Assembly: GCA_024398435.1 (NCBI GenBank)
Contig: JAKSJD010000001.1
Location: forward strand, 301,039 to 365,038
Origin: Bacteroidaceae bacterium
Lineage (GTDB): Bacteria; Bacteroidota; Bacteroidia; Bacteroidales; Bacteroidaceae
Reading direction: 5' to 3'
Length of the DNA: 64,000 nucleotides
Shown here: one piece after another, positions 1 through 64,000 of the stretch
Layout of the letters: each line of letters starts with the position of its first letter
Numbering within the stretch: position 1 is the first letter of the stretch
Notes under the pieces: model-generated
What the model was told of the DNA's origin: nothing
The model's input: the letters and a program-made list of their open reading frames with translations, nothing else
Database searches by the model: none
Position numbers and translations under genes: made by a program

Positions 1-365
1 ATTACTTTTATTCGTTTCAAAACTTCATTTGTATTGGAAATAACTTCATCATTCGAAAAACGAATCACAAGGAAACCTTTACTTTGCAACCATCGTGTCC
101 TTATTTCGTCACTATCCTGAACTTCGGGAAAATGATGATACCCTCCATCCAACTCAACAATTACCTTAGCAGACAAACATATAAAATCTGCAATGTATTG
201 GCCAATTATGTGTTGTCGACGAAAAGATTGTCCTAAAGCCTTTCTTTTCAAACAATCCCACAATATTGCCTCTGCTTCTGTTGGATTCTTTCTCATCCAT
301 TTTGCATGCTCTTTGAGCAAATCATAAACAGATGGATCTGCTGTACTATAAGAATAATCATTCAT
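1..365 (-). CDS. DUF559 endonuclease-like protein, 3' end cut by window edge
   Basis: The minus strand from the ATG at 363-365 is open to the left edge of the window for 121 residues, so the stop lies outside. The translation starts MNDYSYSTADPSVYDLLKEH and contains RKNPTEAEAILWDCLK, RRQHIIGQYIADFICL, VIVELDGGYHH and GFLVIRFSNDEV. This is the order of motifs in DUF559, a small PD-(D/E)XK nuclease fold related to very-short-patch-repair endonucleases. The Glu of TEAEA and the E-L-D-G segment are the expected metal-site residues. Family members run 110-130 residues, so little is missing. It is last in a minus-strand series after argG and the PspC gene. Substrate and role are unknown. Confidence 0.8.
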   Translation of the reverse strand, partial: MNDYSYSTADPSVYDLLKEHAKWMRKNPTEAEAILWDCLKRKALGQSFRRQHIIGQYIADFICLSAKVIVELDGGYHHFPEVQDSDEIRTRWLQSKGFLVIRFSNDEVISNTNEVLKRIKV

Positions 366-374
366 ATAAAATTT

Positions 375-390
375 CTCCCCCTTGGGGGAG
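375..390 (-). terminator. GC-rich hairpin between PspC and DUF559 genes
   Basis: CTCCCCC-TT-GGGGGAG is a perfect 7-bp inverted repeat just downstream of the PspC gene on the minus strand and 10 bp upstream of the DUF559 start. It is followed on the minus strand by AAATTTTATATG, so the U-tract is weak. It may be a partial terminator, a processing hairpin or a copy of a short palindromic repeat. Confidence 0.4.
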
Positions 391-405
391 ATTAAGAGGG
401 GGCCT

Positions 406-606
406 CTATGTTAAAGGTTCCTCTGGAACAATGAATGCACAGACGATATAGAAGATGATGCCTGGAAGACCTGCCATGAACAATGTGACGAGTACGAAGA
501 TTAGGCGAACCAATGTTACATCCAAATCGAAGTACTTTGCCATTCCAGAGCATACTCCACAAATCATCTTATCGGTCATTGACCTTGTGAATTTCTTTTC
601 TGACAT
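406..606 (-). CDS. PspC domain membrane protein
   Basis: This 66-residue protein is a single PspC domain: RSMTDKMICGVCSGMAKYF, then DVTLVRLIFVLVTL, then a hydrophobic hairpin ending in AFIVPEEP. PspC proteins are inner-membrane partners of phage-shock or envelope-stress systems. The gene follows argG by 43 bp on the same strand and may be co-transcribed with it. No pspA or pspB lies nearby, so a classical Psp role cannot be inferred. In Bacteroidota such single-domain PspC proteins are common and mostly uncharacterised. Confidence 0.88.
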   Translation of the reverse strand: MSEKKFTRSMTDKMICGVCSGMAKYFDLDVTLVRLIFVLVTLFMAGLPGIIFYIVCAFIVPEEPLT

Positions 607-649
607 ATTTTTCTTTACACATTATATTAATATTATAGGACTCGGCATC

Positions 650-1861
650 TTATCTCTCCTCGTCTGGATGAGCAAGATAGTAGGCACGAAGAGCTGTTGA
701 AGTGACCTTGATGAAGCCCTTAGCATCTTCTGACGACCATGCTTTTGCTGTTTCACCATATTCGCCCAACTTGTTCTTTACCAAATCGTCAGGACTGTCG
801 ACTCCCACTGTCTGGAACATGAGCGGACGAAGTTCGAGTGTGACTTCACCATTCACATTGCGTTGACTGCTTTCGAGCATTGCCTCGATATCAGGCATCA
901 CTGGTTCGAGATACTGGCTCTCGTGGAGGAACATTCCGTACCAGTTGCTCACTTGGTCCTTCCAGTATTGCTGCCACTTTGAGAGTGTGTACTTCTCGAG
1001 GAAGCGGTGGGCACCGATGATAAGCATTGGAGCGGCTGCTTCAAAACCTACACGTCCCTTGATTCCGATGATTGTGTCGCCAATGTGGCAATCGCGACCG
1101 ATTCCGTAAGCGGCACCGATTTCCTCTACTGCCTGAATTGCCTTCACCTTATCTTCGTATTCCACGCCATTGACCGAACAGAGTTCGCCTTTCTTGAATC
1201 CGAGTTTCAGGAGTTCAGGGCCTTCCTTTGTTGGGTGTTTCAGATAAGCTGATTCTGGGAGTCCTTGCTTTGAATCGAGGATTTCGCCTCCGCAAATGCT
1301 TGTTCCCCAAAGGCCTACATTGTAGCTGTACTTGAGCTTTGCAAAGTCGGCATTGAATCCGTTGGCATTGAGGTAATCCACTTCTTCCTTTCGGCTGAGG
1401 TTGCCATCGCGTGTGAGTGTGATGATTTCAACTCCCGGAGCCATCACGAGGAAAGTCATATCGAATCGAATCTGGTCGTTTCCAGCGCCTGTACTTCCAT
1501 GAGCAATTGCGTCGGCACCGATTTCCTTTGCATAGCGTGCGATTGCGAGTGCCTGGAAAATGCGTTCGCTACTTACAGAGATTGGATAGCAATTGTTGCG
1601 AAGGACATTGCCGTAAACCATGTAGCGAAGGCTCTTCTCGTAGTATTCCTGAGTGACATCGAGTGTAACATACTTTGTTGCCCCAAGTTTGTAGGCATTT
1701 TCCTCGTTTGTCTTGAGCTGTTCGTCACTGAATCCACCTGTGTTGGCACAAGCTGCATGTACCTCATAACCTTTTTCCTTTGCGAGATACATCACTGTAT
1801 ATGAAGTGTCGAGACCTCCGGAGAAGGCTACAACCACTTTTTTCTTTCCTGTCTGTTCCAT
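650..1861 (-). CDS. argG: argininosuccinate synthase
   Basis: The 403-residue product joins citrulline and aspartate with ATP to make argininosuccinate, the penultimate step of arginine synthesis. The ATP-pyrophosphatase P-loop is VAFSGGLDTS near residues 11-20. Other family segments visible are AHGSTGAGNDQIRF, YSYNVGLWGTSICGGEI and HESQYLEPVMPDIE. Length fits the family. The start MEQTGKKKVVVAFSGG places the P-loop correctly. It lies 36 bp after the GNAT gene and downstream of argR, so the three probably form one ArgR-controlled unit. The downstream arginine genes often found next in relatives are absent here. Confidence 0.96.
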   Translation of the reverse strand: MEQTGKKKVVVAFSGGLDTSYTVMYLAKEKGYEVHAACANTGGFSDEQLKTNEENAYKLGATKYVTLDVTQEYYEKSLRYMVYGNVLRNNCYPISVSSERIFQALAIARYAKEIGADAIAHGSTGAGNDQIRFDMTFLVMAPGVEIITLTRDGNLSRKEEVDYLNANGFNADFAKLKYSYNVGLWGTSICGGEILDSKQGLPESAYLKHPTKEGPELLKLGFKKGELCSVNGVEYEDKVKAIQAVEEIGAAYGIGRDCHIGDTIIGIKGRVGFEAAAPMLIIGAHRFLEKYTLSKWQQYWKDQVSNWYGMFLHESQYLEPVMPDIEAMLESSQRNVNGEVTLELRPLMFQTVGVDSPDDLVKNKLGEYGETAKAWSSEDAKGFIKVTSTALRAYYLAHPDEER

Positions 1862-1897
1862 ATTGTCTTTTTTCTTTTGTTTCGGTTTCGTAATTGC

Positions 1898-2539
1898 CTA
1901 TTCCTGCTCACATGAAGCAAGAATCTGCTTGATTTTGTTCACTTCTTCTTCGTCCACTGGAAGGGCTTCGCCTTGATGGTCCTTTGGGTCGTAGAGCATT
2001 GCAGTGCAAACACAATACTGACGGCCTGTGCGTTCGAGAACGTCACAATTCACGCAACAAGGATTTTCGGGAGTTCCGCAACCTGCCCAGAAGGCATCAT
2101 CGTCGGTAAGTTGGCCGAATGTTACAGGAACATATCCGAGTTGGGTATTGATTTTCATGACTGCATACTGGCTTGTAAGTCCGAAGAGCTTTGCCTCCGG
2201 CCAGCGAAGTCGACTGAGGGTGAATGCCATTTCCTTGATTCGAGTAGCCAGATGGTGCTTGCGGAATTTCTCCACAACGATAAGTCCTGAATTGGCTACA
2301 TATTGCTTGTGACCCCAACTTTCGATGTAGCAGAAACCTGCAAACTCTTCTTCAGGTCCGGCAAGTGCTATGATTGCCTTCTTGTCTCTCATCTTTGAGG
2401 TCAGATACTCATGTGTACGTGTTGCGATTCCGCTTCCTCTCTTCTTTGCGGAATCATTGATAGTTGCGAGAATTACATCTACATACTTCTCATACGAAGC
2501 ATCAGCTACCACCACTTTAATTCCATCATCGTATTTCAT
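1898..2539 (-). CDS. GNAT-family N-acyltransferase in the arginine operon
   Basis: The 213-residue protein has a GNAT fold: the central SGLIVVEKFRKHHLATRIKEMA segment (about 84-106) is the acyl-CoA-binding turn, followed by KLFGLTSQYAVMKINTQLGYVPV. The C-terminal part has six cysteines between residues 154 and 178 (GCGTPENPCCVNC and QYCVCTAML), which is unusual for GNATs and could bind metal. It sits between argR and argG. Bacteroides makes arginine through N-succinylated intermediates, and a GNAT in this place is a candidate for the first acylation of glutamate. That role is inferred from position only. Confidence 0.85.
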   Translation of the reverse strand: MKYDDGIKVVVADASYEKYVDVILATINDSAKKRGSGIATRTHEYLTSKMRDKKAIIALAGPEEEFAGFCYIESWGHKQYVANSGLIVVEKFRKHHLATRIKEMAFTLSRLRWPEAKLFGLTSQYAVMKINTQLGYVPVTFGQLTDDDAFWAGCGTPENPCCVNCDVLERTGRQYCVCTAMLYDPKDHQGEALPVDEEEVNKIKQILASCEQE

Positions 2540-2685
2540 TTTATTTGTCTTTAATAATGTCGCCCCTGCTCTGAGGGGTATACGGTTAAATTGATTGATT
2601 TATAGACGTTTGCTTATTTTGTGGTTTGTCGGATTGGCGGCAAAAGACTTATTCGCTAATTTTGGTCGAACCATTGGCTTGACGG

Positions 2686-3156
2686 CTATTTCTGAAGTGC
2701 CGTTTGGAGTTTCATCTTCACCAAGTCGCGGGAAGAATCTTCCTGAAGGGCAATGATGATTGTATCGTCGCCGGCCACAGTTCCGATGATTTCGGGGATT
2801 GAGGCATTATCAATATCGTATGCCACACTGCCTGCATAGCCGGGACGGGTGCGGATAACACAGATGTTGCCCGTGAAATTGATGGACATCACACCGCCCA
2901 TCGTCATCATTTCCTGCATTGGACGATGCTCGCGAACACGCTTGTACATCGTGTTGCTTGGCAACACATAGAACGATTTGCCGCTCATCGATGCGGCCTT
3001 TGCTACTTTCAATTGTTTCAAGTCGCGCGAAAGAGTTGCCTGGGTAATGTAGTGACCCTCTTTGGCAAGTTCCTTCAACATTTCCTCCTGACACCCAATC
3101 TCTCGGCTTGAGATGATGAGTCGGATGACTTCTAATCTTGCGTTTTTAGAATTCAT
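2686..3156 (-). CDS. argR: arginine repressor ArgR/AhrC
   Basis: The 156-residue protein has the ArgR layout. An N-terminal winged helix-turn-helix covers about 1-75 (ATLSRDLKQLKVAKA is the recognition region). The C-terminal oligomerisation and arginine-binding domain contains GTVAGDDTIIIAL near the end, with the acidic pair that contacts L-arginine. It is first in the minus-strand run argR - GNAT - argG, with 146 bp to the GNAT gene. An ARG-box-like sequence lies right before its start, so it probably represses itself and the operon when arginine is plentiful. Confidence 0.95.
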   Translation of the reverse strand: MNSKNARLEVIRLIISSREIGCQEEMLKELAKEGHYITQATLSRDLKQLKVAKAASMSGKSFYVLPSNTMYKRVREHRPMQEMMTMGGVMSINFTGNICVIRTRPGYAGSVAYDIDNASIPEIIGTVAGDDTIIIALQEDSSRDLVKMKLQTALQK

Positions 3157-3158
3157 AT

Positions 3159-3177
3159 AATTGCATATTTATTCATT
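3159..3177 (-). promoter_or_regulatory. ARG box (ArgR operator)
   Basis: On the minus strand this reads ATGAATAAATATGCAATT, close to the Bacillus AhrC box CATGAATAAAAATKCAAK. It lies between the argR start codon and the -7 element, around or just after the expected transcription start. More TGCATAAA-like half sites lie at 3200-3242. The placement fits autorepression. Confidence 0.7.
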
Positions 3178-3185
3178 TTCGAGTG

Positions 3186-3215
3186 CAAAGATACGAATAT
3201 TTATGCGAATAACAA
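3186..3215 (-). promoter_or_regulatory. argR promoter
   Basis: The minus strand has TTG at 3215-3213, a 19-bp spacer, and TATCTTTG at 3193-3186. This matches the Bacteroidota consensus TTTG / TAnnTTTG. The expected start is about 25 nt upstream of the argR ATG. Confidence 0.75.
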
Positions 3216-3342
3216 TGCGTTTATGCGATTTATTTTTGCATAAAACCTATTTTTCTTTGTATAATGCTATATTTTCGTGAATAATATGCTCTGAAATGCA
3301 AGAAACATACCTCAAACTGCAAAACCTTGCGAAGCCACAAAC

Positions 3343-3527
3343 ATTTTATCCCGTTCCTACATACATTTCCCTTTTTTATAGGAACAAAATCAAAATCATG
3401 TACATAATTAATATTAATATTGTACATAATTATTAATAATATTGGCATAATTATTTACCGCAATGTACATAATTTTAGTTTTAGAGCCATGAGTTTTAGG
3501 TTTTTAAGCTAGGAGAAGAGGAAAATG
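3343..3527. repeat. 185-bp near-palindromic intergenic element, copy A
   Basis: The AT-rich core (3381-3488, 108 bp) has inverted ends built on CAAAATCAAAATCATGTACA and its partner TGTACATAATTTTAGTTTTA. The inside is filled with AATATTAATATT and ATTATTAATAAT palindromes. The right flank (TTTTTAAGC, then GGAGAAGAGGAAAATGG, to 3527) is homologous to the outward flank of copy B. The left flank is the most diverged of the three copies. Copies B and C (27869-28053 and 48074-48258) have the same length. No open frame is present. Confidence 0.75.
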
Positions 3528-3673
3528 GAGCAGGAAGTTTTGATAAAATCAAAAACTTGGTGAATCGGCCGAGAAACGAGCGATTTCGTGTGAATTGAGT
3601 GGCTATCGGCAGAAATAATAGTAATTATCGAAAATATTTACCGAATATGAATTCGAAGTTCTGCATTTTTTTG
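3528..3673. other. intergenic remainder before the glycosyltransferase
   Basis: Apart from an imperfect hairpin near 3536-3557 (AGTTTTGAT / ATCAAAAACT), I see no gene or clear signal here. Confidence 0.5.
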
Positions 3674-3681
3674 TATCTTTG
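3674..3681 (+). promoter_or_regulatory. -7 element, glycosyltransferase gene
   Basis: TATCTTTG ends five bases before the ATG at 3687. A start 5-7 nt after the element would give an mRNA with almost no 5' leader. No clear TTTG is found 19-21 bp upstream. Confidence 0.65.
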
Positions 3682-3686
3682 CAACC

Positions 3687-4700
3687 ATGAAATACTCAAT
3701 AATCATTCCAGTGTTCAACCGCCCCGATGAAGTGGACGAACTGCTCCAAAGCCTGACCCTGCAGACGGAAACCGACTTTGAAGTGGTAATCGTTGAAGAC
3801 GGTTCGACCAAGACGGCCGAGAAAGTGGTGGAGAAATATGCCGACCAACTCGCAATCCACTACTTCAAGAAGGACAACAGCGGCCCTGGCCCTTCGCGCA
3901 ACTATGGTGTGGAACGTGCCCAGGGAGAATACGTAGTCATTCTCGACAGCGATGTTGTGCTTCCAACAGGTTATCTTCAAGCCATCACCGACGAACTCTC
4001 GGCCAATCCATGCGATGCATTCGGAGGCCCTGATCGCGCCCACGAATCGTTCACACAAGTGCAGAAAGCCATCAGCTACAGCATGACAAGCTTCTTCACA
4101 ACAGGCGGAATCCGTGGCGGAAAGAAGAAGATGGACAAGTTCTATCCTCGTTCGTTCAACATGGGAGTGAACCGAAGCGTCTACAATGCCCTCGGAGGAT
4201 TCTCCCGCATGCGTTTTGGCGAAGACATCGATTTCAGCATCCGCATATTCGAAGGAGGCTACAAGTGCCGACTCTTCCCAGAAGCCTGGGTTTGGCACAA
4301 GAGAAGAACCGACATGGACAAGTTCTTCAAGCAAGTGTTCAACTCCGGAATCGCACGCATCAACCTCGAGAAGCGCCACCCTGGAAGCATGAAACTCGTC
4401 CACCTCTTGCCAACCGTATTCACCATCGGCACAATACTTCTCATCGTGCTTGCACTCGTTGCCCGAATGCTCGGTTCGTGGACTTGGCTCTACTTCCTCC
4501 TCCCAATCGAAATCTTCTGCCTTTTGATATTCATCGACTCATCCATACAAAACAAGAGCCTCACCGTGGGAGCCCTATCCATCGAAGCCGCATTCGTACA
4601 GCTCTACGGCTACGGATTCGGATTCCTCAAGGCTTGGTGGCAGAGATGCGTGCTGAAGAAACCGGAATTCAGTGCTTACGAAAAAAACTTCTATGATTGA
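3687..4700 (+). CDS. family 2 glycosyltransferase with C-terminal membrane segments
   Basis: The 337-residue protein starts MKYSIIIPVFNRPDEVDELL, the GT2 nucleotide-sugar binding start. It continues with VVIVEDGST, SGPGPSRNYGVERAQGEYV and the metal-binding ILDSDVVLP (DxD type) near residue 90. FGEDIDFSIRI is the ED catalytic-base region. Two or three hydrophobic segments follow between about 240 and 310, so it is a membrane-anchored, cytosol-facing transferase, probably acting on lipid-linked or surface sugars. The donor and acceptor are not readable. Its stop overlaps the radC start by 8 bp, and radC overlaps the DUF59 gene, forming one operon. Confidence 0.9.
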   Translation: MKYSIIIPVFNRPDEVDELLQSLTLQTETDFEVVIVEDGSTKTAEKVVEKYADQLAIHYFKKDNSGPGPSRNYGVERAQGEYVVILDSDVVLPTGYLQAITDELSANPCDAFGGPDRAHESFTQVQKAISYSMTSFFTTGGIRGGKKKMDKFYPRSFNMGVNRSVYNALGGFSRMRFGEDIDFSIRIFEGGYKCRLFPEAWVWHKRRTDMDKFFKQVFNSGIARINLEKRHPGSMKLVHLLPTVFTIGTILLIVLALVARMLGSWTWLYFLLPIEIFCLLIFIDSSIQNKSLTVGALSIEAAFVQLYGYGFGFLKAWWQRCVLKKPEFSAYEKNFYD

Positions 4701-5394
4701 CGAAAACCTTTCCCGCAATTCCATCAAAAACCTGGCCGAAGACGACCGACCAAGGGAAAAGATGATGAAACGAGGCGAATCGGCACTCACGAATGCCGAA
4801 CTCCTCGCAATACTTATCGGTTCGGGCACACCCAAGCAAAATGCCGTACAACTGATGCAGGAAATCATGGAACACTGCGGAGGACAACTCTCGCGCCTCA
4901 GCAAACTGTCGATCAAGGAACTGACCAAATTCAACGGAATAGGCCTTGCGAAAGCAATCACCATCAAGGCAGCAGCCGAAATCGGAAGAAGGCGAGCAAT
5001 GGAAAAGGCCGAAGACATCAAGCAAATACACAATTCGAGCGACATTTACGAGATAATGCTGCCTGTGTTGAGAGACGTCGGCCACGAGGAATTCTGGGTG
5101 TTGATGCTCAACAACAACTCACGCCTACTCAAGAAAATCAGAATGAGCAGCGGAGGACTTACACAAACATCAGTCGACCTACGAATGGTGCTCAAGGAAG
5201 CAATACTGGCCGAAGCCACTTGCCTCGTCGTTTGCCACAACCACCCTTCAGGCACTCTTCGCCCAAGCAAGGACGACATCCAACTGACCGAACGGCTGAA
5301 ACAAGCCTCACAAACAATGAACATACGCCTCATCGACCATGTAATCGTGACCGACGGCAACTATTATAGTTTTGCAGACAATGGAAAAATTTGA
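4693..5394 (+). CDS. radC: RadC-family JAMM protein
   Basis: I take the ATG at 4693 (MIDENLSRNSIKNLAEDDRP); a GTG at 4672 in the same frame would add seven residues deep inside the preceding gene. The 233-residue product has an N-terminal helix-hairpin-helix region (FNGIGLAKAITIKAAAEIGRR) and a C-terminal MPN/JAMM domain with the zinc-site motif HNHPSGTLRPSKDD (HxH...D). Despite the name, a repair role is not established; the family is a predicted metal-dependent hydrolase. Overlaps on both sides show translational coupling with the glycosyltransferase and DUF59 genes. Confidence 0.93.
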   Translation: MIDENLSRNSIKNLAEDDRPREKMMKRGESALTNAELLAILIGSGTPKQNAVQLMQEIMEHCGGQLSRLSKLSIKELTKFNGIGLAKAITIKAAAEIGRRRAMEKAEDIKQIHNSSDIYEIMLPVLRDVGHEEFWVLMLNNNSRLLKKIRMSSGGLTQTSVDLRMVLKEAILAEATCLVVCHNHPSGTLRPSKDDIQLTERLKQASQTMNIRLIDHVIVTDGNYYSFADNGKI

Positions 5395-5755
5395 CATAGA
5401 AGTGAGAGTGGTCGAAATGCTCCGAACAGTGTTCGACCCCGAAATCCCAGTCAACGTCTACGACTTGGGATTAATCTACAAGGTGGAAGTGGAAGAAAAA
5501 GCCAACAGCAAACAGCTAACAGCTAACAGCCAACAGCCAACAGCTAACAGCCAACAGCCAACCACCTTCAACGTCAATATCGACATGACTCTCACTGCCC
5601 CTTCATGCCCAGCAGCCGACTTCATCATCGAAGACATCCGCCAAAAGGTGGAATCAATCGAAGGAGTTGACGAAGTGGACATCGAACTAGTGTTCGAACC
5701 CGAATGGACAAAAGACATGATGAGCGAGGAAGCCCGACTCGACCTCGGCCTCTAA
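5381..5755 (+). CDS. DUF59 / MIP18 family protein with a repeat-coded insertion
   Basis: I choose the ATG at 5381 (MEKFDIEVRVVEMLRTVFDP), which overlaps the end of radC by 14 bp. The 124-residue protein has the DUF59 core: DPEIPVNVYDLGLIYKVEVE, then IDMTLTAPSCPAADFI with the conserved Cys, and VDIELVFEPEW. The family (SufT, MIP18, PaaD) helps iron-sulfur cluster assembly. Between the two halves is an extra segment of about 22 residues (about 41-63, rich in N, S, Q, P, T) coded by a tandem heptanucleotide array. In typical relatives a short loop is enough at this place. The insertion probably lies in a surface loop, so the protein may still fold. Confidence 0.9.
   Translation: MEKFDIEVRVVEMLRTVFDPEIPVNVYDLGLIYKVEVEEKANSKQLTANSQQPTANSQQPTTFNVNIDMTLTAPSCPAADFIIEDIRQKVESIEGVDEVDIELVFEPEWTKDMMSEEARLDLGL
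5504..5559 (+). repeat. heptanucleotide tandem array inside the DUF59 gene
   Basis: Eight head-to-tail copies of AACAGCN (N = A, T, T, C, C, T, C, C) follow without interruption, then a partial AACC. Because 7 is not a multiple of 3, one unit gained or lost shifts the reading frame; three units keep it and add or remove seven residues (NSQQPTA). Confidence 0.95.
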
Positions 5756-5848
5756 ACTCTCACCACATCTCCCCACACATTATTATATATAATATACAGA
5801 GAGTGTGGCAAAACCAACAAACAGTAACCAACCAAAACAGATACAACC

Positions 5849-6616
5849 GTGATATACTTCATCTCAGACGCCCACCTCGGAAGCCGTGCCTTCGACCACA
5901 AGCGCACACAGGAACGCCGACTCGTTAGATTCTTGGACAAAATCAAGGACAAAGCCGAAGCCGTTTATCTGCTTGGCGACATGTTCGACTTTTGGTTCGA
6001 GTATGCAGAAGTAGTACCTAAAGGCTACACTCGTTTCCTCGGCAAGCTGAGCGAACTGACCGACAATGGAGTGGAAGTACACTTCTTCGTAGGCAACCAC
6101 GATATGTGGATGGGTGACTATCTGAAGCGCGAGTGTGGAGTAATCATTCACAAGGAACCATGCCTTATCGAACTCCACGGAATGGAATTCTATCTTGCCC
6201 ACGGCCATCAGTTCGATGTAGATCCACAGGATTGGAAAACCCGATTCATGTTCTGGGTGTTTGGAAACAAGACAATCCAACGAATGGCTCGATGGATTCA
6301 TCCACATTGGTTCATCAATTTCGGATTGAACTGGGCAAAGCACAGTCGAGAGAAATACATGCACGAAGGCGGAGAACCCCAGTATCTGGGCGAAAACGAT
6401 GAACGCCTCGTTGTCTTTGCAAAGAAATATCTCGAAGAGCATCCAGGCGTCAATTGCTTCCTCTTCGGCCACCGCCACATAGAACTCGACCTCTTCCTCA
6501 CCCACGAATGCCGAATGATGATTCTGGGCGAATGGTACAGCAAGTTCACTTACGCCAAGTTCGACGGCAAGGAAATCATCATGAACAACTACATCGAGGG
6601 AGAAACCGAACTATAA
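5849..6616 (+). CDS. lpxH: UDP-2,3-diacylglucosamine diphosphatase-like phosphoesterase
   Basis: The 255-residue metallophosphoesterase carries all the expected motifs: ISDAHLGS, LLGDMFDFWFEY, FVGNHDMWMGD, LAHGHQFD and LFGHRHIELD. FDFWFEY and the extended helical cap are typical of LpxH, which removes UMP from UDP-2,3-diacylglucosamine in lipid A synthesis at the inner membrane. The start is GTG (MIYFISDAHLG), which puts the first metal motif at residue 6. It follows a 93-bp gap after the DUF59 gene that contains an AT palindrome (TATTATATATAATA). No other lipid A gene is adjacent. Confidence 0.88.
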   Translation: MIYFISDAHLGSRAFDHKRTQERRLVRFLDKIKDKAEAVYLLGDMFDFWFEYAEVVPKGYTRFLGKLSELTDNGVEVHFFVGNHDMWMGDYLKRECGVIIHKEPCLIELHGMEFYLAHGHQFDVDPQDWKTRFMFWVFGNKTIQRMARWIHPHWFINFGLNWAKHSREKYMHEGGEPQYLGENDERLVVFAKKYLEEHPGVNCFLFGHRHIELDLFLTHECRMMILGEWYSKFTYAKFDGKEIIMNNYIEGETEL

Positions 6617-6641
6617 AGCAACCTACACAGCAAGCACGCTT

Positions 6642-7043
6642 ATGAAAGGAACCATCAAACTACTCGCATTGCTCATTCTTTTGAGTTTGGGGCACACATT
6701 GTCTCAAGCCACAGGCATGAGCCAAAGCGAGCAAATGATTTCTGAAAGCACACAAAAGCCAACTGCCACAGATCAGTTGGACAACACCAACACCACTTGC
6801 AACCTTTCGGGCAACATTTCGCGCACAATCTCCTTGCCAGAGACAACCTGTATAGTTCGCTCCATTTTCAGTTCGCCCGAATCGAAGCTTCCACGCTTGC
6901 TGACAAGCGGAGTCATCGCCTTGAAGAAACACTCTTTCGTCTCACATAAGTCTACAATCAATCTTTCGGGCAGCAGTTGTCCGCACCCATTCTCACAGAT
7001 GTGCGATTACTACGTCATTGCCCTTCGGGAAATAATCCGTTAG
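6642..7043 (+). CDS. secreted hypothetical protein
   Basis: The 133-residue protein has an N-terminal hydrophobic segment (IKLLALLILLSLGHTLSQA) like a Sec signal peptide with cleavage near residue 23. It is followed by a Ser/Thr/Asn-rich stretch and a tail with SSCPHPFSQMCDYYVIALREI, which has two cysteines. I recognise no family. It starts 25 bp after lpxH on the same strand. Codon use is somewhat different from its neighbours, with few long-gene features, so expression is uncertain. Confidence 0.55.
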   Translation: MKGTIKLLALLILLSLGHTLSQATGMSQSEQMISESTQKPTATDQLDNTNTTCNLSGNISRTISLPETTCIVRSIFSSPESKLPRLLTSGVIALKKHSFVSHKSTINLSGSSCPHPFSQMCDYYVIALREIIR

Positions 7044-7184
7044 CAGATTTCTTATTGAAGTAAAAACACTTTTAGGCAGTCAGTCAAATGGCAGAGCCAC
7101 CCGTCAGTGTGTCTCTTTGCCAAGACTTTCCGCCCATTGTGACGTATTCCCCTAATCATAAATCATTCAATAAGACAACTGAAA

Positions 7185-7352
7185 ATGAAACTATTCCTTT
7201 ATTTCCTCGCCACACTTGGTGGGCTGGCACTCTTTATGTGCAATTTCTGGATTCGTTGCGACACGAAATGCATCGAAGCCTCATTCGTTATATTCGGAGG
7301 CCTGCTCTTTTTCTATGGATTACACAAGATTTCTCACTATAAAAACAAATAG
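7185..7352 (+). CDS. small membrane protein before nhaD
   Basis: A 55-residue frame starts at ATG 7185 (MKLFLYFLATLGGLALFMCN) and ends at TAG 7350-7352, five bases before the nhaD start. It has two hydrophobic segments, about 2-20 and 31-46 (ASFVIFGGLLFFYGL), and a short linker with two cysteines (FWIRCDTKCIEA), ending in HKISHYKNK. The tight spacing to nhaD and the helix-loop-helix pattern support a real gene, perhaps a small partner of the antiporter. The overlapping frame 7088-7342 has no such character. Confidence 0.65.
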   Translation: MKLFLYFLATLGGLALFMCNFWIRCDTKCIEASFVIFGGLLFFYGLHKISHYKNK

Positions 7353-7357
7353 ACACT

Positions 7358-8692
7358 ATGAGTACAACTATATTGATTATATTTCTCGTTGGCTACCTGT
7401 TCATTGCCTTCGAGAACCTTACGAAAGTAAACAAATCGGGAATTGCCCTGCTGATGAGCGTTGTCTGCTGGGCAGTGTATATGATGACGGCTGAAAGCAA
7501 TGGTAGTTCGGTGTTTGCAAGTCATGTGGCCGACACGTGCGAAACCATTCTCTTCCTTATGGGTGCAATGACGATTGTGGAAGTGGTCGACTACAACGGA
7601 GGCTTCAGTTTCGTGACCAACCGCCTGAAGACCGACAATGCGAAGGCCTTGCTTTGGAAAACCGTTTGCCTCACGTTTGTCCTCTCTGCCCTTCTCGACA
7701 ATATGACCACTTGCATCGTGATTATAATGGTGTTGAAGAAACTTGTAGCCGACAAACATATGCGTATGCTCTATGCAGGGATGGTGGTGATTGCCGCCAA
7801 TGCAGGTGGGGCATTCTCGCCTATCGGAGATGTGACAACCATCATGCTTTGGATAAAGGGTTGTGTGTCGGCCACTGGCATAATCATGGGATTGCTCATT
7901 CCGTCGATTGTCTGTGTGGTTGTACCAACGATGATTGTGTCGACGATGATTGATGGCAATATGAAAACAACAGATGGAAGTTGTTCGGCAGACGACAGCA
8001 CAAGCAACACTGACTATTCCCTCTCTCATTCCTGCCGAGTGATAATCTTCCTCATTGGCGTTGTGGGCCTTATATCGGTTCCAGGTTTTCACACTCTCAC
8101 AGGACTTCCTCCGTTTGTAGGCGTGATGGGAGTATTGGCTGTTTTGTGGATTTCAACAGAAATTATGATTGGCAGCAATAAGCGATTGATGCACGACGAT
8201 TCGAAGGTGAGAGTGGCAAGCATATTGCACAAGATAGACATTTCCACCATCCTGTTCTTCCTCGGCATTCTGCTCACAGTCGGTGCATTGCAGGAAACGG
8301 GACTTCTGAATGAAATGGGAATTTGGCTCGACCACACGTTCGGCAATGTGTACATCGTGAATGCAATGATAGGAATCGTCTCTTCGGTTGTAGACAATGT
8401 GCCACTCGTTGCCGGTGCGATGGGAATGTACCCAATTGAGTCGGCCGATGCCGTTGGAGCACTTCAAGCCTATGCTCAGGACGGCACGTTCTGGCAGTTG
8501 CTTGCTTTTTGTGCAGGCACTGGAGGCAGCATTCTAATCATTGGTTCGGCTGCAGGAGTGATAGCGATGGGATTGGAGAATATCTCCTTCGGATGGTATT
8601 TGAAGCGGTTCAGTTGGATTGCCCTTCTCGGCTATTTTGCAGGAATAGCCACCTATTGGCTGATGAATGAATGTCTGTGCTATTCAATATAG
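7358..8692 (+). CDS. nhaD: NhaD-type Na+/H+ antiporter
   Basis: The 444-residue polytopic protein has about 11-13 membrane segments. Family signatures are FVLSALLDNMTTCIVIIMVL, VVIAANAGGAFSPIGDVTTI and IVSSVVDNVPLVAGAMGMY; the Asp residues in the two DN motifs are the likely ion-binding sites of the ion-transporter superfamily. It exchanges Na+ or Li+ for H+ across the inner membrane. It is translated right after the 55-residue membrane protein. Its last 13 bp overlap, tail to tail, the convergent PorT-family gene. Confidence 0.93.
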   Translation: MSTTILIIFLVGYLFIAFENLTKVNKSGIALLMSVVCWAVYMMTAESNGSSVFASHVADTCETILFLMGAMTIVEVVDYNGGFSFVTNRLKTDNAKALLWKTVCLTFVLSALLDNMTTCIVIIMVLKKLVADKHMRMLYAGMVVIAANAGGAFSPIGDVTTIMLWIKGCVSATGIIMGLLIPSIVCVVVPTMIVSTMIDGNMKTTDGSCSADDSTSNTDYSLSHSCRVIIFLIGVVGLISVPGFHTLTGLPPFVGVMGVLAVLWISTEIMIGSNKRLMHDDSKVRVASILHKIDISTILFFLGILLTVGALQETGLLNEMGIWLDHTFGNVYIVNAMIGIVSSVVDNVPLVAGAMGMYPIESADAVGALQAYAQDGTFWQLLAFCAGTGGSILIIGSAAGVIAMGLENISFGWYLKRFSWIALLGYFAGIATYWLMNECLCYSI

Positions 8693-9414
8693 AACGAAAC
8701 GACGAGCATCTTCGAGCGGCCCTTGTCCACTGAATTGGTAAAGATAAGAGGAGTGGTGTCGGTAAGGTCGGTTCGTTTCTTCTTCACGACATTCATCAAA
8801 CCGTAGCAGAACTTGACCTCAGGAATAAACTTGAAGAAAGGCAAGTAGAAGTCGCATCCCATTCCCACTTCGAGGAAGCAGTCGAAATTGTTGAGCAGGA
8901 TGTTCTTTCCTTTCTTCACAGTGAGGTCGTACACTGGATTGACTCCGCACATCACGTAAGGACGATAGTTGTTGAAGCGTTCGCCCGAGAACTTGAGGTC
9001 GACTGGCATTGAAATGTAGGTCGACTTCATTGTCTGGTATTCGTGGGAGCCGTCGAGCTGATTCCAGAATGTGGTTGTCTTTTCGCCAAAGTGCATTGTA
9101 GGAATCACACGGAGAGCAATGTTCTTGTGGAGCATCATTTCGCCGAGGATACCCACGCTGAATCCAGGGTCGTAGTTGGCCACGTCGGCATTCCATTGGT
9201 TGCCTTGTTCATCGACAAAGCCATTATTCTGGTACTCAATATCCTGAATGTTGATGCCTGCAAGGAAACCATAGTGAAATGGGCGTTGGTCGATATACGG
9301 ACGGTTCATCACCTTCCTCACCTGAGCCGAAGAAGGCACACCGCCGACGAGTGCCACCACGAGGGTCAGCACCACTGCCACCATACGATTATATTTCCTT
9401 ACATGCCTGTGCAT
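8680..9414 (-). CDS. PorT-family outer-membrane beta-barrel protein
   Basis: The 244-residue product has a signal peptide (VAVVLTLVVALVGGVPSSAQ) and then alternating aromatic/polar strands. Segments such as RPFHYGFLAGINIQD, GFSVGILGEMMLHKN and ISMPVDLKFSG are typical of the PorT/outer-membrane barrel family. PorT itself is part of the type IX secretion system, and paralogues of unknown function are common; I cannot assign this one to secretion. It ends in VSFYIE, with a terminal aromatic near the end as in barrel proteins. It is alone on the minus strand between nhaD and the ferredoxin terminator. Confidence 0.82.
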   Translation of the reverse strand: MHRHVRKYNRMVAVVLTLVVALVGGVPSSAQVRKVMNRPYIDQRPFHYGFLAGINIQDIEYQNNGFVDEQGNQWNADVANYDPGFSVGILGEMMLHKNIALRVIPTMHFGEKTTTFWNQLDGSHEYQTMKSTYISMPVDLKFSGERFNNYRPYVMCGVNPVYDLTVKKGKNILLNNFDCFLEVGMGCDFYLPFFKFIPEVKFCYGLMNVVKKKRTDLTDTTPLIFTNSVDKGRSKMLVVSFYIE

Positions 9415-9460
9415 ACAATTTTAATAACGAAGTTATTGGGGATTTATTGCATTGAGTTTG

Positions 9461-9497
9461 AAAAAACCTTCCCGCAACGAGTGTTGTAGGAAGGTTT
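9461..9497 (-). terminator. terminator after the ferredoxin gene
   Basis: AAACCTTCC at 9464-9472 pairs with GGAAGGTTT at 9489-9497. On the minus strand the stem is followed by a run of T (plus-strand A-run from 9461). It lies about 75 bp downstream of the ferredoxin stop. Confidence 0.75.
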
Positions 9498-9571
9498 ATC
9501 TTTGTGGCTGAATGCCGTCAAAGTCGATTCCATGTCCTCCGAAAAAAGGACTGACCGATGTGTAAACGCGA

Positions 9572-9745
9572 TTATTCGCCTGGCTGGATTGCCTCTGATG
9601 GACAAGCGTCAGCGCATGTGCCACAATCAACACATACTTCAGGGTCGATAACATACTTGCCGTCGCCTTCGCTGATTGCCTCTGATGGACATTCACCTGC
9701 ACAAGTGCCACACATTACACAATCGTCTGTAATTACGTAAGCCAT
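9572..9745 (-). CDS. 2[4Fe-4S] ferredoxin
   Basis: A 57-residue frame on the minus strand reads MAYVITDDCVMCGTCAGECP for its first 20 residues, then SEAISEGDGKYVIDP, CVDCGTCADACPSEAI and QPGE. Two CxxCxxCxxxCP motifs bind two [4Fe-4S] clusters. It is a soluble low-potential electron carrier of the clostridial type, used by anaerobes with pyruvate:ferredoxin oxidoreductase and related enzymes. A purine-rich AGAAAGGA lies a few bases before the ATG, one of the better ribosome sites in this window. The gene stands alone, with its own promoter and terminator. Confidence 0.95.
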   Translation of the reverse strand: MAYVITDDCVMCGTCAGECPSEAISEGDGKYVIDPEVCVDCGTCADACPSEAIQPGE

Positions 9746-9794
9746 AATATTTCCTTTCTATTAATTATATTGTTTATAAATATGTTTGCGGGTG

Positions 9795-9802
9795 CAAAGG
9801 TA
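9795..9802 (-). promoter_or_regulatory. -7 element, ferredoxin gene
   Basis: The minus strand reads TACCTTTG here, 49 bp before the ferredoxin start, giving a leader of about 45 nt. Confidence 0.7.
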
Positions 9803-9893
9803 AGAAAAAAAACATAACACTGAAACATTCATGCGATAAAATCAATGCTTATTATAGTTTTTTTAATCTTGCAACGCCATTTATAACATTTTT

Positions 9894-12080
9894 TCACTGT
9901 TTTACTCTTCGTTCAATCAACTCAATGTCATCGAGCGAAAGCAATCGTCCATCGGGTGCGGAAGCGAGTTGGGTGCGCTCTGCCTGTTGCAGATAGATTG
10001 GATAGTCCTTGCCGAGAGGCAGGATGCGGAGTTCCACCTGCTTGCCAATCAGGTCGGCCACTCTGACGAGCATTGGTTTACCGTTCCAGAAGTTGTCTTC
10101 CACCATCTTTCCGTCGGCATAGACGCGTGCCACATCGCCCTTATAGCTGATTTCGAGGAAGAGGTCGTTGGCCTTTGCTGCCCATTTCTCAGGCACTTGA
10201 ATCGTCCATACTGCAGCTTTCTCAAAGTCGGCATCCGATGGTTGTTCGGCCACTTTCTGACTGCCCATGCGTATGGTGCGCAATCCTCCGTCGGCCTGTG
10301 TCTGCTTGCAGTTTACCTTGCCGTTCCTTGTCCAATATTCCTCTACGATTCGTGTACCGTCGCGGAATGCGACTCCACCGTGCTTTGCCTTCACGAGTCG
10401 ACCGTCAATCTTATACAGTTGGTTAGCTTCTGCCTGTGAGAGCACGCACACCTTCCTACCTGTTGAAGGTATTGTTATTGACTTTCCGGGCTTAGCAATG
10501 ACTTCCTTTCCGTCGATGCCTATGATTGGCACTATTCCATCTACTGCCACAAGATAGGTGCAGTCGGTCGTGCGACAGAAGAGCTGAGCCAAGGCATAGT
10601 CAATTCCGTCGATATTCACTGGCATGCAGAATGATGCTCCTTCTGGTATTGCGATTGGCTTGAGTGGGAATCTCTGGATTTGTCCAGAATCGTGCATGAG
10701 CGTGAAGCGTATGCTTTTCCGCGAGAGCTGTTTCATTCGCTGGTAGTTGTTGACGAAGAGTATGCCTCGCTCGCCGTCGGTGCGCACTGTCCAACGCAGA
10801 TGGTTGTCGACATTGCCTTTCTCTGTGTTGGTTTCTGGGAATACCACGTTCCACATTGCCAGTTGCTCACCCCAGTCGGCCAACATCTGATGGAGTATGC
10901 GTGTAGGGTGGAACGAAGGATTCATCTGCCCCATCTCGCCCAGTGGCGACTGAAAATCGTAGGTCAACTGTGGTACATCGTTATAGTTCGTCACTCGCGA
11001 ATTTTGGAGTTCCGACATTGGATGCACGCCGTTGCCCTGTGGGTTGGTGCCACCGTGGTACATGTAGTAGCCAGGCAGATTGCTTCCGCTGCCCACCTTG
11101 CAGATTGCGAGTGCAAGAGCGTCCTTTGGGAATATGTTGATTCGGCGATGGTAGGCGGTGTTCATTCCTCCACCCAGTTCGCATGTGAGATAAGGGTATT
11201 CGAGGTCGCCCTTCTCCATCTGGGTAGATTGGTTGGTGCCGAATGTCTCTGTAGCGATGACAGCCGAGAGGCGCGAGCCCTTGAATGTGAAGGCATCAGA
11301 ATATTCGCCAGGCATATCAGTCAGCACTCGGTCCCAGAATCCGTCGGCATAGTCACCATAGAGTGGCAGAATCTCACCGAATTCAGCCTTGCCCGACATC
11401 TGAGGCCATCCTGTTCGGGTGTAGAACGGCACGTCGAATCCTGCCTCGATTGCCATTTGCTTCAGTTGGGCGAGGTAGGCCCAAGGTCCGCGACTTTCGT
11501 TCTCTACCTGCACTCCTACGATTGGTCCGCCGTCCTTCCACATAAGACCCTTGACCTGATTGCCTATTTGCGTGTAGAGTTGTTTTGTGGCTTCCATCCA
11601 CTGACGACTGTTGGTACGGAGCTTAAAACCTTCGTTAATGCTGCGCTCCACTATCCAGTCGGGCATTCCACCCTGATAAACTTCTCCGTGGCAGAACGGA
11701 CCAAGGCGCAGTACGAGTGGCATTTCCAGTTCCTTGCAGAGCTCAACGAAATGGCGCAGATTCTTGTTACCTGCCCAATCCCACTTACCTTCCTCTGCAT
11801 CGTGGTGAATCCAAAATACATAGGTGGAAACCACGGTGATTCCGCCTGCCTTCATCTTAAGCAGTTCCCTACGCCAGTCGCGCTCCGGAACGCGTGCATA
11901 GTGGATTTCGCCCATGACTGGTACACAATGCTTGCCGCCTACGACGAAACCTTTGGAATCGACGAGCCACTGTGTGCCATCAGTATTCTCAGCAGTGCCG
12001 AATGAGAATGTCTGTGCTTCTGCCAGCATTGCGAATGCTGCCAACACAAGTGTGAGTATGAAAGTCTTTATATTTTCCAT
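9894..12080 (-). CDS. GH35-family beta-galactosidase, secreted
   Basis: The 728-residue protein has a signal peptide (ILTLVLAAFAMLAEA) and a GH35 TIM barrel: VPVMGEIHYARVPERDW, GGITVVSTYVFWIHHD and LRLGPFCHGEVYQGGMPDWI. The acid/base Glu is in GPIVGVQVENES, where most GH35 enzymes have ENEYG. The nucleophile Glu is probably in YPYLTCELGGGMNTAYH. C-terminal beta domains follow from about residue 430, with a jelly-roll near the end (VRVADLIGKQVELRILPLG). It should remove beta-galactosyl residues from oligosaccharides in the periplasm. It stands alone, with no SusCD pair or regulator beside it. Confidence 0.88.
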   Translation of the reverse strand: MENIKTFILTLVLAAFAMLAEAQTFSFGTAENTDGTQWLVDSKGFVVGGKHCVPVMGEIHYARVPERDWRRELLKMKAGGITVVSTYVFWIHHDAEEGKWDWAGNKNLRHFVELCKELEMPLVLRLGPFCHGEVYQGGMPDWIVERSINEGFKLRTNSRQWMEATKQLYTQIGNQVKGLMWKDGGPIVGVQVENESRGPWAYLAQLKQMAIEAGFDVPFYTRTGWPQMSGKAEFGEILPLYGDYADGFWDRVLTDMPGEYSDAFTFKGSRLSAVIATETFGTNQSTQMEKGDLEYPYLTCELGGGMNTAYHRRINIFPKDALALAICKVGSGSNLPGYYMYHGGTNPQGNGVHPMSELQNSRVTNYNDVPQLTYDFQSPLGEMGQMNPSFHPTRILHQMLADWGEQLAMWNVVFPETNTEKGNVDNHLRWTVRTDGERGILFVNNYQRMKQLSRKSIRFTLMHDSGQIQRFPLKPIAIPEGASFCMPVNIDGIDYALAQLFCRTTDCTYLVAVDGIVPIIGIDGKEVIAKPGKSITIPSTGRKVCVLSQAEANQLYKIDGRLVKAKHGGVAFRDGTRIVEEYWTRNGKVNCKQTQADGGLRTIRMGSQKVAEQPSDADFEKAAVWTIQVPEKWAAKANDLFLEISYKGDVARVYADGKMVEDNFWNGKPMLVRVADLIGKQVELRILPLGKDYPIYLQQAERTQLASAPDGRLLSLDDIELIERRVKQ

Positions 12081-12138
12081 ATTTTGTTTGTATTTAATTT
12101 TTGTATAGTTATTCGGTTTTCATGCAAAAGATAGCGGT

Positions 12139-12204
12139 TCGCAAGGTTATTTCTTGCTATGTTTGCCCTTTTGTACAGCAATACTTTGAGTCATTCCTTG
12201 CTAC
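12139..12204 (-). repeat. 22-bp period repeat in the GH35 leader
   Basis: Three consecutive 22-bp blocks, 12183-12204, 12161-12182 and 12139-12160, lie in the untranslated leader. The first and third share TAGCAAGRAAT (GTAGCAAGGAATGAC and ATAGCAAGAAATAACC on the minus strand) and are exactly 44 bp apart. The shared core resembles the arrays at 21826 and 33075. Confidence 0.6.
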
Positions 12205-12219
12205 CCTTCAAACACACTG

Positions 12220-12251
12220 CAAAGATACAACAAAATATTGAATTCGCCAAA
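12220..12251 (-). promoter_or_regulatory. GH35 gene promoter
   Basis: The minus strand has TTTG (12251-12248), a 20-bp spacer and TATCTTTG (12227-12220). This gives a leader of about 130 nt, which holds the 22-bp repeats. Confidence 0.75.
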
Positions 12252-12285
12252 TTTTTTATAAATTTCTTTGATATTTATAAAAATG

Positions 12286-12318
12286 TTTGGTAGTTTCAAT
12301 TTTTTTTTCGTACCTTTG
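12286..12318 (+). promoter_or_regulatory. promoter of the 6S-like RNA
   Basis: TTTG at 12286-12289, a 21-bp T-rich spacer and TACCTTTG at 12311-12318 form a good Bacteroidota promoter on the plus strand. No protein start follows within a sensible distance. Confidence 0.75.
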
Positions 12319-12319
12319 C

Positions 12320-12485
12320 TGTCGCTTAGGTAAGCTGCATCTCGGGATTAAGAAACAGAGCGCGAGAGTTAGCCCAAAGTTTCGCGAAGTTGATGGGCTG
12401 ACAACGCGAACAATCGACTCTCACGGCGCGATGTTTTCTGAGACACAAGCGATATTTGAATTCCGAACCTTAAATCTGAGCAAAG
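12320..12485 (+). ncRNA. structured RNA, 6S-like (possible Bacteroidales-1 class)
   Basis: The transcript folds by eye into one long rod. The outer helix is GCTTA 12324-12328 with TGAGC 12477-12481. Next, TCTCGGGA 12340-12347 pairs with TTCTGAGA 12436-12443, and AACA 12354-12357 with TGTT 12432-12435. A tandem G-A/G-A loop follows. Then GCGC-GAGAG 12360-12368 pairs with CTCTC...GCGC 12418-12429, and TTAGCCCA 12369-12376 with TGGGCTGA 12394-12401. Size (about 165 nt), rod shape and its own promoter resemble 6S RNA, which binds RNA polymerase as a promoter mimic. The 3' strand of the outer loop contains GATATTTG, one base from the TAnnTTTG element. The 6S assignment is inference; the structure is seen. 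Confidence 0.65.
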
Positions 12486-12509
12486 TCATGTCCAAAATGG
12501 ACACCAACT

Positions 12510-12540
12510 AAACCACAGCGGTGAATCAACACAGTGGTTT
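12510..12540 (+). terminator. possible terminator of the 6S-like RNA
   Basis: AAACCAC (12510-12516) pairs with GTGGTTT (12534-12540). The stem ends in TTT and no longer T-run follows, so it is weak or may mark a processing end. Confidence 0.4.
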
Positions 12541-12696
12541 GTGCCACGACATAGTTGTAATAATTCACATTATTCATAAAACAAAGTGGCTCAAGCACGA
12601 ATGCCCGAACCACATTTATTGCTAATATCAACCATCCTTCATCTCCGGAGAGGGGAATGGATGCTAATATTTTGATTTTTCTGCTATGCTTTGCCC
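12541..12696. other. intergenic tail between the RNA and aspC
   Basis: An imperfect CATCC...GGATG hairpin (about 12633-12663) with a CTCCGGAG centre is flanked by direct repeats of the type GCTAATAT. It could end the aspC operon on the minus strand. I see no coding region. Confidence 0.4.
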
Positions 12697-13899
12697 CTAT
12701 TTGAGCAACTTGAGACAGTTGTTTATGCGCTGCATTGCCCGACAAATATCCTCGTCGCTGAGAGCATAACTCATGCGGAAACACTCTGGACTGCCGAATG
12801 CATCGCCTCCGACGGTTGCTACATGACCTACCTCGAGCAGATACATTGCGAAATCGGTGCTCGTGTTGATTGTCCATTCGCGTCCGTCCACCAATGCCTT
12901 CTTGCCAAAGAAACTGCTGCAGCGAGGGAAAAGATAGAATGCTCCTTGTGGCTCGTTCACCTCAAGTCCTTCGATTTCGCGTGCAAGGCGCACGATAAGG
13001 TCGCGGCGACGCTCAAAGGCCTGACGCATTGTCTCAACGCATTCCTGACTGCCTGTATATGCAGCCTCAGCGGCCTTCTGGCTGACGGAACATGGACCGC
13101 TAGTATATTGTCCCTGCAATTTGTTGCAAGCCTTCACAATCCATTCCGGAGCAGCTATGAATCCGATTCGCCATCCTGTCATTGCATAAGCCTTCGACAC
13201 TCCGTTGATGATGACTACGCGGTCGGCAATGTCGGCAAACTGCGCCATCGATGCATGTGAACCTATATAATTGATGTGTTCGTAGATTTCGTCGGCAATC
13301 ACGATTATCTCAGGATACTTCACGAGCACGTCCTTCAGTGCCTCAAGTTCGGCCGATGAATAGACAGCACCTGTAGGGTTGCTTGGTGAACAGAGGATGA
13401 GGGCACGGGTGTGAGGAGTGATGGCTGCCTCAAGTTGTGCTGGAGTTATCTTGAAGTCCTGCTCAATGCCTGCCTCCACAAACACTGGTTTGCCTTCTGC
13501 CAAGAGCACCATCTGAGGGTAGGAAACCCAATAAGGTGCAGGGATGATGACTTCATCGCCTGGCGAAACGAGTGCGAGCACCGTGTTGCATACCGACTGC
13601 TTTGCTCCGTTTGAGCAGAGAATCTGTGAAGGAGCATAGTCGAGACCATTCTCATTCTTCAACTTTGCAGCGATGGCCTTGCGGAGTTCGGGATAGCCTG
13701 GAACTGGAGAATAGCGGGAGAAATTATCCTCCACTGCCTTGATAGCTGCCTGCTTTATGTGGTCAGGTGTGTTGAAATCGGGTTCGCCTACTGACATGTT
13801 GATGATGTCGATTCCTTGAGCTTTTAGCTCACTGCTCTTCTGCGACATGGCCAATGTAGCCGATGGCTGCAGGAGTTGTAAACGGTTTGATAATTCCAT
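12697..13899 (-). CDS. aspC: class I aspartate/aromatic aminotransferase
   Basis: The 400-residue PLP enzyme shows fold-type I landmarks: MSVGEPDFNTPDHIKQAAI, ILCSPSNPTGAVYS with the Asn-Pro-Thr-Gly turn, VIADEIYEHINY, and the Schiff-base lysine in INGVSKAYAMTGWRIGF. The closing arginine is in FGSPECFRMSYALS. It fits the AspAT Igamma subgroup, transferring amino groups between aspartate and 2-oxoglutarate, though substrate range cannot be read. It is the last gene of the minus-strand operon lptG - ribBA - aspC, 35 bp after ribBA. Confidence 0.93.
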   Translation of the reverse strand: MELSNRLQLLQPSATLAMSQKSSELKAQGIDIINMSVGEPDFNTPDHIKQAAIKAVEDNFSRYSPVPGYPELRKAIAAKLKNENGLDYAPSQILCSNGAKQSVCNTVLALVSPGDEVIIPAPYWVSYPQMVLLAEGKPVFVEAGIEQDFKITPAQLEAAITPHTRALILCSPSNPTGAVYSSAELEALKDVLVKYPEIIVIADEIYEHINYIGSHASMAQFADIADRVVIINGVSKAYAMTGWRIGFIAAPEWIVKACNKLQGQYTSGPCSVSQKAAEAAYTGSQECVETMRQAFERRRDLIVRLAREIEGLEVNEPQGAFYLFPRCSSFFGKKALVDGREWTINTSTDFAMYLLEVGHVATVGGDAFGSPECFRMSYALSDEDICRAMQRINNCLKLLK

Positions 13900-13934
13900 T
13901 TTCGTTGTATAATGTTTTATGTTCGTTGATTCGT

Positions 13935-15134
13935 TTAGTCAAAATGAAGTGTATGTCCCATGCGTTCCTTCTTTGTCTTGAGATAACGCTCGTTGTAAGG
14001 GTTTGGAACGATCTCGATTGGCACATTCTCCACGATTTCGAGTCCGTAGCCTTCGAGGCCCACTCGCTTCACTGGGTTGTTGGTGATGAGTCGAATCTTC
14101 GAAATGCCGAGACGATTGAGAATCTGAGCACCTACCCCATAGTCGCGGAGGTCTGGGTCGAATCCGAGATGAATGTTGGCATCGACCGTGTCGAGACCCT
14201 GCTCCTGGAGCTTATAGGCAGCAATCTTGTTCATGAGTCCGATTCCACGTCCTTCCTGAAGGAGATAGACGATGCAGCCCTTGCCTTCCTTCTCAATCAA
14301 CTGCATGGATCGATGGAGCTGCTCGCCGCAGTCGCAACGCTTCGAACCGAAAATATCGCCTGTGGCACACGATGAATGCATGCGCACGAGTACTGGCTCA
14401 TCCTTTTCCCAAGTGCCCTTGATGAGTGCAATATGCTCAAGGCCGCCTTGCTTCTGGCGGAACGGGATGATGCGGAAGTGGCCGTAGTCGGTTGGAAGGT
14501 CGGCTTCCTCGCCTTGCTCCACGAGCGACTCGCTCTGAAGACGATAGGCAATGAGGTCCTTTATCTGAATGATTGGCATTCCAAACTCGACAGCCTTTTC
14601 CTTGAGTTGTGGCATACGGGCCATTGTACCGTCGGGATTGAGAATCTCAATGAGTGCAGCTGCTGGACGAAGTCCTGCCAAACGGGCCATATCGATAGCT
14701 GCCTCTGTGTGGCCGGCACGGCGAAGTACGCCTCCGTCCTGTGCATAAAGTGGCGAAATATGACCTGGGCGACCGAATGTCTCGGGTGTGCTCTCAGGAT
14801 TGGCCAATGCCTTGATTGTCTCTGCACGATCGTGAGCCGAAACGCCTGTGGTGCAACCATTGAGGCAATCGACAGTCACAGTGAATGGAGTTCCCAGCAC
14901 ACTGGTATTGTGGTCTACCTGATGCTCAAGGCCGAGTTCCTTTGCTCTTGATATTGTGATTGGAGCACATAGAACGCCTCTGCCCTCGCGAAGCATGAAA
15001 TTCACCTTCTCAGGTGTAATCAGTTCGGCTGAAGTGATGAAATCGCCTTCGTTCTCACGGTCCTCATCATCCACCACAATGACGAATCCTCCTTGGCGGA
15101 ATTGTTCTAATGCTTTCTGTATATTATCTGTCAT
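13935..15134 (-). CDS. ribBA: bifunctional riboflavin enzyme: DHBP synthase / GTP cyclohydrolase II
   Basis: The 399-residue protein joins both entry enzymes of riboflavin synthesis. The N-terminal half (to about 200) is 3,4-dihydroxy-2-butanone-4-phosphate synthase with [28 protein letters not shown] and RRAGHTEAA. The C-terminal half is GTP cyclohydrolase II with the zinc cysteines in [20 protein letters not shown] and the catalytic region [20 protein letters not shown]. Both active sites look complete. It lies between lptG (39 bp upstream) and aspC, with no other rib gene here. I see no FMN riboswitch in the short gap. Confidence 0.97.
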
Positions 15135-15173
15135 ATTGAATATTGTTTTTATCCTTATTCAAAATCGCTGCTG

Positions 15174-17000
15174 TCAGGATTTGGCCGACAGGCGATTGCA
15201 ATGCTCTACCAACTGGTCGCAAGTCTTGTAGGCAGTACGGATTTCCTTGCGAAGACGGTTGCGATGGCGAGGAGCCGTACTGAGGATTGGCAACTGATTG
15301 AGAGCTGCCAACAACTGGCGGTCCTTCGAGTTGGAGAGTTCTTCAACGAGCGATTCAAGTTCGGCATTGATTTGCTCAAGCTGCAAGTCTTTCTCGTTCT
15401 TGAACACCACTACCAACAACTGCAACAGGAGCAGGTGGCGATGGTTCTTCTTCCATTGGCGACACTCTGCAGCAAGCGTCTGAAGGCGAGTGCTGCACGA
15501 TGCATAGTCGGGGTCGTTGATGATGACTTCCTTGCGGGCAATATGGCGCTTCTGAGGAATGCCGAGCAAGCGACGGAAGAACATCACATACGAATCCATA
15601 TTGAAGACGACGCTGTCGTTGTTTGACTTCACAGTGAAGAAAACGCCCAACGGTGCAAGCACAATCGTACTCATCCACATTCCGAGCCACACTGGGATTG
15701 AGCCTTCCTTTGCGAGTTTCGTTCCACCGGTATTAATCACATAATACACAATGAATATTATGACTGAAACCACTACGGGCAATCCAAGTCCTCCCTTGCG
15801 AATGATGGCTCCGAGAGGGGCTCCGATGAAGAAGAAGACAACGCATGCGAGTGCCATCGTAATCTTGCGCCAGAATTCCATCCAGTGGCGGCGAATCTGA
15901 TTTTCCTCATCTGTCATCACTCCTGCCTTGAACTGGAGGTCCATATTGTTCATCTCTATTCTTTGGATAGCTGTGCGGAGAACGGTTTCCTTCTCTCCTT
16001 GCGACATCTTCGAGAACAATGTGTCGACATTGAAATTCGGAACTTCGGCTGTTGCTTCACCGTCGTTCAAGTCCAACTTTGCCTCACTGGCACGAGTGTC
16101 CACCCAAAGCATTCCTTCCTTCATCTCAGCGAAATAAGCCCGACCCATACTGTCGCATTCGCTCGTCATCGAGTCGATATCCGCAATAATCTGGACATTA
16201 CTCTTCGTGTTGGCAGCCGACGAGAACAAATCTTCCTCACTCATCTGGAAGTTAGTGTCGAAGTCGATAAGCAGATGCTTCTCGACGAATGTCTCCCTAC
16301 GGTAAGGCACGTGCTGAGTGCGCAACACGGCTGCATCCATATTCTCAAACTGCTCGCCCGAATAGAGATGAAGCAGCAGATAGAGCTTGTCGGCACTTGT
16401 CTCAAGGCGTGCACTGTCGGCAAGAATGATGTGGGCACGTTCCACTCCGTCGCGCATGTTGTATATCACTACGGAATAGAGCATTCCCGTTTCCTTGTTC
16501 TTCTTCCTCACATAGAGGTTTATATCGTCGATGTCGCTGTAGAAAACGCCCTCCGGTATTTCCAATTCCGGCGACTTCTGCATCATCGAATAGCGCAACT
16601 GATAAAGGTTCATCTGTGCCTGAGGGCTCACTACGTCCTGGAAATAGAACGAAGCAGCAGCCAAGATAAACATCAGTATGGCCAACGGACGAAGCGTACG
16701 AATAAGGCTAATGCCGGCAGCCTTGATGGAGAGAAGCTCAAGGCGTTCTCCCATGTTTCCAAACGAAATCAAGGCAGCGAGAAGTATGGCCAACGGCAAT
16801 GCAAGCGAAACGAGCGTCTCTGCTGCATAGAAAAAGAACTTGGCCATCACATCGAGACCCAAGCCCTTGCCCACGAGTTCGTCGACATACTTCCACAGGA
16901 ATTGCATCATCACCACAAAGAGGCTAATACAAAAAGTACCAGCAAACAGTGTCAAGAAATTTTTGAGGACATATAAGTCGAGTTTCTTTATGATGCGCAT
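15174..17000 (-). CDS. lptG: LptF/LptG-family LPS export permease
   Basis: The 608-residue protein has the YjgP/YjgQ layout: membrane helices at about 12-40, 55-85 and 98-120, a large periplasmic beta-jellyroll (about 130-370), then three C-terminal helices up to about 475. It should be a permease subunit of the LptB2FG complex that extracts LPS from the inner membrane. A soluble tail of about 130 residues follows (EVIINDPDYASCSTRLQTLA onward), basic and partly helical, absent from the E. coli protein. It is first in its operon; a -7 element lies 33 bp upstream. Confidence 0.87.
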   Translation of the reverse strand: MRIIKKLDLYVLKNFLTLFAGTFCISLFVVMMQFLWKYVDELVGKGLGLDVMAKFFFYAAETLVSLALPLAILLAALISFGNMGERLELLSIKAAGISLIRTLRPLAILMFILAAASFYFQDVVSPQAQMNLYQLRYSMMQKSPELEIPEGVFYSDIDDINLYVRKKNKETGMLYSVVIYNMRDGVERAHIILADSARLETSADKLYLLLHLYSGEQFENMDAAVLRTQHVPYRRETFVEKHLLIDFDTNFQMSEEDLFSSAANTKSNVQIIADIDSMTSECDSMGRAYFAEMKEGMLWVDTRASEAKLDLNDGEATAEVPNFNVDTLFSKMSQGEKETVLRTAIQRIEMNNMDLQFKAGVMTDEENQIRRHWMEFWRKITMALACVVFFFIGAPLGAIIRKGGLGLPVVVSVIIFIVYYVINTGGTKLAKEGSIPVWLGMWMSTIVLAPLGVFFTVKSNNDSVVFNMDSYVMFFRRLLGIPQKRHIARKEVIINDPDYASCSTRLQTLAAECRQWKKNHRHLLLLQLLVVVFKNEKDLQLEQINAELESLVEELSNSKDRQLLAALNQLPILSTAPRHRNRLRKEIRTAYKTCDQLVEHCNRLSAKS

Positions 17001-17032
17001 CGCCAGATTCTATTACGCCTACTAATTCGCTG

Positions 17033-17040
17033 CAAAGATA
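17033..17040 (-). promoter_or_regulatory. -7 element, lptG - ribBA - aspC operon
   Basis: The minus strand reads TATCTTTG here, giving a leader of about 25 nt before the lptG start at 17000. Confidence 0.7.
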
Positions 17041-17052
17041 CAAAAAAATGCA

Positions 17053-17111
17053 GGATGCTGGATGCCGGATGCCGGATTTTTTAATTAATTCTCAATTCTT
17101 CATTCTCAATT
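17053..17111 (+). repeat. two heptanucleotide tandem runs
   Basis: GGATGCY repeats 3.6 times at 17053-17077. After a short AT stretch, ATTCTYM repeats three times at 17088-17108 and starts again. Both have a period of exactly 7 bp, like the array in the DUF59 gene, but different sequence. Confidence 0.8.
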
Positions 17112-17188
17112 GACTCAGTTTTAGCTATTTTTTTGGCAGAAAGTAAAATAATATTACTTCGTCGAACTGAAGTTTCTACATTTTTTAC

Positions 17189-17196
17189 TACCTTTG
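17189..17196 (+). promoter_or_regulatory. -7 element, spmAB-like gene
   Basis: TACCTTTG lies 28 bp before the GTG start at 17225. Confidence 0.65.
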
Positions 17197-17224
17197 CCAT
17201 GCAAAACATTAAACAATAAATAAG

Positions 17225-18457
17225 GTGGCACTAAATTATATTTGGATAGCATTCTTCGTCATTGCATTCGTCATAGCACTGATAAAACTCATTTTTTTCG
17301 GCGACATGGACGTGTTTCCTGCTATCATGAATTCAACATTCGACTCGGCAAAGACAGGTTTTGAAATCTCACTCGGACTTACGGGAGTTCTCTCACTTTG
17401 GATGGGAATCATGAAAATCGGAGAAAAAGGCGGATTGATTAACCTCTTCGCGCGTTGGCTCTCACCTGTTCTCTGCAAGATTTTCCCCGAAATACCACAA
17501 GGTCACCCAGTGATGGGAACTATGTTCATGAACATCAGTGCCAACATGCTTGGACTCGACAATGCGGCCACACCTATGGGCCTCAAGGCAATGGAACAAC
17601 TGCAGGAACTGAACACAAAGAAGGACACTGCTTCCAATTCAATGATTATGTTCCTCGTGCTCAACACGTCTGGACTCACACTGATTCCTGTGTCTGTCCT
17701 AACTTTCCGAGCACAAATGGGAGCGGCTCAACCTACCGACGTGTTCATTCCTATCCTCATCGCCACTTTCTTCTCGACTTTGGCAGGATTGCTTGTCACG
17801 TGTGCAGTTCAGAAGGTCAACATATTCAACCGCACCCTCATGCTTTTCCTTCTAAGTCTTTGTGCTATCGTGGCTCTCATCATTTGGGGTTTCTGCATGA
17901 TGGACGCCGACACAATGAACACAATGTCGGCCCTTGCTGCAAATGTGATTCTATTCTCCGTCATCATGCTCTTCATCCTATCTGGAGTATTCAAGAAAAT
18001 AAATGTTTACGATGCTTTCATCGAAGGTGCAAAGGACGGTTTCGGCACTGCCATCCGAATCATCCCATATCTCATCGCAATCCTTGTAGGAATCGCAGTT
18101 TTGCGTGCTTCGGGTGCCTTGGATGCAATCATCGACGGAATCGCTTGGATAGTTGGTTGCTGCGGACTCGACACCGATTTCGTTGCAGCTCTTCCAACAG
18201 CAATAATGAAGCCTTTGAGCGGCAGTGGAGCAAGAGGAATGATGGTGGATGCAATGCAGACATTCGGTGCTGATTCGTTTGTTGGTCGCCTTGCCTGCGT
18301 ATTCCAGGGAAGCACTGACACTACATTCTATATTCTTGCCGTTTATTTCGGTTCGGTTGCTATTCGAAAGACTCGCCACGCAGTCACTTGTGGCCTTTTG
18401 GCCGACCTTGCCGGAATCCTTGCTGCAATCTTCATCAGCTACATTTTCTTCCACTAA
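17225..18457 (+). CDS. fused SpmA/SpmB nucleoside-recognition membrane protein
   Basis: The 410-residue protein is the fusion of the two spore-maturation proteins SpmA (about 1-200) and SpmB (about 215-410). Each has gate-type membrane domains: FEISLGLTGVLSLWMGIMKI with ISANMLGLDNAATPMGLKA, and DGFGTAIRIIPYLIAILVGI with FVAALPTAIMKPLSGSGARG. The start is GTG (MALNYIWIAFF). The fused form is widespread in Bacteroidota, which do not sporulate, so the role must be different, perhaps small-molecule transport. It is a single-gene unit between a divergent lptG operon and tRNA-Met. Confidence 0.88.
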   Translation: MALNYIWIAFFVIAFVIALIKLIFFGDMDVFPAIMNSTFDSAKTGFEISLGLTGVLSLWMGIMKIGEKGGLINLFARWLSPVLCKIFPEIPQGHPVMGTMFMNISANMLGLDNAATPMGLKAMEQLQELNTKKDTASNSMIMFLVLNTSGLTLIPVSVLTFRAQMGAAQPTDVFIPILIATFFSTLAGLLVTCAVQKVNIFNRTLMLFLLSLCAIVALIIWGFCMMDADTMNTMSALAANVILFSVIMLFILSGVFKKINVYDAFIEGAKDGFGTAIRIIPYLIAILVGIAVLRASGALDAIIDGIAWIVGCCGLDTDFVAALPTAIMKPLSGSGARGMMVDAMQTFGADSFVGRLACVFQGSTDTTFYILAVYFGSVAIRKTRHAVTCGLLADLAGILAAIFISYIFFH

Positions 18458-18546
18458 ATATGGCCGTTAAGCAGGGCTCAGGAAAAAAAATCACTTAAAA
18501 ACAAAAATATTTTGCAATTCGTAAGGCTTGTTTCGTAAATTTTTCT

Positions 18547-18554
18547 TACCTTTG
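18547..18554 (+). promoter_or_regulatory. -7 element, tRNA-Met
   Basis: TACCTTTG ends 22 bp before the mature 5' end of the tRNA. Confidence 0.7.
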
Positions 18555-18576
18555 CACCCGCAAAACAAAAACGGAT

Positions 18577-18653
18577 GGCGAGATAGCTCAGTTGGTTAGA
18601 GCGTCGGATTCATAATCCGGAGGTCGAGGGATCGTGACCCTCTCTCGCTACCA
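18577..18653 (+). tRNA. tRNA-Met(CAT), elongator type
   Basis: The 77-nt cloverleaf has all standard arm lengths: acceptor GGCGAGA / TCTCGCT, D-stem GCTC / GAGC, anticodon loop TTCATAA, T-stem GAGGG / CCCTC, and encoded CCA. The T-loop is ATCGTGA, not the usual TTCRANY. An isoleucine (lysidine) tRNA with the same anticodon cannot be fully excluded, but the acceptor and D-arm look like elongator Met. Confidence 0.9.
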
Positions 18654-18660
18654 AGCAAAA

Positions 18661-18694
18661 AAGAAGCGCTAAGCAGAAATGCCTGGCGCTTCTT
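18661..18694 (+). terminator. terminator after tRNA-Met
   Basis: AAGAAGCGC (18661-18669) pairs perfectly with GCGCTTCTT (18686-18694); GGTTTT follows. Confidence 0.8.
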
Positions 18695-18712
18695 GGTTTT
18701 ATGTAGTTTCAG

Positions 18713-19381
18713 TTACTTTTTGTCAGCTGAATCAACCCTCTTGCCGTCTACCTTTTCGACGTAGCGATTGAAACGCTTTACTATAACTCCGTCCTTGTTT
18801 TCGTCACTTGCCTTGGCCGAACGAGTCTTTGAGTAATAGTAGCCGTAGTCGTCGTAGTAGCCATAACCATAGTCACCGTAATAGTCGTAGTAGTAGTCGT
18901 CATAGTAGTCGTATCCATAACCTATATGAGTGTCGTAGATACCCCAACCATTGAAGTCGTACAACTTGAAGAGCTTGAATCTGAAGTCAGAGCCTCCGTA
19001 TGTGCTTTGTATGCGGCCAGTGAAATAACTGCCGTCCATATAGTAGTCGTAGATTGCGCAATTGAGTTGTGAATCATACATATACTTCATATAGAGCACT
19101 CCGTTTGATACTCTCCATGTGAAATAGTAGCTCTGCCAACGCATTGGAGAAGGGAAACGATAGTAATCGATTTGTTCACCATGTCCGTGGCTGCCACCGT
19201 CCCAATAGAAACGGATATTTGAATACTCGGCATCAAATATATTGCCGTAACGGTCGGCTACTGACATTCCGAAATCGCCTGTCCATTCTCCTTCGAGATT
19301 GATTGCCATTTCGGCATCGTCGTCGCATGAGACACACATCAGTGCCATTGCCATAACCAATAATGTTGCTATTCTTTTCAT
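18713..19381 (-). CDS. lipoprotein with a Tyr/Asp-rich tract
   Basis: I start at the ATG at 19381 (MKRIATLLVMAMALMCVSCD), which gives a clean lipoprotein signal with the Cys of CVSC as lipid site. The body (LEGEWTGDFGMSVADRYGN, FYWDGGSHGHGEQIDYYRF, VSNGVLYMKYMYDSQ) looks like the small beta-sandwich lipoproteins of Bacteroidota. Then comes a tract from about 157 to 185 made almost only of Tyr, Asp and Gly (DYYDDYYYDYYGDYGYG and onward), followed by a charged tail. No family is recognised. Tracts like this are prone to length change and may bind metal or stick to surfaces. Two further possible starts, ATG 19387 and TTG 19390, add two or three residues. Confidence 0.82.
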   Translation of the reverse strand: MKRIATLLVMAMALMCVSCDDDAEMAINLEGEWTGDFGMSVADRYGNIFDAEYSNIRFYWDGGSHGHGEQIDYYRFPSPMRWQSYYFTWRVSNGVLYMKYMYDSQLNCAIYDYYMDGSYFTGRIQSTYGGSDFRFKLFKLYDFNGWGIYDTHIGYGYDYYDDYYYDYYGDYGYGYYDDYGYYYSKTRSAKASDENKDGVIVKRFNRYVEKVDGKRVDSADKK

Positions 19382-19445
19382 AATCATCAATGTTTTAGTT
19401 GGTTATTACTTTAGTGAATTCTCTCTATCGTTTGTTTCGATGGTG

Positions 19446-19453
19446 CAAAGATA
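19446..19453 (-). promoter_or_regulatory. -7 element, Tyr-rich lipoprotein gene
   Basis: The minus strand reads TATCTTTG, 64 bp before the ATG. Confidence 0.6.
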
Positions 19454-19526
19454 GAGGATTCTGATTTAGTTCTAAAAAATATTTTCCTATTCGTTGGTAG
19501 GGAAAGTCCTAAACGTGATAGGATTG

Positions 19527-20993
19527 TCACTTTCCTTTCTTCACTGGTTCGCTTGTCAGGCCTATTCCCAACTTCTTGAAAATCTTGCGGTCGACCTCGC
19601 TGAGCATTACCGTAGAATGCACTTGGCAGCCTTTCAATTGTGGTAGGCAATCAAGTGCCTTGCGGCAGTTCTCGTCATGGAGGCTGAGGATTGACAGAGC
19701 CACGAGCACTTCGTCGGTGTGGAGGCGTGGGTTGTTGCCGTGAAGATAGGTTACTTTCGTATTTTGTATTGGTTCGATCAGTTCCTGTGAGATGAGTTTC
19801 ACCGAATGGTCGATGCCTGCCAGATATTTGGTTGCATTGAGCAGAAGTGCTGCACTTGGGCCGAGGAGGTCGGATGTGGTGGACGTGATGATTGTGCCGT
19901 CGGCCAATTCTATTGCTGCCGAATGGCCTCCGTCCTTAAGTCGGCGTTCCTTTGCTGCCACTACTGGGCGACGGTCTTCGACGCTTATCTTTGCCTGCTT
20001 CATGAGAAGTGCAATCTTGTTGACTTCGCTTTCATCGCCCTTGCCTACTGCAAGGTTGCAAAGTGCCGTATAGTAGCGGCGGATGATTTCTGCCTTTGAT
20101 GCTTCGCGGCACACTTCGTCGTCGCTTATGCAGCAACCGGCCATATTGACTCCCATATCCGTTGGCGACTTGTATGGATTTTCTCCGTAGATGCCTTCGA
20201 AGATGGCGTTGAGTACTGGGAATATTTCAATGTCGCGGTTGTAGTTGACTGATGTTGTTCCGTAGGCTTCGAGATGGAACGGGTCGATCATGTTGACGTC
20301 GTTGAGGTCGGCTGTTGCTGCTTCGTAGGCAACATTGACTGGATGCTTGAGCGGAAGGTTCCAGATTGGGAATGTCTCGAACTTTGCGTATCCTGCTTTG
20401 ATTCCTCGCTTGTTGTCTTGATAGAGCTGACTGAGGCAAACGGCCATTTTTCCGCTTCCTGGACCTGGAGCTGTGACTACGACGAGTGGATGGGTTGTCT
20501 CCACATAGTCGTTTTTTCCGAATCCTTCGTCAGAGTCGATGAGGTCGACATTTGTTGGATAGCCTTCGATGGTGTGGTGGTAGTAGACGCGGATTCCCAT
20601 TCGTTCGAGTCGTGCTCGGTAGGCGATTGCACTGGCTTGTCCGTTGTAGTGGGTGATTACGACACTGCTCACTGTGAGTTCTCGGCTCATGAATTCCTCG
20701 CGAAGTCGGAGTACGTCCATGTCGTAAGTTATTCCAAGGTCGCCTCTGACTTTGTTTTTCTCTATATCCACTGCACTTATGACGATGACGATTTCTGCCT
20801 CGTCCTTGAGTTGCATCAGCATTTTGAGCTTACTGTCGGGTTGGAATCCGGGCAGAACTCTGCTTGCGTGGAAGTCGTCGAAGAGCTTTCCGCCGAACTC
20901 GAGATAGAGTTTTCCGCCGAACTTTGCCTTGCGTTCCTTGATGTGTTCCGATTGAATTCGGAGGTATTTGTCGTTGTCGAAGCCGTGTATCAT
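19527..20993 (-). CDS. DUF1846 family protein
   Basis: The 488-residue protein matches DUF1846 from end to end: it starts MIHGFDNDKYLRIQSEHIKE, contains KLYLEFGGKLFDDFHASRVL and TAPGPGSGKMAVCLSQLY, and then DGTIITSTTSDLLGPSAALLLNATK. The GPGSGK segment resembles a P-loop, and structural work on the family points to a nucleotide-handling fold of unknown reaction. Length is normal. It has its own -7 element 24-31 bp upstream and is separated from rplS by a terminator, so it is a single-gene unit. Confidence 0.92.
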   Translation of the reverse strand: MIHGFDNDKYLRIQSEHIKERKAKFGGKLYLEFGGKLFDDFHASRVLPGFQPDSKLKMLMQLKDEAEIVIVISAVDIEKNKVRGDLGITYDMDVLRLREEFMSRELTVSSVVITHYNGQASAIAYRARLERMGIRVYYHHTIEGYPTNVDLIDSDEGFGKNDYVETTHPLVVVTAPGPGSGKMAVCLSQLYQDNKRGIKAGYAKFETFPIWNLPLKHPVNVAYEAATADLNDVNMIDPFHLEAYGTTSVNYNRDIEIFPVLNAIFEGIYGENPYKSPTDMGVNMAGCCISDDEVCREASKAEIIRRYYTALCNLAVGKGDESEVNKIALLMKQAKISVEDRRPVVAAKERRLKDGGHSAAIELADGTIITSTTSDLLGPSAALLLNATKYLAGIDHSVKLISQELIEPIQNTKVTYLHGNNPRLHTDEVLVALSILSLHDENCRKALDCLPQLKGCQVHSTVMLSEVDRKIFKKLGIGLTSEPVKKGK

Positions 20994-21016
20994 ACTTATA
21001 TTCTTTATTACGAGTG

Positions 21017-21024
21017 CAAAGATA
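21017..21024 (-). promoter_or_regulatory. -7 element, DUF1846 gene
   Basis: The minus strand reads TATCTTTG, giving a leader of about 18 nt. Confidence 0.65.
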
Positions 21025-21125
21025 ATAAATTATTCACAAATGGGAATGGATAAAGCGGAATTAACAAATAATAATTTGTATTTCGCTTTGGTTTTCGTCA
21101 TTCTTTCATTTTCTGCAAAACAAAA

Positions 21126-21155
21126 AGCCTCTCCCGATGTGTGGGGAGAGGTTTT
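21126..21155 (-). terminator. rplS terminator
   Basis: CCTCTCCC (21128-21135) pairs with GGGGAGAGG (21143-21151); the minus strand continues with a T-run (plus-strand A at 21122-21126). Confidence 0.8.
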
Positions 21156-21177
21156 GCTGTGCTTAAGAGGGCGGAAA

Positions 21178-21549
21178 TTATTCCTCAACGTTCTTGCGAA
21201 CGAGCTTTTCCTTAATACGTGCCTTCTTACCAGTAAGGCTGCGGAGGTAGTAGAGCTTAGAGCGACGTACCTTACCAACCTTGTTGATGACGATGCTGTC
21301 GATGTTTGGTGATTCGATAGGGAAGATACGCTCAACACCTACTGTACCTGACATCTTGCGAACCGTGAAACGCTTCTTTGTGCCTTCACCTGAAATCTTG
21401 ATAACGACACCACGATACAACTGAATACGTTCCTTAGAACCTTCAATGATCTTGTAAGCAACGGTAATTGTGTCACCTGCTTTGAACTTAGGGAACTCTT
21501 TGCCTGTAGCAAAAGCTTCTTCAGCTACTTTAATTAAATCTAAAGCCAT
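21178..21549 (-). CDS. rplS: 50S ribosomal protein L19
   Basis: I start at the ATG at 21549 ([20 protein letters not shown]), which fits the family's N-terminus; an upstream in-frame ATG at 21585 would add 12 residues with no family support. The 123-residue protein has [44 protein letters not shown] and the C-terminal [20 protein letters not shown], all typical of L19 at the subunit interface. It is transcribed alone, with an 83-nt leader containing a small GCTTTAGCGAAGC hairpin. Confidence 0.96.
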
Positions 21550-21637
21550 CTTTCTGTTAGTTTTTATTGAGTTAATCTGTTCCAACGAAGCATTCTCTGG
21601 TTACACTTCCCTGACAGCGGCTTCGCTAAAGCGGGTG

Positions 21638-21645
21638 CAAAGGTA
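21638..21645 (-). promoter_or_regulatory. -7 element, rplS
   Basis: The minus strand reads TACCTTTG, predicting a leader of about 83 nt. Confidence 0.65.
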
Positions 21646-21825
21646 AGAAAAATTATAGAACGAACGATGCGGAACGGGCGATTATTTTGATTTTTTCTAT
21701 GATTTTTGCCATAAAAACCACGAAAACGAGAGTTTTGAAGTCATTTTTGCGGATTCACAACATTTTGAGCGAGAAAACTCCCGACAATTGGATGAAAGAA
21801 AAAAGTTAGCTGTCCGAGGGCAAAA

Positions 21826-21901
21826 GTTTAGCAAGAAATGGCCTTGAGTTTAGCAAGAAACGACCTTGAGTTTAGCAAGAAATGGCATCGAGTTTAGCAA
21901 G
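21826..21901 (+). repeat. 22-bp tandem repeat array
   Basis: Three and a half direct copies of a 22-bp unit start at 21826, 21848, 21870 and 21892 (partial). Each begins GTTTAGCAAGAAAYGRC and ends CMTYGA. It lies in the 477-bp non-coding gap between rplS and metF (divergent). No open frame crosses it in a plausible way. Confidence 0.93.
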
Positions 21902-22014
21902 CTTTTTCTTTTGTCTTGACTTTCAGTTTGGCTTCGGGGCAAGTTGAAGGAGGTTTTTCCACACCTTTTTAATAAAATAACGCACGCGAGGATGGAAAAT
22001 CGTAAATATTTTAC

Positions 22015-22022
22015 TAACTTTG
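22015..22022 (+). promoter_or_regulatory. -7 element, metF - holB
   Basis: TAACTTTG lies 40 bp before the metF ATG. The leader is too short for a SAM riboswitch, and none is seen. Confidence 0.65.
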
Positions 22023-22062
22023 CAGCCAAACAAACCAACAACCAAACAAAAAGACAAGACTT

Positions 22063-22977
22063 ATGGCTTTTTCATTCGAAGTTCTGCCCCCTCTCAAGGG
22101 CAACGGCACTGAAGCTCTTTTTCGCACAATCAGCACATTGAAGGAATTCGACCCTCAATACATCAACATAACCACTCATCGCAGTGAATACGTCTATGCT
22201 GAGCAGGAAGACGGAACCTTCGTACGCAACCGTCTCCGCCGCCGCCCAGGCACAATCGCGGTTGCAAGTGCCATCATGCAGCAATTTGGAGTGAAAGTCG
22301 TACCTCACGTACTTTGCAGTGGTTTCACGAAGGAAGACATCGAATACATGTTGCTCGACCTTCAGTTCCTCGGAATCAACAACATTCTCGTGCTCAGAGG
22401 CGACAAGGCAAAGGACGATTCACAATTCCGTCCAGAGCCAAACGGCTACAGTCATGCAACCGAACTCATCGAACAAATCAACCAATTCAATGAAGGAAAG
22501 TTCCTCGACGGCAGTCAAATCAAGGTTCCGGGCACACCTTTCAGCTATGGAGTCGCATGTTATCCAGAGAAGCACGAAGAGGCACCAAACCTCGACTTCG
22601 ACATGAAAATGCTCAAGAAGAAACAAGACCTCGGAGCTTCGTATGCTGTCACACAACTCTTCTACGACAACCGAAAATACTTCGATTTCGTAGAAAAAGC
22701 ACGCAAGGCAGGCATCACGATTCCAATCGTTCCTGGATTGAAACCCCTCACAAAGAAGAGTCAACTCACGGTAGTTCCAAAAACTTTCCACGTGGACATT
22801 CCAAAGGAACTGGCCGACGAAGCTCGCAATCTGACCTCTGACGAGGAAATCAAGCAACTCGGCATTGAATGGGGAATCGCCCAATGCCGCGAATTGCTGG
22901 CCAGCGGAGTACCTTCAGTACACTTCTACACGGTTTCAGCCGTAGACAGCATCAAGGAAATCATGAGAAAACTGTAG
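22063..22977 (+). CDS. metF: 5,10-methylenetetrahydrofolate reductase
   Basis: The 304-residue TIM-barrel flavoenzyme reduces methylene-THF to methyl-THF for methionine synthesis. Visible signatures are MAFSFEVLPPLKGNGTEALF with the catalytic Glu, YINITTHRSEY, VVPHVLCSGFTKEDIEYML, NNILVLRGDKAKDD, SYGVACYPEKHEEAP and GASYAVTQLFYDN. Length fits the bacterial family. It is followed after 49 bp by holB on the same strand, so a two-gene operon is likely. Confidence 0.96.
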   Translation: MAFSFEVLPPLKGNGTEALFRTISTLKEFDPQYINITTHRSEYVYAEQEDGTFVRNRLRRRPGTIAVASAIMQQFGVKVVPHVLCSGFTKEDIEYMLLDLQFLGINNILVLRGDKAKDDSQFRPEPNGYSHATELIEQINQFNEGKFLDGSQIKVPGTPFSYGVACYPEKHEEAPNLDFDMKMLKKKQDLGASYAVTQLFYDNRKYFDFVEKARKAGITIPIVPGLKPLTKKSQLTVVPKTFHVDIPKELADEARNLTSDEEIKQLGIEWGIAQCRELLASGVPSVHFYTVSAVDSIKEIMRKL

Positions 22978-23026
22978 GTTTCCCACCCCAAACAAGAAGA
23001 ACAAACAATAAGCAAAACCAGAGAAG

Positions 23027-24115
23027 ATGACATTCGAAGATATAATCGGACAGGAAGAAATCGTCCATCGACTTCGCCAGGAAGTAGAAGCCGGCAAACT
23101 CCCTCACGCCCTTCTGCTCAACGGACCTGAAGGCAATGGAGCCCTCCCAATTGCAGTTGCATTGGCCACTCAATTGCTCGGCAAGAGCGGAATGACGGAA
23201 CAACTCCAGCATCCCGACCTTCATTTCTCCTTCCCTATCTACAAGAAAGATTCCAACAAGCCAGCCGTAAGCGAAATGTTCCTCAGCAAATGGAGGGACC
23301 TTCTCCTCTCAAATCCATATTTCGGCTATGAGGAATGGATGGATGCCATCGGAGCCGAGAATCAGCAACTCATGATTTATGAAAGCGAAAGCGATTCCCT
23401 GCAGAAGAAACTCAACTATAAATCCAATCAAGGCGGCTACAAAATCGTCATCATCTGGATGGCCGAACGAATGAATGCCACTTGTGCCAACAAACTCTTG
23501 AAACTGCTCGAAGAACCGCCAACAGGCACTCTCTTCCTTCTCATAAGCGAACATTCAGAGAAAATGCTCTCGACAATTCTCAGCCGTTGCCAAACTGTCG
23601 AAGTGCCAAAACTTACGGAAAACGACCTTCGAACAGCACTCATAAGCCGATTCAGCATCGACGAACGAATGGCAGAAAACATTGCCCGAACCAGTAATGG
23701 CAATATGTGTGCAGCCATTCGCCAGATTACCGACAACAGCGAGCAGGAAGCTTTCTTCCAGTTGTTCGTGGCAATCATGCGAGCAAGTTATGCACGAAAA
23801 GTGAAGGAAATGAGGGAATGGAGCGAAGAAGTGGCTCGTCTTGGCCGCGAGCGCCAGAAGCGTTTCCTCGCCTATTGTCAGAGAATGGTTCGCGAAAACT
23901 TCATCTACAACTTCCACCAATCGGAACTCAACTACATGAATCAAGATGAAGCCAACTTTGCAGTCAAGTTCGCGCCATTCATCAGCGAGAAGAATGTAAT
24001 CCAACTCATGGAAGAACTCAATCTTGTGGAACGCGATATTACCCAAAACGGCAATGCACGAATCATCTTCTTCGACTTTGCATTGAAGATGACCGTCCTA
24101 ATCAAGAATCGTTGA
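23027..24115 (+). CDS. holB: DNA polymerase III delta' subunit
   Basis: The 362-residue clamp-loader subunit starts MTFEDIIGQEEIVHRLRQEV. LPHALLLNGPEGNGALPIAV occupies the Walker A position without the Lys-Ser/Thr pair, as expected for delta', which does not hydrolyse ATP. KIVIIWMAERMNATCANKLLK and LFLLISEHSEKMLSTILSRC carry the sensor region, with SRC as arginine-finger motif. It should work with gamma/tau and delta to load the sliding clamp. It ends 13 bp from the convergent gene at 24129. Confidence 0.93.
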   Translation: MTFEDIIGQEEIVHRLRQEVEAGKLPHALLLNGPEGNGALPIAVALATQLLGKSGMTEQLQHPDLHFSFPIYKKDSNKPAVSEMFLSKWRDLLLSNPYFGYEEWMDAIGAENQQLMIYESESDSLQKKLNYKSNQGGYKIVIIWMAERMNATCANKLLKLLEEPPTGTLFLLISEHSEKMLSTILSRCQTVEVPKLTENDLRTALISRFSIDERMAENIARTSNGNMCAAIRQITDNSEQEAFFQLFVAIMRASYARKVKEMREWSEEVARLGRERQKRFLAYCQRMVRENFIYNFHQSELNYMNQDEANFAVKFAPFISEKNVIQLMEELNLVERDITQNGNARIIFFDFALKMTVLIKNR

Positions 24116-24128
24116 AGCATTAGTGCTT

Positions 24129-24989
24129 CTAAAAGTCATTTGGGAAAATTACTGGACCTCTGCTGGTTCTTTTATACAACATCCTTGTGAGCACATCCTT
24201 CACCAATGCCCCCATCGGCATTTCCATCCTGACATTCTTTCCCAGTTTTATGATTGGATTCACGATTGGTTCCGTTTCCCATTGGCGTCGGAAAGGGTCG
24301 TAAAATCTTCGCGCACCTAATTTAATACCGCCTTTTTCACCCTCGTACTTTACCCAACCACCATACGAACTTGTTCCAACGAAAGGAAAAGCAGCCATTG
24401 AAAAATATGGATTGCGATTATAAAGTGTGCCAAAAGCAGCAATCGACCATGTTGGCGAGAGGCGATATTCCATCAATCCCGATACTCCGAATTGATTAGT
24501 TACGGTCATTGTTTCATAACGGTTGGCCAAAAGATTCGCTTGGAAGTGAAGGTTGTTCTTCTGAACATCAAACACGAGTGCGGCCGTTTTGCTGTCTAAA
24601 AGATTGAGATAAACATCTTCATGAGAGAATGCATAAATGCCAAAGTGCCCGCTTTCAAAGGCTTTTCTATCTAAAAGTAAATTCGTATTCTTTGAGAAAT
24701 CCAACGGTTCGGCTATCGTAAGATGGTTTTGCTCATTCTGGCTAAAGGCATTTTGTGAGAGCGGTAAAGCTCGTTCATTTTCATTGGAGCGGCCATTCTG
24801 ATATTCCCGCATCTGCAAAGGTTTGGCGATTGATATTGGTTTTTCGTAAGAAATGGCCAAACTGTCATTCGCCTGCAATCCTTGTTCCTTATCTGCACCA
24901 GTGACGGATTGGGCATAACCAATGCTGACGACACAGAAGAATGTCGTCAGCAATAGAATAGCCTTTTTATGTAAGAATACAATTTTCAC
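24129..24989 (-). CDS. secreted hypothetical, possibly outer-membrane barrel
   Basis: The 286-residue product begins at GTG (MKIVFLHKKAILLLTTFFCV) with a signal peptide ending near YAQS. A low-complexity linker to about residue 90 is followed by strands rich in aromatic and small residues (HFGIYAFSHEDVYLNLLD, FGVSGLMEYRLSPTWSIAAF, YNRNPYFSMAAFPFVGTSSY), which suggests a small beta-barrel or envelope protein. No family is recognised. It lies 20 bp after yfhO on the minus strand and is probably co-transcribed with it. Confidence 0.75.
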   Translation of the reverse strand: MKIVFLHKKAILLLTTFFCVVSIGYAQSVTGADKEQGLQANDSLAISYEKPISIAKPLQMREYQNGRSNENERALPLSQNAFSQNEQNHLTIAEPLDFSKNTNLLLDRKAFESGHFGIYAFSHEDVYLNLLDSKTAALVFDVQKNNLHFQANLLANRYETMTVTNQFGVSGLMEYRLSPTWSIAAFGTLYNRNPYFSMAAFPFVGTSSYGGWVKYEGEKGGIKLGARRFYDPFRRQWETEPIVNPIIKLGKNVRMEMPMGALVKDVLTRMLYKRTSRGPVIFPNDF

Positions 24990-25009
24990 TCTCGATAATC
25001 ACATTTTGC

Positions 25010-27700
25010 CTAATAATCCTTTGGTTTCCTTCTGCCAAACAAGAAGGCAAGAATGAGAAGAACTATGAGGACATAGAAGCTTGTATTTGCAAGTGATTCG
25101 GTCTTTGCCACAGTGTCTGGATGGAACTCCATGTGGATTGTGTGCTTACCTGCTGGTACATACATTGCTCGGAGTACATAATCAGCACGGACAATTGGAG
25201 CTTCCTCTCCATCGATTGTTGCCTTCCAACCTGGATAGAATATTTCGGAGAAGACAACCAAACCGCCCTTCTTGCTGTTGACTTCATAGTCGACCTCATC
25301 GGAGATTAAGCGAGTTTGATGGATTTCGGCTGTTGAATCCACCCCTGCCTTGAAGTCTTTAAGTTCGGCAATTGCAGATTCGAACGACTTGTCGATGATT
25401 GCCACTTCGCGTGGAGACACATTGTGGAGTGCAGAAATCTCTTCGTTGGCATTGTTCACCCACATCAAGTCGTTGACGAACCAAGCATTTCCGTAAGCTC
25501 CAGGATTCTCGATTGGGAATCGAACATTGTTTTGTCCGCCAAGAATGAACCACTTCGTATTGAGCATATTGATTACTGGATAGAGCGAATCTATATTGAC
25601 TCCGCTCATGTCGTACACTGGATAAGGGATTCCAGCATTGAGCATTGCCATTGTGTCGAGCTTTGATTCCTGAAGTGCCTGATAGACGTTCGACATTTCC
25701 TTCGATATGTGTTCCTCCACAAGTTCCTGATATCTGCGAAGTTTTGCAGCATGATAACCGCCTACACTGCTATAGAAATAGCTTGTTGTGTTATCGTTGA
25801 ATGTACTTACAGTGAAGTTCAATACGCGATAGTTGCGGCCTTCGCCCGACTTTCCAAGAATATAGTTGTCGAGATCTGTCTTCTGAACTGACTGAGCAGT
25901 GCGTGCAGGTTCGAACATCTTATCATTGAGGTAACGCTTGTTGACCTGCCACATATCGATGAGGCAAATAGCGATGAGCCATACATAATTAGGAACGAAG
26001 AGAGTTTTCTTCTTGCCTTTGTAGAGGCGATAGAGGAAGAAACTTCCAACAAGGATAATCATGATTGAGCGCCAAGCATCGGCTGAAAGCATTGCTCCTC
26101 TCATTTCGCTTATGCTCGAAAGGATTCGTTGAGAGGTTGCGGCATCGAAATAGCCCATTCCGACATACTGATTCACTGCATCGCGATCGGCTGTGCTGAC
26201 GCAATCCATTGGTATCAAAGCGAAGATGAGACAAATGCCCACGGTTATGATTGCACTGATTGAGAGGGCGCGAAGCATTTTTCCCTTGGTTTCCTGCAAC
26301 TGGCTCTTCTCATAGAATTCCTTCAATCCGAGCATTGCAAGAAGCGGAACCGTGAATTCGGCCACTACAAGAATCGACGAAACGGTTCGGAACTTCGCAT
26401 ACATTGGAATGTTGTCGATGAAGAAATCCGTGAATCCCATGAAGTTCTTTCCCCATGAAAGCAGGATTGAAAGTATGGTTGCCACTACCAATGCCCATTT
26501 GAGAGGGCTCTTGTTTGGCACGATTATCAATGCCAAGACGAAGAGCAAGCAAACAAGAGCACCTACATAGACAGGGCCACTCGTACCTGGTTGTTCGCCC
26601 CAATATTGAGTGAAAGCACCATAGATTCCGCCATTTGAGAGTTGGGCATCGGCCTTCTTCATGGCAATCTTACTATCGCTCAATGGCACTGAAGCACCAC
26701 CACGGACATTTGGAATGAGCAACGACCATGTTTCGCCAATACCGTAACTCCAAGCTGTAATATAGCTTCTCTCCAAACCTCCGTCTGTCTGTTCTTCGGC
26801 TTTTCCTTCCTTCACGAGTTCGCTCTTTCCACGCATTGTGTCCTTGGCATATTCGTAGGTGTGGTAGAGGTTTGACGAATTGAGCAGAACAGCGATAACT
26901 GCAGCAATCACGACTGCAATCGTGCCTTTCACCCACGATTTGAAATCGAGTGGACGGGCAGGTTTTTCGATATCTGGCTTGCGCTTGAAGATGTTCTTGA
27001 GCTTTTCCATGAAGGTTGGTTCCTTCTCTTCCACCACTGGTTCTTCCTTCTTTGGCAAGAGGCTTTCAATGAGGAACGCAACCACCATAAGGAGTTCAGG
27101 AATGAGGAAATAGTAGGTCATCTGAACGTGATTCGAAGCGATTTGCAGCGAAGCAAAGAGAGCCGTAACAGCAACTCCCAACAAATATCTCCTTCGATAG
27201 CAAAGCACAAGACCTGCAATGGTTGGAGGAATGTAGGCGAGTGTCAGGACTTTCCAGATGTGACCTGCAGCAATGATGATGAAGAAATAGCTGGAGAATG
27301 CCCAGATTATCGCTCCCAAAGCGGCCATCCACTGCTTGAAGTCGAATGCGCGAAGCAGAATGTAGAAGCCGAGCATCGAGATGAAGATGTAGAACACATA
27401 ATCTGGAAGCCACAGATGATAAGCCTTCTCGATGAACGACATTCCCTTCGTCGAGTCGTAACTTGGAGCAATCTGGTAGGTTGGCATTCCACCAAACACA
27501 CTGTTTGTCCAGCGAGGTGTCTCGCCATCATGAGCGTCTCTGTACTGGTTGATTTCAATTCCAAGACCGTCGGCTGCTCCATTATCGTGCTGATTCAGTC
27601 GTCGGCCATCCGTATCTGCCGGATAGAAATAGACGAGCGAAATGATTGCAAACAACAGGATGCACGAAATATCGGCCCAAATGCTTTTGTTCTTCTTCAT
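25010..27700 (-). CDS. YfhO-family multi-spanning membrane protein
   Basis: I start at the ATG at 27700 (MKKNKSIWADISCILLFAII); an upstream in-frame ATG at 27817 lies before the promoter and is not used. The 896-residue protein has about 13 membrane helices in the first 540 residues, a soluble outer domain (VLNFTVSTFNDNTTSYFYSS through GLVVFSEIFYPGWKATIDGE) and a last helix at the C-terminus ending LLILAFLFGRRKPKDY. This is the YfhO layout, a GT-C-like fold linked to glycosylation of lipids or teichoic acid in Firmicutes; the substrate in Bacteroidota is unknown. Confidence 0.9.
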   Translation of the reverse strand: MKKNKSIWADISCILLFAIISLVYFYPADTDGRRLNQHDNGAADGLGIEINQYRDAHDGETPRWTNSVFGGMPTYQIAPSYDSTKGMSFIEKAYHLWLPDYVFYIFISMLGFYILLRAFDFKQWMAALGAIIWAFSSYFFIIIAAGHIWKVLTLAYIPPTIAGLVLCYRRRYLLGVAVTALFASLQIASNHVQMTYYFLIPELLMVVAFLIESLLPKKEEPVVEEKEPTFMEKLKNIFKRKPDIEKPARPLDFKSWVKGTIAVVIAAVIAVLLNSSNLYHTYEYAKDTMRGKSELVKEGKAEEQTDGGLERSYITAWSYGIGETWSLLIPNVRGGASVPLSDSKIAMKKADAQLSNGGIYGAFTQYWGEQPGTSGPVYVGALVCLLFVLALIIVPNKSPLKWALVVATILSILLSWGKNFMGFTDFFIDNIPMYAKFRTVSSILVVAEFTVPLLAMLGLKEFYEKSQLQETKGKMLRALSISAIITVGICLIFALIPMDCVSTADRDAVNQYVGMGYFDAATSQRILSSISEMRGAMLSADAWRSIMIILVGSFFLYRLYKGKKKTLFVPNYVWLIAICLIDMWQVNKRYLNDKMFEPARTAQSVQKTDLDNYILGKSGEGRNYRVLNFTVSTFNDNTTSYFYSSVGGYHAAKLRRYQELVEEHISKEMSNVYQALQESKLDTMAMLNAGIPYPVYDMSGVNIDSLYPVINMLNTKWFILGGQNNVRFPIENPGAYGNAWFVNDLMWVNNANEEISALHNVSPREVAIIDKSFESAIAELKDFKAGVDSTAEIHQTRLISDEVDYEVNSKKGGLVVFSEIFYPGWKATIDGEEAPIVRADYVLRAMYVPAGKHTIHMEFHPDTVAKTESLANTSFYVLIVLLILAFLFGRRKPKDY

Positions 27701-27727
27701 ATTTTTGCTTGTTTTTGATTTCTGCCA

Positions 27728-27735
27728 CAAAGATA
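27728..27735 (-). promoter_or_regulatory. -7 element, yfhO
   Basis: The minus strand reads TATCTTTG, giving a leader of about 22 nt and supporting the start at 27700. Confidence 0.7.
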
Positions 27736-27868
27736 CGAATATTTCATCAGCTATGCTCCATAATTCACGATTATTTAACATTTCATGCCTTCTTCGACCT
27801 TCCAAAAGCCTTTTCATCGGCCATAAAAATACAATCTTCCAAATAACTTTTCCTTCGGAAACGGCACC

Positions 27869-28053
27869 ATTTTCCTTTTCTCCGCGCTTAAAAACACAAA
27901 GCTCACGGCTCCAAAATCAAAATTATGTACATTATTAATATTAATTATGTACAATATTATTAAAAATTATGTCAATATTTTTATTAATTATGTACATGAT
28001 TTTAGTTTTACTCCTATAGAAAACATAAAATAAAGCAAGGAGAAAAGGAAAAC
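27869..28053. repeat. 185-bp near-palindromic intergenic element, copy B
   Basis: This is the clearest copy. The left end reads ATTTTCCTTTTCTCC...GCTT and the right end AAGCAAGGAGAAAAGGAAAAC, its imperfect reverse complement. Inside, a 108-bp core (27907-28014) starts GGCTCCAAAATCAAAATTAT and ends GATTTTAGTTTTACTCC. Between them are ATGTAC palindromes and AATATT runs. Terminal inverted repeats are about 70 bp with moderate identity. Confidence 0.8.
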
Positions 28054-28109
28054 TATCAAGGCTTCGGAAACTTTTATAGCCGGCTCCAGCCATCAAAACA
28101 AACCGCATT

Positions 28110-28126
28110 TCGCCCTAAAAGGGCGA
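28110..28126. other. perfect hairpin before the TM2 promoter
   Basis: TCGCCCT-AAA-AGGGCGA is a 7-bp inverted repeat. It could be a terminator or an end of a repeat element; no T-run follows on the plus strand. Confidence 0.5.
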
Positions 28127-28153
28127 GAAAAACAATCTTTTCCTCCGTTTTCC

Positions 28154-28184
28154 TTTGTTCTTAACGCTTTTTGTGTTATCTTTG
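28154..28184 (+). promoter_or_regulatory. promoter of the TM2 - AAA - DUF4435 - DUF3109 run
   Basis: TTTG (28154-28157), a 19-bp spacer and TATCTTTG (28177-28184) match the Bacteroidota consensus exactly. Confidence 0.85.
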
Positions 28185-28216
28185 CACAATAATAATCTCA
28201 ATAAACCAAACAAGAA

Positions 28217-28552
28217 ATGACTTCAGACAAAATCAATCTGTTTTTGGCAGCAAAAGGCGACCAATTCCCAACGGAATCAATACCAATGATTCGCGAACGC
28301 CTCGAACATACAACCGATGACAAGGAACTTGCAATCATGTCAATGAACTTCACAAGCCCTATCCTCAATATCATCATTTCAGTATTCGTCGGAGAATTCG
28401 GAGTCGACCGCTTCCTCATTGGCGATATTGGCCTCGGAATCGGAAAACTTCTCACTGGCGGCGGATGCGGAATCTGGTGGCTCATCGACCTCTTCCTCAT
28501 CATGGGAGCTACGAAGAAGAAGAATCTTGAGAAACTCATGATGATTCTTTGA
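28217..28552 (+). CDS. TM2 domain membrane protein
   Basis: The 111-residue protein has a soluble N-terminal half (DKINLFLAAKGDQFPTESIP, RERLEHTTDDKELAIMSMNF) and a C-terminal TM2 domain. The latter has two hydrophobic helices with the turn motif GEFGVDRFLIGDIGLGIGKL and GGGCGIWWLIDLFLIMGATK. TM2 proteins are common, with no settled function. It is first in the run and ends 50 bp before the ATPase gene. Whether it works with the ATPase pair or is only a neighbour cannot be told from sequence. Confidence 0.9.
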   Translation: MTSDKINLFLAAKGDQFPTESIPMIRERLEHTTDDKELAIMSMNFTSPILNIIISVFVGEFGVDRFLIGDIGLGIGKLLTGGGCGIWWLIDLFLIMGATKKKNLEKLMMIL

Positions 28553-28602
28553 TAAGTGGGACGCACCACACATTATCTAATTAATATAAGAACTCAAACA
28601 AT

Positions 28603-29427
28603 ATGAAACAGGCGGAATACATCGAAAGCATTGAAATCAAGGCTCTTTGGAAAGGCGGAAAGCACATCCATTGGGAGTTGACTCCAAGCGTGAACATACT
28701 GAGCGGAATCAATGGAGTAGGCAAAAGCACTATCATCAACCACTCTGCCCACACTCTCCATCAAATCGAAGGAGGGGAAATCAGAGCGGGAGAAGTGGTG
28801 GAAGGCGTCACAATCAAACTCTTCCCTGCCGATGCCGAAGTCATCAAATATGATGTGATTCGCTCGTTCGACCGACCTCTGCTCAACAGCAACCTACTCG
28901 AAAAGTTGGCCGACTCAAGAGTGAAAACCGAACTCGACTGGCAAATCTACAAACTGCAAAAGCGCTATCTCGACTATCAAGTCAATATAGGCAACCGAAT
29001 CATCGAGCTCCTCACAAGCGGAAAACCTGAAGACCAGGTAGAAGCTGCATTGGTATCCACTCCAAAGACAAAGTTCCAAAACATCATGGACGAACTCTTC
29101 AAGGACACCGAAAAGACAATCGACCGACGAAGCAACGAGATTCAGTTCTTCCAACACGGGGAAACTCTCACTCCTTACCAACTTTCTTCGGGCGAAAAGC
29201 AGATGCTCGTAATCATGTTGACCGTACTCGTACAAAACGGAGAACACTATGCCCTCCTCATGGACGAACCCGAAATAAGCCTCCACATCGAATGGCAAAA
29301 AGTATTGATAAGCCTCATCCGCGAACTCAATCCTAACGCACAAATCATCCTTTCAACCCACTCGCCTGCCCTCATCATGAATGGATGGATGGACACAGTG
29401 ACTGCCGTTGAAGACGTTACAGTTTAA
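28603..29427 (+). CDS. AAA/ABC-type ATPase paired with a DUF4435 gene
   Basis: The 274-residue protein has an ABC-ATPase layout: Walker A GINGVGKST (35-43), signature LSSGEKQ (194-200), Walker B ALLMDEPE (217-224) with catalytic Glu, and H-loop STHS (251-254). The insert between Walker A and signature is only about 150 residues and includes a helical stretch (LDWQIYKLQKRYLDYQVNIG), so it lacks a long coiled coil. It belongs to the AAA_15/AAA_21 class of OLD-like ATPases. The DUF4435 gene follows after 17 bp. This pair has the architecture of the PARIS anti-phage system (AriA ATPase plus AriB Toprim), although the ATPase here is short. Confidence 0.9.
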   Translation: MKQAEYIESIEIKALWKGGKHIHWELTPSVNILSGINGVGKSTIINHSAHTLHQIEGGEIRAGEVVEGVTIKLFPADAEVIKYDVIRSFDRPLLNSNLLEKLADSRVKTELDWQIYKLQKRYLDYQVNIGNRIIELLTSGKPEDQVEAALVSTPKTKFQNIMDELFKDTEKTIDRRSNEIQFFQHGETLTPYQLSSGEKQMLVIMLTVLVQNGEHYALLMDEPEISLHIEWQKVLISLIRELNPNAQIILSTHSPALIMNGWMDTVTAVEDVTV

Positions 29428-29444
29428 ACCCCCAAACCACAGAA

Positions 29445-30503
29445 ATGGCTGACAAACTCTCCGGATACATAAATTCTTCATACTTTGAAGCGGCTAACCA
29501 CATGCGACCTAAGTGGAAACAACTCAAGGTCATCGTCTATGTGGAGAGCTACGATGATATTTTCTTCTGGAGAGACGTACTTGCAAAATACGAAACCGAC
29601 CAAATCGGATTCGAAATTGTCCTTCCTTCCCGAACAAACCTTTCGAGAGGAAAGAAGTCGGCCATCATGAACCACCTCGGAAGCGGATTGGGAACAAGCA
29701 TGATTGCATGCGTCGATGCCGATTTCGACTATCTGCTGCAAGGTCACACTCCTGCAAGCAAAGCCTTCCTCAGCAATGAATTTGTGGTTCACACCTACGT
29801 TTATGCCATCGAAAGCTACCAGTGTTACGCACCTACTCTTCACGAGATTTGCGTGATGGCCACACTCAACGACCATAAGGTTTTCGACTTCGAGGAATAC
29901 CTGAGAGCTTATTCAATCATCATCTACGACCTGTTCATCTGGTCGATTTGGCTCTATCGAAACGACCTTGCAAACGAGTTTCCAATGGCTGCCTTCTGCA
30001 ACACAACCACCACTCACAAGGTAAATGTGTTCAATCCCGAAGACACTCTCGAACATCTTCGCAAGAATGTAAACCGAAAGGTTGCAGCTCTTCAGCAGGA
30101 ATACCCACAAGCCAAAGGTAAACTCAATGCTCTCAAGGACGAACTATTCCATCTTGGAGTCACTCCGGAGAATACTTATCTCTACATTCAAGGCCACCAC
30201 TTGAAGGACAATATAGTGCTTGAAGTGCTCACTCCAATATGCAACAACCTACGAAGAGCAAGGGAAAAAGAGATAAAACAATGTACCGAACACGCACAAC
30301 AAATGGACAACGAACTCGCAAGCTATCAGCATAGTCAGGCTTCGGTCGAAGAAATGTTGAGGAGAAACACGCTCTACAAGTCGGCTCCTCAATTCCAACT
30401 CCTCACAAAACATCTTGAAGCCGTAATCGCAAAACTTACTGCCAACTTGCCCGAACGTACAAACCCCAAACCATCAGAAAGCCAAAAACCGAATGCAAAC
30501 TGA
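29445..30503 (+). CDS. DUF4435 Toprim-like protein
   Basis: The 352-residue protein carries the DUF4435 (Toprim-fold) core: LKVIVYVESYDDIFFWRDVL with E34 and D37/D38, and MIACVDADFDYLLQG with D91-x-D93-x-D95. These match the Glu and DxD metal-binding positions of Toprim nucleases such as OLD family and AriB. The middle part (VVHTYVYAIESYQCYAPTLH) is also typical of DUF4435. The C-terminus from about 270 is helical and charged, with a low-complexity end (PERTNPKPSESQKPNAN). With the preceding ATPase it may form a sensor-effector pair. Confidence 0.88.
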   Translation: MADKLSGYINSSYFEAANHMRPKWKQLKVIVYVESYDDIFFWRDVLAKYETDQIGFEIVLPSRTNLSRGKKSAIMNHLGSGLGTSMIACVDADFDYLLQGHTPASKAFLSNEFVVHTYVYAIESYQCYAPTLHEICVMATLNDHKVFDFEEYLRAYSIIIYDLFIWSIWLYRNDLANEFPMAAFCNTTTTHKVNVFNPEDTLEHLRKNVNRKVAALQQEYPQAKGKLNALKDELFHLGVTPENTYLYIQGHHLKDNIVLEVLTPICNNLRRAREKEIKQCTEHAQQMDNELASYQHSQASVEEMLRRNTLYKSAPQFQLLTKHLEAVIAKLTANLPERTNPKPSESQKPNAN

Positions 30504-30513
30504 TAACCATCAG

Positions 30514-30602
30514 ATTGCAAATCAAGCTTAATTAGATGGGGATTCAAAGATTAATTATATTCCAAACCAAGCTTCATCAGATTCCAAACCAAGCTTCATT
30601 AG
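30514..30602 (+). repeat. 22-bp period repeat before the DUF3109 gene
   Basis: Blocks start at 30514, 30536, 30559 and 30581, 22-23 bp apart. The last two are nearly identical (ATTCCAAACCAAGCTTCATY then AG) and the first is a diverged copy (ATTGCAAATCAAGCTTAATT then AG). The sequence differs from the arrays at 21826 and 33075, but the period is the same. Confidence 0.85.
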
Positions 30603-30624
30603 AATGCAAACCGACGAAAAGCCA

Positions 30625-31206
30625 ATGATAGAAATCCAAGGAATACTCGTTTCACTCGACCTCTTCTCCGAGTTCTTCTGTTGCGACCTTGCCACTTGCA
30701 AGGGTTGCTGTTGTGTGGAAGGAGATGCTGGTGCCCCTCTCGATATTGACGAAATTGCCGAAATCGAGGAAGCAATGGAAGTCGTTTGGGACGAACTGAC
30801 CGAAGAAGCAAAGGAAGTAATCAACAATCAAGGGGTTGCCTATGCCGACCCTTCGGGCGAACTCGTTACAAGCATTGTAAACAATCGCGATTGCGTCTTT
30901 GCCCAACATTCCGAAGACGGCACTTGCTATTGTGTTCTCGACAAGGCTTATCGCGAGGGAAGAACTTCTTTCCAGAAACCAATTTCCTGCCATCTTTACC
31001 CTGTAAGACTTTCAAAAGTGGGCGACACAATCGGTGTTAACTACCACAAATGGTCAATCTGCAAATGCGGAATCAACCTTGGTCAGAAGCTTTCACTTCC
31101 TCTCTACCAGTTCTTGAAAGAACCTCTCATCCGTCGGTTTGGCGAAGAATGGTGGAATGAATGTGACGTTGCAGCCAAAGAACTCAAGAAAGCTGGTTAT
31201 ATTTAG
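30625..31206 (+). CDS. DUF3109 cysteine-rich protein
   Basis: I start at the ATG at 30625 (MIEIQGILVSLDLFSEFFCC); an ATG at 30604 lies inside the repeat array and would add MQTDEKP, which family members lack. The 193-residue protein shows the DUF3109 pattern: CDLATCKGCCCVEGDAGAPL, DCVFAQHSEDGTCYCVLDKA, KPISCHLYPVRL and WSICKCGINLGQKL. The cysteines resemble the YkgJ/CxxCxxxCC zinc or iron-sulfur type. Function is unknown. It follows the DUF4435 gene by 121 bp, so co-transcription is possible but not certain. Confidence 0.9.
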   Translation: MIEIQGILVSLDLFSEFFCCDLATCKGCCCVEGDAGAPLDIDEIAEIEEAMEVVWDELTEEAKEVINNQGVAYADPSGELVTSIVNNRDCVFAQHSEDGTCYCVLDKAYREGRTSFQKPISCHLYPVRLSKVGDTIGVNYHKWSICKCGINLGQKLSLPLYQFLKEPLIRRFGEEWWNECDVAAKELKKAGYI

Positions 31207-31256
31207 AGAGAGGCAAAAACATTAACAAGCGACTTCATAGGCAGGTTATCACATAA

Positions 31257-31295
31257 AAAAAGGGAGGGAACCAAACCGAATGGAACCCTCCCTTT
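31257..31295 (-). terminator. trpB2 terminator, possibly bidirectional
   Basis: AAAGGGAGGG (31259-31268) pairs with CCCTCCCTTT (31286-31295). On the minus strand a run of seven T follows; on the plus strand only TTT, so it mainly ends trpB2 but may also stop the DUF3109 transcript. Confidence 0.85.
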
Positions 31296-31341
31296 GCGAT
31301 TGTTTACCCTATTGTTCTCTTAGAATTACCTTCTTATTCTG

Positions 31342-32709
31342 CTAGATTAACTTTTCCAACTGGTCAACATTCTGCTTGATTAACTCGTCTGGAGCTTCAT
31401 AGTTCTGAAGGTTTCCACTCAGATACTGGTCGTAAGCAGTCATATCTATAAGGCCGTGGCCTGAAAGGTTGAAGAGGATAACCTTCTCTTCGCCTGATTC
31501 GATGCACTTCTTTGCCTCGCGAATGGCTGTTGCAATTGCATGACAAGACTCTGGTGCTGGTATGATTCCTTCCGACTTTGCAAACAACAAACCGGCATCA
31601 AAGGTTTCAAGTTGCTGGATATCAGCAGCTTCCATAAGTCCATCCTTCAACAACTGGCTGACAACGGTTCCTGCTCCATGATAGCGAAGACCACCTGCAT
31701 GGATGTTGGCTGGCATGAAGTTGTGGCCAAGTGTGAACATTGGCAGAAGTGGAGTATAACCGGCTTCATCTCCAAAGTCGTACTGGAACACACCCTTTGT
31801 CAACTTAGGACAAGATGCTGGTTCGGCTGCAATGAAACGTGTTTTCTTGCCTTCGAGAATGTTGTGGCGCATGAATGGGAACGAGATTCCACCAAAGTTG
31901 CTACCACCACCAAAGCATCCAATCACTATATCTGGATATTCGCCTGCCATTGCCATTTGCTTCTCTGCCTCAAGACCGATAACTGTTTGATGCATAGTCA
32001 CATGGTTGAGCACGCTTCCAAGTGTGTACTTACAATTTGGAGTAGTGCGAGCAAGCTCTACAGCCTCACTGATTGCAGTTCCAAGACTTCCCTGGCAGTT
32101 TGGAGTTTTTGTAAGAATGTCCTTACCAGCACGAGTTGACATTGATGGAGAAGGTGTTACCTGAGCTCCAAATGTCTGCATGATGCTTCTGCGATAAGGC
32201 TTTTGCTCGTAACTTATCTTTACCTGATAGACGGCTGCTTCGAGGCCAAACACCTTTGCTGCATAAGAAAGGGCAGCCCCCCACTGGCCAGCTCCGGTTT
32301 CGGTTGTTATGTTCGTAATTCCCTCTTCCTTAGCATAATATGCCTGAGCGAGAGCTGAATTGAGCTTATGACTGCCAATCGGACTTACACTCTCATTCTT
32401 GAAATAGATGTGAGCTGGAGTGCCGAGGGCCTTCTCCAAACCATAGGCACGAACGAGAGGAGTACTTCTATAGTACTTATACATCTCGCGAACTGGTTCT
32501 GGAATTGGAATCCAAGCATCAGTCATATTCAATTCCTGACGGGCACACTCCTCGCAGAAGATTGGATAGAGATCTTCCGGAGTCACTGGTTTCTTGGTCT
32601 TTGGATCCAAAGGCAACATTGGCTTGTTGACCATATCTGCCTGGATGTTGTACCAATAACGAGGGATTTCATCCTCGCTTAGAAAGAATCTTTTCTGTTT
32701 AGTTTCCAT
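31342..32709 (-). CDS. trpB: tryptophan synthase beta chain, TrpB2-like
   Basis: The 455-residue PLP enzyme belongs to the TrpB2 type (longer than the 390-400 residues of TrpB1). It has the N-terminal extension IPRYWYNIQADMVNKPMLPL, the Schiff-base lysine in SPIGSHKLNSALAQAYYA, ETGAGQWGAALSYAAKVFGL, and the phosphate loop IGCFGGGSNFGGISFPF. TrpB2 enzymes make tryptophan from indole and serine, but often stand apart from trpA, and their role is debated. Here there is no trpA beside it. A leader with three Trp codons and a terminator precedes it, which strongly supports a role in tryptophan supply. Confidence 0.93.
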   Translation of the reverse strand: METKQKRFFLSEDEIPRYWYNIQADMVNKPMLPLDPKTKKPVTPEDLYPIFCEECARQELNMTDAWIPIPEPVREMYKYYRSTPLVRAYGLEKALGTPAHIYFKNESVSPIGSHKLNSALAQAYYAKEEGITNITTETGAGQWGAALSYAAKVFGLEAAVYQVKISYEQKPYRRSIMQTFGAQVTPSPSMSTRAGKDILTKTPNCQGSLGTAISEAVELARTTPNCKYTLGSVLNHVTMHQTVIGLEAEKQMAMAGEYPDIVIGCFGGGSNFGGISFPFMRHNILEGKKTRFIAAEPASCPKLTKGVFQYDFGDEAGYTPLLPMFTLGHNFMPANIHAGGLRYHGAGTVVSQLLKDGLMEAADIQQLETFDAGLLFAKSEGIIPAPESCHAIATAIREAKKCIESGEEKVILFNLSGHGLIDMTAYDQYLSGNLQNYEAPDELIKQNVDQLEKLI

Positions 32710-32794
32710 ATTCTATTGTTTTTATTATTCCGAACCATCAGAGACTCTTGGCGCCTTTGAGCCTCATTGGCTCTTTTCAACGCTCTTATGAAAA

Positions 32795-32820
32795 AAGCCT
32801 GTCGCAAGTACGACAGGCTT
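32795..32820 (-). terminator. intrinsic terminator inside the trpB2 leader (attenuator)
   Basis: AAGCCTGTCG and CGACAGGCTT form a perfect 10-bp stem with a 6-nt loop, and the minus strand continues with TTTT. It lies 50 nt after the leader-peptide stop and 86 nt before the trpB2 start, so it would stop transcription before the gene. A second small hairpin, GAGCC/GGCTC, lies at 32759-32773. Confidence 0.85.
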
Positions 32821-32869
32821 TCATTGTATCTCTTCCGAAGTATCTACATGCCTTGGCGACTCACGACTT

Positions 32870-32920
32870 TTATGATCTTGAGCTCTGCCACCACCAAATG
32901 CTTGTCAATACAACGTTCAT
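32870..32920 (-). CDS. Trp leader peptide of the trpB2 attenuator
   Basis: The frame ATG (32920) to TAA (32870) codes for MNVVLTSIWWWQSSRS, 16 residues with three consecutive TGG codons. It starts about 33 nt after the expected transcription start and ends 50 nt before a strong terminator. The TGG codons overlap a possible hairpin (TGGC / GCCA plus CTC / GAG). Ribosome stalling at the Trp codons when charged tRNA-Trp is low should favour read-through. I could not find a convincing antiterminator pairing by eye. Confidence 0.82.
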   Translation of the reverse strand: MNVVLTSIWWWQSSRS

Positions 32921-32958
32921 TTATTCGTATCTGTCTTGAATGATTACTAATTCGATTG

Positions 32959-32990
32959 CAAAGTTACATTCTTTTTCTCTATTTGCCAAA
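32959..32990 (-). promoter_or_regulatory. trpB2 leader promoter
   Basis: The minus strand has TTTG (32990-32987), a 20-bp spacer and TAACTTTG (32966-32959). It predicts a leader of about 245 nt, long for this genome. Confidence 0.8.
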
Positions 32991-33074
32991 CAAAAAGCAA
33001 TATATTTTAATTATCAACACCAAAATAACACAAAACAAGCCTAAAAACCAACTATCACATAACCATCGGAAAAA

Positions 33075-33140
33075 ATTTCGCGGTTCTCGACCCAATGTTT
33101 CGCGCTTCGAAGGGTAAAGTTTCGCGAGAAATGACCTCAC
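33075..33140 (+). repeat. 22-bp period repeat between trpB2 and rpsU
   Basis: Three 22-bp blocks start at 33075, 33097 and 33119. They begin ATTTCGCGGTTCTC, GTTTCGCGCTTCGA and GTTTCGCGAGAAATGACC. The third closely matches the unit at 21826 (GTTTAGCAAGAAATGGCC). Confidence 0.8.
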
Positions 33141-33424
33141 GAACCGCGATCTTTTTTCACCATTTCTACTCACCTGAAAATCAATACATTAGAAAACCGA
33201 CGAAAATCACGCAATCCAGCATGCACAAAATCAAGCTAAAACAGAAACAAAAAGCCATACACATTATATATAATATACGCGCGCGCGAAGAATAATAAAA
33301 TGTGTAACACAAGAAAACAACCGAAAAAACACAAAACAACCTACATTTTGCCACACAACAGGCCCCATATTGGGTGTCAAAACAAAAAGTAAAGGCAAAA
33401 AACAAAAAAAATACGTAAAATTCA
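33141..33424. other. AT-rich intergenic stretch with a CG run
   Basis: The stretch contains CATTATATATAATATA followed by CGCGCGCGCG (33278-33287). A similar AT palindrome without the CG run lies at about 5783. No gene is seen. Confidence 0.5.
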
Positions 33425-33454
33425 TTGCCAATTGACAAAATAGCAGTAACTTTG
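33425..33454 (+). promoter_or_regulatory. rpsU promoter
   Basis: TTG (33425-33427), 19 bp, TAACTTTG (33447-33454). The leader is about 67 nt. Confidence 0.75.
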
Positions 33455-33526
33455 CCGACCGATGGGAAAATGCCCACACAAAAGTATCAATTAATTTAAT
33501 AATCAAACCAAAAAAAGTAAGAATTC

Positions 33527-33718
33527 ATGATCATCGTTCCTATTAAAGAAGGTGAAAACATTGAGAGAGCTCTCAAGAAGTTCAAGAGAAAGTCAGAAAA
33601 GACAGGCGTCATCAAGGAAGTTAGAACACGCAAGCAGTTCGACAAGCCATCTGTACTCAAGAGAATCAAGATGCAGCACGCCATTTACGTCAACAAACTC
33701 CACACAACAGAAGAATAA
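33527..33718 (+). CDS. rpsU: 30S ribosomal protein S21
   Basis: The 63-residue protein has the S21 pattern: MIIVPIKEGENIERALKKFK, RKSEKTGVIKEVRTRKQF and the basic tail KPSVLKRIKMQHAIYVNKLH. S21 binds near the anti-Shine-Dalgarno end of 16S rRNA. In Bacteroidota it has been linked to hiding the anti-SD sequence, which agrees with the scarce SD sites in this window. It precedes xerC by 105 bp. Confidence 0.96.
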   Translation: MIIVPIKEGENIERALKKFKRKSEKTGVIKEVRTRKQFDKPSVLKRIKMQHAIYVNKLHTTEE

Positions 33719-33770
33719 TCAGGAGTTTCGACTTAACAAAGATTAAAAAGAACAAAAAAAGCGTAAACAA

Positions 33771-33802
33771 TTTGGTGCTCTCCAAGAAATTCACTAACTT
33801 AG
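33771..33802 (+). promoter_or_regulatory. possible xerC promoter
   Basis: TTTG (33771-33774), 20 bp, TAACTTAG (33795-33802); the second element differs from consensus by one base. Confidence 0.55.
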
Positions 33803-33823
33803 TGCCCAAAATCAAAGGACAAG

Positions 33824-34711
33824 ATGCTAAAAGAGAAATTCTTGGAATACTACAAAGCAGAACGCAACTGTTCGGCACTCACGGTCGAAAGCTACAGAAA
33901 CGACCTGAGCGGATTCCAAACGTTCTTTGAAAGTCTGAATGAAGACATACAGTGGACAACTGTAGATGAAGACATCATCCGAGAGTGGATAATCTATCTG
34001 CTCGACAACGAAAAGATGGCAACATCAACAGTCAACAGGAAAATCAGCGCGCTGAAATCCTTCTACCACTACCTGATGAAAACAGGCGACATACAACACA
34101 ACCCCACACTCAGAATCGTAGGGCCAAAGAAAAAGAAAACGCTGCCAACATTCATCAAGGAAACAGAAATGGACCAACTGATCGACCTACTCGACCAAGA
34201 CCAGTCCTACGAAGGAATACTCAGCAAGACCGCAATCATGATGCTCTACCTCACAGGCATGCGCCGAGCAGAGCTACTCTCACTCCAAGACAAAGACATC
34301 GACCACATACAAAAGCAAGTCAAAGTCACAGGAAAGAGAAACAAGCAACGCATCATCCCATACGGTCCCGAACTCGAAAGCTGCATCCAAACCTACACAC
34401 AAGCCCGCTACCAACTCCTCGAAGGACAGCAAGCCGAAAGATTTTTCATCAATCCCAAAGGCAAGCCCCTCAACGAAAACGCAATCGAGACAATCGTGAA
34501 ACGAAACCTCACGAAAGTCACGACACAAAAGAAGCGGAGCCCACACGTACTCAGGCACACATTCGCCACAGCAATGCTCAACAACAATGCCGACATCGCA
34601 TCAATACAGAAATTGCTAGGCCACAGCAACCTGAACACCACACAAGTGTACACCCACGTCTCATTCGAAGAACTAAAGAAAACTTACCAGAACGCACATC
34701 CGCGTTCATAA
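33824..34711 (+). CDS. xerC: tyrosine recombinase XerC/XerD-like
   Basis: The 295-residue protein has an N-terminal SAM-like core-binding domain (LEYYKAERNCSALTVESYRN) and a C-terminal catalytic domain. All catalytic residues are visible: Arg in LTGMRRAELL, Lys in KVTGKRNKQR, His-x-x-Arg in SPHVLRHTFAT, His in LLGHSNLNTT and the nucleophile Tyr in QVYTHVS. Size and context (rpsU - xerC - hpf - tuf, core genes) mark it as the housekeeping enzyme for chromosome dimer resolution, not a phage integrase. Whether it is XerC or XerD cannot be settled here. Confidence 0.92.
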   Translation: MLKEKFLEYYKAERNCSALTVESYRNDLSGFQTFFESLNEDIQWTTVDEDIIREWIIYLLDNEKMATSTVNRKISALKSFYHYLMKTGDIQHNPTLRIVGPKKKKTLPTFIKETEMDQLIDLLDQDQSYEGILSKTAIMMLYLTGMRRAELLSLQDKDIDHIQKQVKVTGKRNKQRIIPYGPELESCIQTYTQARYQLLEGQQAERFFINPKGKPLNENAIETIVKRNLTKVTTQKKRSPHVLRHTFATAMLNNNADIASIQKLLGHSNLNTTQVYTHVSFEELKKTYQNAHPRS

Positions 34712-34725
34712 AAACATCAAAGACT

Positions 34726-35025
34726 ATGGATATAAACGTAAAAGCAATCAAATTCGACGCAACAGACAAGTTGCAAGAGTTCATTCAGAAAAAAGTAGGT
34801 AAACTGGATAAGTTTTGTGACGATATAAGAAAGATCGAGGTGTCACTGAAAGTCGTGAAGCCAGCAACTGCCCAAAACAAAGAGGTCAGCATCGCCGTAA
34901 CACTCCCAGGAAACGAAATCCACGTAGAGAAGCTAAGCGACACATTTGAAGAAGCAATTACCCAAAGTTTGCCAATTTTAGAGAGACAATTGGTGAAATA
35001 TAAAGAAAAACAAAGCCAAAAGTAA
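34726..35025 (+). CDS. hpf: ribosome hibernation factor, short HPF/RaiA type
   Basis: The frame begins at ATG 34726, 14 bp after xerC, and codes for 99 residues starting MDINVKAIKFDATDKLQEFI. KVGKLDKFCDDIRKIEVSLK and SIAVTLPGNEIHVEKLSDTF form the beta-alpha-beta-beta-beta-alpha fold of the S30AE family, which binds the decoding centre in resting cells. The C-terminal dimerisation domain of long HPF is absent. The same frame is open through xerC upstream, but that part is only a shadow. Confidence 0.93.
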   Translation: MDINVKAIKFDATDKLQEFIQKKVGKLDKFCDDIRKIEVSLKVVKPATAQNKEVSIAVTLPGNEIHVEKLSDTFEEAITQSLPILERQLVKYKEKQSQK

Positions 35026-35066
35026 AAAAAGATTGCGAAAAACTTTCGTGAATCAAAACTTTTGTC

Positions 35067-35074
35067 TAACTTTG
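35067..35074 (+). promoter_or_regulatory. -7 element, tRNA-Thr - tuf operon
   Basis: TAACTTTG, with a degenerate TTTCG about 18 bp upstream. It should drive the two tRNA-Thr genes and tuf. Confidence 0.7.
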
Positions 35075-35080
35075 CAGCCG

Positions 35081-35112
35081 ATTTCCGCGTATGGACCCCT
35101 ATGCGCGGAAAT
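35081..35112 (+). other. stem-loop in the tRNA-tuf leader
   Basis: ATTTCCGCG (35081-35089) pairs perfectly with CGCGGAAAT (35104-35112) around a 14-nt loop. It sits between the promoter and the first tRNA and could guide 5' processing. Confidence 0.7.
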
Positions 35113-35118
35113 TCACAA

Positions 35119-35192
35119 GCCTCTTTAGCTCAGTTGGCCAGAGCACGTGATTTGTAATCTCGGGGTCGTTGGTTCGAATCCGACAAGAGGCT
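35119..35192 (+). tRNA. tRNA-Thr(TGT)
   Basis: The 74-nt cloverleaf has acceptor GCCTCTT / AAGAGGC, D-arm GCTC...GAGC, anticodon loop TTTGTAA, T-arm GTTGG-TTCGAAT-CCGAC and discriminator T. CCA is not encoded. The anticodon stem has one T-T mismatch. Confidence 0.93.
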
Positions 35193-35299
35193 CAAGCAAG
35201 CCTCCGGAAGAAGGCAAGCGACAGAAAAAAGACCGAGACCAAGACGTACGGGCCCCAAAGCAAACAAAAAAAGGCAAAGGCAAGCGCTGAAACTGAAAT

Positions 35300-35371
<72 letters not shown>

Positions 35372-35446
35372 CTTCAAGCAAAGAGAAAGAAACCAAAACA
35401 AAGAGAACTAAATAAAGTATTAACTCTTATATAAGAAATTAAAGCT

Positions 35447-36628
35447 ATGGCAAAAGAAAAATTCGAACGTACCAAACCCCACGTAAACATTGGTACAATT
35501 GGTCACGTAGACCACGGTAAGACAACTCTTACTGCAGCTATCACAACAGTACTTGCTAAGGCAGGTCTTTCTGAAGTAAAGTCATTCGACCAGATCGACA
35601 ACGCTCCAGAAGAAAAGGAACGCGGTATCACAATCAACACTGCACACGTTGAGTATGAAACAGCTAACCGTCACTATGCACACGTTGACTGCCCAGGACA
35701 CGCAGACTACGTAAAGAACATGGTAACAGGTGCTGCTCAGATGGACGGTGCAATCATCGTTTGTGCTGCAACAGACGGTCCTATGCCTCAGACACGTGAG
35801 CACATCCTTCTCGCTCGCCAGGTAAACGTACCACGCCTCGTTGTATTCCTCAACAAGTGTGATATGGTTGACGACGCAGAAATGCTCGACCTCGTTGAAA
35901 TGGAAATGCGCGACCTTCTCGAACAATACGAATTCGAAGAGGATACTCCATTCATCCGCGGTTCTGCACTCGGTGCATTGAACGGTGTTCCAGAATGGGA
36001 AGCAAAGGTAATGGAACTCATGGAAGCATGTGACACATGGATTCAGGAACCTCCACGCGACCGCGATAAACCATTCCTTATGCCAGTTGAAGACGTATTC
36101 TCAATCACAGGACGTGGTACAGTAGCAACAGGCCGTATCGAAACAGGTGTTATCCGCGTAAACGACCCAGTTCAGCTCCTCGGTCTCGGCGAAGACGCAA
36201 AGTCAGTCGTAACAGGTGTTGAAATGTTCCGCAAGATCCTCGACGAAGGTGAAGCTGGTGATAACGTAGGTCTCCTCCTCCGTGGCATCGACAAGAAAGA
36301 CGTTAAGCGTGGTATGGTAATCACACACCCAGGAGCAATCACTCCTCACAAGGGCTTCAAGGCTTCAATCTACGTATTGAAGAAAGAAGAAGGTGGTCGC
36401 CACACTCCATTCAAGAACCACTATCGTCCACAGTTCTACCTCCGTACAATGGACTGTACAGGTGAAATCGCCCTTCCAGAAGGAATCGAAATGGTAATGC
36501 CAGGCGATAACGTAGAAATCACAGTTGAACTCATCTACCCTGTAGCCCTCAACGTAGGTCTCCGCTTCGCTATCCGTGAAGGTGGTCGTACAGTAGGTTC
36601 AGGTCAGATCACAGAAGTATTCGACTAA
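35447..36628 (+). CDS. tuf: elongation factor Tu
   Basis: The 393-residue GTPase has all EF-Tu motifs: GHVDHGKTT (P-loop), the switch I region with [34 protein letters not shown] and GSALGAL. Domain II and III sequences ([27 protein letters not shown]-like [17 protein letters not shown]) follow to the end. It delivers aminoacyl-tRNA to the ribosome. It is preceded by tRNA-Thr and followed by tRNA-Trp and secE, the ancient order shared with many bacteria. Confidence 0.98.
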
Positions 36629-36660
36629 TACATTCAAACAGTCAACGGCCAGAAACCAAA

Positions 36661-36678
36661 AGTCAACGGCCGTTGACT
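36661..36678 (+). other. perfect 18-bp palindrome between tuf and tRNA-Trp
   Basis: AGTCAACGGCCGTTGACT is its own reverse complement. A direct copy of its left half (AGTCAACGGCC) lies just upstream at 36640-36650. It lacks a T-run, so a simple terminator is unlikely; processing or protein binding is possible. Confidence 0.8.
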
Positions 36679-36683
36679 AACAC

Positions 36684-36759
36684 ACGGGAATAGCTTAGTT
36701 GGTAGAGTGTCGGTCTCCAAAACCGAAGGTCGGGGGTTCGAGCCCCTCTTCCCGTGCCA
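36684..36759 (+). tRNA. tRNA-Trp(CCA)
   Basis: The 76-nt gene includes encoded CCA: acceptor ACGGGAA / TTCCCGT, discriminator G (a Trp identity base), anticodon loop CTCCAAA, T-arm GGGGG-TTCGAGC-CCCTC. The secE start codon lies 12 nt after its 3' end. Confidence 0.96.
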
Positions 36760-36771
36760 AGTGTAAGAATT

Positions 36772-36978
36772 ATGGTAAAAGTAGTTAAAGACATAACAAA
36801 TTATTGCAAGGAATCATACGATGAACTTGTACACAAGACAACTTGGCCAACGCTCAAGGAGTTGACAAATAGCGCTGTGATGGTATTAACCGCTTCCGTC
36901 ATCATCGCAATCGCTATCTTCATCATCGACTGGCTTTTCGAGCACTTCATGAACATGGTATATTCACTCTTTAACTAA
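36772..36978 (+). CDS. secE: preprotein translocase subunit SecE
   Basis: I start at ATG 36772 (MVKVVKDITNYCKESYDELV); a GTG at 36754 in frame lies within the tRNA-Trp gene. The 68-residue protein has the amphipathic helix with KTTWPTLKELTNSAVMVLTA, the SecE signature, and one membrane helix (SVIIAIAIFIIDWLFEHFMN). It is the short, single-span form that clamps SecY. nusG follows after 12 bp. Confidence 0.95.
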   Translation: MVKVVKDITNYCKESYDELVHKTTWPTLKELTNSAVMVLTASVIIAIAIFIIDWLFEHFMNMVYSLFN

Positions 36979-36990
36979 GGAGAAAGAAAC

Positions 36991-37533
36991 ATGGCTGAAG
37001 TAGAAAAGAAATGGTACGTCCTCAAAGTAATCAGTGGTCACGAACAGAGAGTCAAGGAATACATTGAACTCGACATGAAGAACCACCATTACGAGAAATA
37101 CGTTCCACAAGTACTTGTTCCTGCCAAAAAGACTGAAGTAACCCTCCGCGGCAAACAAACAGTCAAAGACGTCAATCTGCTTCCAGGATACGTCTTGGTA
37201 GAAGCAGCACTAGTCGGTGAAATCCCTCACATGCTGAGATTCACGCCAGACGTGCTCGGTTTCCTCGGAAACGCGAACAAGCCTACCCCACTGCGCCCTA
37301 ACGAGATCAGCCGACTGCTCGGTCTCGATGAAGAGCAAAGCGAGGCAGGAGAAGTCGAAGCAATCAGCTTCATAGAAGGAGAGTCAGTCAAAGTGGCTGA
37401 CGGACCTTTCAGTGGCTTCACAGGCACAATCGAAGAAGTGAACACAGAAAAGAAGAAACTCAAAGTCGCAGTCAAGATTTTCGGCCGAGTGACACCACTC
37501 GAGCTCAGTTTTGGACAAGTAGAAAAAGAATGA
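36991..37533 (+). CDS. nusG: transcription antitermination factor NusG
   Basis: The 180-residue protein has an NGN domain ([40 protein letters not shown]) and a C-terminal KOW domain ([40 protein letters not shown]). It binds RNA polymerase and couples to ribosomal S10 or Rho. It lies between secE and rplK, its usual place. Confidence 0.97.
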
Positions 37534-37587
37534 TAGTTCTGTTACGCTAACATTCAACATCGTCAAAATCAATAAAATCACAAAAAA

Positions 37588-38028
37588 ATGGCTAAAGAAG
37601 TTGCTGGATTAATCAAATTACAGATTAAGGGTGGCGCTGCAAATCCATCACCACCAGTAGGACCTGCATTAGGTTCGAAAGGTATCAACATCATGGATTT
37701 CTGCAAGCAGTTCAACGCCAGAACACAAGATAAGGCCGGAAAGATCCTTCCAGTCGTTATCTCTTACTATGCAGATAAGTCTTTCGATTTCGTAATCAAG
37801 ACTCCTCCAGCTGCAGTACAGTTGCTCGAAGCATCAAAGGCTAAGAAAGGTTCATCAGAACCAAACCGTACAAAAGTTGCAGAAGTTACATGGGATCAGG
37901 TAAGAGCAATCGCAGAAGATAAGATGGCAGATTTGAATTGCTTCACAATCGAGTCAGCTATGACAATGATTGCCGGAACAGCAAGAAGTATGGGTATCAC
38001 TGTAAAAGGAGAATTCCCTGGTAAATAA
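37588..38028 (+). CDS. rplK: 50S ribosomal protein L11
   Basis: The 146-residue protein has the L11 start [24 protein letters not shown] and the rRNA-binding C-terminal half with [14 protein letters not shown] and [18 protein letters not shown]. It forms the GTPase-associated stalk base. It starts the rplK - rplA - rplJ - rplL series, 54 bp after nusG. Confidence 0.97.
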
Positions 38029-38046
38029 TTAAAAACTTCAATTAAG

Positions 38047-38739
38047 ATGAGTAAATTAACAAAAAACCAAAAGTTAGTCGCAGACAAGATTGAAGCAGGG
38101 AAAGCTTACTCTTTGAGTGAAGCTGCAAGTTTGGTAAAAGAAATCACATACACCAAGTTTGACGCATCTCTCGACATCGACATCCGCTTGGGCGTCGATC
38201 CTCGTAAGGCAAACCAAATGGTACGTGGCGTGGTTTCACTTCCAAACGGAACAGGTAAGGAAGTTCGCGTTCTTTGCCTCTGTACTTCAGATCAGGAAGC
38301 TGCCGCAAAGGAAGCTGGCGCTGACTATGTTGGTCTCGATGAATATATCGAAAAGATCAAAGGCGGATGGACAGACATTGATGTAATCATCACAATGCCA
38401 TCTTGCATGGGTAAGATCGGTGCTCTCGGACGCGTGCTCGGTCCTCGTGGATTGATGCCAAACCCAAAGAGCGGCACTGTAACTATGGATGTTGCTAAAG
38501 CAGTACGCGAAGTAAAGCAAGGTAAGATCGACTTTAAGGTAGACAAGGCAGGTATCGTACACACTTCAATAGGTAAGGTATCCTTCCCAGCTGAAAAGAT
38601 TGTTGAAAACGCTAAGGAGTTCATCAACACCATCATCAAGCTGAAACCATCTACAGCTAAAGGTACTTACATCAAGAGCATTTATCTTTCTAGTACAATG
38701 AGTAAAGGTGTCAAGGTTGACCCTAAATCTGTTGAATAA
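38047..38739 (+). CDS. rplA: 50S ribosomal protein L1
   Basis: The 230-residue protein shows L1 motifs: [40 protein letters not shown] and [20 protein letters not shown]. In E. coli L1 represses the L11-L1 mRNA; a binding site here was not identified. It starts 18 bp after rplK. Confidence 0.97.
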
Positions 38740-38754
38740 TAATTTGGAGAAATT

Positions 38755-39279
38755 ATGAAAAAAGAAGATAAAAGCTTATTAATCGATAGTCTCGTTGAGA
38801 ATTTGAACAACTATCCACACTTCTATGTTGTCGACATGACTGCATTGAATTCAGTCGTAACAAGTGAACTCCGTCGCGAGTGCTTCAAATCTGAAATCAA
38901 GCTTCAGGTTGTAAAGAACACTCTCTTCGAGAAGGCACTCGACAAGGTAGAAGGCGATTTCGCTGCATTGGCACCTGCACTCAAGGGCCCTTCAGGCATC
39001 ATGTTCTGCGAAACAGCAAACGTGCCTGCCAAGATGCTCAAGCAATTTGCGAAAGCACACCAAGGCGTTCCAGCATTGAAGGGAGCATATGCAGAAGAAA
39101 GTGTTTACGTAGGAGCTGAGAATCTCGATGCACTCTGCTCAATCAAGAGCAAGAACGAACTCATTGCAGAAGTCGTTGCCGCTCTCGAAGGACAGGTACA
39201 GGGAGTTCTTGGTGCACTCGAATCTGGTGCAAGTACTATCTATGGTGTTCTTGACACAATCGCTGAAAAAGGCGAATAA
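38755..39279 (+). CDS. rplJ: 50S ribosomal protein L10
   Basis: The 174-residue protein has the L10 pattern: FYVVDMTALNSVVTSELRRE for rRNA binding, ALAPALKGPSGIMFCETANV, and the C-terminal helix VVAALEGQVQGVLGALESGA that carries L7/L12 dimers. It starts 15 bp after rplA. Confidence 0.96.
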   Translation: MKKEDKSLLIDSLVENLNNYPHFYVVDMTALNSVVTSELRRECFKSEIKLQVVKNTLFEKALDKVEGDFAALAPALKGPSGIMFCETANVPAKMLKQFAKAHQGVPALKGAYAEESVYVGAENLDALCSIKSKNELIAEVVAALEGQVQGVLGALESGASTIYGVLDTIAEKGE

Positions 39280-39332
39280 CTAAAATCAACAGAAATTAAA
39301 GAAAACAATAAAACATTAAAATTTGTACAATT

Positions 39333-39704
39333 ATGGCAGATTTGAAAGCTATTGCTGAAGAATTAGTAAATTTGACAGTAAAGGAAGTAAGTGAATTGAA
39401 GAACATCCTTAAGGATGAATACGGTATCGAACCAGCTGCTGCAGCTGTTGCTGTTGCTGCTGCTCCTGCAGAAGCTGCTGCTGCAGAAGAGAAGACATCT
39501 TTCGATGTAGTTCTCAAGAGTGCAGGCGCTCAGAAGCTTCAGGTAGTAAAGGCTGTTAAGGAATCTTGCGGTCTTGGACTTAAGGAAGCTAAGGACCTCG
39601 TAGACGCTGCTCCATGCAACGTTAAGGAAGGTGTTGACAAGGCTACTGCTGATGCATTGAAGGCTGCTCTTGAAGCTGCTGGTGCAGAGGTTGAAGTTAA
39701 GTAA
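39333..39704 (+). CDS. rplL: 50S ribosomal protein L7/L12
   Basis: The 123-residue protein has the N-terminal dimerisation helices ([20 protein letters not shown]), an Ala-rich hinge (about 35-52) and the C-terminal factor-binding domain ([35 protein letters not shown]). It recruits translation factors. A hairpin with a T-run separates it from rpoB. Confidence 0.97.
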
Positions 39705-39724
39705 ACTATAACCTAAAATACTTT

Positions 39725-39762
39725 GGTTAAGGATCCTCAGGTTGAGGGTTCTTAACCTTTTT
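39725..39762 (+). terminator. attenuator hairpin between rplL and rpoB
   Basis: GGTTAAG (39725-39731) pairs with CTTAACC (39751-39757), and inside it CCTCA pairs with TGAGG; TTTTT follows directly. It lies 20 bp after rplL and 39 bp before rpoB. It should reduce transcription into rpoBC relative to the ribosomal genes. Confidence 0.85.
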
Positions 39763-39800
39763 GTGTTTATACATTTAATAAAAATAAATATAAAACGAAG

Positions 39801-42800
39801 ATGTCTCAAATCGTAAACAATAGAGTAAACTTTGCATCAGTAAAGAACCCTATGCCATATCCAGACTTCCTGGACGTTCAGCTGAAATCATTCAGAGATT
39901 TCCTTCAGTTGGACACACCACCAGAGAAGCGCAAGAATGATGGATTGTACAAGGTATTTGCAGAAAACTTCCCAATTGCAGACACCCGCAACAATTTCGT
40001 GCTCGAGTTCCTTGACTACTACATCGATGCACCAAGATATTCTGTAGAGGAATGCCTTGAAAGAGGACTGACATTCTCAGTTCCTTTGAAAGCCAAGCTG
40101 AAATTATACTGCTCAGACCCTGAGCACGAAGATTTCGATACAGTAATCCAAGATGTATTCCTCGGTCCTATCCCATATATGACCGATAACGGTACATTCG
40201 TCATCAACGGTGCAGAACGAGTAGTTGTATCACAGTTGCATCGTTCACCAGGTGTATTCTTCGGTTCAAGCGTACATGCAAACGGAACACAGTTGTTCTC
40301 AGCACGTATCATTCCTTTCAAGGGATCTTGGATTGAGTTTGCAACCGACATCAACAATGTAATGTATGCATACATCGACCGAAAGAAGAAGTTGCCAGTT
40401 ACTACATTGTTGCGTGCCATTGGTTTCGAAACCGACAAGGACATTCTTCGCATTTTCAACCTTGCAGAAGAAGTTAAGGCCAACAAGACAAACTTAAAGA
40501 AAGTGATCGGCCGCCGACTCGCTGCACGTGTTTTGAATTCTTGGACAGAAGACTTCGTAGATGAAGAAACAGGTGAAGTTGTATCTATGGAACGCCACGA
40601 GACAGTGATTGAGCGTGAAGTAGTCTTGACAGAAGAGCATATTGACCTCATCCTTGAAACAGGAGTCGACAATATTCTCGTACATCATGAAGATGCAAAC
40701 TCATCCGACTATTCTATCATCTTCAACACTCTTCAGAAGGACCCAAGCAATTCAGAAAAGGAAGCAGTAGTATTTATCTACCGCCAGCTTCGCAATGCCG
40801 ACCCTGCTGATGATGCAAGTGCTCGCGAAGTAATCAACAACCTCTTCTTCTCAGAGAAGCGTTACGACTTGGGAGAAGTTGGTCGTTACAGAATTAACAA
40901 GAAACTTGGTTTGGACACAGACCCAACTCTCCGTGTCCTCACGAAAGAAGATATTATCGAAATCATCAAGTACTTGGTTGAACTCGCAAATTCAAAGGCA
41001 GTAGTTGATGATATCGACCACCTTAGCAACCGTCGCGTTCGCACCGTAGGCGAACAGCTTTCAAATCAGTTCGCTATTGGTTTGGCACGAATGAGCCGCA
41101 CCATCCGTGAACGTATGAATGTCCGCGACAACGAAGTGTTCTCACCAACTGACCTTATCAATGCAAAGACTATTTCTTCAGTCATCAATTCGTTCTTCGG
41201 AACAAATGCATTGTCTCAGTTCATGGACCAGACTAACCCACTTGCCGAAATCACTCACAAGCGTCGTTTGTCAGCCCTCGGTCCTGGTGGTTTGACTCGT
41301 GAACGTGCTGGATTCGAAGTTCGAGACGTACACTACACTCACTATGGCCGCCTCTGCCCTATCGAATCTCCAGAAGGACCAAACATCGGTTTGATTTCTT
41401 CTCTTTGCGTTTATGCTAAGATCAACAACTTAGGATTTATCGAAACACCTTATCGTAAGATTGAAAACGGTGTTTGCAATATAAACAACGAAGATGTAGT
41501 CTATCTTTCTGCTGAAGAAGAGGAAGCAAAGATCATCGGTCAGGGAAATGCTCCACTTAAGGAAGACGGAAACTTCATCCGCAAAGTCGTTAAGTGTCGT
41601 AAGGATGCCGACTATCCAGTTGTGCCTCCACAGCAAGTCGACCTCATGGACGTCGCTCCACAGCAGATTGCATCTATCGCAGCTGCATTGATTCCATTCC
41701 TCGAGCACGATGATGCCCACCGTGCATTGATGGGATCAAACATGATGCGTCAGGCAGTTCCATTGCTTCGCACAGAAGCCCCTATCGTCGGTACAGGTAT
41801 TGAAAAGCAAGTATGTGAAGATTCACGTACTATGATTACAGCCGAAGGCGATGGTGTTGTAGAATATGTTGACGCAACAACAATCCGTATTTTGTACGAC
41901 AGAACAGAAGACGAAGAATTCGTAAGTTTCGAACCTGCAGTTAAGGAATACAAGCTTCCTAAGTTCCGCAGAACGAACCAGAACATGACAATCGACCTTC
42001 GTCCAATCTGCGACAAGGGCCAGCGCGTAAAGCGTGGCGATATCCTCACAGAAGGTTATGCAACAGCAGACGGAGAACTTGCACTCGGACGCAATCTCCT
42101 CGTTGCCTACATGCCTTGGAAGGGTTACAACTATGAGGATGCTATCGTGCTCAACGAACGAGTTGTACGCGATGATATTCTCACATCAGTTCATGTTGAT
42201 GAATTCTCACTTGAAGTACGTGAGACAAAGAGAGGATTTGAAGAACTCACTGCCGACATTCCAAACGTCAGCGAAGAAGCAACAAAAGACCTCGACGAAA
42301 ACGGTATTATCCGTATCGGTGCTCACGTAGAGCCAGGCGACATCCTTATCGGTAAGATCACTCCTAAGGGAGAATCAGATCCATCACCAGAGGAGAAACT
42401 GCTCCGCGCTATTTTTGGCGACAAGGCAGGCGACGTGAAGGATGCATCTCTCAAGGCAAATCCATCACTCAGTGGTGTTGTCATCGACAAGAAGTTGTTC
42501 TCAAAGGTTCAGAAGTCACGTGTTGAGAAGAACCGCACAAAGCAGGAAATGCCAAAGATTGATAAGGAATTCCAGGATAAGGTCGACGACTTCAAGGCAA
42601 TCCTTATCGACAAGTTGCTCACTCTCACAAACAAGAAGGTTTCACAAGGCGTGAAGGACTTCATGGGAGTTGAGATCATTCCTGCAGGCGCTAAATTCAA
42701 TGCTGCATACTTCGAGAATCTCGACTATACTACAGTTCAGCTTACAGGTTGGACCGACGACGAGCACGCTAACGAAATGATTCGTGACGTTGTCATCAAC

Positions 42801-43610
42801 TACCTCAAGAAGTACAAGCTTCTCGATGCAGAGTTGAAGAGAAAGAAGTTGGCCCTCACTATCGGTGACGAACTTCCTTCAGGAATCATCCAGATGGCAA
42901 AGGTTTACATTGCCAAGAAGCGTAAGATCGGTGTAGGTGATAAGATGGCAGGACGCCACGGAAACAAGGGTATCGTATCAAAGATCGTACGTCAGGAAGA
43001 CATGCCGTTCCTTGCAGACGGAACTCCTGTCGACATCGTACTGAACCCACTCGGTGTGCCTTCACGTATGAACATCGGTCAGATTTTCGAAGCAATTCTC
43101 GGTGCAGCAGGTAAGAAACTTGGAGTCAAGTTTGCTACCCCTATCTTTGATGGAGCTCACATTGAAGACCTCAACGAATGGACCGACAAGGCAGGACTTC
43201 CACGTTGCTGTTCAACTCAGCTCTATGATGGTGAAACAGGTCTTCCATTCGACCAGAAGGCAACAGTAGGTGTTACCTACATGCTGAAGCTCGGTCACAT
43301 GGTAGAAGACAAGATGCATGCACGTTCAATTGGTCCTTACTCATTGATTACCCAGCAACCTCTTGGAGGTAAGGCACAATTCGGTGGTCAGCGATTTGGA
43401 GAAATGGAAGTTTGGGCACTCGAAGCATTCGGTGCATCCCACGTTCTTCAGGAGATTCTTACAATCAAGTCAGACGATGTAGTCGGCCGCTCAAAGGCAT
43501 ACGAAGCTATCGTCAAGGGTGACGCAATGCCAACTCCAGGTATTCCAGAATCCCTCAACGTATTGCTCCACGAACTTCGCGGTCTTGGTTTGAGCGTAAC
43601 TCTCGAATAG
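39801..43610 (+). CDS. rpoB: RNA polymerase beta subunit
   Basis: The 1269-residue subunit has [20 protein letters not shown], the rifampicin region with [20 protein letters not shown] followed by [20 protein letters not shown], and the C-terminal [40 protein letters not shown]. It forms half of the polymerase active cleft. It shares a transcript with rplJL through the hairpin, and rpoC follows after 42 bp. Confidence 0.98.
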
Positions 43611-43652
43611 TAGAATTAAAGTAAAAATATCTTAAAACATACATATAAAAAG

Positions 43653-46600
43653 ATGGCTTTCAAAAGAGATTCTAAGTTAAGAACCAACTTCACAAAGATT
43701 TCAATTGGTCTTGCTTCGCCTGAGGAGATTTTGGAAAACTCACACGGAGAAGTGTTGAAACCAGAGACAATCAACTATCGTAGCTACAAGCCAGAACGCG
43801 ACGGTTTGTTCTGCGAGCGCATCTTTGGTCCTACAAAAGACTATGAGTGCCACTGCGGTAAGTACAAGCGCATTCGCTATAAAGGCATTGTCTGCGACCG
43901 TTGCGGTGTTGAAGTTACAGAAAAGAAAGTTCGCCGTGAACGTACTGGCCACATTGCATTGGTAGTTCCAGTTGCACATATTTGGTATTTCCGTTCACTC
44001 CCTAACAAAATAGGATACCTTCTTGGTTTGCCAACTAAGAAGCTTGATTCCGTTATTTATTACGAGCGCTACGTAATCATTCAGCCAGGTGTTGCCGAAA
44101 ACGAAGAAAAGGGAATCGTTGCCAATGAACTTCTCTCAGAAGAAGACTATTGGGACATTTTCGACAATCTTCCAGAAGGAAACCAGGAATTGCCAGACGA
44201 AGACCCTAACAAGTTCATCGCTAAGATGGGTGCCGAGGCAATCGAATACATGCTCGCACATCTCGACCTCGATTCACTTTCATACGAATTGCGCGACCGC
44301 GCCAGCACCGACGGCAGTCAGCAGCGCAAGCAAGAAGCTTTGAAGCGTTTGCAGGTAGTTGAATCATTCCGTGCATCAAAGGGCAAGAACAAGCCAGAAT
44401 GGATGATCATGCACAACATTCCTGTCACACCTCCAGACCTTCGTCCATTGGTACCACTCGATGGTGGACGTTTCGCCACATCCGACTTGAACGACCTCTA
44501 TCGCCGTGTTATCATCCGCAACAACCGTCTGAAGCGACTCATCGAGATAAAGGCTCCGGAAGTGATTCTCCGCAACGAGAAGCGTATGCTTCAGGAAGCA
44601 GTCGACAGTTTGTTCGACAACTCTCGCAAGGCAAGTGCAGTCAAGTCAGAAAGCAACCGCCCACTTAAGTCACTCTCCGACTCCCTCAAGGGTAAGCAAG
44701 GACGTTTCCGTCAGAACTTGCTCGGTAAGCGTGTCGACTATTCAGCACGTTCAGTAATCGTTGTAGGTCCTGAACTCAAGATGGGTGAATGTGGTCTTCC
44801 AAAGCTTATGGCAGCCGAACTCTACAAGCCATTCATCATCCGCAAGTTGATAGAGCGCGGACTCGTAAAGACAGTGAAGTCAGCAAAGAAGATGGTCGAC
44901 CGCAAGGACGATCAGATTTGGGACATCCTCGAAAACGTGATGAAGGGACATCCAGTACTTCTCAACCGTGCCCCTACACTCCACCGCCTCGGTATTCAGG
45001 CATTCCAGCCAAAGATGATTGAAGGCAAGGCAATCCAGCTCCACCCACTCGCATGTACAGCATTCAATGCCGACTTCGACGGTGACCAGATGGCCGTACA
45101 CCTTCCACTCTCAAACGAAGCAGTACTCGAAGCACAGCTCCTTATGCTTCAGTCACACAATATTCTTTCACCAGCCAGTGGCGACCCTATCACAGTGCCA
45201 TCACAGGACATGGTGCTCGGACTCTACTACATCTCAAAGATTCGTCCAGGAGCAAAGGGTGAAGGCCTCACATTCTACGGCCCAGAAGAAGCCCTCATCG
45301 CCTACAACGAAGGCAAGTGCGACGTACACGCCCCTATCAGGTGTATCGTAAACGACATCGACGAAGACGGAACATTCATCCGCCACATGGTAGAGACATC
45401 AGTAGGTCGAATCATCATCAACGAAATCGTACCGGAAGAAGTAGGATTCGTCAACGAAGTAATTGGTAAGAAGGCCCTCAAGAAAGTCATCACAAAGGTC
45501 ATCAAGACCGTAGGTATGGCCCGCGCCTGCCAGTTCCTCGATGGTGTAAAGAACCTTGGTTACCGCAAGGCATACGAAGGCGGCCTTTCATTCAACCTCG
45601 ACGATATCATCGAACCAGCCGACCGCCAGTCGCTCATCGACGATGGTAACAATCAGGTGGAAGAAATTGCACAGCAATACGCATTCGGTCTTATCACCGA
45701 AAAAGAACGTTACAATAAAGTCATCGCAACATGGTCAGAAGTCAACGACAAGGTAAAGTCATCACTTCTCAAGACCATGACCGAAGACCAGCAAGGATTC
45801 AATTCCGTATTCATGATGCTCGATTCAGGAGCCCGTGGATCAAAGGACCAGATTGCACAGCTCGCCGGAATGCGTGGTCTGATGGCAAAGCCACAGCGTG
45901 CAGGAGCCGACGACAACAACACAATCGAAAACCCAATCCTTTCCAACTTCAAGCAAGGAATGTCAGTGCTCGAGTACTTCATCTCTACTCACGGTGCACG
46001 TAAGGGTCTTGCCGATACAGCGTTGAAGACAGCCGATGCCGGTTATCTTACCCGTCGTCTTGTCGACGTCAGCCACGATGTCATCATTACAGAAGAAGAC
46101 TGCGGCACCCTCCGCGGACTCATCTGCACAGCTCTCAAGGACGGCGACCGCGTCGTAGCATCACTCTCAGAGCGAATTCTCGGCCGCGTCAGCGTACACG
46201 ACATCCACCATCCACAGACATTGGAACTCATCGTAGCATCAGGAGAGGAAATCACCGAACGCATAGCAAAGGAAATAGAAGATGCAGGAATCGAAAGCGT
46301 CGAAATCCGTTCAGTGCTCACATGCGAAAGCAAGAAGGGCGTCTGCATGAAGTGTTACGGCCGCAACCTCGCCACCCAGCGCATGGTACAGAAGGGCGAA
46401 GCAGTCGGAGTCATTGCAGCACAGGCAATCGGCGAACCAGGTACACAGCTTACACTTCGTACATTCCACGCCGGAGGTCTTGCAGGTAGTGCAGCAACAA
46501 ACGCACAGATCGTAGCAAAGAACAAGTGCCGACTCGAGTTCGAAGAACTTCGTACCATCAGCCGTCCAACCGAAGACAATCCAAATGCAATGATTGTTGT

Positions 46601-47957
46601 AGGTCGATTGGCCGAACTCCGCTTCGTCGATCCAGGCACAGGCATCGCCCTCTCAACAGTGAGCGTACCATACGGATCAGCCCTCTTCCACGGAGACGGC
46701 GAAATCGTAGAAGGCGGTGAACTCATCGCAACATGGGACCCATTCAACGCAGTTATCGTATCCGAGTTCGACGGAACCGTACAGTTCGAAGGCGTAGTAG
46801 AAGGTGTAACATACCGAGTAGATGAAGACGCCACAACCGGACTTCGCGACCTCATCATTCAGGAATCACGCGACAAGCAGCTCGTACCAGTCTGCCACAT
46901 CATCAGCGACGACGGCGAAGTGCTTCGTACATACAACTTCCCAATCAACGGACACATCACAGTCGAAGACGGACAGAAACTCAAGGCCGGCGACGTGCTC
47001 ATCAAGATACCACGTTCAGTCGGAACATCAGCCGACATCACCGGCGGTCTTCCACGCGTTACCGAACTCTTCGAAGCCCGCAACCCATCCAACCCAGCAA
47101 TCGTTGCCGAAATCGACGGCGAAATCACAATGGGCAAGATCAAGCGAGGCAATCGTGAAGTCATCCTCACAAGCCGCGTAGGCGACGAAAAGCGCTATCT
47201 CATTCCGCTCAGCAAGCAGATCCTCGTACAGGAAAACGACTATGTACGCGCCGGAACACCACTCTCCGACGGAGCAGTCACACCAGCCGACATCCTCGCC
47301 ATCAAGGGTCCAACCGCCGTACAGGAATACATCGTCAACCAGGTACAGGACGTATACCGCATGCAAGGTGTAGCCATCAACGACAAGCACTTTGAAATCA
47401 TCGTCCGCCAGATGATGCGCAAGATGCAGATCATCGACCCAGGCGACACACGTTTCCTCGAGAACGGAATCGTCGACAAGCTCGAACTCAGTGAAGAAAA
47501 CGACCGCATCTGGGGCAAGAAGATTGTCACCGACGCAGGCGACAGCGAGACACTCCAGCCAGGTCAGATCATCACAGCCCGCAAGCTCCGCGACGAGAAC
47601 TCACTCCTCAAGCGCCGCGACCTCCGCATCGTACAGGCCCGCGATGCCGTACAGGCAACAGCCCGTCAGATACTTCAGGGAATCACCCGTGCAGCCCTCG
47701 GAGCAACAAGCTTCATGTCGGCAGCATCATTCCAGGAGACAACGAAGGTGCTCAACGAAGCAGCCATCAGCGGCAAGAGCGACGGTCTCGAAGGCATGAA
47801 GGAAAACGTAATCTGCGGTCACCTCATTCCAGCCGGAACCGGATTGCGCGAATTCGACAAGATCATCGTAGGCAGCAAGGACGAAGTCTTCGGCATCCAC
47901 CGCGCTTCCTCATTCGATCCCGACGTAATGTTCGGAGCATATCGCAACAAGTATTAA
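43653..47957 (+). CDS. rpoC: RNA polymerase beta' subunit
   Basis: The 1434-residue subunit has the N-terminal zinc site ([20 protein letters not shown]), the active-site Mg motif in [18 protein letters not shown], the bridge helix and trigger loop region ([20 protein letters not shown]), and the second zinc cluster [16 protein letters not shown]. The C-terminal part runs to [17 protein letters not shown] strong terminator follows. Confidence 0.98.
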
Positions 47958-47992
47958 AAGCAAAATGCGCACATAAAGCTTTTTAATTAGAT

Positions 47993-48023
47993 AAAGGCAG
48001 CATCCACAAGGTTTGCTGCCTTT
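47993..48023 (+). terminator. rpoC terminator
   Basis: AAAGGCAGCA and TGCTGCCTTT form a perfect 10-bp stem with an 11-nt loop. It ends the secE-to-rpoC transcription unit 36 bp after the rpoC stop. Confidence 0.9.
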
Positions 48024-48073
48024 ATTCGTTTTGTTCAAGTGTGCTATGAAGAAAATCTTGAGAAGCCTTGAAT

Positions 48074-48258
48074 ATTTTCTTATTTCTATTGCTACATAAT
48101 ATTTTTCTTACAGGAGTAAAAGTAAAATTATGTACATAATTAATATTAATATTGAACATAATTATTAATAATATTGTGCATGATTATTATTAATATTGAC
48201 AGGATTTTGATTTTAGAGCTATAGGTTTCTGGTTTTGGAGCTATAGAAACGGAAAAAT
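48074..48258. repeat. 185-bp near-palindromic intergenic element, copy C
   Basis: The left end ATTTTCTTATTTCTATTGCT aligns with the right end of copy B in reverse complement. The core (48113-48220, 108 bp) starts GGAGTAAAAGTAAAATTATG, continues TACATAATTAATATTAATAT and ends TTTGATTTTAGAGCT. The right flank has GGTTTCTGGTTTTGGAGC as in copy A (GAGTTTTAGGTTTTTAAGC). Confidence 0.75.
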
Positions 48259-48471
48259 GTTCTTATGCTTCAGTATAAATACTGCCATAAGTTGTTTGTT
48301 AGCAAGCGAAGAATCTGAATCTACTGTGTATTCGAAAATCTTTTCCACATCAATTTTCATTATTGTAAGCAAGTGGGTGTCAATATGAAAACAATAAGTT
48401 GACAAAAGCAGAGGTTGCTGATGCATTCTGCTTTCATTTTGATTATTATCACAAAATAAAATTATATTTAT
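48259..48471. other. intergenic remainder before susC
   Basis: A minus-strand frame of 61 codons (48241-48426) overlaps copy C and has no recognisable features. Otherwise I see only AT-rich DNA leading to the susC promoter. Confidence 0.4.
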
Positions 48472-48502
48472 TTTGTTAATAAATATTAAATCCGTAACTT
48501 TG
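48472..48502 (+). promoter_or_regulatory. susC operon promoter
   Basis: TTTG (48472-48475), a 19-bp spacer and TAACTTTG (48495-48502) match consensus. The leader before the susC ATG is about 90 nt. Confidence 0.85.
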
Positions 48503-48599
48503 TAGCGTATTTAGGATTAAATATCCCCATACCTATCATATCCATTCGAAGAAAGATTTATATATATATTTTCATTCTTAACCAAAAAACAACTTAAAG

Positions 48600-51500
48600 A
48601 TGAAGAAAAATCGACTAATGATTGCATTATGCGCAATGTTGATGCTTACATCAGCACCGTTTAGTGCAATGGCTCAGTCGTCACAGACTGCAGCCGCAAA
48701 TCAATTGCCTGGAAACGGCGACAGAACCGTCAGCGGTACTGTTCGTGACGAGCAAGGCGAAGAGTTGATTGGTGTGCCTATCAGCATTGATGGCAGCCGT
48801 GTTTCAGCGGTTACAGATGCCAATGGCCACTTTACAATCAAGGTGCCAACAAAGGCCACTACTCTCAAGCTTACCTACGTAGGTATGGAAGACGCAATCG
48901 TCAAACTGCCTGCAGGAACAGCTGCATTGACAAAGGATGTTGTCATGAAGAGCAACACCACAATCGACGATGTAGTCGTAGTAGGTATCTATAGCCGTAA
49001 GAAGGAAAGCTTCACTGGTTCGGCTACTACTTACAACAAGGAAGAACTCATGACAATGGGTACAAGCAATGTTCTCCAGAGCTTGAAGACTCTCGACCCA
49101 GCATTTGCTATTATCGAAGACACACAGTTCGGTAGCGACCCTAACCGCCTTCCAAACATGGAAATCCGCGGTAAGTCAAGTATGCTCGGAACTCGCGACG
49201 CTCTCGAGGCAGACCCTAACCAGCCATTGTTCATTCTCGATGGTTTTGAAAGCTCACTCGAAGCAATCAACGATATTGATATCAACCGCATCGAAAGCAT
49301 CACAATCCTGAAGGATGCCGCATCAACAGCAATCTACGGTTCGAAGGCTGCCAACGGTGTTGTAGTTGTCGAAACAGTTAAGCCAAAGGCTGGTCAGCTT
49401 CAGCTCAGCTACACAGGCAACGTAAACATCTCAATCCCTGACCTCTCTACCTACAACCTCATGAATGCATCAGAGAAGACAGAGTTTGAGCGCCTTGCAG
49501 GACGTTACGACCCAAGCATTGTTGAAACTCCAGAACAGACAAAGACAGAGCTCAACCTCACAGAAGCATATTATGCACGCCTCCGCGCAATCGCAGAAGG
49601 AGTGAATACCGACTGGCTCGCAGTTCCAACAAGAGTTGGTGTAAACCAGAAGCACTCACTCTACGTACAAGGCGGTAGCAGCGAATTCATGTTCGGCATC
49701 GGTGGCCAGTACAATGGTGTTACAGGTGTTATGAAGGACTCAAAGCGTGACGTATTCAGCGGCAACGTTGACCTCATCTATCGCGTTAAGCAGTTCCAGT
49801 TCTCTAACAAGTTGACTGTAAGCGATGCCAACTACCACAACCCAGTCGTTGACTTCGCAAGCTATGCAGAAACAAACCCATACTATCGCAAGTACAATGC
49901 CGACGGTACAGTTCCACAGTGGCTCGAGTACACAGACGATATAATCATGGCAAACCCACTCTGGGATGCAACACGCAACAGTCGCAACAAGGGTAACGAC
50001 CTTACAATCAGCAACTACTTCCAGGCAGAGTGGACTCCAAGCGCTGAATGGAAGGCACGTGCTCGCTTCGGTGTCACATACTCTGACGATGTAACAGAAT
50101 TGTTCACTTCACCAGATGCAACTTCACAGGTATTGAACAAGATTGCCTCAAAGCGCGGTGAATACGAAAAGATAAACAACAAGACATTCCAGTATGAAGG
50201 CGACCTCAGCGTTACATACGCAAAGGTATTCAACGAAATCCACCGCATCAATGCAGTAGCCGGAGGTAACATCTACCACAGCAAGCTCACTTCAGAAGGT
50301 TATGCAGCAGAAGGCTTCCCAGCAGGCGACTTCACATATCCTTCATTTGCAGCAGGCTATCTCACAGATGCAGTCCCTACATACTACAACTCAATCTCAC
50401 GTTCACTCAATGGCTACCTCAACTTAGGTTACGCCCTCTACGACCGCTATCTCCTCGACTTCTCTCTCCGTGAGAACGGTTCAAGCGTATTCGGTAGCTC
50501 AAGCAAGTGGAACACAACATGGTCAATCGGTCTTGGTTGGAACATCCACAATGAAGAATGGGTACGCGAAAACCTTCCACAAATCGACTACTTCAAGCTT
50601 CGTGGGTCAATCGGTAACCCAGGAAACCAAAGCTTCGATTCTGGCCGCACTTTGATTACATACGCACTCAAGTCAGGTTCACTCAACTACTTCGGACTTG
50701 GAGCACTTCCTAACCAAATCGGTAACCCAGACCTCGAATGGCAGATCACTCAGGATAAGAACATCGGTCTCGACCTCACACTCCTCGACAATCGCCTTTC
50801 ATTCACATTCGATTACTTCCACAAAGTAACTGACCCATTGCTCATCGGTATCACAATGCCTTATTCTTCAGGTACAACAAGCTACTTCACAAATGCAGGA
50901 GAACAGACTTCACAAGGTCTCAACTTCACAGCAAGCTACTACATCCTCAAGAATCTCGACAAGCGCATCCTTTGGAACGTTCGCTTGACAGGCCGCACTC
51001 AGAGCACAAAGATTGACGGAATCGGCAACAAACTCGACATCTTCAACAACAGCGGACGCGGTGTTTCTACAGTTCGCTATTTCGACGGTTCCGACCCAGA
51101 CGATATTTGGGTAGTTAAGTCAGCAGGTATCGACCCATCAACAGGTAAGGAAATCTTCTACGACCTCAATGGCAACTATACATACGACTACTCTTACGAC
51201 AACGAGCAGGTTTGCGGTAACTCTCGCCCTGACCTCGAAGGCGTAATCGGTACTTCATTCACATATGGTGGATTCTCAGCAAGCATCAACTTCCGCTACC
51301 AGCTCGGTGCCGACGTATTCAACAGAGCACTCTGGAACAAGGTTGAAAACATCGACTACTACTACAACCAAGACCGCCGCGCACTCTACGACAGATGGCA
51401 CCAAGCAGGCGACGTTGTAGCATTCAAGGATGTTCGCGACTACAACCCTTCACCATTGACATCACGCTTCATCCAGAAAGAGAAGACTCTCACTCTCGAA

Positions 51501-51677
51501 TCTGTACACTTGGAATATCAGTTCTTTGATGGTTGGATCAAGAAACTTCATCTTGGTAACCTCAAGTTCTTCGTAAACGCACGCGACCTCTTCTACATCT
51601 CTACAATCCGTGCTGAACGTGGTACTTCTTATCCATTCGCAAGAACAATCGAAACTGGTTTATCGTTTAACTTATAA
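48600..51677 (+). CDS. SusC-like TonB-dependent outer-membrane transporter
   Basis: The 1025-residue protein has a signal peptide (MIALCAMLMLTSAPFSAMAQ), a carboxypeptidase-like beta domain (VSGTVRDEQGEELIGVPISI to about 115), a short TonB-box-like segment (DDVVVVGIYSRKKESFTGSA) and a plug (VLQSLKTLDPAFAIIEDTQF, RIESITILKDAASTAIYGSK AANG). The 22-strand barrel ends in RTIETGLSFNL. It imports a large nutrient together with the SusD partner that follows after 12 bp. There is no extra N-terminal anti-sigma-signalling domain. The substrate is unknown; no carbohydrate-active enzyme is in the operon. Confidence 0.95.
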   Translation: MKKNRLMIALCAMLMLTSAPFSAMAQSSQTAAANQLPGNGDRTVSGTVRDEQGEELIGVPISIDGSRVSAVTDANGHFTIKVPTKATTLKLTYVGMEDAIVKLPAGTAALTKDVVMKSNTTIDDVVVVGIYSRKKESFTGSATTYNKEELMTMGTSNVLQSLKTLDPAFAIIEDTQFGSDPNRLPNMEIRGKSSMLGTRDALEADPNQPLFILDGFESSLEAINDIDINRIESITILKDAASTAIYGSKAANGVVVVETVKPKAGQLQLSYTGNVNISIPDLSTYNLMNASEKTEFERLAGRYDPSIVETPEQTKTELNLTEAYYARLRAIAEGVNTDWLAVPTRVGVNQKHSLYVQGGSSEFMFGIGGQYNGVTGVMKDSKRDVFSGNVDLIYRVKQFQFSNKLTVSDANYHNPVVDFASYAETNPYYRKYNADGTVPQWLEYTDDIIMANPLWDATRNSRNKGNDLTISNYFQAEWTPSAEWKARARFGVTYSDDVTELFTSPDATSQVLNKIASKRGEYEKINNKTFQYEGDLSVTYAKVFNEIHRINAVAGGNIYHSKLTSEGYAAEGFPAGDFTYPSFAAGYLTDAVPTYYNSISRSLNGYLNLGYALYDRYLLDFSLRENGSSVFGSSSKWNTTWSIGLGWNIHNEEWVRENLPQIDYFKLRGSIGNPGNQSFDSGRTLITYALKSGSLNYFGLGALPNQIGNPDLEWQITQDKNIGLDLTLLDNRLSFTFDYFHKVTDPLLIGITMPYSSGTTSYFTNAGEQTSQGLNFTASYYILKNLDKRILWNVRLTGRTQSTKIDGIGNKLDIFNNSGRGVSTVRYFDGSDPDDIWVVKSAGIDPSTGKEIFYDLNGNYTYDYSYDNEQVCGNSRPDLEGVIGTSFTYGGFSASINFRYQLGADVFNRALWNKVENIDYYYNQDRRALYDRWHQAGDVVAFKDVRDYNPSPLTSRFIQKEKTLTLESVHLEYQFFDGWIKKLHLGNLKFFVNARDLFYISTIRAERGTSYPFARTIETGLSFNL

Positions 51678-51689
51678 TGAATAGAAGTT

Positions 51690-53231
51690 ATGAAGAAATC
51701 AATTATATTTTCAGTCCTAACATTAGGTGCGTTGCTCTTCTGCAGCTGTGACGACTATTTGGATGTAACTCCAAGCGACAAGCAGACTGCCGACCAACTC
51801 TTTGCAACAAAAAGCGGTTTCTACACTGCTTCAAACGGTATCTACGATGGATTGTCAAGCGATGCCCTCTACGGCAAGCATCTTACATGGGAAGCTGTCG
51901 ACCTTATCTCATCAAGCTACTCATCAACAAGCGCAAGCGACTACATCAAGAACTTAGTTGCCAACAACTATACTGAATATACAGTATCACAGACTTTCTC
52001 CGATATTTGGCAGAAAGCATACGAACTTATCCTCGCAGCCAACTTGCTCATCGACCAAGTTGACAATCAAAACGGAATCCTCACTCAGCAGGAAGCAGAC
52101 TGTCTCAAAGGTGAAATGCTCGCAGTTCGTGCATACCTCCACCTCGACATGATGCGTCTCTTTGGCCCATCTCCATATTATGGAACAGACCAAACTGCAA
52201 TTCCTTACAATGAGTCAACAAAGGTTACAACCCTCGACCTTCTCACAATCGACGAAGCTTGCGAAAAAATTATCCGCGACTTGGACGAAGCAGAAAAGCT
52301 TCTCGAAAGCGACCCTATCATCGAGAATGGTCCAATGATGAGCGAGCCAAAGGGTTCAGAAACCGTTGACCTCCGCTATCGTCAGTATCGCTTCAACTAC
52401 TATGCAGTTAAGGCTCTCAAGGCACGTGCTTATGCATGGGCAGGCAAAACAGAAGAAGCATACGCTCAGGCACTGAGCCTCATCCAAGACAAGAAGGTTC
52501 AGAACATGTTCCCTGCAATCGACCCTAACAAGTTGCTTGCAAACACACAAAACCCTGACCGCGTATTCTCTAGCGAAGTATTGATGGGTATCTACGATAA
52601 GGATCGCGACAACGTTTACAACAACTACTTCTCATCATCTGCACCAAGAAATCAGCACTTGCAGCCATACGCAGGCTATGTAAATGATGGTGACTACGGA
52701 TTGTTCACAAACTTCATGCTCGGTCCTGAATTTGAAGACTATCGTTTCCAGAGCCAGTGGGAAGCAGCTACAGGAACAGGTGCAAAAGGCCACAACTTCT
52801 GCAAATTCGCTCCTATTGCTAAGCCAGACCCAACAGATGAAGATTCTGAATACTACTTCGCAAAGATGATTCCATTGGTAAAGATGCAGGAAATGTATCT
52901 CATCGCAGCAGAATGCGCACCAGATGCAATGGAAGCAGTTGGATGGTACAATCAAATCCGTACCCGTCGTGGTTTGCTCGACATCAATGAAATGGGTATG
53001 ACAGAAGACCTCGCAATGTATTGGGACTATGGCTATGCAGGATTCTTCCTTGGCAACGAATATAAGCGTGAGTTCTGGGGAGAAGGACAATTCTTCTTCT
53101 TCGTAAAGCGCTTCGACTGCGTAGGTTATGGCCCTGGAGCATTCTACTATTCTGAATCTGGTGCATCCGAACCTGACGATGTTCCTATGATCAGTGTAGA
53201 CGTACCTCTCCCAGCAGGAGAAATGAGATAA
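51690..53231 (+). CDS. SusD/RagB-family nutrient-binding lipoprotein
   Basis: The 513-residue lipoprotein has the signal MKKSIIFSVLTLGALLFCSC with Cys lipidation, the N-terminal DDYLDVTPSDKQTADQLFAT and TPR-like helices (KGEMLAVRAYLHLDMMRLFG, AVKALKARAYAWAGKTEEAY). The C-terminal part has YLIAAECAPDAMEAVGWYNQ IRTRRG and FWGEGQFFFFVKRF, typical of SusD. It forms the lid on the SusC barrel at the cell surface. Confidence 0.95.
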   Translation: MKKSIIFSVLTLGALLFCSCDDYLDVTPSDKQTADQLFATKSGFYTASNGIYDGLSSDALYGKHLTWEAVDLISSSYSSTSASDYIKNLVANNYTEYTVSQTFSDIWQKAYELILAANLLIDQVDNQNGILTQQEADCLKGEMLAVRAYLHLDMMRLFGPSPYYGTDQTAIPYNESTKVTTLDLLTIDEACEKIIRDLDEAEKLLESDPIIENGPMMSEPKGSETVDLRYRQYRFNYYAVKALKARAYAWAGKTEEAYAQALSLIQDKKVQNMFPAIDPNKLLANTQNPDRVFSSEVLMGIYDKDRDNVYNNYFSSSAPRNQHLQPYAGYVNDGDYGLFTNFMLGPEFEDYRFQSQWEAATGTGAKGHNFCKFAPIAKPDPTDEDSEYYFAKMIPLVKMQEMYLIAAECAPDAMEAVGWYNQIRTRRGLLDINEMGMTEDLAMYWDYGYAGFFLGNEYKREFWGEGQFFFFVKRFDCVGYGPGAFYYSESGASEPDDVPMISVDVPLPAGEMR

Positions 53232-53259
53232 GTAATAACAATTTAAACAATAGAAATCA

Positions 53260-54093
53260 ATGAAAAAGACAATATTATTCGCATTGCTGCTGGGCGGTAT
53301 CTTGTTTGCAGCTTGTGACCGCGATGAGATTGACACATACAAGGGCGATACATCCGGCATCTACTTCCAGTATGGAGGTCAGACTCGATTTTTCTTGAAT
53401 ATTGATGCATATTACGATAAACTTGAATACTCATTCAGCGTTGAGCCAGACGATGTAACAAAGAAGGTTCTCGAAACTCGCTTGCGCACAATGGGCAATG
53501 TTCGTAATTATGACCGTAAGGTTGCAGTAGTTGTCGACGAAGAGAATACAACTGCAGTTCGTGGCGTACACTATGATTGCAACCTCGATACCATTTTCGT
53601 TAAGGCAGGAGAAGCAGAAGTTATGCTTCCTGTAACATTCTACCGCACACCCGACATGCGTGACCAGAAATTCCAGCTCACACTTAAGGTGGTTGATAAC
53701 GAAGACTTCACTGTTCCTTTCACTCGTCAGAAGGACACTAATGTCTATTATGACAGTGGCGACACTATCAATGCCAACATCTTCACTTTCATCGTAAGTG
53801 AAATCTACAGAGAGCCATATTACTGGTTCTTCTTTGAAGATCAGTTGGGGGCATGGTCGGTAAACAAGTTCAAGCTTATTAACAAGTTGTGCGACCTTCC
53901 AGCTGCCGATTGGGAAACTGCCGGTTCTGACGAAAGTAAGGTACAGGCAGGACGTGCTACATTCTATGCAATCATCGTTCGCAACTACCTTCAGGAAATG
54001 GCAGATGCAGGAACTCCTGTCCTCGACGACGATGGAGTACACTACATCCAGCTCGGCCCTGGCTACGAGGTTGATTACTCTAAATATTATTAA
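53260..54093 (+). CDS. DUF4843 lipoprotein
   Basis: The 277-residue lipoprotein (signal MKKTILFALLLGGILFAACD) matches DUF4843: GIYFQYGGQTRFFLNIDAYY, EENTTAVRGVHYDC, VMLPVTFYRTPDMRDQKFQL and a Trp/Phe-rich region (YREPYYWFFFEDQLGAWSVN). Such proteins are found only next to SusCD pairs. They are likely extra surface lipoproteins of the transporter. The gene follows susD by 28 bp. Confidence 0.88.
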   Translation: MKKTILFALLLGGILFAACDRDEIDTYKGDTSGIYFQYGGQTRFFLNIDAYYDKLEYSFSVEPDDVTKKVLETRLRTMGNVRNYDRKVAVVVDEENTTAVRGVHYDCNLDTIFVKAGEAEVMLPVTFYRTPDMRDQKFQLTLKVVDNEDFTVPFTRQKDTNVYYDSGDTINANIFTFIVSEIYREPYYWFFFEDQLGAWSVNKFKLINKLCDLPAADWETAGSDESKVQAGRATFYAIIVRNYLQEMADAGTPVLDDDGVHYIQLGPGYEVDYSKYY

Positions 54094-54122
54094 TGTACAA
54101 CGAACAAATCATTAGATAATAT

Positions 54123-55748
54123 ATGAAAAAGATATTATTAATATGTATGGCAGCAGGAGCATTGCTTCTTGCCAGCTGTGTGAAGGACGACGGAAACTAC
54201 GACTACACAGAATTGCCAGAGATTACCGTCGAAGGCCTTGAGTCACAAGAGGTGCTTGCCTTCATCGACACAATCAAGGTTCATCCTATAATTACATCTT
54301 CAACCGAGGGCGTGATTACTCCTGACAACCCTAACTACAAGATTCAATATCGCATTGGTTATAAGGGTATGGGTGCAATGACTTTGGACGACGGTTCATG
54401 GGCTGCATTCAAGGATATCACTCCTGCAAAGGGTTTCGACCTTGTTTATCCAGCAAGTCTCTCTACAGGTACATACCTCATTTGGTTTACAATAACTGAC
54501 CTCCGCAACAATGTCACTACTTCAAAGACAATGACTGTAAGTGTCGGTAGTACAACTTATGAAGGATGGCTCGTTCTCTGCAATGAAGGACAGGACGAAA
54601 CTGTTCGCCTCGACATGATTACAAAGCTCAACAGCACTACAATCACAGAAGCCTACAACATTGCGACAGGTATGCCAACTCTCCATCATGCTACTTGCAT
54701 CAACATGTATCCAAGCATGTGCAACCCAGGTGATGCTATCCATCTTTTCTCAAAGGAAGGTGCTTACGACCTCGATCCAGAGACAATGGAGACAAATCCT
54801 GACCTCACATTCGAAGCTCTCACATTTGCATTCCCTGTAGATGCCAACATCATCAAGGAAGACCAATTCAACGGTACATACTATGATTGGATGATCAAGT
54901 ACCACTTCTGCTTTGCAGACAATGGCAATGCATACTTGAAGATGGACGGTATAGCCGGAGCATCTTACGCTCTTCCTATCAATACCGAAACAATGGGTTC
55001 AAACGATTTGTTCCACGTAGCTCCTTATTGCGGTTACAATTGGGTTCGTCCTTGGGCTAAGGGCATGCCAAACAACGTAATATTCTACGATACTGACAAC
55101 CGTCGATTCATGGTATTCATGGGCCACACTTCATTGGACTACCTCGACGAATATCAGATGGTTCCAATCGCAGACCCTTCTGCTGACGAAACAAAACTCT
55201 TCTCTTACAATACAGGAAAGGATTTCGTATACATGCAGAGCACTCGCCGAAGCAACGGTGACGTTTACACTATTCTTCAGGACCCTGCAACAGGCAAGCG
55301 AAGCATCTATGGAATCAACCTCGGTACCGCAACTCCAACTCAGAGCCTCTATGTTGACGTTGAAGCTCCTGACTTTGAAAAGGCTACTCAGTTTGCATTC
55401 GATACTCGCTTCCCTATCTTGTTCTATAGCGTAGGTTCAAAGCTCTATCTCTACAACTATGCTTCAAAACAGGCTAAGGAAATCAATGCCGGTCTCAATG
55501 GTGAAGAGATTACATTCATGAAGTTCAATCTCTACCGAGCTTCAAGCTATGATGCTTTGGCCAACCAGAGCGAAGAATTCATGAATCAGCAGTATCGCCT
55601 CATCGTTGCATCTTATGATGGAACAAAGAATGGCGGTAAGGTTACATTCTATGATGTTGATGGAACTAGCAACAACCTTACAAAGGGCGAGCAATACACA
55701 GGCTTCGCAAAGGTTGTCGACATCATCTATCGTGAACGTCAGCTTTAA
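54123..55748 (+). CDS. PKD-like family lipoprotein
   Basis: The 541-residue lipoprotein (signal MKKILLICMAAGALLLASCV) begins with KDDGNYDYTELPEITVEGLE, the start of the PKD-like lipoprotein family found in SusCD loci. Ig-like segments (LRNNVTTSKTMTVSVGSTTY) are followed by a probable beta-propeller (LVLCNEGQDETVRLDMITKL, VFMGHTSLDYLDEYQMVPIA, SLYVDVEAPDFEKATQFAFD). It lies 29 bp after the DUF4843 gene. It probably binds substrate at the surface with SusCD. Confidence 0.88.
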   Translation: MKKILLICMAAGALLLASCVKDDGNYDYTELPEITVEGLESQEVLAFIDTIKVHPIITSSTEGVITPDNPNYKIQYRIGYKGMGAMTLDDGSWAAFKDITPAKGFDLVYPASLSTGTYLIWFTITDLRNNVTTSKTMTVSVGSTTYEGWLVLCNEGQDETVRLDMITKLNSTTITEAYNIATGMPTLHHATCINMYPSMCNPGDAIHLFSKEGAYDLDPETMETNPDLTFEALTFAFPVDANIIKEDQFNGTYYDWMIKYHFCFADNGNAYLKMDGIAGASYALPINTETMGSNDLFHVAPYCGYNWVRPWAKGMPNNVIFYDTDNRRFMVFMGHTSLDYLDEYQMVPIADPSADETKLFSYNTGKDFVYMQSTRRSNGDVYTILQDPATGKRSIYGINLGTATPTQSLYVDVEAPDFEKATQFAFDTRFPILFYSVGSKLYLYNYASKQAKEINAGLNGEEITFMKFNLYRASSYDALANQSEEFMNQQYRLIVASYDGTKNGGKVTFYDVDGTSNNLTKGEQYTGFAKVVDIIYRERQL

Positions 55749-55756
55749 TACATCTT

Positions 55757-55800
55757 TCGAGTTTCCCTTCTGTCTATAAAGAGGGGGAACTCGATTTTTT
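55757..55800 (+). terminator. hairpin with T-run inside the susCD operon
   Basis: TCGAGTTTCCC (55757-55767) pairs with GGGGAACTCGA (to 55794), then TTTTTT follows. It lies between the PKD-like gene and the first TlpA gene, so the two thioredoxins are probably expressed at a lower or separate level. Confidence 0.8.
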
Positions 55801-55841
55801 AGTAATCTCATACAACTAACAAATAAACTTTTCTATTACAA

Positions 55842-57008
55842 ATGAAAAAGTACATTTATGCTATGGTTGCTGCAACATTATCACTTGCAGCATGTACAAA
55901 CTCAACTCCTGACAACTTTTACACTATCAATGGTCAGGCAGAAGGCCTTGATGGAAAATGTATATATTTAGTTACTTCTGACAAGAATGGTGGTAACCAA
56001 ACCGACAGCGCCTTGGTTACTGATGGCAAGTTCGAGTTCTCCGACTCTATCTTCTATTCTGCTACAAGTGCTTATGTCTGTATTGGTGACCCTAAGATGC
56101 TTGTCAGCAGAGACGACATGAAACAAATTTACATCGAACCAGGTACAATGACAATGCTTATTCTTAATGGAGACATCAAGGAACTGACATTGACTGGTTC
56201 GCAAACTCAAGATGAATTCGTAGCTTTCTCTGAAAAGACAAAGGACATCTACGACCAACTTATGGCATTCAATGAGATTTACTATCAAGTTGAGAACCGC
56301 GATTCTATAAACGAATTGATGGAGCCTCTTTCAGAGGAATATCAGGAAATGCACAAACAATTCATCAAGGACAACCCTAATTCTTGCTTAAGCGCAGAGT
56401 TCTTGACACGTTTTGCTGACGAGATGGACTATGATGAACTTAAGGAAGCTTATGAAGCTTTGACCAGCCGAGCAAAGAATACAGAAGATGGTGAAAGTAT
56501 CGCAAAGACTCTCAACATCCTTGAATCCCTTCAGCCAGGCAAGCCTGCTCCAATCATTGCAAAGGACGACCTCGACGGCAATCCATTCTCAATGGCCGAC
56601 CTTAAGGGAAAAGTTATCCTCCTCGACTTCTGGGCTTCATGGTGTAAGCCTTGTCGTGCAAGCAATCCTCACGTGCTCGAAGTATATAAGAAATATCATG
56701 ACAAGGGTCTTGAAATAGTATTCGTAGGCGATAATGACAGCAATCCTGACGAACTTCGCAAAGCTATCGAGGAAGATGGAGTCAATCTCGAAGGAATGCA
56801 CCATTTGCTTCGTGGATTGAAGACTCTCAAAGATGCTGACGGACATTTCACAGGTTATGACAGGAGCGAAGATGTAACTGAAGCTTACAACATTCATTAC
56901 ATCCCTACCAAGTACGTTATCGACCGCGAAGGCAATATCGTAGGCAAGGCCGGAGAAGATGAGGAAGACTCTCTCGAAGCCATGCTTGAGAAACTGTTTG
57001 CCGAATAA
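55842..57008 (+). CDS. TlpA-like thioredoxin lipoprotein with DUF4369 domain
   Basis: The 388-residue lipoprotein (MKKYIYAMVAATLSLAACTN) has an N-terminal DUF4369 domain (FYTINGQAEGLDGKCIYLVT, SALVTDGKFEFSDSIFYSAT), a helical middle, and a C-terminal thioredoxin domain with the active-site WCKPC at 267-271 inside ILLDFWASWCKPCRASNPHV. It should act as a periplasmic disulfide reductase. It has the cis-Pro region in NIHYIPTKYVIDREG. It is one of two such genes in a row. Confidence 0.9.
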   Translation: MKKYIYAMVAATLSLAACTNSTPDNFYTINGQAEGLDGKCIYLVTSDKNGGNQTDSALVTDGKFEFSDSIFYSATSAYVCIGDPKMLVSRDDMKQIYIEPGTMTMLILNGDIKELTLTGSQTQDEFVAFSEKTKDIYDQLMAFNEIYYQVENRDSINELMEPLSEEYQEMHKQFIKDNPNSCLSAEFLTRFADEMDYDELKEAYEALTSRAKNTEDGESIAKTLNILESLQPGKPAPIIAKDDLDGNPFSMADLKGKVILLDFWASWCKPCRASNPHVLEVYKKYHDKGLEIVFVGDNDSNPDELRKAIEEDGVNLEGMHHLLRGLKTLKDADGHFTGYDRSEDVTEAYNIHYIPTKYVIDREGNIVGKAGEDEEDSLEAMLEKLFAE

Positions 57009-57038
57009 CAAGTAAATTCAAATTCAAAAGAGATAACA

Positions 57039-58151
57039 ATGAAGAAGATTATTCTATCAATGGCAGCTGCAATCGCTTGCACTGCCGCATCTGCTCAAAA
57101 GCTTCACATCACTTCTGATATGGAGGGTACGGCTGACAGTGTTGCCATAATCGCATTGGGCACTGAGAGCCAAACGTATGCCATCAACGACACGGTCGCT
57201 ACGAAGAACGGCAAGATTGACTTCACTGCCGAACTGAAGGAAACGGCTATGGTCTATATTCTCAATCTGGCTAAGGAAGGACGCAAAAGCATCCATATCT
57301 ATGGCTTGCCTAACGAGGAATGCCACATCACCGGCCAGTGGGGCGGGGAATATTTCGTGGATGGCAGCAAGTTCTACCAGCAATACAACGACATGGACCG
57401 CACCCTCACCCCTATCAAGAGCAAGCAGTCGGAAATCGCGAAGAAGGCCACTGCCCGACTTCAGGCCGGCGAAGACCGCGAAACTGTCCTGGCTGAATAC
57501 GAGAAGGAACTGGAACCTGTACAAAAGCAAGTCAAGGCCGAAACTCTCGACTACATCAAGAAGCATCCTGACAATCCTGCTTGCGCTACCCTTCTCGAAG
57601 AATTCGAGCCAAGCGAAATCGAAGGCATCGTGGCTCTCCTCTCTCCTGAGGTGCGCGAAGGTGCATTCAAGAGCTTCATCAACATTCAGACCAAACAGGC
57701 CAAGAAGGAAATGGCTCGCCTCGAAATGGCTAAGAACGTCGCTCCGGGCAAACCTGCTCCTGAAATCACTCTCAACGACATCAATGGCAAACCATTCTCG
57801 CTCAGCAGCTTGAAGGGCAAGTACGTGATTCTCGACTTCTGGGGCTCATGGTGCAGTTGGTGCATTAAGGGTGTGCCTCAGATGAAGGAATACTACAAGA
57901 AATATGAGGGCAAGTTCGAAATCCTCGGTATCGACTGCAACGACACTGAACAGAAGTGGAAGGATGCAGTGGCTAAGTACGAACTCCCTTGGCTCCACGT
58001 CTACAACCCTAACACATCGGATGTGCTCACTCGATATGCTATCGAAGGTTTCCCTACAAAGATAATCGTCGACCCAGAGGGCAACATCAACAAGGTGATT
58101 GTAGGCGAAGACCCTGCTTTCTACACTTATCTCGACAGTTTGTTCAAATAG
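57039..58151 (+). CDS. TlpA-like periplasmic thioredoxin with DUF4369 domain
   Basis: The 370-residue protein has a Sec signal (MKKIILSMAAAIACTAASAQ) without a lipobox, so it is soluble in the periplasm. It has a DUF4369-like N-terminus, a charged helical middle (ATARLQAGEDRETVLAEYEK) and a thioredoxin domain with WCSWC at 271-275 (FWGSWCSWCIKGVPQMKEYY) and cis-Pro in AIEGFPTKIIVDPEG. The CSWC active site differs from CKPC of its neighbour, so the redox potentials may be different. It lies 30 bp after the first TlpA gene and closes the operon. Base composition is richer in GC than the preceding gene. Confidence 0.9.
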   Translation: MKKIILSMAAAIACTAASAQKLHITSDMEGTADSVAIIALGTESQTYAINDTVATKNGKIDFTAELKETAMVYILNLAKEGRKSIHIYGLPNEECHITGQWGGEYFVDGSKFYQQYNDMDRTLTPIKSKQSEIAKKATARLQAGEDRETVLAEYEKELEPVQKQVKAETLDYIKKHPDNPACATLLEEFEPSEIEGIVALLSPEVREGAFKSFINIQTKQAKKEMARLEMAKNVAPGKPAPEITLNDINGKPFSLSSLKGKYVILDFWGSWCSWCIKGVPQMKEYYKKYEGKFEILGIDCNDTEQKWKDAVAKYELPWLHVYNPNTSDVLTRYAIEGFPTKIIVDPEGNINKVIVGEDPAFYTYLDSLFK

Positions 58152-58187
58152 GCTGACAGGATAAAAACTTCTGAAACATTAAAACAG

Positions 58188-58218
58188 ATTGGCTTCCTTC
58201 AAAGGGGGAAAAGCCAAT
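58188..58218. terminator. bidirectional terminator between tlpA and the M20 gene
   Basis: ATTGGCTT (58188-58195) pairs with AAGCCAAT (58211-58218) between two convergent genes. Confidence 0.75.
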
Positions 58219-58225
58219 AACGCCA

Positions 58226-59287
58226 CTACTGAAGAATCTGCAAATACAGATTGATTGCTCGGTCGATTTCGGCAATCTCGATGTATTCGTCGGCTCCATG
58301 ACTGCGACTGCTCTCGCCTGGGCCTATCTTTACCGAAGGGAAAGGCATGAGAGCCTGATTGGAAAGAGTTGGCGAACCGAATGGCTGCATGCCCATCTCA
58401 TCAATCATTCGACGGACGATTGGATGGCTGAGGTCGGTGTGGCTACTGCCAAGACGATAGGAACGAGCCTTGCAACGCCCTTCGAGAGCTGAATTGATTT
58501 CGGTAAAGAGTTCGTCGTTAGTGTATAAATCGTTGCTGCGAACATCAATCGTGAACTGACATGAAGCAGGAATCACATTGTGGAGTGTGCCGGCTTGAAT
58601 AATCGTAACCGTTGCCTTCACCTCACCAAGTGTGTCGGAAACGCGCTCGAACTTATGATTGCGAATCCACTGAATATCGTCCATCGCCTTGTAGAGAGCA
58701 TTCACTCCCTCATTGCGAGCTGCATGACCTGCACGGCCTTCTTCGGTGACGTCAATCACCATCAAGCCCTTCTCGCTCACGGCTGGCTGCATTCCTGTTG
58801 GTTCGCCACAGATGCAGAAACTGATTTCAGGCAGTTCGGGGATTACACTTTCTATGCCTTCCTTGCCCGACACTTCTTCTTCGGCCGATGCCAAGAAGAT
58901 GAGATTCCACTTCCGGGAAACGCCTTCCGCCTCGTCCCATGCAAGAAAAGCATGAAGAAGCGACACAAGGCTGCCGCCATCATCGTTGGCTCCAAGACCG
59001 AAAATCCTGCCTTCCACCTCATCAGCCACGAATGGTTCGTGGGTCCATCCTGCTGATGGCTTCACTGTGTCAATATGAGCATCAAGCAAAACAATCGGCA
59101 ACGTCTCGTCCCAATTATGGCTCCTTGTCCAAACATTATTGCCCTTCCGTTCGGGCGAATAACCTTTATCGGAAAGATAATCACAAAGGATGTCGGCAAC
59201 GGCCGATTCGTTCCTACTGAGCGACGGAGTCACTATCAAATGCTTCAAAAGTGCGATTGCTTCGGTTGTTTTGCTATTCGAATTCAT
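58226..59287 (-). CDS. argE: M20-family deacylase, probable N-acyl-ornithine deacylase
   Basis: The 353-residue zinc hydrolase has the M20 metal motifs: VLLDAHIDTVKP (His, Asp), GLGANDDGGSLVSLL (bridging Asp), LASAEEEVSGKEG (catalytic Glu-Glu), CICGEPTG and the last His in GESSRSHGADEYI. The small dimerisation domain is at about 175-280 (EEGRAGHAARNEGVNALYKA). It fits the ArgE/DapE group. In Bacteroides the arginine route uses N-succinyl intermediates, so it may be N-succinylornithine deacylase; a DapE role is the alternative. It shares a 68-bp divergent promoter region with prfB. Confidence 0.85.
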   Translation of the reverse strand: MNSNSKTTEAIALLKHLIVTPSLSRNESAVADILCDYLSDKGYSPERKGNNVWTRSHNWDETLPIVLLDAHIDTVKPSAGWTHEPFVADEVEGRIFGLGANDDGGSLVSLLHAFLAWDEAEGVSRKWNLIFLASAEEEVSGKEGIESVIPELPEISFCICGEPTGMQPAVSEKGLMVIDVTEEGRAGHAARNEGVNALYKAMDDIQWIRNHKFERVSDTLGEVKATVTIIQAGTLHNVIPASCQFTIDVRSNDLYTNDELFTEINSALEGRCKARSYRLGSSHTDLSHPIVRRMIDEMGMQPFGSPTLSNQALMPFPSVKIGPGESSRSHGADEYIEIAEIDRAINLYLQILQ

Positions 59288-59307
59288 ACTTTTATCGGTT
59301 TTGCGTG

Positions 59308-59336
59308 CAAAATTAGTAAAATTCTTGCTAACTTTG
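59308..59336. promoter_or_regulatory. face-to-face promoters of the M20 gene and prfB
   Basis: TAATTTTG on the minus strand (59315-59308) serves the M20 gene, and TAACTTTG on the plus strand (59329-59336) serves prfB. The -7 elements are 13 bp apart, so polymerase on one should block the other. Both leaders are about 14 nt. Confidence 0.7.
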
Positions 59337-59355
59337 CACCCAAATACTAAAAAAT

Positions 59356-60462
59356 ATGATTACAGCCGAACAACTGAAGGACATTAAGGACAGAACTCAA
59401 GCTCTTTACCGCTATTTGCAGATTGAAGAAAAGACTGTAGAACTTGAAGAGGAACAACTCCGAACTCAGGCTCCCGGATTCTGGGATAACGCAAAAGAAG
59501 CTGAGACGCAGATGAAGAAAGTGAAGGACATTCAGAAGTGGATTGAAGGCTACAAGGCCGTAAAGGCTGCCACCGACGAAGTAGACCTCGCGTTCGAGTT
59601 TATTAAGGAAGAGATGGTGACTGAGGCTGAACTCGACGAGGCTTATGCCGTTGCCCTCACACAAATCGAAGACCTCGAACTCCGAAACATGCTTCGCAAC
59701 GAGGCCGACGGAATGGATGCAGTGCTGAAAATCAATTCGGGAGCAGGCGGCACAGAAAGCCAAGACTGGGCTTCGATGCTGATGCGCATGTACCAAAGAT
59801 GGGCCGAGGCTCACAAATACAAAGTAACCATAAGCAACTTCCAAGACGGCGACGAAGCTGGAATAAAGACCGTAACAATGGAAATCGAGGGCGACAGCGC
59901 TTTTGGATTCCTCAAGGGAGAGAACGGAGTTCACCGTCTCGTCCGCGTTTCGCCATACAATGCACAAGGCAAACGAATGACAAGTTTTGCCAGTGTATTC
60001 GTCACTCCATTGGTCGACGACTCAATCGAAGTAGTAATCGACAAGAGCAAAATCTCTTGGGACTTATTCCGTTCGGGCGGTGCAGGCGGTCAGAATGTCA
60101 ACAAAGTAGAGACAGGTGTCCGACTTCGCTATCAGTATGTCGACCCCGACACTGGCGAAGAAGAGGAAATCCTCATCGAAAACACCGAATCGCGCAAGCA
60201 ACTCGAAAACCGAGAGAATGCAATGCGACTCCTCCGCTCACAACTCTACAACCGTGCCCTCGAGAAAAAGATGGCCGAGCAACAGAAGATTGAAGCAGGA
60301 AAGAAAAAGATTGAATGGGGAAGCCAGATAAGGAGCTACGTGTTTGACGACCGCAGAGTGAAGGACCATCGCACAAACTATCAGACATCGGACGTGACTG
60401 GCGTGATGGACGGAAAGATTGACGAATTCATCAAGGCCTACCTTATGGAATTCCACGTTTAG
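59356..60462 (+). CDS. prfB: peptide chain release factor 2
   Basis: The 368-residue protein reads in one frame from ATG 59356, with no programmed frameshift near codon 25 (LYRYLQIEEKTVELEEEQLR). It has the catalytic SGGAGGQNVNKVETGVRLRY (GGQ) and RF2-type helix ends (QTSDVTGVMDGKIDEFIKAY). The stop-codon recognition tripeptide reads SPY (RLVRVSPYNAQGKR), where E. coli RF2 has SPF. It releases peptides at UGA and UAA. It forms a short operon with the CYTH gene, 21 bp downstream. Confidence 0.96.
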   Translation: MITAEQLKDIKDRTQALYRYLQIEEKTVELEEEQLRTQAPGFWDNAKEAETQMKKVKDIQKWIEGYKAVKAATDEVDLAFEFIKEEMVTEAELDEAYAVALTQIEDLELRNMLRNEADGMDAVLKINSGAGGTESQDWASMLMRMYQRWAEAHKYKVTISNFQDGDEAGIKTVTMEIEGDSAFGFLKGENGVHRLVRVSPYNAQGKRMTSFASVFVTPLVDDSIEVVIDKSKISWDLFRSGGAGGQNVNKVETGVRLRYQYVDPDTGEEEEILIENTESRKQLENRENAMRLLRSQLYNRALEKKMAEQQKIEAGKKKIEWGSQIRSYVFDDRRVKDHRTNYQTSDVTGVMDGKIDEFIKAYLMEFHV

Positions 60463-60483
60463 CAACTCGTAATTCGTAACAAT

Positions 60484-60966
60484 ATGAGCTTAGAAATCGA
60501 AAGAAAATTCATCGTAACCGGAGAATACAAGTCGAAGGCATTCAGCCACAGCCACATTCAGCAAGGCTACATAGCAAAAGGAAACGGAAGAACCGTGAGA
60601 GTACGCATCCGCGACGATAAAGGCTACCTGACAATCAAAGGCCCGTCAAACATCGCAGGCCTTGCACGCTATGAATTTGAAAAGGAGATTCCACTGGCCG
60701 ACGCACAAGACTTGATGCGCATTTGCCTTCCAGGACAAATCGACAAATACCGCTGGCTCATTCACAACGGCAAACACACTATAGAGGTAGATGAATTTCT
60801 TGGAGAAAACGAAGGACTCGTAATGGCTGAGATAGAATTGGCAAGCGAAGACGAGGAGTACATCCGTCCCGACTTTCTCGGCAAGGAAGTGACTGGCGAC
60901 CGCCGCTACTACAATTCACACCTTATCGACTATCCTTACCGCTATTGGCCCGACGAGACAAAATAG
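60484..60966 (+). CDS. CYTH-domain protein (triphosphate tunnel metalloenzyme)
   Basis: The 160-residue protein begins SLEIERKFIV, the ExExK motif of CYTH domains, and has YIAKGNGRTVRVRIRDDKGY LTIK, ARYEFEKEIP and HTIEVDEFLGENEGLVMAEI EL. These are the acid and basic residues that line the tunnel. Bacterial members hydrolyse tripolyphosphate or act on nucleotide triphosphates; this short single-domain type (like NE1496/ygiF relatives) lacks a CHAD domain. Its end overlaps the convergent VanZ gene by 44 bp. Confidence 0.92.
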   Translation: MSLEIERKFIVTGEYKSKAFSHSHIQQGYIAKGNGRTVRVRIRDDKGYLTIKGPSNIAGLARYEFEKEIPLADAQDLMRICLPGQIDKYRWLIHNGKHTIEVDEFLGENEGLVMAEIELASEDEEYIRPDFLGKEVTGDRRYYNSHLIDYPYRYWPDETK

Positions 60967-61318
60967 CAAATATAAGCCAACCCACCAAGCAACCAAGGAC
61001 AGTGCCAATCGCATCGGCCACGAAGTCGAGCACTTCGCAACTGCGCATCACATAAGGCTGAATCAACTCTATCACACCACCCAATACAATGCCAAACACA
61101 ATGGCAACGACCGACTTCCACACTGTTGGCTTGCACTTTTTCCAAAACCAATCCAGCCAAACAGCCACAAGCAGACCACCGTACATTAGGAAATGAACCC
61201 ATTTATCAACCAATGGAACAGTCTCCATTTCAGGCATTTCGGGTATGGGAACAAGCGACAGTACCAAGATGCACAATGTAGCAATCGTCGTCAACAAATA
61301 GCATTTCACACACTTCAT
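60923..61318 (-). CDS. VanZ-like membrane protein
   Basis: The 131-residue protein has four hydrophobic segments and the VanZ pattern: VPLVDKWVHFLMYGGLLVAV, VVAIVFGIVLGGVIELIQPY and CEVLDFVADAIGTVLGCLVG. Asp-Lys-x-x-His and Glu-x-x-Gln are conserved polar positions in the membrane. VanZ is known from teicoplanin resistance, but these housekeeping members are of unknown role. It overlaps the end of the CYTH gene and diverges from the NSS transporter gene. Confidence 0.88.
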   Translation of the reverse strand: MKCVKCYLLTTIATLCILVLSLVPIPEMPEMETVPLVDKWVHFLMYGGLLVAVWLDWFWKKCKPTVWKSVVAIVFGIVLGGVIELIQPYVMRSCEVLDFVADAIGTVLGCLVGWLIFAILSRRANSGKDSR

Positions 61319-61340
61319 ATCACTTATTTACGCTAATTTG

Positions 61341-61371
61341 TTGCAAATTTAGTAATTATTTCGTACATTTG
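61341..61371. promoter_or_regulatory. overlapping divergent promoters of VanZ and NSS genes
   Basis: Minus strand: TAAATTTG at 61351-61344 for the VanZ gene. Plus strand: TTG 61341-61343, 20 bp, TACATTTG 61364-61371 for the transporter. The two overlap almost fully, so they should exclude each other. Confidence 0.7.
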
Positions 61372-61401
61372 CAAGCAAATACATTAAATCAGCAGCACAA
61401 A

Positions 61402-62778
61402 ATGGCATCAAGAGAAAATTTCGGAAGCAAACTGGGAGTAACCCTTGCAGCAGCAGGTTCGGCCGTTGGACTCGGCAACATCTGGCGCTTCCCTATTGAA
61501 ACAGGACAAAACGGAGGTGCAGCATACATAATCGTCTATATTGCCTGCATCATCATTCTCGGCATTCCTATCATGATTTCAGAATTTGCCATCGGCCGTC
61601 GAAGCCGTCGCAACACAGCCGGAGCCTATGAGGCATTGGCTCCTGGAACGCAATGGAAATGGATTGGCCGACTGGGCGTATTCACTGGCTTCATCATCTT
61701 CTGCTACTATACAGTCGTAGCCGGTTGGACTCTCGAATATTCGGCCCTCGCCATCGGAAATGCTTTCGAAGGGAAAACGGCCGAAGACTACAAGACGATT
61801 TTCAGCGAGTTTGCCGGACACCCAATCAAGCCACTCGTATGGATGGCCGTGATGTTCCTGCTCACTCATATAATCATTGTGAAAGGTGTAACAAGCGGAA
61901 TTGAGAAATACAGCAAACTCATGATGCCGGTTCTGTTTATCATCGTCATCATTCTGGTCTATTGTTCCGTCACTCTGCCAAAGGCATCTGAAGGTCTCGA
62001 CTTCCTCCTCAAGCCCGACTTCAGCAAAATCACGGGAAACACAATACTCAATGCAATGGGACAGGCATTCTTCTCCCTCAGTCTCGGACTTGGTTGCCTC
62101 TGCACCTATGCATCTTATTTCGCCAAAGACACAAACCTGACAAAGACTGCTCTCAATGTTTGCGGAATCGACACATTTATTGCAGTCATGGCCGGATTCA
62201 TAATCTTCCCAGCCGTATTCAATGCTGGCTATCAGTTGCAACCAAGCGATGTAGGTCCATCCTTGATATTCATCACGCTTCCAAGCATCTTCCAGGAATC
62301 ATTCAGCCAAATGCCAATCGTGGGCTACATATTTGCTGTAATGTTCTACTTGTTGCTGGTTGTTGCAGCCCTCACTTCAACAATTTCCATCCACGAAGTG
62401 GTGAATGCCTACATACAGGAAGAATGGCACCTTACCCGAAGTCAAGCTGCATGGGTTGTAACAGGCATTTGCATGTTCCTCGGATTCTTCAGTTGCTGGT
62501 CGTTTGGATGGTTGAGCGACTTCAAGATCTTCGGAATGACCGTGTTCGACTTGTTCGATTTCTGTGCAAGCAACATATTCCTTCCTGTTGGAGGAATGCT
62601 TATCAGCATATTCACCGGTTGGCGACTTGACAAGAAAATGCTCAAAGCTGAATTATCAAACGAAGGTTCACTCAAAGTACCTTTATTCGGTGTCTACACC
62701 TTTATTCTTAAGTTCATCGCACCGTTAGCTATTGGTTTAGTGTTGCTCAACCAATTAGGTCTGTTTAAGCTCTTATAG
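61402..62778 (+). CDS. NSS-family sodium-dependent transporter
   Basis: I start at ATG 61402 (MASRENFGSKLGVTLAAAGS); an upstream TTG in frame overlaps the -7 element. The 458-residue protein has the NSS/SNF layout with 11 helices: AVGLGNIWRFPIETGQNGGA is the unwound first helix with the Na+ and substrate site, and ALGLGC-like SLSLGLGCLCTYASYFAKDT is helix 6. Such bacterial transporters, like LeuT and MhsT, carry amino acids with Na+. The substrate is not readable. A terminator follows. Confidence 0.94.
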   Translation: MASRENFGSKLGVTLAAAGSAVGLGNIWRFPIETGQNGGAAYIIVYIACIIILGIPIMISEFAIGRRSRRNTAGAYEALAPGTQWKWIGRLGVFTGFIIFCYYTVVAGWTLEYSALAIGNAFEGKTAEDYKTIFSEFAGHPIKPLVWMAVMFLLTHIIIVKGVTSGIEKYSKLMMPVLFIIVIILVYCSVTLPKASEGLDFLLKPDFSKITGNTILNAMGQAFFSLSLGLGCLCTYASYFAKDTNLTKTALNVCGIDTFIAVMAGFIIFPAVFNAGYQLQPSDVGPSLIFITLPSIFQESFSQMPIVGYIFAVMFYLLLVVAALTSTISIHEVVNAYIQEEWHLTRSQAAWVVTGICMFLGFFSCWSFGWLSDFKIFGMTVFDLFDFCASNIFLPVGGMLISIFTGWRLDKKMLKAELSNEGSLKVPLFGVYTFILKFIAPLAIGLVLLNQLGLFKLL

Positions 62779-62804
62779 ACTATTTATAATAACTTTCTAT
62801 AGAC

Positions 62805-62838
62805 AATCCCTCGAAAAAGCATTTCGAGGGATTATTTT
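62805..62838 (+). terminator. NSS transporter terminator
   Basis: AATCCCTCGA (62805-62814) pairs with TCGAGGGATT (62824-62833), followed by ATTTTTA. Confidence 0.88.
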
Positions 62839-62916
62839 TATGAAATGTTACAAATTTGAATGTTATTGTATCAAATCCGAAAGTCTTATTATTGATAATT
62901 CTGTAATTTTGCAGCG

Positions 62917-63060
62917 GAAAAGAAAATTCATGTGATATGGTTAGTAATATTCAATAAAAGTGGTAACACACCTATGTCTTATTTTCATAGTTAGATTAGT
63001 TAATAGATTAGTTAATGTAGTTAGAAAAGCTTACCGTTGGGAAACGCTGGGCTTTTTTCT
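62917..63060 (+). ncRNA. possible small RNA before pckA
   Basis: A -7-like element TAATTTTG lies at 62904-62911. About 115 nt later AAAAGC (63025-63030) pairs with GCTTTT (63051-63056), with CC/GG and GTT/AAC inside, and a T-run follows. Between them is a direct repeat of AGATTAGTTAAT (about 62994 and 63005). No start codon gives a protein of any length that I would trust. Promoter plus terminator suggests a small transcript of about 140 nt. Confidence 0.45.
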
Positions 63061-63265
63061 TCCACCCCAAAGAAACAACAATTAATCATACAACAAAGCA
63101 ACAATCGCCAACAAGCAAAAACCATGCACACCAAACCTCGGATAAGACATAATATTTCGTCAGAAATGCAAACTCAATATAGCAAAAAACAATGATAGCA
63201 ACACAAATGCAACCTTTATTGAAAAATAATCTTTCTTTGATAGCATTTGGTTATTCAAAAATTCT
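63061..63265. other. intergenic remainder before the pckA promoter
   Basis: AT- and CA-rich DNA without a gene or clear repeat that I can see. Confidence 0.4.
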
Positions 63266-63273
63266 TACCTTTG
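63266..63273 (+). promoter_or_regulatory. -7 element, pckA
   Basis: TACCTTTG with a TTTG 16 bp upstream, closer than usual. The leader would be about 100 nt and contains an AT-only palindromic stretch (TATTATTATATAATATAA). Confidence 0.6.
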
Positions 63274-63380
63274 TATGGGATTTAAGGGAATCGCCTCAAT
63301 TTGTATAAACAAATACACATATTATTATATAATATAATTAGATAAAAAAGAATTCATTTATAACAAACATATAAAAGATT

Positions 63381-64000
63381 ATGGCAACATTGGATTTAAG
63401 CAAGTATGGCATTTCTGGAGTTACAGAAATCCTACACAACCCTTCTTACGAAGTACTTTTCGAAGAAGAAACAAAGGAAGGCCTCACTGGTTTTGACAAA
63501 GGTCAGGTAACAGAACTTGGTGCAGTAAACGTAATGACAGGAGTTTACACTGGTCGTTCACCTAAAGACAAGTTCATCGTAATGGACGAAAATTCAAAGG
63601 ACACAGTATGGTGGACTTCTGAAGAATATAAGAACGATAACAAGCCTGCAAGCCAGGAAGCATGGGCTGCAGTTAAGAAGATTGCTCAGGAAGAGCTCTC
63701 AAACAAGAAGCTTTATGTAGTTGATGGTTTCTGTGGTGCAAACAAGGACACTCGTATGGCTGTTCGTTTCATCATGGAAGTTGCATGGCAGGCACACTTC
63801 GTAAAGAACATGTTCATCCGTCCATCTGAGGAAGAACTTGCTAACTTCGAGCCTGACTTCGTTGTTTACAACGCTTCAAAGGCAACAGTTAAGAACTACA
63901 AGGAACTCGGTCTCAACTCTGAAACTGCAGTTGTATTCAATATCACAAGCCGCGAACAGGTTATCATCAACACATGGTACGGTGGTGAAATGAAGAAGGG
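63381..64000 (+). CDS. pckA: phosphoenolpyruvate carboxykinase (ATP), 3' end cut by window edge
   Basis: From ATG 63381 the frame is open to the right edge (206 codons). It begins [20 protein letters not shown] and has [20 protein letters not shown] (substrate-binding Arg), [24 protein letters not shown] and the start of the active-site region at [14 protein letters not shown]. The full enzyme is about 535 residues. In Bacteroidales it mainly fixes CO2 onto PEP for succinate fermentation, and can run the other way in gluconeogenesis. It has its own promoter. Confidence 0.97.

Follow-up and report, generated by a model that had tools for sequence, protein, structure and literature searches.

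The stand-alone trpB2 gene described here is probably under the control of a ribosome-mediated tryptophan attenuator of Bacteroid-trp type; as part of the same reading, its product makes tryptophan from serine and scavenged indole. The gene lies in the window – the whole 64,000-nt stretch of DNA that was analysed, from a Bacteroidales genome (G000) of 77.6% completeness. Somewhat better than even, in our judgement, are the chances of a broader reading with two joint parts: that in Bacteroidales deprived of the pathway a single TrpB, encoded by trpB2 or in certain genera by trpB1, has repeatedly survived under a trp-operon attenuator, which would then switch indole scavenging according to tryptophan demand; and that the topology of the switch is one not described before, in which the strand usually holding the stop codon takes the terminator loop as a toehold and invades the 3′ arm.

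The trpB2 locus and its leader

A preliminary description of the locus had placed a promoter and a 16-codon upstream open reading frame (uORF) with three consecutive TGG codons ahead of trpB2. Read from the sequence, these parts are all present, together with a terminator stem, on the minus strand:

32987..32990, minus strand: TTTG, the –33 box of a Bacteroidetes-type promoter (from sequence)
32959..32966, minus strand: –7 box TAACTTTG, with a 20-nt spacer from TTTG (from sequence)
32783..32935, minus strand: whole leader as matched by covariance model R2 (81.8 bits, E 1.7e-16)
32870..32920, minus strand: leader peptide uORF, 16 codons, MNVVLTSIWWWQSSRS and stop (from sequence)
32888..32896, minus strand: three TGG, the Trp control codons (from sequence)
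32875..32883, minus strand: 5′ strand of the 1:2 hairpin, predicted to sequester the antiterminator strand (predicted fold of the window leader; covarying pairs in the RNAalifold consensus)
32859..32867, minus strand: predicted antiterminator 5′ strand GUCGUGAGU, the conserved UCGURAG element (predicted helix, covariation, swap test)
32801..32809, minus strand: predicted antiterminator 3′ strand ACUUGCGAC, that is, the terminator loop and the start of the 3′ arm (predicted pairing)
32794..32821, minus strand: intrinsic terminator hairpin, stem 32821–32810 / 32805–32794, loop ACTT
31342..32709, minus strand: trpB2, a stand-alone TrpB-like PLP enzyme of 455 aa, ATG at 32709 (NF009057, TIGR01415)

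The two promoter boxes are named after what we take to be the Bacteroidetes promoter consensus. The arrangement TTTG-N17-23-TAnnTTTG stands, with a modal spacing of 19, upstream of 47 of 66 non-redundant leaders (44 before trpB1 and 22 before trpB2, retained from 100 once nine before other genes and 25 near-duplicates had been dropped). A pattern scan of the window gave no sigma-70 site, and the sequence between the terminator and the trpB2 ATG contains neither TTTG nor TAnnTTTG.

The terminator had been described as a perfect 10-bp stem with a T-run, 50 nt beyond the uORF. A stem with a T-run does occupy that site, although it starts 48 nt past the uORF stop and measures 12 bp, made up of 11 Watson–Crick pairs and one U–G. 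Three of the six T at 32796–32791 lie inside the stem, leaving a short run after it; a generic terminator scan called this inverted repeat on the plus strand only, because few T follow the stem on the minus strand. The window leader folds at –68.6 kcal/mol (z –3.85), more stably than any of 200 shuffles, and two competing structures, a 1:2 hairpin and an antiterminator – the latter missed by eye in the preliminary description – emerge from the analysis.

The window TrpB2 scores above both curated cut-offs (703.5 bits against 366 for NF009057, 596.5 against 518.85 for TIGR01415), and trpB2 is the sole copy in its assembly. In a comparison with solved sequences its best three matches were 6hul (named beta chain 1), 4qys and 6hte (named beta chain 2); the TrpB2 of a genome of the same genus, G012, is 91% identical. 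As for gene neighbours, rpsU and xerC stand beside none of the other trpB2 loci whose flanks were compared. A DUF3109 gene adjoins trpB2 in the window and is also found near trpB2 in G005 (locus L159).

Kinship with trp-operon leaders and distribution among relatives

Searched at the gathering threshold, Rfam reports four tRNAs only in the whole window. A permissive search of 701 bases with the Bacteroid-trp model (RF01692), a class to which the preliminary description had pointed, aligns positions 1–131 of 131, an end-to-end match that nonetheless scores 24.3 bits (E 3.1) and so does not reach the gathering threshold of 49 bits. The suspected kinship emerges with a second covariance model, R2, built on an alignment (A2) of 17 leaders of canonical trpB (trpB1) only; trpB2 leaders were left out because circularity was to be avoided. 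Nine of the 17 (L002–L010) exceed the RF01692 cut-off, L011 and L012 fall just under it (48.1 and 48.5 bits) and six score 29.8–41.5 bits. The top match of R2 in the 64 kb is the window leader (32935–32783, minus strand; 81.8 bits, E 1.7e-16, these E-values being rough), after which come the opposite strand of its terminator (E 0.0079) and then unrelated places (E 0.78 and worse). Because a model made of trpB1 leaders alone matches it at this level, the window leader shares descent with trp-operon leaders, despite failing the Rfam score. Its layout is also that of Bacteroid-trp – a uORF with consecutive TGG, then UCGURAG, then a terminator – and a run of Trp codons in a short uORF, in a leader that ends in an intrinsic terminator, is what a ribosome-mediated Trp attenuator contains. 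Across 90 trpB2 loci, R2 finds nine distinct leaders at 70 bits or more (ten rows, since L032 equals L154); the next, L105, scores 28.8 bits.

Among 251 family genomes of 70% completeness or more, a 30-leader model has matches in 186 (E ≤ 0.01, weak matches included), TrpB2 occurs in 198 (E ≤ 1e-100) and trpA in 152. The leader associates with trpA: it is found in 137 of the 152 genomes with this gene against 49 of the 99 without (Fisher p 1.2e-12). Before trpB2 orthologues, where the preliminary description looked for conservation, the leader is missing from most – only 7 of 80 unselected trpB2 loci, a few of them with less upstream DNA, have a Trp-Trp uORF within 450 nt – but it is kept in the nearest relatives (G012, G007, G009 and G011) and recurs in other genera. 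A set enriched for leader-bearing loci has the leader in 29 of 115 rows (one more is unscored, and duplicates such as L032/L154 and L050/L214 are counted). Since this set contains 14 leader-only clades and implies at least 11 changes on the tree, the leader seems to have been recruited to trpB2, or lost from it, repeatedly.

That TrpB2 has no trpA partner, as had been proposed, agrees with the window's genome, 77.6% complete, in which trpA, trpE and trpB1 were not found and there is one TrpB-like match. G000, G007 and G012 all carry leader–trpB2 and show no trpA. A search across the window's genus, which picks up a trpB1-like match in G005, G006, G009, G010, G011, G015 and G016 and a partial match in G008, yields nothing TrpB-like beyond trpB2 in these three. 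The search for trpE took in 31 genomes, mostly chosen for carrying the leader. Full-length matches of 393–416 bits occur in all seven genomes with trpA and in none of the 24 without it, the curated cut-off of 517.7 bits being reached in none of the 31; partial matches of 41–127 bits in six of the 24 are presumably paralogues or fragments. Most of these 24 genomes retain trpB2 (or trpB1) behind the leader. Ten of them are 90–100% complete, and the leader precedes a trpB in every one: trpB2 in G036, G063, G084, G104, G131, G150, G163 and G121 (where the leader is degenerate), and trpB1 in G095 and G169. The latter two join G233 and G088 in having leader–trpB1 without trpA or full-length trpE; G215 and G273 have leader–trpB1 without trpA or trpE, and a trpB2 without leader.

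Other genomes combine the pathway with the leader at trpB2: in G009, G011, G114, G138 and G191, which possess trpA and trpE, leaders stand at the trpA/trpE locus as well as at trpB2, and G214 has trpA and leaders at both loci. Because G009 and G011 keep trpA, trpE and a leader on each of trpB1 and trpB2, the leader on trpB2 is neither tied to pathway loss nor a mere relic. Since the same two genomes keep the operon, arrival of the leader at trpB2 solely in the wake of trp-operon loss was rejected as a general rule.

For one lineage, a route can be proposed. In genus g13, genome G269 has the order leader, trpB1, E, G, D, C, F, A, trpB2 and ComF-like gene (trpA and trpB2 assigned by searches, the remaining operon genes and the ComF-like gene presumptively named). 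G131 is 75% identical to it in the leader, 85.8% in trpB2 and 68.5% in the ComF-like gene; nothing between its leader and trpB2 matches the operon, and searches of the genome give neither trpA nor trpE. Deletion of the operon, joining the leader to trpB2, would account most simply for the arrangement in the G131 lineage. The trpB2 leaders of the window's genus (G000, G012, G007 and G009/G011) are 61–76% identical to one another (99% between G009 and G011). Since they are only 43–48% identical to the trpB1 leaders of G009 and G011, their origin is probably older than the G131 route or different from it. A derivation of the G009 and G011 trpB2 leader as a fresh copy of the genome's own trpB1 leader was considered and is unsupported, the two being 43–45% identical within each genome.

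Antiterminator pairing and the predicted switch

Alignment A1 brings together 30 leaders – nine before trpB2, 17 before trpB1 and four before a gene that looks to us like trpE – with invariant TGGTGG columns. Unprompted, RNAalifold returns on A1 the terminator, with 95.5% of cells paired and a covariation of 0.525, and a covarying 1:2 hairpin (columns 59–62:78–81 and 65–67:73–75), in which the segment following the Trp codons (CUYA..ACU) pairs with UCGURAG. In the window, GUCGUGAGU is the antiterminator stretch and the predicted partner of ACUUGCGAC, the two strands (32867–32859 and 32809–32801) forming a helix of 9 bp (p 0.037 against shuffles). Counted on A1, whose alignment was not fitted to it, this helix pairs in 84.4% of cells; its covariation of 0.341 compares with 0.250 in shuffles (none of 500 as high) and with at most 0.145 when the helix is slid, and six of its nine pairs change on both sides, as happens in 11 of 500 shuffles. 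The end pairs are weakest, 10 and 12 of the 30 leaders having no standard pair there; at the outermost, A–U (8), U–A (7), G–C (2) and G–U (1) interchange among the 18 leaders that pair. Terminator, antiterminator and 1:2 hairpin are thus mutually exclusive, each with covariation. The antiterminator would displace the top of the terminator only, whose lower part might stay paired and give a pseudoknot.

The best-supported antiterminator is therefore predicted to join the UCGURAG element to the terminator loop and 3′ arm, not to the 5′ arm, in line with an earlier suspicion that the pairing departs from that of E. coli. In the E. coli trpL attenuator, a ribosome stalled on Trp codons lets an antiterminator (2:3) form with the 5′ arm of the terminator, and we think it quite unlikely that the present leaders do the same. 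The best 5′-arm helix of the window leader has 4 bp (p 0.753). Taken singly, 31 leaders (A1 and L105; p uncorrected) give p < 0.05 in 17 cases for the loop and 3′ arm against two for the 5′ arm and loop. Those two are L105, a more distant leader in which AUUGAGCA pairs with the 5′ arm plus loop (p 0.020), and L013, which does likewise (p 0.010); both look as though they might use E. coli-type pairing. In a swap test on the 66 leaders, all preselected for a Trp-Trp uORF, partners were exchanged between dissimilar leaders: duplexes with the loop and 3′ arm average –11.46 kcal/mol when native and –9.01 when swapped (none of 5000 permutations as low), as against –7.00 and –6.41 with the 5′ arm (Wilcoxon p 0.19), although the native 5′-arm-plus-loop total is still somewhat better than permuted ones (21 of 5000 as low). 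Loop-and-3′-arm pairing is itself weak in L206 (–7.4 kcal/mol), L203 (–4.4) and L020, the G036 leader, identical to L201 (–6.8 under the window definition used). In the trpB2 leaders of genus g21 (L201, L204 and L205), GUCGU is gone from the terminator stem, yet CUCAC(GA) persists in the loop or at its edge.

The geometry is close to constant, the element beginning 21 nt past the last TGG in 44 of the 66 leaders and 18–22 nt past it in the 64 with a recognised motif. In 43 of these 64 the stop codon falls within the element (UCG-URA-G); the window frame stops 9 nt before that usual position. This near-constant spacing, the covariation of three mutually exclusive helices and the homology to trp-operon leaders make it very improbable that the long 5′ UTR simply holds a common terminator and a fortuitous Trp-rich ORF, with no regulation at all, even though the low frequency of such leaders among trpB2 genes (7 of 80) counts in favour of that explanation. 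No more probable is sensing of the TnaC type, where a nascent peptide and free tryptophan together stall the ribosome and high tryptophan induces. A lone trpB2 behind a Trp-containing leader peptide would suit it, but the peptide sequence around Trp is variable, and trpB1-operon leaders carry runs of two or three TGG at the corresponding position, although induction of these operons by excess tryptophan would make little sense.

Ribosome stalling was mimicked by folding the leaders minus the stretch that a ribosome would cover. When the RNA exposes 5 nt of the 3′ arm, 64 of 66 leaders fold predominantly into the antiterminator, as against 7 of 66 when the whole leader is present, in which case the 1:2 hairpin forms in 59. 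The position of the mask matters little (56–65 of 66 for +4 to +18). With the element shuffled, antiterminator-like dominance averages 16 of 66; since with another leader's element it still reaches 53 of 66, dominance in these folds appears not to be specific to the native pairs, much of the pairing being common to the class. Preference flips from antiterminator to terminator between 9 and 10 exposed nucleotides of the 3′ arm, and once the RNA is complete, 63 of 66 leaders, the window's included, adopt mainly the terminator fold even with the ribosome stretch removed. Because full-length RNA folds into the terminator, equilibrium pairing cannot explain read-through; the terminator being the more stable at full length, the switch must presumably be kinetic, decided during transcription while the polymerase hides the end of the 3′ arm.

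From this we infer the ribosome positions and the direction of regulation as follows. With Trp-tRNA plentiful, the ribosome would reach the stop codon and cover or release UCGURAG, the 1:2 hairpin would sequester the element and the terminator would form. With Trp-tRNA scarce, it would stall on the TGG run and so keep the 5′ strand of the 1:2 hairpin from pairing; GUCGURAGN, left free, could then pair with the emerging terminator loop, extend into the 3′ arm and displace the top of the 5′ arm, and with the terminator disrupted RNA polymerase would read into trpB2. Pairing with the loop first and invading the arm afterwards would resemble toehold exchange.

The role of TrpB2 and comparison with known systems

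By analogy with its homologues, the window TrpB2 probably makes tryptophan from indole and serine, with indole the likely substrate in this organism too. PMC11535334 describes the B. thetaiotaomicron protein BT_RS23500 as 59% identical to Thermotoga TrpB2 and as appearing to turn indole into tryptophan, and reports from a 2024 screen that it aids E. coli trpA mutant cells growing close to the wild type, which is explained as indole uptake; for T. kodakarensis, PMC11085991 cites conversion of indole to tryptophan, and indole salvage, by TrpB paralogues. Synthesis of tryptophan by this TrpB2, proposed in the preliminary description, is thus supported by the B. thetaiotaomicron work, and also by the leader and by a genome in which trpA, trpE and trpB1 were not found.

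It is unlikely that the attenuator is real and tryptophan only a signal, with TrpB2 carrying out another reaction such as serine deamination. A serine deaminase role was once proposed for TrpB2, as PMC1854888 reports, and in 2007 that paper called an extra function proposed for TrpB2_o proteins ‘not identified yet’; it finds their serine deaminase activity poor and saw no sign of a role other than making tryptophan. Also against another reaction stand the help given to the trpA mutant and the retention of the same leader by trpB1 in the four genomes (G095, G169, G233 and G088) that gave neither trpA nor full-length trpE.

Among the matches listed for tryptophan attenuation in Bacteroidetes and trpB2 leaders, no title or abstract opening describes this leader on trpB2; the one match that combines trpB2 with attenuation concerns Actinobacteria. 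The name Bacteroid-trp, which turns up in three of the papers searched, comes from PMC2864571, the single paper among them to give RF01692; its main text has the name once, in a table. Because the class and the enzyme activity are already known, the new parts are the antiterminator topology – a pairing that may stand in the supplement of that paper – and the trpB2 regulon in pathway-less genomes. The Bacteroid-trp class would thereby gain a complete, testable switch with an unusual predicted antiterminator. The benefit of a stand-alone TrpB2 to its owner has been less clear than its indole-to-tryptophan activity, and an attenuator on trpB2 without trpA or trpE makes a role in tryptophan supply directly testable. 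Relatives seemingly devoid of the rest of the pathway may turn scavenged indole into tryptophan on demand, which suggests regulated indole cross-feeding among gut Bacteroidales.

The window TrpB2 belongs to the same family (NF009057/TIGR01415) as the stand-alone TrpB2 (TrpB2_o) of T. maritima, T. kodakarensis and B. thetaiotaomicron (BT_RS23500). Unlike those, its gene follows a probable Trp attenuator, and its genome yielded no trpA, trpE or trpB1.

With Bacteroid-trp RNA (RF01692), the window leader shares a position before trp genes in Bacteroidetes, the TGG run, UCGURAG and the hairpin across the Trp codons. The Rfam model stops in the 5′ arm of the terminator, so that the loop and 3′-arm partner of UCGURAG lies outside it, and RF01692 targets the trp operon, whereas the window leader targets a stand-alone trpB2.

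As in the E. coli trp attenuator, a ribosome stalling on Trp codons would choose between competing hairpins ahead of an intrinsic terminator. The two differ in that the E. coli antiterminator uses the 5′ arm of the terminator and the window class, as predicted, its loop and 3′ arm; and, unlike in E. coli, the stop codon usually lies inside the antiterminator strand, the window's stop coming slightly earlier in its frame.

Tandem leaders within trp operons

The trp operon of genome G122 carries tandem attenuators: besides the leader at its head (MFSNKNTYWWWRNSRPEKS), a second, near-identical Trp leader (MFLNKNTYWWWRNSRPEKS; locus L199, position 6705) lies inside the operon, upstream of a gene that we take to be trpD-like. 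Second leaders are likewise found inside the trp operons at loci L137, L142 and L153, each before a gene presumed, as in L199, to resemble trpD. At L019 (G042), two successive Trp leaders, MNTNRLNNYWWWQFTYSFYREEGKLS and MNNSNLHIWWWHNSGIKP, precede a trpE-like gene.

trpB1 leaders and their settings

In G011 and G009, relatives from the window's own genus, the leaders of the canonical trpB1 (L170 and L171, respectively) encode W-R-W in place of the Trp run. Because they closely resemble leaders L017 and L149 of another genus, g15, leader sequence suggests that the trp operon of G009 and G011 was gained from a different genus.

At L221–L224 (G095, G169, G233 and G088), a Trp leader of the same kind and trpB1 stand together with the remaining operon genes not adjoining. 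An ORF whose beginning looks, from sequence, like that of an L-asparaginase is located nearby on the same strand at three of these four loci, one of them in G088, where an opposite-strand gene separates the ORF from leader-trpB1; in G233 a gene for a transporter, presumably EamA-like on the same grounds, lies downstream.

Surroundings of trpB2

In two genomes of genus g21, the matches to trpB2 – the stand-alone TrpB-like gene – contain a single in-frame TAA (G084:C2 and G104:C20). Near trpB2 in the window lie:

28603–29427 (+), AAA ATPase gene (PADLOC AriA, E 1.2e-55; Pfam AAA_15/AAA_21)
29445–30503 (+), DUF4435 protein gene (PADLOC AriB, E 1.9e-55)
30604–31206 (+), DUF3109 protein gene (PF11307, E 7.9e-73), convergent with trpB2

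A DUF3109 relative is also found near trpB2 in G005 (L159). The AriB-matching gene starts 17 nt downstream of the AriA-matching gene, and together (28603–30503, +) they look like an anti-phage pair of the PARIS type.
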